Of a DNA stretch of 36,923 nucleotides, positions 1 to 36,923 are shown piece by piece. Source of the DNA: Thermoplasmata archaeon (GTDB taxonomy: Archaea > Thermoplasmatota > Thermoplasmata > Lutacidiplasmatales > UBA184); NCBI GenBank assembly GCA_021812305.1, contig JAKAOB010000005.1:1-36923 (forward strand), in the 5' to 3' direction. Position 1 is the stretch's first letter. Every line of letters begins with the position of its first letter. The translations under genes were made by a program, and so were the position numbers. The notes under the pieces are model-generated. The model was not told where the DNA came from. It saw only the letters and a list, made by a program, of their open reading frames with translations, and made no database searches.

Positions 1-6
1 TGTTTC

Positions 7-249
7 CTAGCGGCTCCTTAGCTTCGCGCCCTGGAAGAAGCCGAGGTTCACGTGGTCGGGGTAGATCATGATGCACGCGACGTTCTTCCTTCCCACCCAT
101 ACCGGGACGTTCCACTTCACCGTCTCGCGGAGCTCGGGGGCGGTCCGGCGGACGAGATCCCTCAGCGCGATGGCGATGGGACGAAGCGACGGGTCCAGCC
201 CACGGATCACCGCGTCAACCTTCGGATCTGAGACCGCGGGCGGTGGCAT
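7..249 (-). CDS. DUF1801 / YdhG-like domain protein (short, 80 aa)
   Basis: ORF with DUF1801-like pattern 'LRDLVRRTAPELRETVKWNVPVWVGRKNVACIMIYPDHVNLGFFQGAKL'; stops abruptly after GAKLRSR. Confidence 0.75.
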   Translation of the reverse strand: MPPPAVSDPKVDAVIRGLDPSLRPIAIALRDLVRRTAPELRETVKWNVPVWVGRKNVACIMIYPDHVNLGFFQGAKLRSR

Positions 250-593
250 GTCCGACCCTCCGTTGGTGATGCTTCGTAGCGCGCTCGCGGCTTACCTCTG
301 GGCCGCGTATCGATATCGCAGGGGTCCCGGGACATCACCGACACCTTCCACGGACGGGGCCCCGTAGGACGGGGGCCCGACTCGGGAGGACCGTGCCCGG
401 CCCCTGGGGGGCGAGCGGCGCTCGCCGGGATCTGGCGGCCGTTGGATCCTGCTCGGCCCCCCGCCAGGGAGCCCCGGGCCCGGACGTGCGGCCCGGTCCG
501 ATCCGTCCTCTCCCGTTCGGTCGACCGCCGCTCGAGGGAGCGTCGGAACGGCTGCGCCAGGTCCCTCCGCCTCCGTACTCGGGTAGAACCCGT

Positions 594-1292
594 TCATGGA
601 TCGGACACGACGACCGCAAGAACGAACCCGTCGTGCCCCTTTACCCCGACGGTCTGGATCACGGTGGCGGCGAGCCGGGCGTCCGTGGCCAGGGTCTCGT
701 TCATCCGGCGCACCCCCTGCACGTTCGCGTCCGTGCTCGTCCCCTCGACCACGTCCCCTCGGCGGACGACGTTGTCCGCGATGATCAAGCTGCCCTTTCG
801 AGAGAGTCGGACCGCCCATTCGAGGTACTCACGATAGCTCACCTTGTCCGCATCGATGAACACCAGGTCGAACCGCTCGCTCGGCTCGGTCGGGAGCCGG
901 GGGAGCGTCTCGAGGGCCGGCCCGACCCGGACCTCGACCTTTCCCTCCAGTCCGGCTCGCGCGATGCTGGCCCGGGCCACCTCGGCGTGCCGCGGGTCGA
1001 TCTCGAGGGTCAGAAGACGGCCGGCCGGGGGGAGGGCGCGGGCGAGCCAGATGGCGCTGTAACCGCCGAGGGTACCGATCTCGAGGATGCGGCGGGCCCC
1101 GTTCAGCTTCGCCAGAAGATGGAGCAATCGGCCCTGGAGCGGTGAGACCTGGATGTCCGGCAGACCCGCGGCTCGGCTGGCCGACAGCGCGGACCGGAGA
1201 ATCTCATCCTCCGAGTGCAGCAGATCTTCGTAGTACCGGTCCACCGACGACCACACTTCGAGGTCTTCGGGATCCGAGGGCCGCTGGGTCAC
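594..1292 (-). CDS. SAM-dependent O-methyltransferase (catechol/caffeoyl-CoA OMT-like)
   Basis: Motif I 'ILEIGTLGGYSAIWLARALP', 'DLVFIDADKVSYREYLEWA', 'SLIIADNVVRRGDV'. Start set at GTG (VTQRPSD...) because the upstream part of the longer ORF looks non-coding. Confidence 0.92.
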   Translation of the reverse strand: MTQRPSDPEDLEVWSSVDRYYEDLLHSEDEILRSALSASRAAGLPDIQVSPLQGRLLHLLAKLNGARRILEIGTLGGYSAIWLARALPPAGRLLTLEIDPRHAEVARASIARAGLEGKVEVRVGPALETLPRLPTEPSERFDLVFIDADKVSYREYLEWAVRLSRKGSLIIADNVVRRGDVVEGTSTDANVQGVRRMNETLATDARLAATVIQTVGVKGHDGFVLAVVVSDP

Positions 1293-1862
1293 GAGGGGGC
1301 CAGGGTGCTCTTGCTTATACCCGCAGCCGCGCCCGCCCGCCGCGGGTTGGGCACGGCGGGAGGGTCCTCGTCCGGACCGGATGCCGGACTCCCGCGGGCA
1401 GAGTTCGGCCGCGCCGCCGAAGCGACCGACGCGCGGGGCGCTACGCGTTCGCCCGGACGGATCCTTTAGCCCGGGCCGCGGCCAGCGCGACATCGATCGG
1501 TCCGGTCACGTGGACCTTCCCCCCGATCCGACCCCCGCCCTCGGGCGTCCCTCCCCCGTCGAATCCCCCTCGCGCCGTCGTCGAGGAGGACACCGGCGGT
1601 CGGCCGGACATCCCTGCGCTCGTCCCCGTGAAATGGAAGGACCTTTCGGCGGCCCGCGGAGAAGGCAAGCCCGTGGCGGGGGCCGGACGCGCGTGGGGTG
1701 AGCCCCGGGAACGCCGTCCGCCTCGGTTGGATGTCTGCGCGCACCGACATCGCATCAGGGACGCCCATGCGCTACCAACCGCCGAGGGGAAGGCCGGGGT
1801 GCGCTTCCCCTCGGGCCGGAGAACGGTCGTTTCCGGAGGGCCCGGCGGACACCGGCCACCGG

Positions 1863-2417
1863 TCAGGGAAGCGGAACCCTCAGGCCGACGTGCTCGAGCA
1901 CCTCTTCATGGGATCGGGCGAACTCGGAGCGGTGGGCCGCGTTGAGGTCCACGAACCTCAGGTCCGTCCAGACCGAGGGAACTAGGGGCGGAGCTCCGGA
2001 CCACGTTCCCTCATAGAGGAAGCTCAGGTCCCAATGATTGTGGGTCTCGGGAAACCGTCGGGGAGTATACACCTCGGAGAGGACGCGGGGCGGTTCCAAG
2101 GACGGGCGCGCGCCCCCCAGCATTTCGTCCAGTATCCTTCGCGCCGATTCGTCCGGGCTCTCTCGGAGGAGGAGGTGAGAGGCCGGAAGGACCCAGCCGT
2201 CGCGGTGCATCCGGATCCGCTCGGGATCGAGACCCTCGAGGTGATCCCACGGCGCGCTCGGGTTCATTCGTCCCACCAGGACGGACGACGGACGTCCCTC
2301 CTCGCTGAGGATCAGGAACGTCGAGATGCAGAACCCACCCGGTTGGTCCCAACGGAGTCCGAACGGGTGCCCTTCCTCCGACCGCGTGAACCGGCAGAAT
2401 CTGCGGTCGCTGGCCAC
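1863..2417 (-). CDS. Hypothetical protein with degenerate Nudix-like segment
   Basis: 184-aa ORF, GTG start; 'GWVLPASHLLLRESPDESARRILDEMLGG' resembles a Nudix box (G..E...RE..EE.G) but lacks the canonical REXXEE. Confidence 0.6.
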   Translation of the reverse strand: MASDRRFCRFTRSEEGHPFGLRWDQPGGFCISTFLILSEEGRPSSVLVGRMNPSAPWDHLEGLDPERIRMHRDGWVLPASHLLLRESPDESARRILDEMLGGARPSLEPPRVLSEVYTPRRFPETHNHWDLSFLYEGTWSGAPPLVPSVWTDLRFVDLNAAHRSEFARSHEEVLEHVGLRVPLP

Positions 2418-2717
2418 GAGGCCCGCGATCGGTTCCTTCGGATATCAGCTTGGCTACGGCGGCTCGGGAGATCCTCTCTCGGGCCGAACCGGTCCTCCGC
2501 TTCCTCGTCTCCAACCCTTCCTCGGTGATCAAGGCCGCACAGCGGAGCGGCCCGTTCTTCAAGGACCCCCGGGCCCGGCACGCCCCGCGGAACCCGGGTC
2601 GACGCCGCGTCGGTCCGGCGGGCGGTCGGCGGTCAGGGGACGGCTCCCGCTCAAGGGGAACCAGGGTCGGGCCGGATCGGCCACCCTCCGCAGGGGCCGA
2701 GGGCGACGGCGGGAGGA

Positions 2718-3608
2718 CTACGACCGGGCGACACCGGGGACCGGCCACGATCGACGATCCAACGCCCGGCGCACGCCGAGCGCGAGGAAGGTCGCGGCCG
2801 TGCAGACCGTGGCGGCGAGGAGATAGTAGGACGCCAACGCGGGCGGCGCTGCGGCGAACGCCACGACCAGGCCGGCAACGATCCAGACCGCGCCGAGCAC
2901 GGCGATCACGCCGACGACATCGGCTCGCCGGAGCCGCGGGCGAACGGACGCCGGCGTCGCCGGCTCCGTGCGGTATCGCGGCAGGGCGAACCCCAGCAAC
3001 CCGGCGGCGAGCACCGCCTTGAGGATATCCCCGGGCAGGAAAGGGACCGCCCCGTAGAGGACCGCGGTCGCCGGGGGCAGGTCCAGCAGGACCGCGAGCT
3101 GCGTCGTGCCGATCGTGTAGATGAGGCCGACCCCGCCCAGCAGGACGAGGAGGTTCGCACCGAAGGAGCGCTCGGAAAGGCCGCGGTCGAGCATCCGGCC
3201 GATCACCGCCGACGCGACCAGGAAGCCAAGGAGGTAGCCGCCGGTCGCCCCGAGGAGCGCCGGCCACCCTCCGCTCGTAAAGGGCCCGGCTCCGGCCGTC
3301 GGAGCGAACCACGGGACCCCGACCGCCCCGAGCGCGAGGTAGGCGGCCTGGGAGGCCGGGCCGAGCCAGCGGCCGAGCACCGAGCTCGCCGCCAGCACCG
3401 CGAAGACCTGCCCGGTGACCGGCACCGGCGTGAACGGAAGCGGAAAGCTCACCTGGGCGCAGAGCCCCGTGAACGCTGCGAACGACAGGACCAGGGCACA
3501 CCGAACGGCCCAGGAGCTCTCTTCCCGGAAGGCGTAGACCGAGCGGCGCATCCGCTCGAGGCGCTGGTCGATGGCACGCCCGCCGACCCACGAGATGTCC
3601 GCGTTCAC
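2718..3608 (-). CDS. bioY: Biotin transporter BioY (ECF S-component family) with extra C-terminal TM segments
   Basis: 'PFTPVPVTGQVFAVLAASSVLGRWLGPASQAAYLALGAVGVPWFA', 'GYLLGFLVASAVIG', 'VPFLPGDILKAVLAA' are BioY hallmarks; about 80 aa C-terminal hydrophobic extension. Confidence 0.95.
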   Translation of the reverse strand: MNADISWVGGRAIDQRLERMRRSVYAFREESSWAVRCALVLSFAAFTGLCAQVSFPLPFTPVPVTGQVFAVLAASSVLGRWLGPASQAAYLALGAVGVPWFAPTAGAGPFTSGGWPALLGATGGYLLGFLVASAVIGRMLDRGLSERSFGANLLVLLGGVGLIYTIGTTQLAVLLDLPPATAVLYGAVPFLPGDILKAVLAAGLLGFALPRYRTEPATPASVRPRLRRADVVGVIAVLGAVWIVAGLVVAFAAAPPALASYYLLAATVCTAATFLALGVRRALDRRSWPVPGVARS

Positions 3609-3728
3609 GGGCGGGGCTATCCCCCCTACCTTTTCTCATTGCCGACCGGCGCGTCGCGGCGCGATCACCGGACGGCGTCCCCGGTCGCCCCGCGCCGGCT
3701 CCGCTGCGGCCGAGCGACGGCGCCCGCC

Positions 3729-3767
3729 GGCGCCCCCCGACCCGGCGCCCCCCGACCCGGCGCCCCG
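3729..3767. repeat. 15-bp tandem direct repeat (GGCGCCCCCCGACCC x2 plus partial third copy)
   Basis: Read directly: units at 3729-3743, 3744-3758, partial from 3759; lies between the BNR gene stop and the bioY start. Confidence 0.8.
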
Positions 3768-3798
3768 AGGTCGCCGAGGCGAGCGGCCGTGACCGGGG

Positions 3799-4935
3799 TC
3801 AGCGGGGGTCGGGGTTCCCCACGCTGACCGAATGGATCGCCGGGAACTGGAACGGCACCAGCTTCCACGACCGACCGGCGTCGGGGCTGACGAACAGCTG
3901 TCCGGTCGTCGTGCCCACGTAGATGCCCGCGGGAGCGAGGTTGTCCGTCGCGATCCCCTCGCGCTGCACGCCGAAGTGGCCGGGGAACGCCTTCGCCAAG
4001 AGCAGCTTGCGCCACGTCCGGGTCTTGTCGGTCCACTCCTGGACCTGGAAATGGCCCTCGCCGGTCGTGCGCGCCCGTCCGCCGAGCCGGACGAAGTACG
4101 CCTTGCCCGGGGCGGCGGCCGGCGAGGTGACGCAGAAGCCGAAATCGTCGCCGAGGGGCTTGCCGATCCGCTTCCAGGAGGACATGCGGTCGTGGGAGAC
4201 GTAGATCCCGCCGTGGTCCTGGCGGTAGAAGGTGTCGGGGTCCTTCGCGTCGATGGCGACGTGATGGACGCACTGGCCCGTCTCGGGGAACTTGTTCGGC
4301 AGGAACGGGGCCTCGACGCCCTTGTTGGTCGGGGTCCAGCTCTTCCCGCCGTCCTCCGAGCGGAACGTTCCGACCGACGACATGCCGATGTAGAGGCGGT
4401 TCGAGTCCCGCGGGTCGATGATGATCGTGTGGAGGCATGCTCCGCCGAACCCGGGGGACCAGTCCTTCCGGCTGGGATGCTGGTTGATGGCCTCGATCGG
4501 TTCCCAGCTCGACCCCCGGTCGCGGGACCGGAAGAGCAGGTGGGGGTCCGCCCCGAGATAGAGGGTCTCCGGCTCGCTCGGCAGGCCGGGCTCGATGTGC
4601 CAGAGGTTGTTGAGCGGCCTCGCCACCGGCGCCCCCGGATTCGACTCGTTCATCTGGAACTCGCGTTCCTTGCGCATCGGTGCGAGCGGGGTCGCGATCT
4701 CGGACCAGGTCTTGCCCCAGTTGCGGGAGCGCTGGACCTCGGGCCCGAAGAACATGTTGTTCACGGCCGCGTACACCTCTCCCGGATGCCGCGGGTCCGC
4801 GACGACATGGTAGACCTCGTTGCCCTCGTGCGCGACCGGAGCGACCTTCCACCTCCGGCGCGTACGGTCCGATTCGACGATGTAGGTCCCCTTGCGCGTA
4901 CCCACCAAGATCCGCACTCTGTCGTTCCGTGCCAT
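3799..4935 (-). CDS. BNR/Asp-box repeat (sialidase/VPS10-like) beta-propeller protein
   Basis: Repeated Asp-box-like 'RSRNWGKTWSE', 'RSRDRGSSWEPI', 'RSEDGGKSWTP', 'VSHDRMSSWKRI', 'VSPDAGRSWKLV' across 378 aa. Confidence 0.88.
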   Translation of the reverse strand: MARNDRVRILVGTRKGTYIVESDRTRRRWKVAPVAHEGNEVYHVVADPRHPGEVYAAVNNMFFGPEVQRSRNWGKTWSEIATPLAPMRKEREFQMNESNPGAPVARPLNNLWHIEPGLPSEPETLYLGADPHLLFRSRDRGSSWEPIEAINQHPSRKDWSPGFGGACLHTIIIDPRDSNRLYIGMSSVGTFRSEDGGKSWTPTNKGVEAPFLPNKFPETGQCVHHVAIDAKDPDTFYRQDHGGIYVSHDRMSSWKRIGKPLGDDFGFCVTSPAAAPGKAYFVRLGGRARTTGEGHFQVQEWTDKTRTWRKLLLAKAFPGHFGVQREGIATDNLAPAGIYVGTTTGQLFVSPDAGRSWKLVPFQFPAIHSVSVGNPDPR

Positions 4936-4946
4936 CGCTCTCGTGC

Positions 4947-5225
4947 CTATCCTCCCGCGACCGAATGGAGGATATCGATGGTCTTCGCCCCGTCGAGCGA
5001 AGTGGAGACACCGGTCGTGCCGCTGACGTCGCTGCCGTCCACAAAGACCCGGACGTACCGGCGCAGGTTGCCCGTCTCGTCGCGGATCTTGAAGCGGAGG
5101 CGGGGATAGCGCGCCTCGAGCGCGTCGAGCAACCGAGCGACGGAGTCCGCCTCGACACTTTCGCGGCCGCGCGGACCGTACTCCCTCAGCCAGTTGTCGA
5201 AATGCACCTCAAGCGAGGGGGCCAT
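4947..5225 (-). CDS. MoaD/ThiS-family ubiquitin-like protein (SAMP-like), C-terminal GG
   Basis: 'SVARLLDALEARYPRLRFKIRDETGNLRRYVRVFVDGSDV...LDGAKTIDILHSVAGG'; beta-grasp pattern ending exactly in GG. Start set at ATG 5225; upstream in-frame GTG/TTG also possible. Confidence 0.88.
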   Translation of the reverse strand: MAPSLEVHFDNWLREYGPRGRESVEADSVARLLDALEARYPRLRFKIRDETGNLRRYVRVFVDGSDVSGTTGVSTSLDGAKTIDILHSVAGG

Positions 5226-5501
5226 GCGCACCAACCGGTGCCGCGGACAGTCGCGCTCCCCCTTGAATCCCTTTGCACCGGCGAGGTCCCCGCGCCATAC
5301 CCCCGGGTTCCGGCTCTCTGCGATGTCGCTCGCCTCGCGGTCGGCACGGCGGGTCCCGGGCGATCACCGGGACCGACGGGGCGGAGGCCGGTTCGCTCCG
5401 GGGGATGTACCCGCGCCTCCCCCTGCCGGAGCGGGCTTCCCCGGCGCGCACGATCGCTCCGGGGAGGGTGGGGTGATGTAGCCGGGGCCGCTGAGGGGGC
5501 C

Positions 5502-6065
5502 ATGGCCGGGTCGAGCGGCGATCGCCCCGCCCGAACCGGTGCGTTCGTCGCGATCCTTGCCGGGATGCCCCCGGGGACGGTGGGGTGGGTCTTCCAAGGG
5601 TACGAGGACGAGAACCTGGCCGCGCGCCTGCGCCCCGGTCGCGTCGATCTTTGGGGCGACGCGCGCAGCCGCGGCAAGGTGCCGGGGCAGCCGGTGCTCT
5701 ACCTCCAGGCCGACCGTCGCTCACCCCACTGGGTAGGCTGGGGCCGCATCGTCCCTCCGGAGGAGCGCTGGCTGGTGTTCGGTGTCCCGGTCCGCTGCGA
5801 GGGGATCATCCCCGAGGGCCTACCGGTCTTCGCACCCGCGACGACGACCCCGGGGCAGGGAGCGGACGGCGACACCGGTGCCCGACACGAGTGGGAGTAC
5901 CGGGAGCTGGGCCACGCGCTCGGACTCGGCGGCCATCGCGAGCGGACGCCGTTCCTCGACAACGGGGCGCGGGACCTCCGAGTGAGCGCGCATGACCTCG
6001 CCCATCTCCTCCGCCTCCAGCCGGGCCTCGCCGAGCTCGGCCGTTCCCCCCGGGGATCGGAGTGA
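5502..6065 (+). CDS. Hypothetical 187-aa protein (possible EVE/PUA-like fold)
   Basis: ATG with upstream purine-rich 'gaggggg'; 'GTVGWVFQGYEDENLAARL...GQPVLYLQADRRSPHWVGWGRIVPPEERWLVFGVPVRCEGIIPEGLPVF' looks like a compact beta domain. Confidence 0.62.
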   Translation: MAGSSGDRPARTGAFVAILAGMPPGTVGWVFQGYEDENLAARLRPGRVDLWGDARSRGKVPGQPVLYLQADRRSPHWVGWGRIVPPEERWLVFGVPVRCEGIIPEGLPVFAPATTTPGQGADGDTGARHEWEYRELGHALGLGGHRERTPFLDNGARDLRVSAHDLAHLLRLQPGLAELGRSPRGSE

Positions 6066-6140
6066 TCCCGGCAGGGGGCCGCACGGGGCGGTTCGCCCGG
6101 GCGAAACCCCGAACGCCGGTGGGCCGCCCGGCCGTCCACC

Positions 6141-6689
6141 CTACGGTGGGGCCCCCGGGGGCAGATCGGGGTGGAACGCCTGGGTCCCCAATCCGGGCTG
6201 CTCCCCACCCGCCCAAGCGGAGCGGGGCCAGGGACCGGGGGACCCGGCCGCCACCCGGATGGCCAATCGGGAGAGCTCGGAGATCCACGGCGCGGCGATC
6301 GCCTCCGCGACGGCGACCTCGCGCATTTCGGCGATCTCCGGCGGGACCGCGACCGGCTCGCCCGAGATGAGCCGGAGGGCGAAGGCGAAGTAGACGTCGC
6401 TCTCGTCGGTCCGGACCACCTTGTGCCGGGCGAGGAGAAGGCGTCCGACCTCCACGGTGGCCCCCGTCTCCTCGCGGAACTCCCGCACCAGCGCCTCTTC
6501 GAGGGTTTCGCCGGCCTCGACGAAGCCGCTCGGTATCGTGAACCGCTGCCGGTACGAGGCCCGATTCACGACCGCGCGCCCCGCCCGGAGGAGCACGCCT
6601 CCCACGCCCAACCGCACGTGGGGAGGGGGAAGGGGGAGCGGGGCCGTCATGGGGTGGTCCGCCACGGCCTGACGGTAGGCAGGACGCAT
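6141..6689 (-). CDS. Nudix hydrolase
   Basis: Intact Nudix box 'GFVEAGETLEEALVREFREETGA'. Confidence 0.95.
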   Translation of the reverse strand: MRPAYRQAVADHPMTAPLPLPPPHVRLGVGGVLLRAGRAVVNRASYRQRFTIPSGFVEAGETLEEALVREFREETGATVEVGRLLLARHKVVRTDESDVYFAFALRLISGEPVAVPPEIAEMREVAVAEAIAAPWISELSRLAIRVAAGSPGPWPRSAWAGGEQPGLGTQAFHPDLPPGAPP

Positions 6690-6768
6690 AGGTCGTTTGC
6701 GGGTCCGGCCCGAACGGCGTCTTCCGGAACCGGTGGCCGAGGGCGCCCCATGAGCCGGCGTCGCAGAG

Positions 6769-6776
6769 TACTTAAC
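6769..6776 (+). promoter_or_regulatory. Putative archaeal TATA box for LURP-one-like gene
   Basis: 'TACTTAAC' centred about 26 nt upstream of the ATG at 6799 in an otherwise GC-rich background. Confidence 0.5.
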
Positions 6777-6798
6777 TGCGGAGCTGAGTGGGCGCCCG

Positions 6799-7419
6799 AT
6801 GAACGGGATGAACCCCGCCGCGCAGAACGTGGTACAGGCCCTCGCAAACCAGTCGGTTCTCCTGATGAAGATGCAGATCCTCTCGCTCGGGAAGAACTAC
6901 GACGTCATGGACCAGAACCAGACGGTCCTCTGCCGCATCGGCCTCGATTCGAGCCAGAACATGAAGGGCGCGCTGGTCGGCGCGGCGGTCGCGTCCGTCG
7001 CGGGGGACTTCGTGGGGCGCTGGGCGAAGCGCAGCCTCCAGTACACCTACACCGTGAAGGATGCGGCGGGCGCCCTGGCGATGGAGATCCGCAAGGGGTC
7101 CGGGGGCAACAAGACGCAGTTCCTGGTCGTGGATCCCCACGCCGGAGGGTCGTTCGGGACGATCGACATGCAGCGGAGCCTGATCGGGGGCCTCAAGGCG
7201 TCGTGGATCCTCCCGAACGGCCAGCCGGCGATGGCGACCAAGGGCAACATCATCCGGCGCAAGTACCGCATCGTCGACCCGGCCGGCCAAGAGGTCGGAC
7301 GCGTCCGGCACAAGATCCTCGCCATCCGCGACGTCTGGCAGCTCGAGCTGGAGCGCGGAGCGAACCACCTCTACTCCGCCCTGTTCGCGGCGGTGCTGGA
7401 TTTCGAAAAGAAGATGTGA
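6799..7419 (+). CDS. LURP-one-related / scramblase-like (tubby-type beta-barrel) protein
   Basis: 'LGKNYDVMDQNQTVLCRI...YTYTVKDAAGALAMEIRKG...GNIIRRKYRIVDPAGQEVGRVRHKILAIRDVWQLEL' resembles LURP-one family repeats. Confidence 0.8.
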   Translation: MNGMNPAAQNVVQALANQSVLLMKMQILSLGKNYDVMDQNQTVLCRIGLDSSQNMKGALVGAAVASVAGDFVGRWAKRSLQYTYTVKDAAGALAMEIRKGSGGNKTQFLVVDPHAGGSFGTIDMQRSLIGGLKASWILPNGQPAMATKGNIIRRKYRIVDPAGQEVGRVRHKILAIRDVWQLELERGANHLYSALFAAVLDFEKKM

Positions 7420-7470
7420 CGGCCACGGCCCCCGGGCGCCGGCCGTAGCGCGGACGGATCGCGGCCCCGC

Positions 7471-9987
7471 TCAGGCGGGGATCCCCGCCCGGCGTCGAAC
7501 GGCTCCGAGGACCTCCAGCATCTCGAGCCCCCGATGGAGCCCCCGGGTTCCCTCGGGGAACGACTCGCGCGCGAAGAACGTGCGCACTTCGGCCTCCCGC
7601 CCGAGCCCGACGGTGGGCAGGGTGAAGTTGAGGAGGTTCGACAGCCACCAGCTGCCTTCGGCCCGCTTCTCGTACTGCCGGAGGTTTTGGGCGAGCCACT
7701 CCCAGGCGGGCCCCCACCCGAGCGGGTTGCCGGCGACGCTGCGCAGGGCGTAGCAGGTGTGAACGGTCCGCACGGCCGGGTTCGACAGGCGGCCGAGCGC
7801 GTCGCGCAGCAGCGCTTCGGTGGGAAGCGACCCGATCGAGTACGCCGCCCGCTCGGCGAGGTCGTCGCTCGTCTGCGACGTCAGGTGCGCGAACAGGCCG
7901 TCGACGACGCCGGGACCGCCGGTCCGGGCGTACGCCCGCAGCACCGCGGGGCGGATCGCGCCCGGTACCCGATCGATCTCGCCGAACCGGCCGGCCAAGG
8001 AACGGGCGAGCTCCGGATCGACCGGGACCCGTCCGGCGAGGACGGTCTCCCGGAGGACCGGGTCCGTGTCCGGCTCTCCCGGTCGGGCGTCGAGCCCGAG
8101 CCGGTCCCCCTGGACCCGATGGTACGCCGTGTAGGTCCGCTGGAACGCGGGCAGGTCCCGCAGCAGCGGGCGCAGGGAATGGAGCGAGGCCGTGGTCTCG
8201 GCGACCGTCGGATAGTCGACCGCGTCCTTCACCGCCTCCACCACCTCGAGGTAGTCCCCCAGGGAGAGGTCGCCCGAGAGCAGGAACGCGAGCGAGTCGC
8301 TGACGAACGCCCAGCGGTCGATCGGGTCGAGCGACGCAAGGCGCGCGACGGCCGCCGGGCGCAGCGACGGCTCGTACCAGACCCGGAGGAACGCCGACCG
8401 CCCGGGATTGAGCAGGGGGAGTTCGGTCCCCGTCGCCGGCAGGTCGAGCTCCGCTCCCTCGAACAGGCAGCGGTCGCTCGCGCCGTCCAGCCGGTAGGTC
8501 AGCGGGATCGGCCAGGGCGGGTCGGTCGTTTCCGAGGGGAGGAACGAGAACCGCCGCTGGGTAAGGCGGAAACCGTCCGGCCGCCGTCGCACCTCGATGA
8601 CGGGGAACCCCGGTCGGTCGATCCATGCGCCCATCACCCGGCGGACCGGCTGGTCCGACGACCCCTCGAAGGACCGCCACAGGTCGTCGTCCTTCGCATT
8701 GGCGTACTGGAACTTCTCGAGGTACGCCGTGACCCCCCGACGGAACGGTTCCTCGCCCAGGAAGGCCTCGAGCATCCGGACGATGTTGGCGCCCTTGAAG
8801 TAGGTGATGTCGTCGACGCTCTGGCTGATCTCGCTCGGGTCGCGGATCGTCAGCTTGATCGCGTGGGTCGACCGCTGGGAGTCGGCGAAGTACCCCGGAG
8901 AGGCCCGGATGAGGAACTCGCCCCACGCGTCGCGTCGCAGGTGCAGGCGGTCGGACATCTTCGCCGCGACGAACGTCGTGAAGCTCTCATTGAGCCAGAT
9001 GTCGGTCCACCACTCCATCGTGACGAGGTTCCCGAACCACTGGTGCGCGATCTCGTGGGTGAGGGTCTCGATCGCCCAGCGCACGATCGCGGGGCTCGTC
9101 GTCTCGCCCCAGAGCACCCCGACCTCGGGGAAGGTGATCGCCCCCCAGTTCTCCATCCCGCCCGCCCAGAAGTCCGGCACGGCGATCAGATCGAGCTTGC
9201 GGAACGGGTACGGCCGTCGATAGTACTCCTCGTACCCCCGCAGCACGGGGCCGGCCAGCGCCAACGCGCGGGACCCCTCGGCGGCCTTTCCCGGAGCCGC
9301 CGCCACGCCGACCCGGATCCCCTCGTAGGTCGTCGACACCCGGTCGAACGGGCCGATCCCGAGGTAGACCAGGTAGGTCGACATCGGGGGGGTCGGCGCG
9401 AACGCCCAGACCTTCCGTCCGTCCCGTTCGCTCACGGAGGCGACATCGGCGTTCGCGATGACGGTCAGATCCGGGTCGGTCGCCACCGTGAGGCGGACGA
9501 CGGCCTTGCTCGCCGGATGATCGACGCAGGGGAACAGCCAGCGGCAGCCCAGCGGCTGCATCATCGTCGTGAAGAGCTTGTGCTCGCCGAACCGCGAGAC
9601 GTAAAAGCCGTTCATCACGTCCCGGCGGACGGCCCCCGCGTACTCGATCCGGATCGGCAGGTCGCCGGTGACCGGAGGGCGGAGGACGATCTTCTGACGG
9701 GGCTCGTCGACCGCGTACGGCACCTCGGCCCCCCGGCAGGTGGCGCGATGGACCTCGAGGCCCGCGGCGTCCAGCTCGATGACGGCTCCGGCGTCCCGCA
9801 GCGCGACCGTAACGGTGCCGTGAAACCGCTCCGTCTCCGGGTCGACCTCTAGGTCGACCGCGTACTCCTCGACCTTCGTGGCGGGGCCAGCGTACGGCCC
9901 AACATGAACCTGACGCCGGGCCGAGGCGCCCGCGGCGCCGGCGGCGCCGGGCGCCCCGCCCGCCGGAGGATGCGGGATCGGCCCCAT
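7471..9987 (-). CDS. M1 family zinc aminopeptidase (tricorn interacting factor F2/F3-like)
   Basis: 'GGMENWGAITF' exopeptidase motif and 'HEIAHQWFGNLVTMEWWTDIWLNESF' zinc-binding motif. Start set at ATG 9987. Confidence 0.97.
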   Translation of the reverse strand: MGPIPHPPAGGAPGAAGAAGASARRQVHVGPYAGPATKVEEYAVDLEVDPETERFHGTVTVALRDAGAVIELDAAGLEVHRATCRGAEVPYAVDEPRQKIVLRPPVTGDLPIRIEYAGAVRRDVMNGFYVSRFGEHKLFTTMMQPLGCRWLFPCVDHPASKAVVRLTVATDPDLTVIANADVASVSERDGRKVWAFAPTPPMSTYLVYLGIGPFDRVSTTYEGIRVGVAAAPGKAAEGSRALALAGPVLRGYEEYYRRPYPFRKLDLIAVPDFWAGGMENWGAITFPEVGVLWGETTSPAIVRWAIETLTHEIAHQWFGNLVTMEWWTDIWLNESFTTFVAAKMSDRLHLRRDAWGEFLIRASPGYFADSQRSTHAIKLTIRDPSEISQSVDDITYFKGANIVRMLEAFLGEEPFRRGVTAYLEKFQYANAKDDDLWRSFEGSSDQPVRRVMGAWIDRPGFPVIEVRRRPDGFRLTQRRFSFLPSETTDPPWPIPLTYRLDGASDRCLFEGAELDLPATGTELPLLNPGRSAFLRVWYEPSLRPAAVARLASLDPIDRWAFVSDSLAFLLSGDLSLGDYLEVVEAVKDAVDYPTVAETTASLHSLRPLLRDLPAFQRTYTAYHRVQGDRLGLDARPGEPDTDPVLRETVLAGRVPVDPELARSLAGRFGEIDRVPGAIRPAVLRAYARTGGPGVVDGLFAHLTSQTSDDLAERAAYSIGSLPTEALLRDALGRLSNPAVRTVHTCYALRSVAGNPLGWGPAWEWLAQNLRQYEKRAEGSWWLSNLLNFTLPTVGLGREAEVRTFFARESFPEGTRGLHRGLEMLEVLGAVRRRAGIPA

Positions 9988-10056
9988 GATTCTATGAGCC
10001 GTGCTCCCATGGGGGAACGCGGCCGTCCCCATCGGGCCGGCCGCGAAGAGGTCACC

Positions 10057-10365
10057 ATGGCCACCGGTAAGCCTCCGGCGACGTTCATCGCCGACCTACG
10101 TCCGAGCCGACTCGCCACGTTCGAGGCGAGCGTCGCCTCGGTCGAGGAGATCCGGGAGATCTCCCTGCGGGACGGTCGGAACCAGCGGGTGCGCAACGCG
10201 CGGCTCAAGGACGCGACCGGCGAGATCGCCCTCGTCCTCTGGGGCAAGGAGGTCGACCTCGTCCGGGAAGGGGACCGCATCCGGATCATCGAGGGCTGGG
10301 TCAAGGACTACCAGGGTCGCCCCCAGGTCTCCCTCGGCCGGGTCGGAAAGCTGGAACGGATCTGA
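10057..10365 (+). CDS. OB-fold ssDNA-binding protein (RPA/SOSS-B-like), 102 aa
   Basis: 'FIADLRPSRLATFEASVASVEEIREI..RDGRNQRVRNARLKDATGEIALVLWGKEVDLVREGDRIRIIEGWVKDYQGRPQVSLGRVGKLERI'. Confidence 0.88.
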   Translation: MATGKPPATFIADLRPSRLATFEASVASVEEIREISLRDGRNQRVRNARLKDATGEIALVLWGKEVDLVREGDRIRIIEGWVKDYQGRPQVSLGRVGKLERI

Positions 10366-10401
10366 GCCGGCGCCGGCCCGTACCGGACGAGGGACGGTCG
10401 C

Positions 10402-11637
10402 TCACGTCGGCGCCCCGCGGTCCTCTTCCGGGGGCCGGATCTCCCGGAACCTTCGGTAGACGGCAAGATCGTACGCGATCTTCACCGAGCCGGCGAAAAG
10501 GAAGGGCGCCGTGAGCCACGGGCCACCGGCCGCGAGGAATGCACCGGTGACCGGACCCCCGAGCGCCTGGGCGCTGCGGGCCGCCGTGGTGTACCCCGCG
10601 GCCGCCGGTCGGGCCGCGCGCGGTACGATCGCCTGGGTGTACGACTGACGTGTCGGCACGTCCATCTGGGAAAGGCAGGCCCGCGCGATCCAGAGGCCCG
10701 AGGCGACCACGAAGCTCGGCCCGAAGGCCACGCAGATCAGCAGGAGGTTCGACGGGATGTGGGTGAAGACCATCGTCCGCAGAAGGCCGAAGCGCCGGGC
10801 GAGGGGAACCGCGAGGAGGAACGACAGTCCCGCCGCCAGGTTGGCGACGAAGAAGACCGCGCCGAGGGCGTCGATCCCCGGGGAGAATCGGACGGCGAAG
10901 TAGTAGACGACGAGGCTGTTGACGATGAGCCCTCCCCCGAAGGCGTCCACCGCGAAGAGCGAGGCGAGCGCGTAGATCCGCTGGCGCACCCCCGGGTCGA
11001 GTCGCGCGGTCGCGGCTCCGGTGGGCGCGACGGCGGACGGTCGCGACAGCCCGACGTAGGCGGGCACCAGGCCGAGGCCGAGCAGCGCATAGAGGAGGGC
11101 CGGGACGTCGTGGGGACCCCCCGGCAGACCGGGAAGCCCGCCGGGAGCCGCCGAGAGCGGGCCGGCGGCCAGCGCTCCGAGCGCCCCGCCGACGTAGCCG
11201 AGGAGGTTGTAGACCGCGAACCACTCCGTGCGGCGGGCCTCCGGTGCGGCGTCGGCCAGGACGGCCTGCTCGAGGGCTCCGAGGGGACCGACATCGCTGG
11301 CCCCCGCCACCAGCCCGCCCAGGGCGACCGCGAGCAGCACCGCCCACGGGTTTCCAAGATCTGCCCAGAGAAGCGCCCCGCCCGCGCTGAACGCCGTCGC
11401 CCCCGCCAGGAACACCGCGCGGCGGCCCCACCGACGCTCCAGGGAAGGCACGGCCAGCGACCAGGCCGAGGCCGCGGCGAGAACGAGCCCAAGGAGCACT
11501 CCGATGACCAGGTCGGAGTAGCCGACCACCGCAAGGTCGAGGGCCAGGACGATCGAGAGCGCCCCGGCCCCGAAGCCCCGCATCGAGCGCGTGAGGAGCA
11601 GGAGCCGGGCGTCCCGCGCCCCACCGAAGGTCAGCAT
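10402..11637 (-). CDS. MFS transporter
   Basis: Multiple hydrophobic helices; start at 'MLTFGGARDARLLLLTRSMRGFGAGALSIVLALDL'; 'PSLERRWGRRAVFLAG' MFS loop 2-3-like motif. Confidence 0.9.
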   Translation of the reverse strand: MLTFGGARDARLLLLTRSMRGFGAGALSIVLALDLAVVGYSDLVIGVLLGLVLAAASAWSLAVPSLERRWGRRAVFLAGATAFSAGGALLWADLGNPWAVLLAVALGGLVAGASDVGPLGALEQAVLADAAPEARRTEWFAVYNLLGYVGGALGALAAGPLSAAPGGLPGLPGGPHDVPALLYALLGLGLVPAYVGLSRPSAVAPTGAATARLDPGVRQRIYALASLFAVDAFGGGLIVNSLVVYYFAVRFSPGIDALGAVFFVANLAAGLSFLLAVPLARRFGLLRTMVFTHIPSNLLLICVAFGPSFVVASGLWIARACLSQMDVPTRQSYTQAIVPRAARPAAAGYTTAARSAQALGGPVTGAFLAAGGPWLTAPFLFAGSVKIAYDLAVYRRFREIRPPEEDRGAPT

Positions 11638-11710
11638 TCTGCGCCCTCGCTTCAACGTGCCGTTGCCACCGACGGGGCCATGGGCCGCCCCCTTCCGGAG
11701 CGCGGCCCCT

Positions 11711-12178
11711 TCACGGTGCCGGAGCCGACCGGGAGGCCCCGGCCCCCACCCGCTCCTGGCAGTAGGCGTACAGGGCGTCGTAGACCGGGAACTGCAGGCG
11801 GAGGCTCTCCTCGTCGGTCGGCGTGGTCCGCCGGAAGCCGGTCGCGAGGGCCGCGAGCCCGGCCGACTCGGGGCGCGGTCGGGAGAGACGGGCATCCGCC
11901 CCGCGGACGATCTCGGCGAGGTCGAGGAGGGCCGGGTCGGTGAGGCCGTAGCGCTCGATCACCGCATCGAAGGTCACACGCTCTTCTCCACCGACCGTCC
12001 GATGGTTCAGCTCGGCCCCCGGAGCATCGAAGGCGATCGCACCCTCCCGACGCGCCACTTCGAGGACCGAGGCGGCCGGCACGAACAGGAACACCGCCTT
12101 CGGATCGACGAACCGCCGGATGACCCAGGGGCACGCGACCCGGTCGACCTTCACTTTCTCGCGCGTCACGAACTTCAT
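11711..12178 (-). CDS. ChrB-like chromate resistance domain protein
   Basis: 'MKFVTREKVKVDRVACPWVIRRFVDPKAVFLFVP' plus 'IAFDAPGAELNHR...VTFDAVIERYGL' match the ChrB C-terminal family pattern. Confidence 0.85.
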   Translation of the reverse strand: MKFVTREKVKVDRVACPWVIRRFVDPKAVFLFVPAASVLEVARREGAIAFDAPGAELNHRTVGGEERVTFDAVIERYGLTDPALLDLAEIVRGADARLSRPRPESAGLAALATGFRRTTPTDEESLRLQFPVYDALYAYCQERVGAGASRSAPAP

Positions 12179-12289
12179 GGACACCTCAGCGCGGGATAGC
12201 ACTTCATCGGATAGCCCCACCCCGACGGTCCGCGCCGGGAAGGAACGGTGCATCCGCGGAGGCCCACGGAAGCCGCGGCAGCGGCCGAG

Positions 12290-12724
12290 CTACGACCCGA
12301 GCTTCGTGCCGCAGTTCGGGCAGTAGGCGAACGGACCGAGGGGGTAGACCCGTCCGCAGCCCTTGCACGCGATGAACGACGAAGGAACGGGCGGCGGCGG
12401 GGGGACCGGCGGCCACGGCGCCGCATAATACCCGGTGGCTCCCGTCGGATAGGCGGGGTTCCGGACCAAGGCCAAGACCAAGCCCACGACCAGGAGGATG
12501 AACCCCACGAACCCCAGCACCACCGCGCCGCCGGCGTAGGGATAGTAGCATCCCGACGAAGGGGCGTAGGACCCGCTCGAATAGACGCAGTAGCCGCCGA
12601 TCGCGACGGCGATGATCAGGAGAAGGATACCGACCACGAGCAGGGCCACCCCGAGCTCTCTGTGCAGATACAGCTCGCGGGCGTTGGGCATCCCATGCAT
12701 CGCTCGGAACCCCTGCCCCTGCAT
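12290..12724 (-). CDS. Two-TM membrane protein with C-terminal zinc ribbon
   Basis: Two hydrophobic helices, then Pro-rich linker and 'CKGCGRVYPLGPFAYCPNCGTKL' (CxxC...CxxC). Confidence 0.85.
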   Translation of the reverse strand: MQGQGFRAMHGMPNARELYLHRELGVALLVVGILLLIIAVAIGGYCVYSSGSYAPSSGCYYPYAGGAVVLGFVGFILLVVGLVLALVRNPAYPTGATGYYAAPWPPVPPPPPVPSSFIACKGCGRVYPLGPFAYCPNCGTKLGS

Positions 12725-13024
12725 CGCGTCGGGGGAGTTAAGCCGGTGTCCTCCCTACGCACGCGCCCCCCGTGCCCCCGACCCCGCCGTCGGCCCATCG
12801 GGGCCGGCTCGGGCCCGACGTACAGTCGCTCCCCGCATCGACCCCGCCGCACGGACGCCGCCGGAGGAGGGGGCGCCGCGCGGGCCGGCCCGCCCGACCC
12901 TCCGGGCCGACGGCGACCCGCGGCGGTTCCCGGGGATCTCTCCGCCCGCCCTCTGCACGAGCGCCGTGGCACCTCCCCGAGGAGGTGGGGGCGCCGGTTA
13001 CCCCCGGTTCCGCACATAGTTAAG

Positions 13025-13045
13025 TAGCTCAATATTTTGGTAGCT
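13025..13045 (+). promoter_or_regulatory. Direct repeat TAGCT-N11-TAGCT overlapping the putative MarR promoter
   Basis: TAGCT at 13025-13029 and 13041-13045, flanking AT-rich 'CAATATTTTGG', just upstream of the ATG at 13047. Confidence 0.4.
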
Positions 13046-13046
13046 G

Positions 13047-13544
13047 ATGCAATCCATGACCCCACCTCGAGCCTCGGTGGCGACACCCCCGGTCCAGGAC
13101 GTCGAGGAGCTCCTGGCGAGCCTGTACGGGGCGACCCACGCCGTGCGGGATCGCCTGCGGGACGAACTGGAACGGACCGGACTGTCCGCGCCCACGTTCT
13201 GGGCCCTTCACCACATCGTCACCGAGGGTCCGCGCAACGTCGGCCAGGTCGCCGCCGCGTGTGTGGTGACCTCGGCCAATGTGAGCACGGCCGTTGAGGA
13301 TCTCGTGGCCGCGGACCTCGTACGGCGCGCGCGGGCCGACGGCGACCGCCGGGTGGTGCTCCTGACCCCCACTCCGCGTGGCCGCAGCCTCCATCGGGCG
13401 GTCTGGGAGCGGGTCTCCCAGCGCCTGGCGACCAGCCTGACCGGGCTCGCACCGGCGGAGCTCGACGCGGCGACGCGGGTGCTCCACCGCCTGTCCCACG
13501 ATGGGGCCGAGCTCCGAAGGATACCGGAGGTGCCGGCCGTATGA
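13047..13544 (+). CDS. MarR-family transcriptional regulator
   Basis: wHTH pattern 'TFWALHHIVTEGPRNVGQVAAACVVTSANVSTAVEDLVAADLVRRARADGDRRVVLLTPTPRGRSL'. Alternative ATG at 13056. Confidence 0.94.
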   Translation: MQSMTPPRASVATPPVQDVEELLASLYGATHAVRDRLRDELERTGLSAPTFWALHHIVTEGPRNVGQVAAACVVTSANVSTAVEDLVAADLVRRARADGDRRVVLLTPTPRGRSLHRAVWERVSQRLATSLTGLAPAELDAATRVLHRLSHDGAELRRIPEVPAV

Positions 13545-15169
13545 CGGCGGCCCCCACCCTCACCGCGATCGGACAGCCGTACGACGCCCGTCGGGCCCGG
13601 CAGCTGCTGATCATCGTCGCCGGGATGGCGCTGATGGTGACGTACGTGGAGACCATGGTCCTCCCGGCGTTCAAGCAGTTCTACACCTTCTTCCAGCTCA
13701 GCGGGACCGGAGCGTTCGGAACGATCGCCTGGATCCTCTCCGCCTACCTGCTCGTCGGCACCGTCGTCGTCCCGATCTTCGGCAAGCTCGGCGACCTCTA
13801 CGGCAAGAAGCGGATGCTCATCATCGCCATGGGGATCTACGCCGTAGCGGTCACCCTGGCAGGGTTCACCCCCAACATCGGCGATGCCCTCGGAATGGCC
13901 CGGTCGCAGGAGATCTACCTCCTGATCGGGGCCCGGGCGGTCCAAGGGATCGGGATGGGGATGTTCCCCCTCGCTTTCGCCATGATCCCGGAAGCGTTCC
14001 CGGCCGCGCGGGTCGCCCAGGCCCAAGGGGTCGTCAGCGCGATGTTCGCCGCGGGGGCGGCGCTCGGGCTTGCGGGCGGCGGCTGGATCGCCCAGCAGTA
14101 CGGCTGGCAGTTCACCTACCACACCGTGGTCCCGCTGGCCATCACCCTCGTCGTCCTCGGGGTGTTCCTCCTGCGCGAGTCCCCGGTCCACGAGCGGCGG
14201 CCCCTGGACCTGCCCGGGGTCAGCTCCCTCGGTTTCGGCCTCGCCATGCTGCTCGTCGGGATCACCGAAGGCGCCGACTGGGGCTGGACGAACTTCACCG
14301 CGGTCCACTTCGGGGGGATCCCCTGGGGCGCCCCCGAGTTCTTCCTCCTCGCGGTCGCGGGCTTCGTCGCGTTCGCCCTCTGGGAGCCGCGCGCGCCCTC
14401 CCCGGTCATCCAGTTCGAGGCGCTCCGGCCGCGGAACATCTTCGTCTCGAACGTCAACGGGATCCTGGTCGGACTGCTGATGTTCTTCGCGTTCACGACG
14501 GTCGTCATCCTGGCGGAGCTCCCGATCGGGCCGGGGCTCGGCGTGAGCGAGCTCACGTTCGGCCTGCTCGCCCTTCCGTCCGCCCTCTCGATGCTGGCGT
14601 TCGGCCCGCTCCTGGGAGCGGCCATCGGACGGATCGGACCGAAGCCGGTGACGCTGCTCGGCTACGGCCTCATGGCGATCGCCGGGATCCTCCTGGTCAC
14701 GGTCCATCCGTCGACGATCGAGCTGTCGGCGTTCATGGTCCCGCTGATGGTGGGCAATGTCGCCGTCCTCATCGCGATGTCCAACATGATCGTCCTGTCG
14801 GTCGACCGTCGGGAGCTCGGGATCCAGACGGGGATGAACCAGACGTTCCGCAACCTGGGCACGGCGATCGCCCCGGTCGTGACGACGAGCATCCTCGCGA
14901 GCTTCACCGCCGTCTACTACGTGACGGTCGCGTCCCCCGGAGGGGGACCGTCGTTCTCGGTCCCCACGACCTCCTATGCCCTCGAGGGATTCCAAGTCGT
15001 CTTCGGGCTGGTCGCGGCCCTGTCGTTGATCGGGTTCGGACTGAGCCTCGCGCTCCGGAACTACCGGTTCCTCGCCGACGGGACGCGCCACGGCCACGGC
15101 GCCGCCGCGCCCCCCACCGAGACGCGCCCCGCGGTGCCGGCCCCGCCGGTCGAGGCGGTCAGCGAGTAG
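13541..15169 (+). CDS. MFS drug/solute exporter (DHA2, 14-TM type)
   Basis: 'GKLGDLYGKKRMLIIAMGIYAVA', 'GARAVQGIGMGMFPLAFAMIPEAFP'; ATG overlaps the marR stop (ATGA), implying an operon. Confidence 0.95.
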   Translation: MTAAPTLTAIGQPYDARRARQLLIIVAGMALMVTYVETMVLPAFKQFYTFFQLSGTGAFGTIAWILSAYLLVGTVVVPIFGKLGDLYGKKRMLIIAMGIYAVAVTLAGFTPNIGDALGMARSQEIYLLIGARAVQGIGMGMFPLAFAMIPEAFPAARVAQAQGVVSAMFAAGAALGLAGGGWIAQQYGWQFTYHTVVPLAITLVVLGVFLLRESPVHERRPLDLPGVSSLGFGLAMLLVGITEGADWGWTNFTAVHFGGIPWGAPEFFLLAVAGFVAFALWEPRAPSPVIQFEALRPRNIFVSNVNGILVGLLMFFAFTTVVILAELPIGPGLGVSELTFGLLALPSALSMLAFGPLLGAAIGRIGPKPVTLLGYGLMAIAGILLVTVHPSTIELSAFMVPLMVGNVAVLIAMSNMIVLSVDRRELGIQTGMNQTFRNLGTAIAPVVTTSILASFTAVYYVTVASPGGGPSFSVPTTSYALEGFQVVFGLVAALSLIGFGLSLALRNYRFLADGTRHGHGAAAPPTETRPAVPAPPVEAVSE

Positions 15170-16634
15170 GCGCGGCGGCCGGTGCCGCCGCCTCGCGCCG
15201 CTCCGGGTACCGGCCCCGTGCCCAGGAGAACGCCGCGGCGAGCGCCAGGATCGCCGCCGAGCCGAAGAGGGCCGCGTGGATGCCCGTCAGGAAGCTCGCT
15301 CCGATCCCCCCCAGCAGGTTCGTCGTCCCGAGGAAGACCTCGTACGCCACGTAGCGGGGTACGCTCGCCGACGCGATCGAGAGGGTAAGGACGAAGCTCA
15401 GCAGCGTGCCCATGTTGGACAGCGTGGCCCGCAGACCGCTCACCGCACCGAACGTCCGCGGCGACGCCTGGCTCATGATCGCGGTGTTGTTCGCCGGCCA
15501 GAACATCCCCCCGCCGAATCCGCTCACGATCGAGATGATCGGGATCCATCCGAGCCAGGCGTCGAGCGACAGCGCGGCGTACGCGAGGACCGCCACCATC
15601 ATCAGCACGATGCCGCCCGTGGCGAGGGCCCGCGGCCCCACCCGGTCGACCTGGCGGCCCATGAACGGCCCCGCGACGGCCCCGACCAGGTAGCCCGGGA
15701 CGAGGAGGATCGAGGCGTCGAGCGGGGAGAGCCCCCGCAGGCCCTGCAGGTACATCGTGAGCAGGAACACGACCGCGAGGTAGCCGAGCGCCTGCAGGAA
15801 GCTCGCCGCGAGCGAGAAGCCGAGCAGGCGCCGGCGGAACTCCGAGAGCTCGAGCATCGGCCGCGCCACGCGCAGCTCGACGGCGACGAACACCGGGAGC
15901 AGGGCGAGCCCGATCGCGACCAGCGCGAGGTTGGTGAGCGTGACCCCGGCCGCGGCGACCTCGATGGTGCCGTAGCAGATCGCGGCCAGGGCCCCCGAGA
16001 ACAGCACGAAGCCGGGCAGGTCGAAGTGGGCGGGCTGGCGGTCGTGGCGCGGAAGGGTCCTCAGGCCAAGGAGGACGGCCCCGACGCCGATCGGGAGGTT
16101 GATGAGGAAGTTGTACCGCCAGCCGAGCGTCGTCGTGATCACCCCGCCGAGGAGCACGCCGAGGATCGCCCCGACGCTCCAGCCGAAGACGAGGAACCCG
16201 AACGGACGGCCGCGGCGCTCCGGTGGGAAGACATGGGCGATCAGGGCTCCGCCGTTCGCGAAGATCACGGCGCCGCCGATCGCCTGGACGGCCCGGGCCG
16301 CGATGAGGAACTCGGCGGTAGGGGCGAAGCCGGAGAGGCCCGAACCGATCGTGAACAGCGCGAAGCCCGCGTTGTAGACGAGCCCGCGGCCCAGCATGTC
16401 GCCGACGCGCCCGGCCTGGGTCGTCAGGACGGCCGTGATGAGCAGGTAGATCAGGATCGTCCAGATCACCGTGTCGAGCGGCGAGACGAGCTCGCGCGCC
16501 ATCGTCGGCAGCGCCAGGATCACGATCGTCGAGTCGACCGACACCATCAGCGAGCCGAGCGTGACGAGGACCAGCACCGCGGTCTCGTGCAGCGGAAGCC
16601 GGGGACCGGGGGCGAGGTCGGCAGCGGAGGCCAT
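15159..16634 (-). CDS. MFS drug/solute exporter (DHA2/EmrB, 14-TM type)
   Basis: 'VTLGSLMVSVDSTIVILALPTMARELVSPLDTVIWTILIYLLITAVLTTQAGRVGDMLGRG' is a DHA2 hallmark; 3' end overlaps the convergent MFS gene by 11 bp. Confidence 0.95.
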   Translation of the reverse strand: MASAADLAPGPRLPLHETAVLVLVTLGSLMVSVDSTIVILALPTMARELVSPLDTVIWTILIYLLITAVLTTQAGRVGDMLGRGLVYNAGFALFTIGSGLSGFAPTAEFLIAARAVQAIGGAVIFANGGALIAHVFPPERRGRPFGFLVFGWSVGAILGVLLGGVITTTLGWRYNFLINLPIGVGAVLLGLRTLPRHDRQPAHFDLPGFVLFSGALAAICYGTIEVAAAGVTLTNLALVAIGLALLPVFVAVELRVARPMLELSEFRRRLLGFSLAASFLQALGYLAVVFLLTMYLQGLRGLSPLDASILLVPGYLVGAVAGPFMGRQVDRVGPRALATGGIVLMMVAVLAYAALSLDAWLGWIPIISIVSGFGGGMFWPANNTAIMSQASPRTFGAVSGLRATLSNMGTLLSFVLTLSIASASVPRYVAYEVFLGTTNLLGGIGASFLTGIHAALFGSAAILALAAAFSWARGRYPERREAAAPAAAPTR

Positions 16635-16742
16635 CGGCCGCCCGGGGCCGCGAACGGCCTATAGGGTTTCGCCCCCGCGACCCGGGGTCCGAACGGACCG
16701 CTCTCCCGGCCCGGCGCCCGCGCTCGGCGGGGACGATCGCCG

Positions 16743-17327
16743 CTAGCCGATGCTCACCGACCCGTACATCGTGTCCGCGGTGCCCATTCCCGGGTCGGAG
16801 CAGAGCACGACGCACCCCCAGGTGTAGACGCCCGGGGTGTCGAAGACGACCGCGAACGTCACCTGCGACGGGGTCACGGCGTTCGTGGCCGGGGGGATCG
16901 GGACGTTGAGGTCGTAGTAGGCGTCGGACATCGAGAAGGTGTGGCTCACGTCCCCGGCCGGCAACTGAGAGACCTGGCTGGAGCCGCCGGCGCTCACGAT
17001 CGACATCGGACCTCCGTACGTCCCGATCACCCGGGCGTCCGACGGGGTCGGGAGCTGCGCGCTCCCGGGGTCGTAGTTGGTGATCGTGAACATGACGCGT
17101 TCGCGGAGGGGGACGCTGAGGGAGCGGACGTTGTAGTTGTACTGACCCGAGGACGGGTCGAAGGTGATCGTGAGCGCACGGTAGGTCGTGGGAACGGACG
17201 CCGTGGGAGCGGCCTGGGGAGCGGGGGTCGCGGGTGCCGGGGCGAGGGCGGCTACCGCCACGGCGCCGACCGTGACCGCCACGGCGATCAGGACAGCGGC
17301 CAGGTTGAACCAGCGCTGATCGTTCAT
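16743..17327 (-). CDS. Secreted/membrane-anchored cupredoxin-like protein
   Basis: N-terminal signal/TM helix; 'VSHTFSM...' and C-terminal 'FDTPGVYTWGCVVLCSDPGMGTADTMYGSVSIG', a CxxxC..PGM copper-site-like motif. Confidence 0.8.
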   Translation of the reverse strand: MNDQRWFNLAAVLIAVAVTVGAVAVAALAPAPATPAPQAAPTASVPTTYRALTITFDPSSGQYNYNVRSLSVPLRERVMFTITNYDPGSAQLPTPSDARVIGTYGGPMSIVSAGGSSQVSQLPAGDVSHTFSMSDAYYDLNVPIPPATNAVTPSQVTFAVVFDTPGVYTWGCVVLCSDPGMGTADTMYGSVSIG

Positions 17328-17467
17328 GGGATCGGTTCTCCCGGTGGTCTCCGACAGGGGTAATCCCCCCGTCAACCCGGATTCACCCCGCCCGAGGGCC
17401 CCGGGGCCCCGGCGCTCCTCCCTCCCGGGGTCCACGGCTTCATCTACGCCCTCGGCGCTTACGGCCC

Positions 17468-18430
17468 GTGGCCGACCGGGCCCCACCGCACGACCCCGCT
17501 CCCTCGGGGGCCCCCGCCGGCCTCGCTCCTCTCGAGACGCTGTTCGATTCCGCCCCCGGCGACCCGATCCCCATCGGCCCGACGCTCGCCCGCCTCTACG
17601 GAACGCTGAGGTTCCCTTCTCCAAGGACCCGGCCGTACGTCGTCGCGAGCTTCGCGTCGACCCTCGACGGGGTGGTGGCGTTCCCGGCCCCCGGGCTCGT
17701 CGGAGGGGGGGAGATCACCGGCAGGGACCCCCACGACCGCATGGTCCTTGGCCTGCTGCGCGCCGTGGCCGACTGTGTGGTCGTGGGGGCGGGTACCGTG
17801 CGGGCGTCCCCCCGCCATCGGTGGACCCCGGCCCGGGCCTTCCCGCCGCTCCGCGCCGACTTCACGGAGCTGCGAGCTCGCCTCGAGAAGCCACCGGCTC
17901 CCCTCACCGTCGTCGTGAGCGCTCGGGGGGACCTCGACCTCACCGCTCCGTTGTTCCGAGGGGACGAGGCGCCGGTGCTCGTCGTCACCACGCCCGCGGG
18001 CGCGGCCGTGCTCTCCCGTTCCGCGGCGGAGCACCGCGTGGCCGTGCACGCCGTCCCCGGGGCGGGGGCGCTCCACGCCTCCGCCATTCTCCGCGCGCTC
18101 CCCCCGGGCGTGGCCACCGGGCGGGTGCTCATGGAGGGGGGGCCCCGTCTTCTCGGCGAAATGCTGGCCGGGGGGACGGTGGACGAGCTCTTCCTGACGG
18201 TGGCACCGCAGGTCGCCGGGAGGGACACGGGCTCGGACCGGCCGGGGATCGTCGCGGGCCGGACGCTCGCCCCGGAACGCCCCGCGTGGGGCGAGCTGCG
18301 TTCGGCACGGCGGAGCGGAAGCCACCTGTTCCTCCGGTACGGGTTCCGCGACGCGAACGCCCCGGACGGAGCCGACCCCCCGCGGGGCCCGTCCCGCGAT
18401 CCCCCCTCCCCCGCTCCTGAGCGGAGCTGA
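17468..18430 (+). CDS. RibD C-terminal-type reductase (2,5-diamino-6-ribosylamino-pyrimidinone phosphate reductase family)
   Basis: 'PYVVASFASTLDGVVAF', 'DRMVLGLLRAVADCVVVGAGTVRAS', 'VLMEGGPRLLGEMLAGGTVDELFLTVAPQVAG'; GTG start. Confidence 0.9.
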   Translation: MADRAPPHDPAPSGAPAGLAPLETLFDSAPGDPIPIGPTLARLYGTLRFPSPRTRPYVVASFASTLDGVVAFPAPGLVGGGEITGRDPHDRMVLGLLRAVADCVVVGAGTVRASPRHRWTPARAFPPLRADFTELRARLEKPPAPLTVVVSARGDLDLTAPLFRGDEAPVLVVTTPAGAAVLSRSAAEHRVAVHAVPGAGALHASAILRALPPGVATGRVLMEGGPRLLGEMLAGGTVDELFLTVAPQVAGRDTGSDRPGIVAGRTLAPERPAWGELRSARRSGSHLFLRYGFRDANAPDGADPPRGPSRDPPSPAPERS

Positions 18431-18643
18431 GCGGGGCCCCAGCCCGAGGAACACCGGAAGAAGGGACATCGGTTGCCGCTCGTAGAAGTCGTCCGCCCGC
18501 GCCGCGACGATGCGTCCGGGGCCCCCACGGCCCCGGGGGACGGGGACGTGGGCTGCGGGGCGCTGACCGAGCTGGATGGGCCCGGGGTCCCGCGCGGACC
18601 CTCCGTTGCGGACCAGCGCCCTCGCCGGCGCTCCGACGCGGCG

Positions 18644-19384
18644 CTATTCGCCGGGCGAGGACTCGGCGGGGGCGACGTCGACGCTGTCGATCTGCTCGGA
18701 GATCACGACCGGGGCCCCCTCGGGGGTGAGGAGATGACCGGCCTTGATCCGCTTCGTCTCCAGGTAGCGACGGTTGTACGGGTTCGGCGGCACCACGATC
18801 GGGATCCGCCCGTCGACCCGCACGCCGTGGGCGCGCAGGTCCGCGATCTTCGCCGGATTGTTCGACATCAGGCGGATGGAACTGACGTTGAGGGAGTGGA
18901 GCATGTGCGCCGCGACGGCGTAGTCCCTCTCGTCGGCGCGGAAGCCGAGCGCCTCGTTGGCCTGGATGGTGTCGAGGCCCGACTCCTGCAGCTGGTAGGC
19001 CCGGATCTTGTTCGCGAACCCGATCCCCCGGCCCTCCTGGCGCAGGTAGAGGATGACGCCGCTCTCCATCCGCGCGATCTCCCGGAGCGCGAGCTCGAGC
19101 TGTTCACGGCAGTCGCATCGGAGCGAGCCGAAGACATCGCCGGTGAGGCATTCACTGTGCAGGCGCACCGGCACCTGGGTCTTGCCGCAGATGTCCCCGT
19201 GGACGAGGGCCGCGTGCTCCTTGCGGTCCGACGGGCTGTGGAACGCCACCACCTGGAAGTCCCCAAAGCGGGTCGGAAGCTGGGCGACGGCGACGATCCG
19301 TACGCAGACGCCGCCCTGACCGGTGCAGTCGTGGTCGGCGTTCGAGCGGAGGAGCTCAGTGATCGTCGACTGGGTGAGTCCCAC
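18644..19384 (-). CDS. ribA: GTP cyclohydrolase II
   Basis: 'HSECLTGDVFGSLRCDCREQLELAL' zinc motif, 'LRQEGRGIGFANKIRAYQLQ', 'SNNPAKIADLRAHGVRV'. GTG start at 19384 inferred. Confidence 0.95.
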   Translation of the reverse strand: MGLTQSTITELLRSNADHDCTGQGGVCVRIVAVAQLPTRFGDFQVVAFHSPSDRKEHAALVHGDICGKTQVPVRLHSECLTGDVFGSLRCDCREQLELALREIARMESGVILYLRQEGRGIGFANKIRAYQLQESGLDTIQANEALGFRADERDYAVAAHMLHSLNVSSIRLMSNNPAKIADLRAHGVRVDGRIPIVVPPNPYNRRYLETKRIKAGHLLTPEGAPVVISEQIDSVDVAPAESSPGE

Positions 19385-19518
19385 GGGTCGTGCCTCCGTC
19401 CCGCGGGCCAGTCCCGCACCCCCCAAAAGCCCAACGGGGGCCCCGCCGGACCTCCCGGCGCCCGCCCGACCGGATCCGCGGCCCGCCCGGACGGACCGAC
19501 GCGGGGGGGACCGAGTCC

Positions 19519-20553
19519 CTACGACACGACGCGGTCGGCGTCGGCGGTCCGGTAGGTGTGGATCAGCGCATCGTCCGGCCCGAACCCGTGGCCGGTGACC
19601 CCCCTGTTGCGGCAGGAGAGGCCGTGCTCCGGTCCGCCGTGCGCGACGGGCCCGCGGGTCGTGGTCGGGCCGACGGTGATCGCTCGCGTGTCCCCCGGGT
19701 GCAGGGCCAGCGCGGTCGCCGAGACGTTCATCGCCAGCCGTGGAGGAAGGCCCCCCGGCGCCGGCATCGCGCTGCTCATCCGTAGGTCCCGGCCGCTGCC
19801 TTGGACGTCGGGGTACCGCGCATTCGCACCGGGGGCACCGGCCGCGTCGAGCGGGAGGAACCAGGTGAAGGCGTCGTGGAGGCCGGCCCCTGCGTTCAAA
19901 GCGATGGCCAGCGGCAGGAACTCCATGTCGTGGCTGGTGGACGGCTCGTTGACGACCGAGATCGTGGGCTCGACGTGCGGGGTCGTCTTCGCGGGCGCCG
20001 TCGAGATCGCCTCCGCGACCGTCGCGTACTGGCAGGCCGGGGCTCCGTCGCAGATCGGGGTGAGCCGGCCGCGCGGGTGGACGACGCCAGTGGACGGCCC
20101 ACCCGCGTAGACGGCGCGGCACGTGGCGGGATCGTTGAGGCGGAGCCGGATCCTCTGGGCCATCGGGGCGGCCGCCGTCCCGCTGGCCGCCCCCCTGAGC
20201 ACGTCGGGAATCCCGTCGAGCGGCAGGTCGCTCGGGTCGCCGTTCGCCCGGGCGGACCCGAAGTAGCCCGGATGGGCGGCCGATCCGATCGCGAACACGC
20301 GGCCGTCAGCGCCGGTGGCAATGACGGTCACCGAACCGGGGAGCGCACCGGAGGGATCGACGCAGTACCGGATGAGGCCCGGAACCCCGGTCAACGGCGA
20401 GCGGTCGTTCGAGCGGAAGCAGTAGGTCCCGGTCGAGGGTCCTCGGACGTCGGAGGCCCCGACCGTCGGCGACTCGACCAGGCTACCGATGGCGCTCGGC
20501 GCCGGACAGCCGCCCCGACGTTCCCATGGCCCCGGCGGCCGTCGATGGGCCAA
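19519..20553 (-). CDS. Hypothetical protein; start uncertain (no in-frame ATG), possibly 5'-truncated
   Basis: Open frame with protein-like composition ('GTYCFRSNDRSPLTGVPGLIRYCVDPSGALPGSVTVIATGADGRVFAIGSAAHPGYF...'); TTG at 20553 is the best upstream start between the porB stop and the conserved-looking region. Confidence 0.5.
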   Translation of the reverse strand: MAHRRPPGPWERRGGCPAPSAIGSLVESPTVGASDVRGPSTGTYCFRSNDRSPLTGVPGLIRYCVDPSGALPGSVTVIATGADGRVFAIGSAAHPGYFGSARANGDPSDLPLDGIPDVLRGAASGTAAAPMAQRIRLRLNDPATCRAVYAGGPSTGVVHPRGRLTPICDGAPACQYATVAEAISTAPAKTTPHVEPTISVVNEPSTSHDMEFLPLAIALNAGAGLHDAFTWFLPLDAAGAPGANARYPDVQGSGRDLRMSSAMPAPGGLPPRLAMNVSATALALHPGDTRAITVGPTTTRGPVAHGGPEHGLSCRNRGVTGHGFGPDDALIHTYRTADADRVVS

Positions 20554-20579
20554 CGGTCGAAGCGCTGGCCGGGGCGGAG

Positions 20580-21542
20580 TCAACCTGAGTCGACCGTTGC
20601 CGGTTCCGGGCCGGAAGTAGCGGCGACACCGGGGCGGACGGGGCCGGGCGGCGGTCCGACGCTCTCCTCCCGGCGAAGACGCTCCCAGCCCTCCCGGACC
20701 TGGGCCTGGATCCGCTCCCGCTCCGCTCCCGTCAGGTGGCCGTAGCGACCCTGCCGGGAGAGATACTCCTCCACCGGCTTGAGCGACGAGAGACGCCGCG
20801 TGATGCGGAGCCGGCCGTCCTCGACCTCGTAGAGCGGGAAGACGCCGGTGTCCGTCGCGAGCCGCCCGATCTCGATCGTCGCCTCCGACGTGAACCGCCA
20901 CCCCGGTGGGCAGGGAGCGAAGATGTGGAAGAAGCGGGGGCCGGGGATCCCCCGCGCCGTCTCCACCTTCCGCACGAAGTCCTCGGGGAAGGAGGGGTTG
21001 AGGGTCGCGGCGTAGACCGGACGGTGGGCGAGGACGATCGCCATGATGTCCTTCTTCCGCTCCGGCTTGCCGCGGCCGACACCGATCACGGGGGTGGTCG
21101 TCGTCCACGCGCCTTCGGGGGTCGCCCCGCTGCGCTGGATGCCGGTGTTCATGTACGCCTCGTTGTCGTACATCACGTAGATCGCGTTCGTCCTCCGCTC
21201 GAGCATCCCGCTCAACGCCTGGAGGCCGATGTCCGCGGTCCCGCCGTCTCCGGCGAAGCCGACCACCGTGACGTCGGGGAGCCCCAGGGCGTCCACGGCC
21301 GCCCGTATCCCGGAGATCGACGCTCCGGTCGACTCGATCGGATTATCGAGCAGCGCCACCCCCAGGGCGGTGGTGGGGTACGGGGTGGCGATGACCGTCC
21401 AGCAGCAGGCCGGTACCGACACGACGGTCCGGGACCCCAGACCCTTGAGCAGCAGGCGCATCGCGAGCGCGGCCCCGCAGCCCGGGCAGGCCGCGTGGCC
21501 GGGGTGGACCAGTTCCTGCGGCGGGATCGTGAGCCTAGCCAT
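20580..21542 (-). CDS. porB: 2-oxoacid (pyruvate-type):ferredoxin oxidoreductase, beta subunit
   Basis: 'HAACPGCGAALAMRLLLK', TPP motif 'GFAGDGGTADIGLQALSGMLERRTNAIYVMYDNEAYMNTGIQRSGATP'. Confidence 0.96.
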   Translation of the reverse strand: MARLTIPPQELVHPGHAACPGCGAALAMRLLLKGLGSRTVVSVPACCWTVIATPYPTTALGVALLDNPIESTGASISGIRAAVDALGLPDVTVVGFAGDGGTADIGLQALSGMLERRTNAIYVMYDNEAYMNTGIQRSGATPEGAWTTTTPVIGVGRGKPERKKDIMAIVLAHRPVYAATLNPSFPEDFVRKVETARGIPGPRFFHIFAPCPPGWRFTSEATIEIGRLATDTGVFPLYEVEDGRLRITRRLSSLKPVEEYLSRQGRYGHLTGAERERIQAQVREGWERLRREESVGPPPGPVRPGVAATSGPEPATVDSG

Positions 21543-22716
21543 CGGCTCTCGCCTCCGGGGCCGCGAGGTCCATCCAGGTCACGTCCGGCGGTTCGGGGCC
21601 ATCGAGGACGGCGTACATTCGTGCGATGAGGTCCGGGGTGATGTCCCGCCCCCCGATCCCGGCGACGAAGTCCGCCACGAGCGGCCGCGCCGATCCGGCG
21701 TAGAGCGCCGAGCGGACCTCGGCGGCCGCGGCCCCCGTGGGCCCGAAGGTGAACGATCGGTCGAGCACGCCGATCCGATCGACCGAGGCGGCGAGGGACC
21801 GCAGCGCCTCGACGGGGAACGGCCGGAACAGGCGGAGCTTGGCCAGCCCCACGCGGTGGCCCTCCTCGCGCAGCCGGTCGACCACCGCCCGTGCCGTCGT
21901 CGTGGCGGTCCCCATCGTGACGAGCACCGCGTCCGCATCCTCGGTACGATACGTGGGCAGGGGACCGCCGTGGTCCCGCCCCGTCCGCCGGGCGAAGTCC
22001 TCCTCGACCGCGGCGAGGGTCGGGAGGACCCGGTCCATCGCCCGGGCCACGTCGTGGCGGAAGCCGACGTACTCGACCGGGCCGGTGAACGAGCCCAGGC
22101 GCGCCGGCACGCCGGGCACCAGGACCGCGCGGGCCTCCCGCGCGGGAAGGAACGCGTCGACGAGCTCCGACGACGGGACGTCGACCGGCTCGACGGTGTG
22201 GGAAAGGTAGAACGCGTCCTCCGTCACCATCGCCGGGAGGCGGACCGCCGGGTCCTCGGCGATGCGGTAGCACTGCAGGACGGTGTCGAGCACCTCCTGG
22301 TTGCTCTCGGCGTAGAACTGGATCCACCCGGTGTCCCGCTGGGCGATCGTGTCGGAGTAGTCCGCGCCGATCGACCAGGGGGGAGCGACGGCCCGGTTGA
22401 CGACCCCCATCACCACCGGGACGCGGAGCCCCGCCGCCCAGTGAAGGAGCTCGTGCATCAGCAACAGGCCTTGGCTCGAGGTCGCGGTGTAGGTCCGGGC
22501 CCCGAGCGCGGAGGCGCTGACGACGGACTGGAGGGCACTGTGCTCCGACTCCACCTGGAGATAGTGGGCCGGTAGTCGGCCGTCGGCGACGAACTCGGCC
22601 AGCTTCTCGACGATGGTCGTCTGGGGAGTGATGGGGTACGCCGCGATGACCTGGACCCGAGCGAGCATCGCCGCGTACGACTGGGCATGGTTGCCGGACA
22701 TCACGATCTGCGCCAT
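21535..22716 (-). CDS. porA: 2-oxoacid:ferredoxin oxidoreductase, alpha subunit
   Basis: 'VIAAYPITPQTTIVEKLAEFVADGRL...VESEHSALQSVVSASALGARTYTATSSQGLLLMHELLHWAAGLRVPVVMGVVNRAV'. Start ATG at 22716. Confidence 0.97.
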   Translation of the reverse strand: MAQIVMSGNHAQSYAAMLARVQVIAAYPITPQTTIVEKLAEFVADGRLPAHYLQVESEHSALQSVVSASALGARTYTATSSQGLLLMHELLHWAAGLRVPVVMGVVNRAVAPPWSIGADYSDTIAQRDTGWIQFYAESNQEVLDTVLQCYRIAEDPAVRLPAMVTEDAFYLSHTVEPVDVPSSELVDAFLPAREARAVLVPGVPARLGSFTGPVEYVGFRHDVARAMDRVLPTLAAVEEDFARRTGRDHGGPLPTYRTEDADAVLVTMGTATTTARAVVDRLREEGHRVGLAKLRLFRPFPVEALRSLAASVDRIGVLDRSFTFGPTGAAAAEVRSALYAGSARPLVADFVAGIGGRDITPDLIARMYAVLDGPEPPDVTWMDLAAPEARADG

Positions 22717-22720
22717 CCGT

Positions 22721-23584
22721 TCACCCCTCCGCGACCATCGCGATCGTCCCGGGCGGGCACTCCACGGCGCAGATGCCGCAGCCCTTGCAGTGCTCGAGGC
22801 GGACGACCGGATAGCCCTCGGCATTGAGCTCGATCGCGTCGTCCGGGCAGAACTTCCAGCAGAAGTTGCAGCGGGTGCATCGGCCGAGATCGATCTCCGG
22901 CCGCATCGTCCGCCATGCGGAGGTCGCGATGGTCGCGCTCGACACCACGGCGAGGGGGCCGTCCGGCAGCTCGAGACCGGCGCGGAGCGTCCTCCCCGCT
23001 CGGACCGGGGGGGCCCGGACCGCGACCTCCGCGGGGGCGAGGCGCACCGCACCGAACCCGTCCCGGGCCGCGGCACGGTTCTGCGCGGGCCGGGCCGGCA
23101 CGAACCGGTCGATCGCGCGTTCGAGCGCGTCGAGGCGTACCGCACCGCTCGCCGCGGCCAACGCGCCCAGGACCGCGGTGTTGACGATCGGCAGCATCGG
23201 GGTCCCCAGCCCGTGGGCCACGGCGATGGCCGTCGCGTCGACGCTCGCCCGCCGAACCTCCGGCGGCGCCGGAAGCCGGGCGGGGTCGTCGCGGGAGTTC
23301 ACGAGCAACAGCCCTCCCGGCGGGAGGCCGTCCATCACGCCCCCCGCGCGGAGCAGGCCGGGCTCGAGGACGACCACGATGTCCGGCCGCGTGATCGAGG
23401 TGCGCAGGCGGACCGCCCGGTCGTCGAGGCGGCAGAACGCGGTCACGGGGGCCCCCCGGCGTTCGACCCCGAAGAACGGGAAGCTCTGCGGATGCTTGCC
23501 GTCCAGGAACGCGGCTTGGGCGAGGAGCTCGGAGGCGACGACCGCTCCCTGCCCTCCCCGCCCGTGGAAGCGGATCTCGATCAT
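22721..23584 (-). CDS. 2-oxoacid:ferredoxin oxidoreductase, fused gamma-delta subunit (2x[4Fe-4S])
   Basis: N-terminal gamma '[24 protein letters not shown]' and C-terminal ferredoxin '[12 protein letters not shown]...[12 protein letters not shown]' in one ORF. Confidence 0.96.
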
Positions 23585-23705
23585 GGCCTACCAATTCGAA
23601 AGGGCGCTCGGCGTCTCATCAACCGAAGGTCATCTACGGTTCACCCCCGGGGGGCCGTGCGGAGGCCGGTGCCGGGCCCGCGCGGGCGTCCGGCACCGTC
23701 CGTCG

Positions 23706-24581
23706 CTAGTCCCGGCCGACCGTGCGGCGCAGGGCCCGGCGGGCCGCGGGACCCTCGACGGTCCGGGCGACCGATCGAGCGAGCGCCTCGCGGCGGGCGG
23801 CCAGGCGCCGCCGCGCTGCTCCCCCGGCGCTCCGCCGGTCGACGGGCCAGGCCGCGAGGGTGCGGTCCATGTCGTGGAGCCGACCGAGCCGATGCTGCAG
23901 GCGCACCATCAGGGTCGGGTCGGGAGCGACCGTACCCCCGGCAACTTCGACGCGTAGGGCCCGAAGGTTGCGCGTCGCTCGGATCGCCTGACGGAGCCGA
24001 TGCCAGCGCTCGGCGCTGGGCGATCGCCGGGCCTCGCGCCATCGGCGCCGCAGACGTCGGGCACGCCGCGACCCCTCCTCCGCGAAGGCCCTCCGCCACC
24101 GCGGCGGCCCGCCCGCGCCCTCGGCCCTCCCCAGGGCCGCGACCACCTCGCGGAGCAGGAACGACCACGCCGGGGCCCGGAGATGACGGCGGAGCGCACG
24201 CCGCCGACGGCGGAGCGCGCCGACGAGCTCGCTCAGGAGTCGGACCTCGGAACGGTCGCCCGGCCCGGGCGCCCGCGTGCCGAGCGTCCGCCGCACGAGG
24301 CCGAGCACCACGTCGGCGTCCCGCGCCTCTCCCACCCGTCGGGTGAGCGCAGCGAGCCGTAGGCCGAGCTTCCGATCCTTTCCGGCCGGCCCGGAGGTCG
24401 GCACGATCCGTGCCACGGCAAGGCCGAGGCGCAGCCGCCGCAGCTCCTGGTGCAGACGATGGAGGGCCTCCTCGTCGGTCGGATCGGCGGCCCAGCGTCG
24501 CGCCGCCCGGGCCGCCGCACGGGCCCTCCGCGCCAGGGCCGACCGCAGCCCGAGCCGGGCCGCGGTGTCCGAACGCCCCAC
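23706..24581 (-). CDS. CHAD domain protein
   Basis: Arg/His-rich helical pattern 'EEALHRLHQELRRLRLGLAVAR...WHRLRQAIRATRNLRALRVEV...LQHRLGRLHDMD'; GTG start inferred. Confidence 0.85.
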   Translation of the reverse strand: MGRSDTAARLGLRSALARRARAAARAARRWAADPTDEEALHRLHQELRRLRLGLAVARIVPTSGPAGKDRKLGLRLAALTRRVGEARDADVVLGLVRRTLGTRAPGPGDRSEVRLLSELVGALRRRRRALRRHLRAPAWSFLLREVVAALGRAEGAGGPPRWRRAFAEEGSRRARRLRRRWREARRSPSAERWHRLRQAIRATRNLRALRVEVAGGTVAPDPTLMVRLQHRLGRLHDMDRTLAAWPVDRRSAGGAARRRLAARREALARSVARTVEGPAARRALRRTVGRD

Positions 24582-24656
24582 GGTCGACCCCCGGGAACCG
24601 AAGTCGGGCCGAGCGATAAGCGCGGCCCTGGCCCCGACCTCGACGGCCCGAGGAGT

Positions 24657-24682
24657 GTTACGATTTGAAAAACCGACATAAC
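24657..24682 (+). promoter_or_regulatory. Candidate operator dyad GTTA-N18-TAAC (possible NikR site) upstream of the NiCoT gene
   Basis: GTTA at 24657-24660 and TAAC at 24679-24682, abutting the TATA-like 'GATAAATA' at 24683-24690. Confidence 0.4.
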
Positions 24683-24690
24683 GATAAATA
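24683..24690 (+). promoter_or_regulatory. Putative TATA box of the NiCoT gene
   Basis: 'GATAAATA' centred about 27 nt upstream of the ATG at 24714. Confidence 0.5.
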
Positions 24691-24713
24691 GCGCCGGCGG
24701 GTCGTCCGGGTGC

Positions 24714-25814
24714 ATGACTTCGGCCCCCGTCGGGGCCCGTGCGTCGACCCACTTCGACCGCCGGGAGAAGGCGACCCTGGCCCTCCTGTTCGGCGCGATC
24801 GGGGCCGTGACGGTGCTCGGGTTCGTCGGCCTGCTCCTGGCCGCCCAGCGCTACGACTCGCCGGCCACGGGCGACCGCCCCGCCATCCTCCTGCTCACCC
24901 TCGGGATCCTCGTCTACACCTTCGGCCTCAAGCACGGCGTCGACGCCGACCACATCGCCGCGATCGACAACACGACCCGCAAGCTCCTGCAGGAGGGGAA
25001 GCGGCCGCTCACTGTCGGCACCTGGTTCTCGCTCGGCCACTCCACCATCGTGGTCGGCCTCATCGTGGCCCTGGCCGCCGCGACCGGCTATGTGACGCGG
25101 GCCCTGCCCGCCCTCCAGAGCACCGGGCCCATCATCGGAGCCGCGGTCTCCGGCGTCTTCCTCTGGCTCATCGGGATCGTCAACGTTGTCATCGTCCTCG
25201 AGATCTGGAGGATCTTCCGACGGATGCGGGCCGGCCGCGGCGACGAGGGGGCGCTCGAGGCCCAGCTGGGCCAGCGCGGCCTTATGAACCGGTACTTCGG
25301 GCGCCTGTTCCGCATGGTCGAGACCCCCCGCCAGATCTACCCGATCGGCCTCCTCTTCGGCCTCGGGTTCGACACGGCGACGGAGGTGGCGCTGATCGCG
25401 ATCAGCGTCGGCGTCGTGACCCTGATCCCCCTCTACGTGGTCCTGATCCTCCCGCTCCTGTTCCTCTGCGGGATGATCCTCGTCGACACGGCCGACGGCG
25501 TGGCGATGCGCTATGCCTACGGCTGGGCGTTCGCCAAGCCGATCCGCAAGGTCTACTACAACCTCACCGTCACCGTGATGTCGGTGCTCGTGGCGTTCGC
25601 CATCGGAGGGTTCGAGTTCCTCCAGGTGCTCGCCCAGGAGCTCGGATTCTCCGGGCCGTTCTGGTCGGCCGTCGGGGGCCTCGACCTCACCCTGCTCGGA
25701 TTCCTCATCGTCGGGCTGCTGCTCGCGACCTGGGGGGTCTCGGTCGCCTACTACCGCCTCAAGCGGCTCGACGAGATCGGGTCCGTCCCGCCCGGACCGG
25801 CGCCGGGGGCGTAA
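24714..25814 (+). CDS. NiCoT-family nickel/cobalt transporter (HoxN/NixA)
   Basis: Signature 'LKHGVDADHIAAIDNTTRKLLQEGKRPLTVGTWFSLGHSTIVVGL' and 'GLLFGLGFDTATEVALIAIS'. Confidence 0.97.
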   Translation: MTSAPVGARASTHFDRREKATLALLFGAIGAVTVLGFVGLLLAAQRYDSPATGDRPAILLLTLGILVYTFGLKHGVDADHIAAIDNTTRKLLQEGKRPLTVGTWFSLGHSTIVVGLIVALAAATGYVTRALPALQSTGPIIGAAVSGVFLWLIGIVNVVIVLEIWRIFRRMRAGRGDEGALEAQLGQRGLMNRYFGRLFRMVETPRQIYPIGLLFGLGFDTATEVALIAISVGVVTLIPLYVVLILPLLFLCGMILVDTADGVAMRYAYGWAFAKPIRKVYYNLTVTVMSVLVAFAIGGFEFLQVLAQELGFSGPFWSAVGGLDLTLLGFLIVGLLLATWGVSVAYYRLKRLDEIGSVPPGPAPGA

Positions 25815-25819
25815 CGCCC

Positions 25820-26308
25820 GTGGCGCCGGCCCCGCGGTCCCGCCGACCCCGCCCCGGGGTGGTGCGGCTCGGCCTCTCCTTGGAGCCCGAGCTCCTCGCC
25901 CTCCTCGATGCCTGGGTCCGGCGGCGCAACAGCCCGAGCCGCTCGGACGCGATCCGCTTTCTGATCCGCAAGGAGCTCGCGGGGCGCACCCTCGAGGATC
26001 CCGGGGCGGACGCCCTCGGGGCCGTAGCGCTCCTCTACCGTCACGACACCCCCAACGTCCTGCGCCGCCTCACGGCCGCCGAGCACCGTTGGGGCGAGCA
26101 CGTGCGCGCGAGCACCCACGTCCACCTCAAGGGCGAGGCGTGCGCCGAGATCCTCGTCCTCCTGGGCAAGCGCCGGGAGGTCGAGAGCGCGGCCGAGGAC
26201 CTTCGGGGGGTCCGGGGGATCGTCGAGGGGGCCTTCCTGGTGACCAGCCCCGCGGCGGCGGGAGGCCGGACCGGCCACCACCACCCGCACGGGGCCGGGC
26301 GCGACTAG
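25820..26308 (+). CDS. nikR: NikR-type nickel-responsive regulator (RHH plus ACT-like domain)
   Basis: RHH 'VRLGLSLEPELLALLDAWVRRRNSPSRSDAIRFLIRKEL'; C-terminal 'EHRWGEHVRASTHVHLKGEAC', whose H, HxH and C align with the NikR Ni ligands (E. coli H76, H87, H89, C95). GTG start 5 nt after the NiCoT stop. Confidence 0.93.
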   Translation: MAPAPRSRRPRPGVVRLGLSLEPELLALLDAWVRRRNSPSRSDAIRFLIRKELAGRTLEDPGADALGAVALLYRHDTPNVLRRLTAAEHRWGEHVRASTHVHLKGEACAEILVLLGKRREVESAAEDLRGVRGIVEGAFLVTSPAAAGGRTGHHHPHGAGRD

Positions 26309-26311
26309 GAC

Positions 26312-28255
26312 CTACCGCGGGACCGGGATCTCGTCCTCGGGACGGTACTCCTCGGGGGTCTCCGACCAGAGCGGCACCGCGTAGCAGAGCGGCCGCGGAG
26401 TGGGCGGGGGCCGGCGGGCCGCCGAGCGGAACGTCGCGTAGCCGACCCCGCCGGCCACCCCCACCGCCGCGAGCGCCGGCAAAAGGACGAGCGCTCCCGC
26501 GGAGGAGGTGCCCGCGGGGGAGGCACCGGAGGAGACCGGCGACGTCGCGGGCGGGGTCGAGTTGGCGACGGGGACCGGGGACGTGGCCCCGCCGACGGAG
26601 ACGTTCAGGACCGCCGCCGCCGAGCGGCCCGAGGCGTCCGTGGCGGTGACCGCGATGGCGAACGTCCCCGCCGCGACCGACGGACAGCCCAGGGTCGCGG
26701 GGTTCGCCGCCGGACGGCAGCCGGCGGTCGCACCCGACCACGCGTAGGTGTACGGCGGGGCCCCTCCCTGCGCCGACGCGACGAAGGAGATGGTCTCGCC
26801 GGCCCGGGGCGGGTCCGGCGTGAACGTGAGGAGGACGGAGAGCGGGGGGTATGCGACGGTCACCGGCAGGTCGACCGCCAGCTGGCCGCCGAGCGAATCG
26901 GTGGCCAGGAGGGCGACCACGTAGGTGCCGGCCGCGCTGTAGGTGTGGGCCGCCACGCTGCCGTTCGTGGTCGGGCTGCCGTCCCCGAAGTCCCACGCGA
27001 AGGAGTACGGGGAGAGTCCCCCCGAGACCACCGCCGAGAACGTCGCGGCCGCCCCGGGGGCGAGGCGCGTGGAGTTCGCCCGGATGCCCGCGGCGAGCGG
27101 GGAGGTGAGGATCCACGTCCCCGTTCTGAGGAGCGTGCCGTCATGCCCCCCGTAGATCACGAAGTAGCCGTCGTGGGCGTCGAAGTCGGCGCCGGCCTGG
27201 GACCGGGCAGGGGGGGTCCGGGTGAGGTTGAGCGTGAGGTCCGTCCAGGCCCCCGCGTGGAACGACCACGTGTCCGAAAGGACCGCGGAGCCCTGACCTC
27301 CGAAGAGGACGACCCGGTCGATGCCGGGGTCGAACGCCATGTCGGCCCCGCTGCGGCCGGGCGGAGCGACCCCGACCGTCGGGGTGACGTTGGACCAGCC
27401 GGCCTGCGAGTACGTCCAGGTGTCGTTGCAGCTGGTCCCGCAGGCGCCGGTGCCGCCGAAGAGGACGTTCTCGGCGTCGGCGGGGTCGAAGGCGAGCGCC
27501 CCGTCGGCCCGGGCCGCGGGGGCCGTTCCGGCCGTGGCCGTCCGGTTCGTCCACGTTCCGGACTGGAGGGTCCAGGTGTCGTTGAGCGGTCTCCCGGTCG
27601 AGGAGTTCCCCCCGAAGAGAAGCACGGCGCCGAGGGCCCCATCGTACGCGGCCTGGGCGAACGCACGCGCCGGGGGCGAGCCCACCGTCACCAGCGGCGT
27701 CCAGCCGCCTCCGGCGAACGTCCAGGTGTCGTTGAGGGTCCCGTTCGTCCCGATCCCTCCGAACAGGACGACGGCGCCCAGCTGGGCGTCGTACACCATG
27801 ATCGCCCCGTACCGGGCCGACGGGGCGACCGGGAGGTCGGTGGTGATGTTGACCCAGACCCCATCCTGGTACTTCCAGGTGTCCCCGAGCGGGCAGGCGT
27901 GGCGGGCGCAGCCCCCGAACAGGAGCAGGTAGCCGTCGTGGGCATCGTAGGCGACGGCGGGCGCGGTGCGACCCCCCGGGCTCCCGGAGTGACCCGCGAC
28001 GTACGGGATCCAGTTCTCCGAGGCGTCCGACACCGAGCTCGCGCAGATCCCGCTGCACAGGGGCGACGGGGCGGCCGCCGGCGCACGGGCGGCCGTGACA
28101 CCGGCCAAACCGGCCGTCGGCAGGACCGGGGCCGCGACGGACGTCGGGGCCCCTCCGAACGGCACGGCCCCGAGAGCCAATCCGACCACGAGGCCGATCA
28201 CTGCGGAGAGTCCGACCCACCGTCCGCCCCGGTGGAGCTCTCGCACAGCACGCAT
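26312..28255 (-). CDS. Secreted, membrane-anchored kelch-repeat plus PKD-domain surface protein
   Basis: N-terminal signal helix; repeated 'LLFGG..'/'NDTWTF..G.WT' kelch units; PKD 'YSFAWDFGDGSPTTNGSVAAHTYSAAGTYVVALLATDSLGG'; C-terminal TM helix. Confidence 0.94.
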   Translation of the reverse strand: MRAVRELHRGGRWVGLSAVIGLVVGLALGAVPFGGAPTSVAAPVLPTAGLAGVTAARAPAAAPSPLCSGICASSVSDASENWIPYVAGHSGSPGGRTAPAVAYDAHDGYLLLFGGCARHACPLGDTWKYQDGVWVNITTDLPVAPSARYGAIMVYDAQLGAVVLFGGIGTNGTLNDTWTFAGGGWTPLVTVGSPPARAFAQAAYDGALGAVLLFGGNSSTGRPLNDTWTLQSGTWTNRTATAGTAPAARADGALAFDPADAENVLFGGTGACGTSCNDTWTYSQAGWSNVTPTVGVAPPGRSGADMAFDPGIDRVVLFGGQGSAVLSDTWSFHAGAWTDLTLNLTRTPPARSQAGADFDAHDGYFVIYGGHDGTLLRTGTWILTSPLAAGIRANSTRLAPGAAATFSAVVSGGLSPYSFAWDFGDGSPTTNGSVAAHTYSAAGTYVVALLATDSLGGQLAVDLPVTVAYPPLSVLLTFTPDPPRAGETISFVASAQGGAPPYTYAWSGATAGCRPAANPATLGCPSVAAGTFAIAVTATDASGRSAAAVLNVSVGGATSPVPVANSTPPATSPVSSGASPAGTSSAGALVLLPALAAVGVAGGVGYATFRSAARRPPPTPRPLCYAVPLWSETPEEYRPEDEIPVPR

Positions 28256-28279
28256 GTGTGCGTACTCCTCCCGGGCGCG

Positions 28280-28287
28280 GTTTAAAC
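28280..28287 (-). promoter_or_regulatory. Putative TATA box (GTTTAAAC) of the kelch/PKD gene
   Basis: Palindromic GTTTAAAC centred about 28 nt upstream of the ATG at 28255. Confidence 0.5.
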
Positions 28288-28315
28288 GTTCCGGATTAAA
28301 TTGTACCTCGGAACG
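28287..28315. promoter_or_regulatory. Perfect 7-bp inverted repeat CGTTCCG-N15-CGGAACG (candidate operator)
   Basis: Arms at 28287-28293 and 28309-28315 with AT-rich spacer GATTAAATTGTACCT, immediately upstream of the kelch/PKD TATA-like box. Confidence 0.6.
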
Positions 28316-28348
28316 ATACGCACCGCCGGTAACGGCGGGCGGGCGTCC

Positions 28349-29056
28349 CTAGCCCTTGCCAAGCCGTCGCAACAGGCGGCGCGGGGCCTCCCCAAGCGCC
28401 CGCCCCACCCCCTCGGGGGTGAGCCCGCTTCCCGCGGCGATGCGGCGGGCGAACTCGATCGGGACCAGGTCCGAGGGGGCATGGGCATCGGAGTCGACCA
28501 GGAGCGCCGCGCGGGCCGCGACCGCGGTCCGGGCGACGTGTCCGTTGGCGAGGGAGTGACCGCGACGGGCGGAGAGCTCGAGGTAGACCTCGTGCTCCCG
28601 GGCGAGCTCGGCGTCGTCCGGTTCGAGGAGTCCCGGGTGGGCGAGGACGTCGACCTCCCCGCTGAGGATCGCCGCGCGGTTCGTCCCCTCCGGGACGGAC
28701 TCGACGGGGCTCTCCCCGTGCACGATGACGATCTCGGCCCCGGCGAGACGCGCGCCGCGGGCGACGCGGGCGAGATGCCGGGTCGGGACCATCGATACCT
28801 CGACCCCGAAGACCGGGATGAGGGGGGAGTCCTCGAAGGCCCGGGCCTCCCCGCGAAGCCGCTCGATGAGCGGGGCCGGGTCCTCCATCGACAGATGGTC
28901 GGTGATCGCGAGCGCCCGGTGGCCCCGGAGGCCGGCCTCGGTCCACATGTCCGTGGGGGAGGCCGAGCCGTCCGTCAGGAAGGTGTGGGAGTGGAAATCG
29001 TAGCGAGGCGCGGGGGTGACGGAGCGGCCTCGGGCGGAGGGCCGACGGCGGACCAT
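28349..29056 (-). CDS. PHP-domain metal-dependent phosphoesterase
   Basis: 'YDFHSHTFLTDGSASPTDMWTEAGLRGHRALAITDHLSMEDP', 'GVEVSMVP', 'VDVLAHPGLL', 'LLVDSDAHAPSDL'. Confidence 0.94.
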   Translation of the reverse strand: MVRRRPSARGRSVTPAPRYDFHSHTFLTDGSASPTDMWTEAGLRGHRALAITDHLSMEDPAPLIERLRGEARAFEDSPLIPVFGVEVSMVPTRHLARVARGARLAGAEIVIVHGESPVESVPEGTNRAAILSGEVDVLAHPGLLEPDDAELAREHEVYLELSARRGHSLANGHVARTAVAARAALLVDSDAHAPSDLVPIEFARRIAAGSGLTPEGVGRALGEAPRRLLRRLGKG

Positions 29057-29187
29057 CGATCCCGGCGGAGTCGACCCGGCTTAAAGGGCCGTCGGGGCGG
29101 CCCGGGAGCGGACGGTGGCCTCTGCGGCGGGATGCAGGCGTTTAAGGACTACCGAAACCCGATGCGGAGTACCGGCGGTGCTCGGCC

Positions 29188-31128
29188 TTGGTCGGCGACG
29201 TACCCCCTCGATCGGCCCGGCGCCGGCTCGTCGGCGGGATCGGCGCCGTCCTGCTCGCCCTGGTGGCCCTCGGCGCGGCCGCGTGGGCCGGCGGCGGGCT
29301 CCTCTCGGGCTCGACCGGCCGGATCGGATACACCGCGGCGTTCCTCAACGGCACGGTCACGGTGACCCCGACCAGCGCGATCGCGCAGCTGCCGCCGTCG
29401 TTCTGGGGCGGCAACCTGGGCCCGAACACGCCGGTGTCGGGACCCTTGGCGACCCTCCTGGCCCGTAGCCCGATCGGATTCGCCCGCTGGCCGGGAGGCG
29501 CCGCCGGCGACGGGATCAACTACACCACGGGGCTCGTCACGAACCTCACCGGCGCGGTGAGCCCGGCCGTGACGAACCTCAGCGCGTTCGTCACCTGGTG
29601 TCGGTCGGCCGGCTGCCACGCCCTGCTCGAGCTCCCCGGGGAGATCGACGACCCCGCCACGGCCGCGTACGACGTCGCCTACACCGAGCGCACGCTCGGC
29701 TTCCGGCCGGACCTCTGGGCGATCGGCAACGAGCCGGCGCTCTGGAGCCACTTCGGGGCACCCTGGAGCCGATGGTCCGGTGCGCCGACCGGCAACGCCA
29801 CCCCCGCCACCTACGCCGCGCTCGTCCACGCCTACATCTCCGCGGTCCGCGCGGTGGATCCCACGGCCCGGTTCCTGGGTCTGGACGGCGTGGGGACCGG
29901 CGGGTACGGGGACGCGAGCTGGATCCGGGCCACGCTCGCCGAGAACGGACCGAACGTCAGCGCCGTCGGCATCCACGTCTACCCGGCCGGCTCGCCCCCT
30001 TTCGGCGGCGCCTCGCTCAACCAGTTCTACCGCAATCTCACCGGGTCCCGATCGCTCCCCGCCCGCATCGCGTCCGCCCGTGCGGCGGTCGAGAGCGGTT
30101 GCCCCGGATGCGGCCCCGTCCCGGTGCTCGTCACCGAGCTCAACGTCGGCGTCCTCCAAGGGAGCTACCTCCCGTACGCCACCGGTTTTCCCGAAGTGCC
30201 GGCGGTGGCGGCCCTCCTCGCCCAGGGGATGGCCGCGAACCTGACCGGGGCGTACCTCTCCCAGCTCGAGACCCCCTCGGCCGGAGCCTGGCTCTCTGCC
30301 GCCGGAACCGTCCATCCCCTGGCCCAGCTCTACACCGAGATCCTCCCCGACTTTCCCGGGAGGATCGTGGGATGCACCGTCGTCGCCGGGGGCGGTGGGC
30401 TCGTGGCGGTCGCCGGGACGGATGCGGCCGGTCGGGCGATCGCCCTGCTCGTCGCCAACCTCAACACCACCACCGGCTACGATCTCACCCTCTCCCATCC
30501 GCCGACCGCGGGGAGCGGATGGGCGTGGGCGTGGGACGGCCGATCGAGCTCGCCGGTCCTCCGCTCCTTGGCGACCGGGTGGCCCGGACAGCTCACGCTG
30601 CCCCCGGTCAGTATCGCGTTCGTGGAGTCCAACCTGACGACCCCGACTGCGATCGCGGGCGTACCGGGAGCCTCGGCCCCCCTCCGAGGGGGCGCGGGGC
30701 CGACGTTCGGGCCGGTCGGGGCACGTCCGCTGTCCGGTGGGTGGCCCGGGGAGCGGCGCTCGGCGACCGGGATCGGCTCTTCGACCCCACCGGGGGCCCG
30801 TGTCCTCGAAGCGAGCGGGACGGCTTTTGATCGCCGGGCCGATGCGACGGGGGGGCCGGCTCCGCGACGTCCCGGGGATGCGGCCGCGCCCCGTTCTTCG
30901 AGCACGATGCGGTCATCGGCCCGTTCGGCTCGGGCGCGGCCGCGGAACCGGGAGGGACCGCACCAGGAGGGGTCGGCCGGTCCTACCGAGTCCGCCGGGC
31001 CCGGCCCGGGCGTCGATCGGGTCCGTGGACCCGCGCCGGTCCGCGGCCTCAGGCCCCGGGGGTCCGGTCGATCGCGGTCGCGAACGCCTGCAGCATGTCG
31101 ATCGCGGAGCCGAGATGCCGCTGGGTGA
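29188..31128 (+). CDS. Secreted clan GH-A-like glycoside hydrolase (GH39/51/79-like); 3' end uncertain
   Basis: Signal/TM N-terminus (TTG start); 'DLWAIGNEPALWSHF' (acid/base NEP) and 'VPVLVTELNVGVLQGSY' (nucleophile E). Last ~150 residues are low complexity and may not be translated. Confidence 0.7.
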   Translation: MVGDVPPRSARRRLVGGIGAVLLALVALGAAAWAGGGLLSGSTGRIGYTAAFLNGTVTVTPTSAIAQLPPSFWGGNLGPNTPVSGPLATLLARSPIGFARWPGGAAGDGINYTTGLVTNLTGAVSPAVTNLSAFVTWCRSAGCHALLELPGEIDDPATAAYDVAYTERTLGFRPDLWAIGNEPALWSHFGAPWSRWSGAPTGNATPATYAALVHAYISAVRAVDPTARFLGLDGVGTGGYGDASWIRATLAENGPNVSAVGIHVYPAGSPPFGGASLNQFYRNLTGSRSLPARIASARAAVESGCPGCGPVPVLVTELNVGVLQGSYLPYATGFPEVPAVAALLAQGMAANLTGAYLSQLETPSAGAWLSAAGTVHPLAQLYTEILPDFPGRIVGCTVVAGGGGLVAVAGTDAAGRAIALLVANLNTTTGYDLTLSHPPTAGSGWAWAWDGRSSSPVLRSLATGWPGQLTLPPVSIAFVESNLTTPTAIAGVPGASAPLRGGAGPTFGPVGARPLSGGWPGERRSATGIGSSTPPGARVLEASGTAFDRRADATGGPAPRRPGDAAAPRSSSTMRSSARSARARPRNREGPHQEGSAGPTESAGPGPGVDRVRGPAPVRGLRPRGSGRSRSRTPAACRSRSRDAAG

Positions 31129-31975
31129 TCTGCTCGACGTTGACCCCGAACGCGAGCTCGAGCCCCTCGCGGGCCGCCCCGTCGACGACCTCGGACCAGA
31201 CCTTGAGCGCGTGGGCGACCGAGCGGCCGGCGGCCCCCGTCTCGTCCCCGTTCAGGATCGCCCGCTCCGCCGACTCGGGAATGTCGGCCCCGAGCCAGCG
31301 GACGAACTCCGCGTCCCCGTCGTCCGCCAGCGGGGCGACGCTAAGGAGGAGCGCGGCCGGCGGGCGGCCGGCCTGGCGGCAGAGCCCCTCGTACTCCCGG
31401 GCCAGCTTGAGGACGCTCTCGGCGTCGAAGAGGATCTGCGTGGTGAAGAACGCCGCCCCGGCGCGGGTCTTGCCGAGCATCCGGTGGGCCTCCCCCGTGC
31501 GCTGCGGGATCGCGATGTTGCCGAGGAGCCCGCCGACCGGCTCGAGGACCGGCCGCACCACGCGGTTCGCCTCCAGGACGGTCGGGCCCGGGTAGGGGAT
31601 GTAGCGGCTGGAACCTCCGACGAGGACGAGATGGTGGCAGCCCCGACCGACGGACTCCCGCGCCCAGCCTCCGAGCGCCTCGGCCGACGGCAGGTGGGCG
31701 ACGACCTTGTTGACCACGACCTCGATCCCCGCCCGCTCCGAGATGGTGCGGGCGAACGCCCGCGTGTCCCCGCTGCGGTAGTACGGGCGCCCGTCGTGGT
31801 TCTCGTCCACGAGCTCGGGGATGTCCGCGGCATCGAGCCGGGGGACGGCGGAGAGGCGCTCGGCGAGGTCCGCCACGTACCCCGCGATGCGGGTCGGGCT
31901 CGCTCGGGCGCTCGGCGGGACGGGCTCGAAGAACAGCGGTCGCCGTTCCAGCGACTGGGCCAGGGTGCGGCGCAT
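31049..31975 (-). CDS. Methylenetetrahydrofolate reductase-like protein
   Basis: TIM-barrel pattern 'PLFFEPVPPSARASPTRIAGYVADLAERL', 'HHLVLVGGSSRYIPYPGPTVLEANRVVRPV', 'LGNIAIPQRTGEAHRMLGKTRAGAAFFTTQILFDAE'. Confidence 0.8.
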   Translation of the reverse strand: MRRTLAQSLERRPLFFEPVPPSARASPTRIAGYVADLAERLSAVPRLDAADIPELVDENHDGRPYYRSGDTRAFARTISERAGIEVVVNKVVAHLPSAEALGGWARESVGRGCHHLVLVGGSSRYIPYPGPTVLEANRVVRPVLEPVGGLLGNIAIPQRTGEAHRMLGKTRAGAAFFTTQILFDAESVLKLAREYEGLCRQAGRPPAALLLSVAPLADDGDAEFVRWLGADIPESAERAILNGDETGAAGRSVAHALKVWSEVVDGAAREGLELAFGVNVEQITQRHLGSAIDMLQAFATAIDRTPGA

Positions 31976-32096
31976 GCCTCACACGCCGCCGAAACGGCGG
32001 CGCTGCGCTCGACGCGCGGGCCGTATTGAAGCTTCGGCCGGCGGGTCCCTTGCGGCGCGCGCAAGTGGGCGGCGCGGGGGGCAACCGACGGGGCCG

Positions 32097-32951
32097 CTAG
32101 ACGCCGGCCGGCGGGAGGCCGAAGAGGCGGCGTGCGTTGCCGCCGAGGATGAGCTCCTTCTCCTCCGGGGCGAGGTCGAGCGACTCGATCAGGCTCACCG
32201 CGGTCGGAAGGGATTCCAGCGGCCAGTCGGAGCCGTAGAGGATCCGGTCGACGTCCCCGATGAACGCGATCGCATCGGCCAGACGGTCGACCGTCCGCGC
32301 CACGGCGGCGGCGAAGTGGGGGACCCGGGGCGGCGGGAGGAGGCCGGAGGTATCGACGTAGACGTTCGGGTTCTTGTAGACGACCTCGCTCGCCTCCTCC
32401 ATCCACGGATTCCCGAAGTGGCAGAGGACGAATCGCACGTCCCGGTAGCGCACCGCGACCTCGTCCAGTTCGATGGGACGGGCGTACTTCACGAGCCCGT
32501 GGCGGTCGAGGGTATCGCCCTGGTGGATCATCACCGGCAGGTTCCGCCGGTGCGCGAACTCGTAGACCGGGCCGAGGCGGCTGTCGTGGGGGTAGAAGGG
32601 AAAGTAGCCCGGGAAGAGCTTGACGGCCGCGAGGTCGCTCGTCGTCTCCCAGAGCGCGACGGCCCGGGCCACCTCCTCGGCTCCCTGGGTCGGGCTCACG
32701 GTCGACGTCCGCAGCAGTCGCCCCTCGCTGGCGACCAGGAGCTCTCGGCCCTCCCGCAGCGTCTCCTCGACGCTCGGCGACTCGTGGATCTGGAGGAGGA
32801 TCCCCGCCCCGATGTGGGCGAGGTCCATTTCGGCCAGAAGCCCCCGGACCGAGAAGTCCAGCCCGGCGCGATAGGAGTTGGTCGGGAGGTCCGGCCAGTA
32901 GCGGCTCAGGTGGAGATGCACGTCGAAGCGTCGGTCCTTCGGAGCGGCCAT
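32097..32951 (-). CDS. Amidohydrolase family (amidohydrolase_2-like) metal-dependent hydrolase
   Basis: 'RFDVHLHLSRYWPD', 'LPVMIHQGDTLDRHGLVKYARPIELDEVAVRYRDVRFVLCHFGNPWMEEASEVVYKNPNVYVDTSG', 'RILYGSDWPLES'. Confidence 0.92.
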   Translation of the reverse strand: MAAPKDRRFDVHLHLSRYWPDLPTNSYRAGLDFSVRGLLAEMDLAHIGAGILLQIHESPSVEETLREGRELLVASEGRLLRTSTVSPTQGAEEVARAVALWETTSDLAAVKLFPGYFPFYPHDSRLGPVYEFAHRRNLPVMIHQGDTLDRHGLVKYARPIELDEVAVRYRDVRFVLCHFGNPWMEEASEVVYKNPNVYVDTSGLLPPPRVPHFAAAVARTVDRLADAIAFIGDVDRILYGSDWPLESLPTAVSLIESLDLAPEEKELILGGNARRLFGLPPAGV

Positions 32952-33109
32952 CTCTCCCGCGCCTCCCGAACGCGGTCGCGGTCATAGTCGTTGCCCGTGG
33001 CCGGGGAAGGGGGCGGCACGGCCGCCGCCCTTCGCCGGCGGCAAATACTCAAGAGCGCGAAGTCCCTTCGGCCGTTCCCCGAGGTCGGAACGACCAGGGG
33101 GCCCGGACG

Positions 33110-34600
33110 ATGACGGACGCGCCACCCTCGGGGAGCTTCCTCGACGCCCCCCGCATCCGGGTGGCCCCGCCCGGACCGAACTCCCGGCGCCTGCTCGACG
33201 CCCAGAAGCGGCTCGAGACCGAGGCCGTCGTCTACTCCCGGCACTTCCCGATCGCGATCGCCGAGGCGCGCGGATCGACGATCGAGGACGTCGACGGCAA
33301 CCGCTACATCGACTGGGTCGCGGGCGTCTCGGTCCTCAATCTGGGCCATCGCCATCCGCGCCTCGAGGCCGCGCTCGCCGCGCAGTCCCGGAAGGTCTGG
33401 CATGCCCTTGAGGTGCCGACCGAGGCGCGCATCGAGTTCCTCGAGACGTTGCGGGGGATGCTCCCCGGGCGCCTGCGCGATCACGCCCGCGTCCTGTTCA
33501 CCGTGACCGGAGGGGACGCCGTCGAGACCGCGGTCAACGTCGCCGAGTTCGTCACCCGGCGCCACGGCGTCATCGCCTTCTCGGGGGCGTACCACGGGGT
33601 GCACGGCGGCGCGGCGAACCTCACGAGCGGCCGCCGCTACCACGAGACCACCGCGTTCCACGGCGCGCAGGTCGTTCGGGTGCCGTTCCCGAACCCCTAC
33701 CGCCCCGTCCTCGGCGACGGCTCGACGGCGGCGACGATCCGATACCTCGAGAGCCTGCTCGCCGACCCGTACTCCGGGGTCGACGAGGTCGCCGCCGTCC
33801 TCGTCGAGCCGATCCTGGGCGAGGGCGGCTACGTCGTCCCCCCGGACGATTTCCTCCCCGCGCTGCGGGAGTTCTGCGACCGTCACGGGCTCCTCCTGAT
33901 CGTCGACGAGATCCAGACCGGCCTCGGCCGCACGGGCCGCCTCTGGTGCGTCGAGCACACCGGCGTGTCGCCCGACATCCTCTGCATCGCGAAGACGATC
34001 GGCGGCGGGATCCCCCTGTCGATGATCGCCTACCGGGACGACCTGGGCCGCGAGCTCCCGGCCGGGTTCCATCTCGGCACCTACCGCGCGAACCCCCTCG
34101 CCCTCGCCGTCGGGACGGAGGTGCTCCGCATGCTCCGGGACGAGCCGATCCTCGACCGGGTGCGCCAGCGCGGCGCGACCCTGCTGCGGGAGTTCCGCGA
34201 CATCGCCGAGCGCCACAGCGCCATCGGCGACGTGCGGGGCAAGGGGTTCATGATCGGCCTCGAGTTCGTCTCGGATCCGGTGCACCGCACCCCGTGGGGC
34301 GACCGCGCCCGGGAGATGCGCCGCCAGCTCCTGCACACGGGCGTCCTCATGCACACCTGCGGACCGTACGATCAGGTCCTTCGGTTCATGGCCCCCCTCG
34401 TCATCGAAGAGCCGCTCCTCGCACGGGGCCTCGGCCTGTTCGAGCAGGCCCTCACGGTCCTCGAGGGCCAGCCGGCCGCCCCGGCGGCGGTGCGCCACGC
34501 CCCGGCGCACCCCGGGCCGGAGCCGGCCGCCTTCCCCGGTATCGCTCCCCCCGTCCACACCCCGCATCCTCCCCCTCCCCCCGGGCGCCACCTTCCGTAG
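33110..34600 (+). CDS. Class III PLP-dependent aminotransferase (4-aminobutyrate/omega-amino acid type)
   Basis: 'HGLLLIVDEIQTGLGRTGRLWCVEHTGVSPDILCIAKTIGGGIPLSMI' PLP-lysine motif; C-terminal Pro-rich extension. Confidence 0.96.
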   Translation: MTDAPPSGSFLDAPRIRVAPPGPNSRRLLDAQKRLETEAVVYSRHFPIAIAEARGSTIEDVDGNRYIDWVAGVSVLNLGHRHPRLEAALAAQSRKVWHALEVPTEARIEFLETLRGMLPGRLRDHARVLFTVTGGDAVETAVNVAEFVTRRHGVIAFSGAYHGVHGGAANLTSGRRYHETTAFHGAQVVRVPFPNPYRPVLGDGSTAATIRYLESLLADPYSGVDEVAAVLVEPILGEGGYVVPPDDFLPALREFCDRHGLLLIVDEIQTGLGRTGRLWCVEHTGVSPDILCIAKTIGGGIPLSMIAYRDDLGRELPAGFHLGTYRANPLALAVGTEVLRMLRDEPILDRVRQRGATLLREFRDIAERHSAIGDVRGKGFMIGLEFVSDPVHRTPWGDRAREMRRQLLHTGVLMHTCGPYDQVLRFMAPLVIEEPLLARGLGLFEQALTVLEGQPAAPAAVRHAPAHPGPEPAAFPGIAPPVHTPHPPPPPGRHLP

Positions 34601-34611
34601 GCGGGCGACCG

Positions 34612-35457
34612 TTGCCGTCCCGTCGGTCCGCGGCCGGGCTCCCGAGGCGCCGGCCGCCGGTCCGTCCGCGATCGCTCCCCGACGGCGACCCCCACGCGCG
34701 CATCCACATCGCCCCGGTCGGCTTCGAGGTCGAGCGGGTGACGGAGCCGATCCTCACCGAGCGGGCCGACCGCGCCTACCTGCTCACCCGCGTCGGGGAC
34801 GACGCGGCCCGGCCGTTCGTCGACGAGGTCGTCCGCCGTCTCGCCCGGGCGCGCCCGCCCGTGGAGGTGCGCGTGGAACGGACCGAGATCTGGGACGTGT
34901 TCGGGGCGCTCGGAGCGCTCCGCCGCATCTTCGAGCGGGAGCGCCGCGCGGACCGCCACGCCGCGGGCGTCGTCCCGATCCGCGTCAACGTCTCGACCGG
35001 GACGAAGATCACCGCGATCGCCGGGACCCTCGCCTGCATGCTCTGGCGGGGCGAGGCGTACTACGCGCAGGTGACGCGCGCGTGGTACTCCGGGCTCACG
35101 CCCCGGGTCCGCCCCGTCAACGACGTCGTCGGACGGATCGACCCGGTCTCGGTCTATGAGCTGCGGGCGCCGGCCCCCGAGCTCGTCGAGGTGCTCGAGG
35201 CCCTCGAACGGCGCGGCGGCGCCCTCCGCAAGCGCGAGCTCATCCGGGAGCTCGGGCTCGACCGGGCCCCCCCGGGAGAGCCCGCCGGCCGGGCACCGAC
35301 CCCCCAGGCCCAGCACAGCCGCCTGAGGACCCGCCTGCTCCCCCTCGAGAGCCGATGGGGGTTCGTAGCGAGCGATGCCCTGGGGGCGCGCGGACGGGTC
35401 CGCCTGACGGACCAGGGCCGGCTCGCCCTGCAGCTGTTCGGACGCCGTCGGGATTAA
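34612..35457 (+). CDS. DUF6293/HFX_2341-like regulator (CARF-like Rossmann domain plus C-terminal wHTH)
   Basis: 'RIHIAPVGFEVERVTEPILTERADRAYLLTR', 'VVPIRVNVSTGTKITAIAGTLACMLW', C-terminal winged-helix pattern 'RKRELIRELGL...LRTRLLPLESRWGFVASD...RVRLTDQGRLAL'. TTG start inferred. Confidence 0.82.
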   Translation: MPSRRSAAGLPRRRPPVRPRSLPDGDPHARIHIAPVGFEVERVTEPILTERADRAYLLTRVGDDAARPFVDEVVRRLARARPPVEVRVERTEIWDVFGALGALRRIFERERRADRHAAGVVPIRVNVSTGTKITAIAGTLACMLWRGEAYYAQVTRAWYSGLTPRVRPVNDVVGRIDPVSVYELRAPAPELVEVLEALERRGGALRKRELIRELGLDRAPPGEPAGRAPTPQAQHSRLRTRLLPLESRWGFVASDALGARGRVRLTDQGRLALQLFGRRRD

Positions 35458-35695
35458 CCCATTTAACCGATTAAGCGTTCAATAGACTAAGTAGGCGAGG
35501 GGCTCTCCCGTTCCTTGGGATGTCGGACCGAGCCCGGACGTGGGCGGTTGCAACGGCCGCCGGCGTCCCGGAGCGGACGCAGCGGGTGCACCAGGCGGCC
35601 TACGGGCCGCGGCCGATGCGCGTTCGCCCCCCCGTCCCCGGCTCGCCCGGGCCGGGACGGCCGACCGGGCCCCACCGGCCCGGCGCGGCGCCCGC

Positions 35696-36923
35696 TCACG
35701 CCGGGTCGAAGTTGACCGAGATGAGCTTCACCTCGGTCATCTCGAGCATCGCGTAGCGGACCCCTTCGCGGCCCAGCCCGCTCTCCTTGACCCCGCCGAA
35801 CGGGAGGGCGTCCCAGCGCAGGGTCGTCGGGTCGTTGACGTGGACGCCCCCCGCGCGGATCCGCTTCGCGAGCCGGAACGCGCGCCGGAGGTCGTTCGTG
35901 TAGACGGAGGCCTGCAGCCCGAACGGGGTGTTGTTCGCGATGCGGACCGCGTCGTCGTCCTGCTCGAAGCGCAGGATGGGGGCCACGGGCCCGAACGGCT
36001 CCTCCCGGGCGATCGCGGCGTCGGCCGGGACCGCGTCGAGGACGGTGGGGCGGTAGAAGTGGCCCGGGCCCTCGGCGCGCCCGCCCCCGGTGAGCACCTT
36101 CGCGGAGCGGCCGACGGCGTCCCCGACCAGGCGGTCGAGCCGTTCGATCGCGCCCGCATCGATCACCGGTCCCACCTGGGTCCGCTCGTCCAGGGCCGGG
36201 CCGACCCGCAGCTCGCCCGCCCGTCGGGCGAGCTCGCGGGCGAACGCGTCCGCGATCCCCGCGGCGACCAGGATCCGTTTCGAAGCCGTGCAGACCTGGC
36301 CGGAGAAGGTGAACGCGCCCCGGACGGCCGCGGCGGCCGTCGGGCCGATCGGGGCGTCCTCGAGGACGATGAACGGGTCGAGGCCTCCCATCTCGAGGAT
36401 GAGTCGCTTCGCATGGCGGCCGGCCCGCTCGGCGATCCCCTTGCCGACCTCGGTCGAGCCGGTGAACGTGACGAGACGCGTCGCCGGGTGCTCGATGAGC
36501 GCGCCCCCGACGCTGCCTCCCGGGCCGAGGACGACGTTGAAGACCCCGGGGGGAAGGCCGGCGGCCCGGGCATGCCCCGCGAGCCTCAGGGCGGTGAACG
36601 GGGCCGCGCTCGTGGGCTTCACGACGACCGGGTTGCCGGCGGCGAGGGCGGGGGCGACCTTGTGGGTCAGCAGGTTGAGCGGGAAGTTGAACGGGCTGAT
36701 CGCGACCACCACCCCCATCGGGTCCCGGACCGAGAACAGGAAGCGCCGTTCGTTGCCGGGGGGCAGGGCATAGGCGTCCGCCGGGAAGCTCTCCCCAGTG
36801 AGGTGGCGGATCTCCTCCGCGGCGAAGTCGAAGACCTGGCTCGCCCGGTCGACCTCGACCCGGGCGTCGACGATCGGCTTGCCCACCTCCGAGGCGATCA
36901 GGCGGGCCATCGTCTCCCGGTCG
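35696..36923 (-). CDS. NAD(P)-dependent aldehyde dehydrogenase (5' end outside window)
   Basis: 'VVAISPFNFPLNLLTHKVAPALAAGNPVVVKPTSAAP', 'LVTFTGSTEVGKGIAERAG', 'ILEMGGLDPFIVLEDA', catalytic Cys 'FSGQVCTASKRI', 'EEPFGPVAPILRF'. N-terminus truncated by the window edge. Confidence 0.96.
   Translation of the reverse strand, partial: DRETMARLIASEVGKPIVDARVEVDRASQVFDFAAEEIRHLTGESFPADAYALPPGNERRFLFSVRDPMGVVVAISPFNFPLNLLTHKVAPALAAGNPVVVKPTSAAPFTALRLAGHARAAGLPPGVFNVVLGPGGSVGGALIEHPATRLVTFTGSTEVGKGIAERAGRHAKRLILEMGGLDPFIVLEDAPIGPTAAAAVRGAFTFSGQVCTASKRILVAAGIADAFARELARRAGELRVGPALDERTQVGPVIDAGAIERLDRLVGDAVGRSAKVLTGGGRAEGPGHFYRPTVLDAVPADAAIAREEPFGPVAPILRFEQDDDAVRIANNTPFGLQASVYTNDLRRAFRLAKRIRAGGVHVNDPTTLRWDALPFGGVKESGLGREGVRYAMLEMTEVKLISVNFDPA

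Follow-up and report, generated by a model that had tools for sequence, protein, structure and literature searches.

A gene for a small ubiquitin-fold protein of the ThiS/MoaD type (Ubl), ending in Gly-Gly, lies next to a gene for an Asp-box beta-propeller in a Thermoplasmata archaeon and in many unrelated bacteria; because of this recurrent side-by-side position, it is very probable that the two proteins are functionally linked and form a real and widespread two-gene module. For its role we propose, with slightly less than even confidence and from sequence comparison, that the Ubl is a dedicated sulfur carrier, charged by a shared E1, that serves the propeller as its own client enzyme. The component families were already known; the novelty lies in their forming a conserved module and in the role that it probably plays.

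The two-gene locus in a Thermoplasmata genome

The stretch of DNA analysed, referred to here as the window, comprises 36,923 nucleotides and is contig C5 of a 1.87-Mb assembly that is 80% complete. A preliminary description made from the sequence had proposed a beta-grasp protein of about 92 residues with a Gly-Gly end, located about 11 bp from a co-oriented gene for a propeller of 378 residues. Both open reading frames were confirmed, on the same strand and with the spacing given in Table 1, and the Ubl matched the Pfam ThiS family with 33.5 bits against a cut-off of 22.5. Its C-terminus reads ...DILHSVAGG, and an alternative TTG start 9 bp upstream would give a protein of 95 aa. The two genes probably form a bicistron, and in most relatives the spacers are short or the genes overlap.

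Table 1. Positions of the Ubl-propeller gene pair and its elements in the window
Feature	Coordinates	Strand	Basis
ThiS/MoaD-like (ubiquitin-fold) protein (Ubl), 92 aa	4947..5225	(-)	ATG at 5225, GGA-GGA-TAG at 4955-4947; Pfam ThiS PF02597, CysO/SAMP1 likeness
Terminal glycine codons GGA GGA	4950..4955	(-)	Direct sequence reading; stop TAG 4947-4949 next
Spacer, 11 bp, co-directional genes	4936..4946	(-)	ORF coordinates
Cytoplasmic Asp-box beta-propeller, 378 aa	3799..4935	(-)	ATG at 4935, stop ends at 3799; Pfam BNR/BNR_6/Sortilin-Vps10, AlphaFold, conservation

The absence of molybdopterin and thiamine genes nearby, also part of that description, was upheld, as no Mo-cofactor or thiamine genes were recognised among the scanned window genes. 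Other genes of the window encode a DUF1801 protein, an O-methyltransferase, BioY, a NUDIX protein, an M1 peptidase and transporters. PALP and JAMM, the CysO-type neighbours cysM and Mec, were absent from the flanking window genes scanned, and the window gave no match to RNA families; a defence-system library also yielded no match. A ChrB C-terminal domain protein (chromate-resistance family) is encoded at 11711-12253 on the minus strand, adjoining MFS transporters.

Three ThiS-superfamily genes were detected in the genome, one linked to moaE, one within an E1-rhodanese fusion, and the one linked to the propeller. The first (15774-16010 on contig C29) is followed by moaE (16030-16368), an arrangement shared by relatives. 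It was considered that the Ubl of the pair might be the canonical molybdopterin-synthase small subunit, placed here by chance, which would agree with its ThiS/MoaD Pfam match and with the presence of MoaE in the genome. This identity, which the preliminary description had itself singled out as damaging to its proposal, was looked for and rejected as extremely improbable, given that moaE has a ThiS-family gene of its own immediately in front of it, both here and in relatives; only an unexpected sharing of subunits would leave room for it.

On contig C73 (about 480-2900, loci L002 and L043), a Ubl-E1-rhodanese fusion, a JAMM-like metallopeptidase and a SufR/ArsR-like winged-helix regulator are encoded side by side; these genes were identified by reading their translations and the E1 by Pfam ThiF. 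Judged from these translations, the cluster is probably a compact sulfur-carrier charging unit of the archaeon, its metallopeptidase being a probable JAMM peptidase.

Distribution of the pair in archaea and bacteria

Among the 30 propeller loci fetched from the genus, 29 have the Ubl gene in front of the propeller; the remaining locus holds the second of two propeller copies in a genome (G024) whose other copy is paired. The pair was also found in two genomes of another family within the same class. A scan across prokaryotes confirmed at least 579 propeller relatives, and the analysis retained the best 80 loci among them. Judged by record titles, the paired loci among the matches listed belong to 14 phyla, namely Thermoplasmatota and 13 bacterial phyla: Acidobacteriota, Actinomycetota, Armatimonadota, Chloroflexota, Elusimicrobiota, Gemmatimonadota, Hydrogenedentota, Ignavibacteriota, Latescibacterota, Myxococcota, Nitrospinota, Planctomycetota and Pseudomonadota. 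Many of the sources are metagenome-assembled genomes, and there are isolates as well, among them Anaeromyxobacter, Amycolatopsis, Granulicella, Edaphobacter and Acidipila. The earlier suggestion that MoaD/BNR pairs occur in other genomes is thus borne out among the matches listed, with both gene orders among the 14 phyla taken together; a restriction to close relatives was tested for, and the pair was found in unrelated bacteria.

A set of 117 propeller loci spanned many phyla; 92 of them were paired, with the Ubl gene downstream in 71 and upstream in 21, and 25 had no adjacent Ubl gene (21 with enough flanking sequence and 4 with too little). Changes in order or pairing along the propeller tree numbered 8, compared with 38 in shuffles. 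The upstream order appears in at least two separate places of the tree, Thermoplasmata/Chloroflexi and Pseudomonas/Burkholderia, which indicates that the association survived rearrangement. The distance matrices of Ubl and propeller were strongly correlated (a Mantel r of 0.934 over 92 pairs, where shuffled data never exceeded 0.23, and of 0.893 when only the main bacterial clade was compared), and since shared ancestry and joint transfer both feed this value, it indicates co-inheritance rather than contact.

As a check on the pattern-based scan, an even sample of 118 genomes was taken from the class to which an Amycolatopsis belongs, and the propeller was present in 56 of them. At the 50 loci with enough flank, the seed genome being left out, a Ubl gene adjoins the propeller in 31 (22/29 and 9/21). 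By our own estimate, which assumes few ThiS-family genes per genome of thousands of genes, adjacency of such a gene and the propeller would arise by chance in well under 1% of cases. Actinobacterial genomes carry a second, CysO-like Ubl besides that of the pair. In the unpaired actinobacterial genomes examined, only two other Ubl types were detected, the CysO-like one and one that reads MSV-VRIPTILRTYTGG; in the single genome inspected for it, the latter type has genes for a PLP enzyme (PALP) and for a chaperonin as neighbours.

No fusion of Ubl and propeller in one open frame was present in the loci scanned, and the neighbour scan revealed no third gene recurring at the pair beyond HxlR, DoxX, VOC/glyoxalase, YCII and ECF-sigma. 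These neighbours, seen at L066, L087, L119 and other loci, give a weak signal, mostly from Acidobacteria, and the Pseudomonas pair has a similar YciI/VOC/sigma-factor setting, which suggests a stress-type context. On the P. aeruginosa plasmid pZYPA1927, the pair (L268, 4702-6098) lies between YciI/VOC genes and a YbaK gene; it probably corresponds to PA1355/PA1356 of PAO1. One paper mentions PA1356 briefly. On a plasmid of Rhodobacter sp. CZR27 (L267, 2601-6128), an unpaired, divergent propeller is located beside the ergothioneine genes egtB/egtD, which may hint at a link with sulfur metabolism.

Conserved residues and the candidate role of the two proteins

The propeller exceeded the cut-offs of the Pfam families BNR, BNR_6 and Sortilin-Vps10, and an AlphaFold model (pLDDT 95.7) yielded a full propeller. 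The closest known structure is PDB 3b7f (Reut_B4987), described as a "putative glycosyl hydrolase with BNR repeats" with 7 blades and a function "not known" (PMC2716378); it belongs to the same family across the full length (profile E 1.7e-110; TM 0.86-0.88), and by analogy the propeller studied here would also have seven blades. RefSeq-derived records show the two genes as neighbours, under the names "MoaD/ThiS family protein" and "exo-alpha-sialidase". The latter name, together with the Asp-box propeller fold common to GH33/GH74 enzymes, would favour a glycosidase or sialidase with a merely incidental MoaD neighbour. We regard this as very improbable: the sialidase-like model BNR_2 gave 19.9 bits, under its cut-off of 31.4, Foldseek placed the orphan structure 3b7f nearest (E 9.4e-35) and glycosidases far behind (E 2.5e-13), the protein has no signal peptide, and the pairing is far too recurrent for an incidental neighbour. 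The cytoplasmic location anticipated by the preliminary description agrees with the N-terminal sequence, in which no hydrophobic stretch or signal peptide is visible and the first strand begins at residue 7.

In 105 aligned propellers, H169, C222, H224, H241, R325 and several Trp residues are invariant. The pattern used in the scan contained GQCVH, so the search itself had helped to make the Cys look invariant at first; for this reason, the even actinobacterial sample was drawn without the pattern, and the polar set holds almost throughout it. The paired branch of Pseudomonas, Burkholderia and Cupriavidus has Asp at position 222 and keeps H169, H224, Q239, H241 and R325. In the aligned motifs of 3b7f, the histidines are kept and the Cys is lost, Asp-Pro replacing the Cys-Val that precedes H224, which places this structure with the Asp-222 branch. 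A universal, E3-like thioester on Cys222 was rejected on account of this exchange in a paired branch. The conserved polar set (H169, C/D222, H224, Q239, H241, R325) looks like an active site, and we infer that these residues would form a single pocket; a Cys/Asp exchange amid conserved histidines would be compatible with position 222 serving as a metal ligand or in acid/base chemistry. Of the 117 propellers, 25 have no adjacent Ubl gene, and unpaired propellers keep the same residues, so the enzyme may work without the Ubl or with another carrier.

The paired Ubls are very divergent, and in a 35-sequence alignment only P41, R55, G91 and G92 are invariant. The terminal Gly-Gly is kept in 91 of 92 paired Ubls. 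Its conservation in such divergent proteins, stronger than that of almost all core positions, points to tail chemistry and argues against the Ubl being a non-catalytic partner, that is, a stable small subunit or an allosteric regulator of the propeller with a structural or vestigial Gly-Gly. Several observations would nevertheless suit a non-catalytic Ubl, which we consider unlikely but not negligible: E1 is never a recurrent neighbour, many propellers have no adjacent partner, the paired Ubl of a Nonomuraea (L272) stops just before the Gly-Gly, and in five loci (L057, L069, L087, L103, L108) a short tail extends beyond it. Such extensions resemble those of Ubl precursors, which need trimming. 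At L069, the propeller (7974-9185) has a long lysine-rich C-terminal tail (KKSTSKKKTGTKRATKKPARATRKGK) and directly precedes the Ubl gene.

An E1-like gene was found in 17 of the 18 Thermoplasmata-class genomes tested, in 14 of the 15 that bear the pair, and in 28 of 29 pair-bearing bacteria. The two pair-bearing genomes with no E1 match, G025 (Thermoplasmata class, 95% complete) and G135, may reflect assembly gaps. ThiF is common, occurring in 11 of 14 control genomes, so the presence of an E1 is only consistent with charging. In the loci scanned, genes for E1, JAMM and rhodanese did not recur next to the pair. A precedent for one E1 serving several carriers is given by mycobacterial MoeZR, which, according to PMC3227635, acts in both Moco and cysteine synthesis.

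Another explanation is protein modification, in which the Ubl would be conjugated in the manner of SAMP or Urm1, with lysines on the propeller or on some other target as acceptors, and a JAMM peptidase would remove it. The JAMM-like gene and the Ubl-E1-rhodanese fusion lie together elsewhere in the genome, and archaeal SAMP1 and HvJAMM1 are described in PMC4443979 as regulating MPT synthase reversibly. However, JAMM is not linked to the pair, and the strictly conserved polar set suggests an enzyme rather than a passive target; we hold modification to be a shade less likely than a non-catalytic Ubl. Of the three roles that the preliminary description had left open for the propeller, the retention of active-site-like residues favours a client enzyme, and modifier target and scaffold lose ground.

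In the sulfur-carrier scheme that we prefer, a shared E1-like enzyme, here the Ubl-E1-rhodanese fusion encoded elsewhere, would adenylate the Gly-Gly end of the Ubl, and rhodanese sulfur would turn the adenylated end into a thiocarboxylate. The loaded Ubl would then dock on the propeller and hand its sulfur over in the putative pocket described above, and the propeller would act on a small-molecule substrate. Charging, docking and sulfur transfer are all inferred from sequence. An AlphaFold model of an in-frame read-through of one locus (L136), used as a pseudo-fusion, gave well-folded domains, but its pTM was 0.76, the Gly-Gly tail was disordered (pLDDT <50 for the last three residues) and no docking at a Ubl-propeller interface was confident; as only five rows of its alignment contained both domains, this amounts to a lack of support rather than disproof. 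The broader claim, that in a very widespread and previously undescribed sulfur-transfer or otherwise Ubl-dependent system a Gly-Gly Ubl has the propeller as its dedicated client, in place of MoaE, ThiG, CysM or AOR, is advanced tentatively, as a possibility somewhat short of even.

Significance and relation to known systems

Should the Ubl prove to be charged, the annotations "exo-alpha-sialidase" or "hypothetical" would be masking an entire class of Ubl client enzymes, and the propeller enzyme would be added to the short list of proteins known to accept protein thiocarboxylates. About half of the sampled Actinomycete-class genomes contain the propeller, and Pseudomonas and Burkholderia are further hosts of the pair. 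The pair occurs in both archaea and bacteria, including bacteria that are readily handled in the laboratory; the solved structure 3b7f and culturable hosts make the idea directly testable. Asp-222 relatives of 3b7f in Cupriavidus and Burkholderia have a Ubl gene just upstream.

A literature search, with most subscription papers outside its reach, returned nothing linking MoaD with BNR proteins or propellers, and BNR, sialidase or beta-propeller neighbours are not mentioned by Iyer et al. 2006 (PMC1779556).

The Ubl of the pair resembles both SAMP1 and the archaeal MoaD family but remains under the curated cut-offs of their models (46.9 bits against 60 for NF041918; 36.3 bits against 49.5 for TIGR01687). 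In a profile search, its family had CysO (3dwg, the best match, E 4.9e-17) and SAMP1 as its closest PDB relatives. The mycobacterial CysO/CysM system is accordingly similar in the ubiquitin fold and the C-terminal Gly-Gly of its carrier, whose client enzyme CysM is encoded nearby. In contrast, that client is a PLP cysteine synthase, whereas here it would be a propeller, and neither JAMM nor cysM lies alongside the pair. MoaD/MoaE likewise combines a small ThiS-fold subunit with a client enzyme, although the propeller is unrelated to MoaE. The MoaD-AOR and ThiS/MoaD-E1-JAB operons described by Iyer et al. 2006 (PMC1779556) tie ThiS/MoaD proteins to enzymes outside the ordinary Moco and thiamine operons, as does the pair described here.
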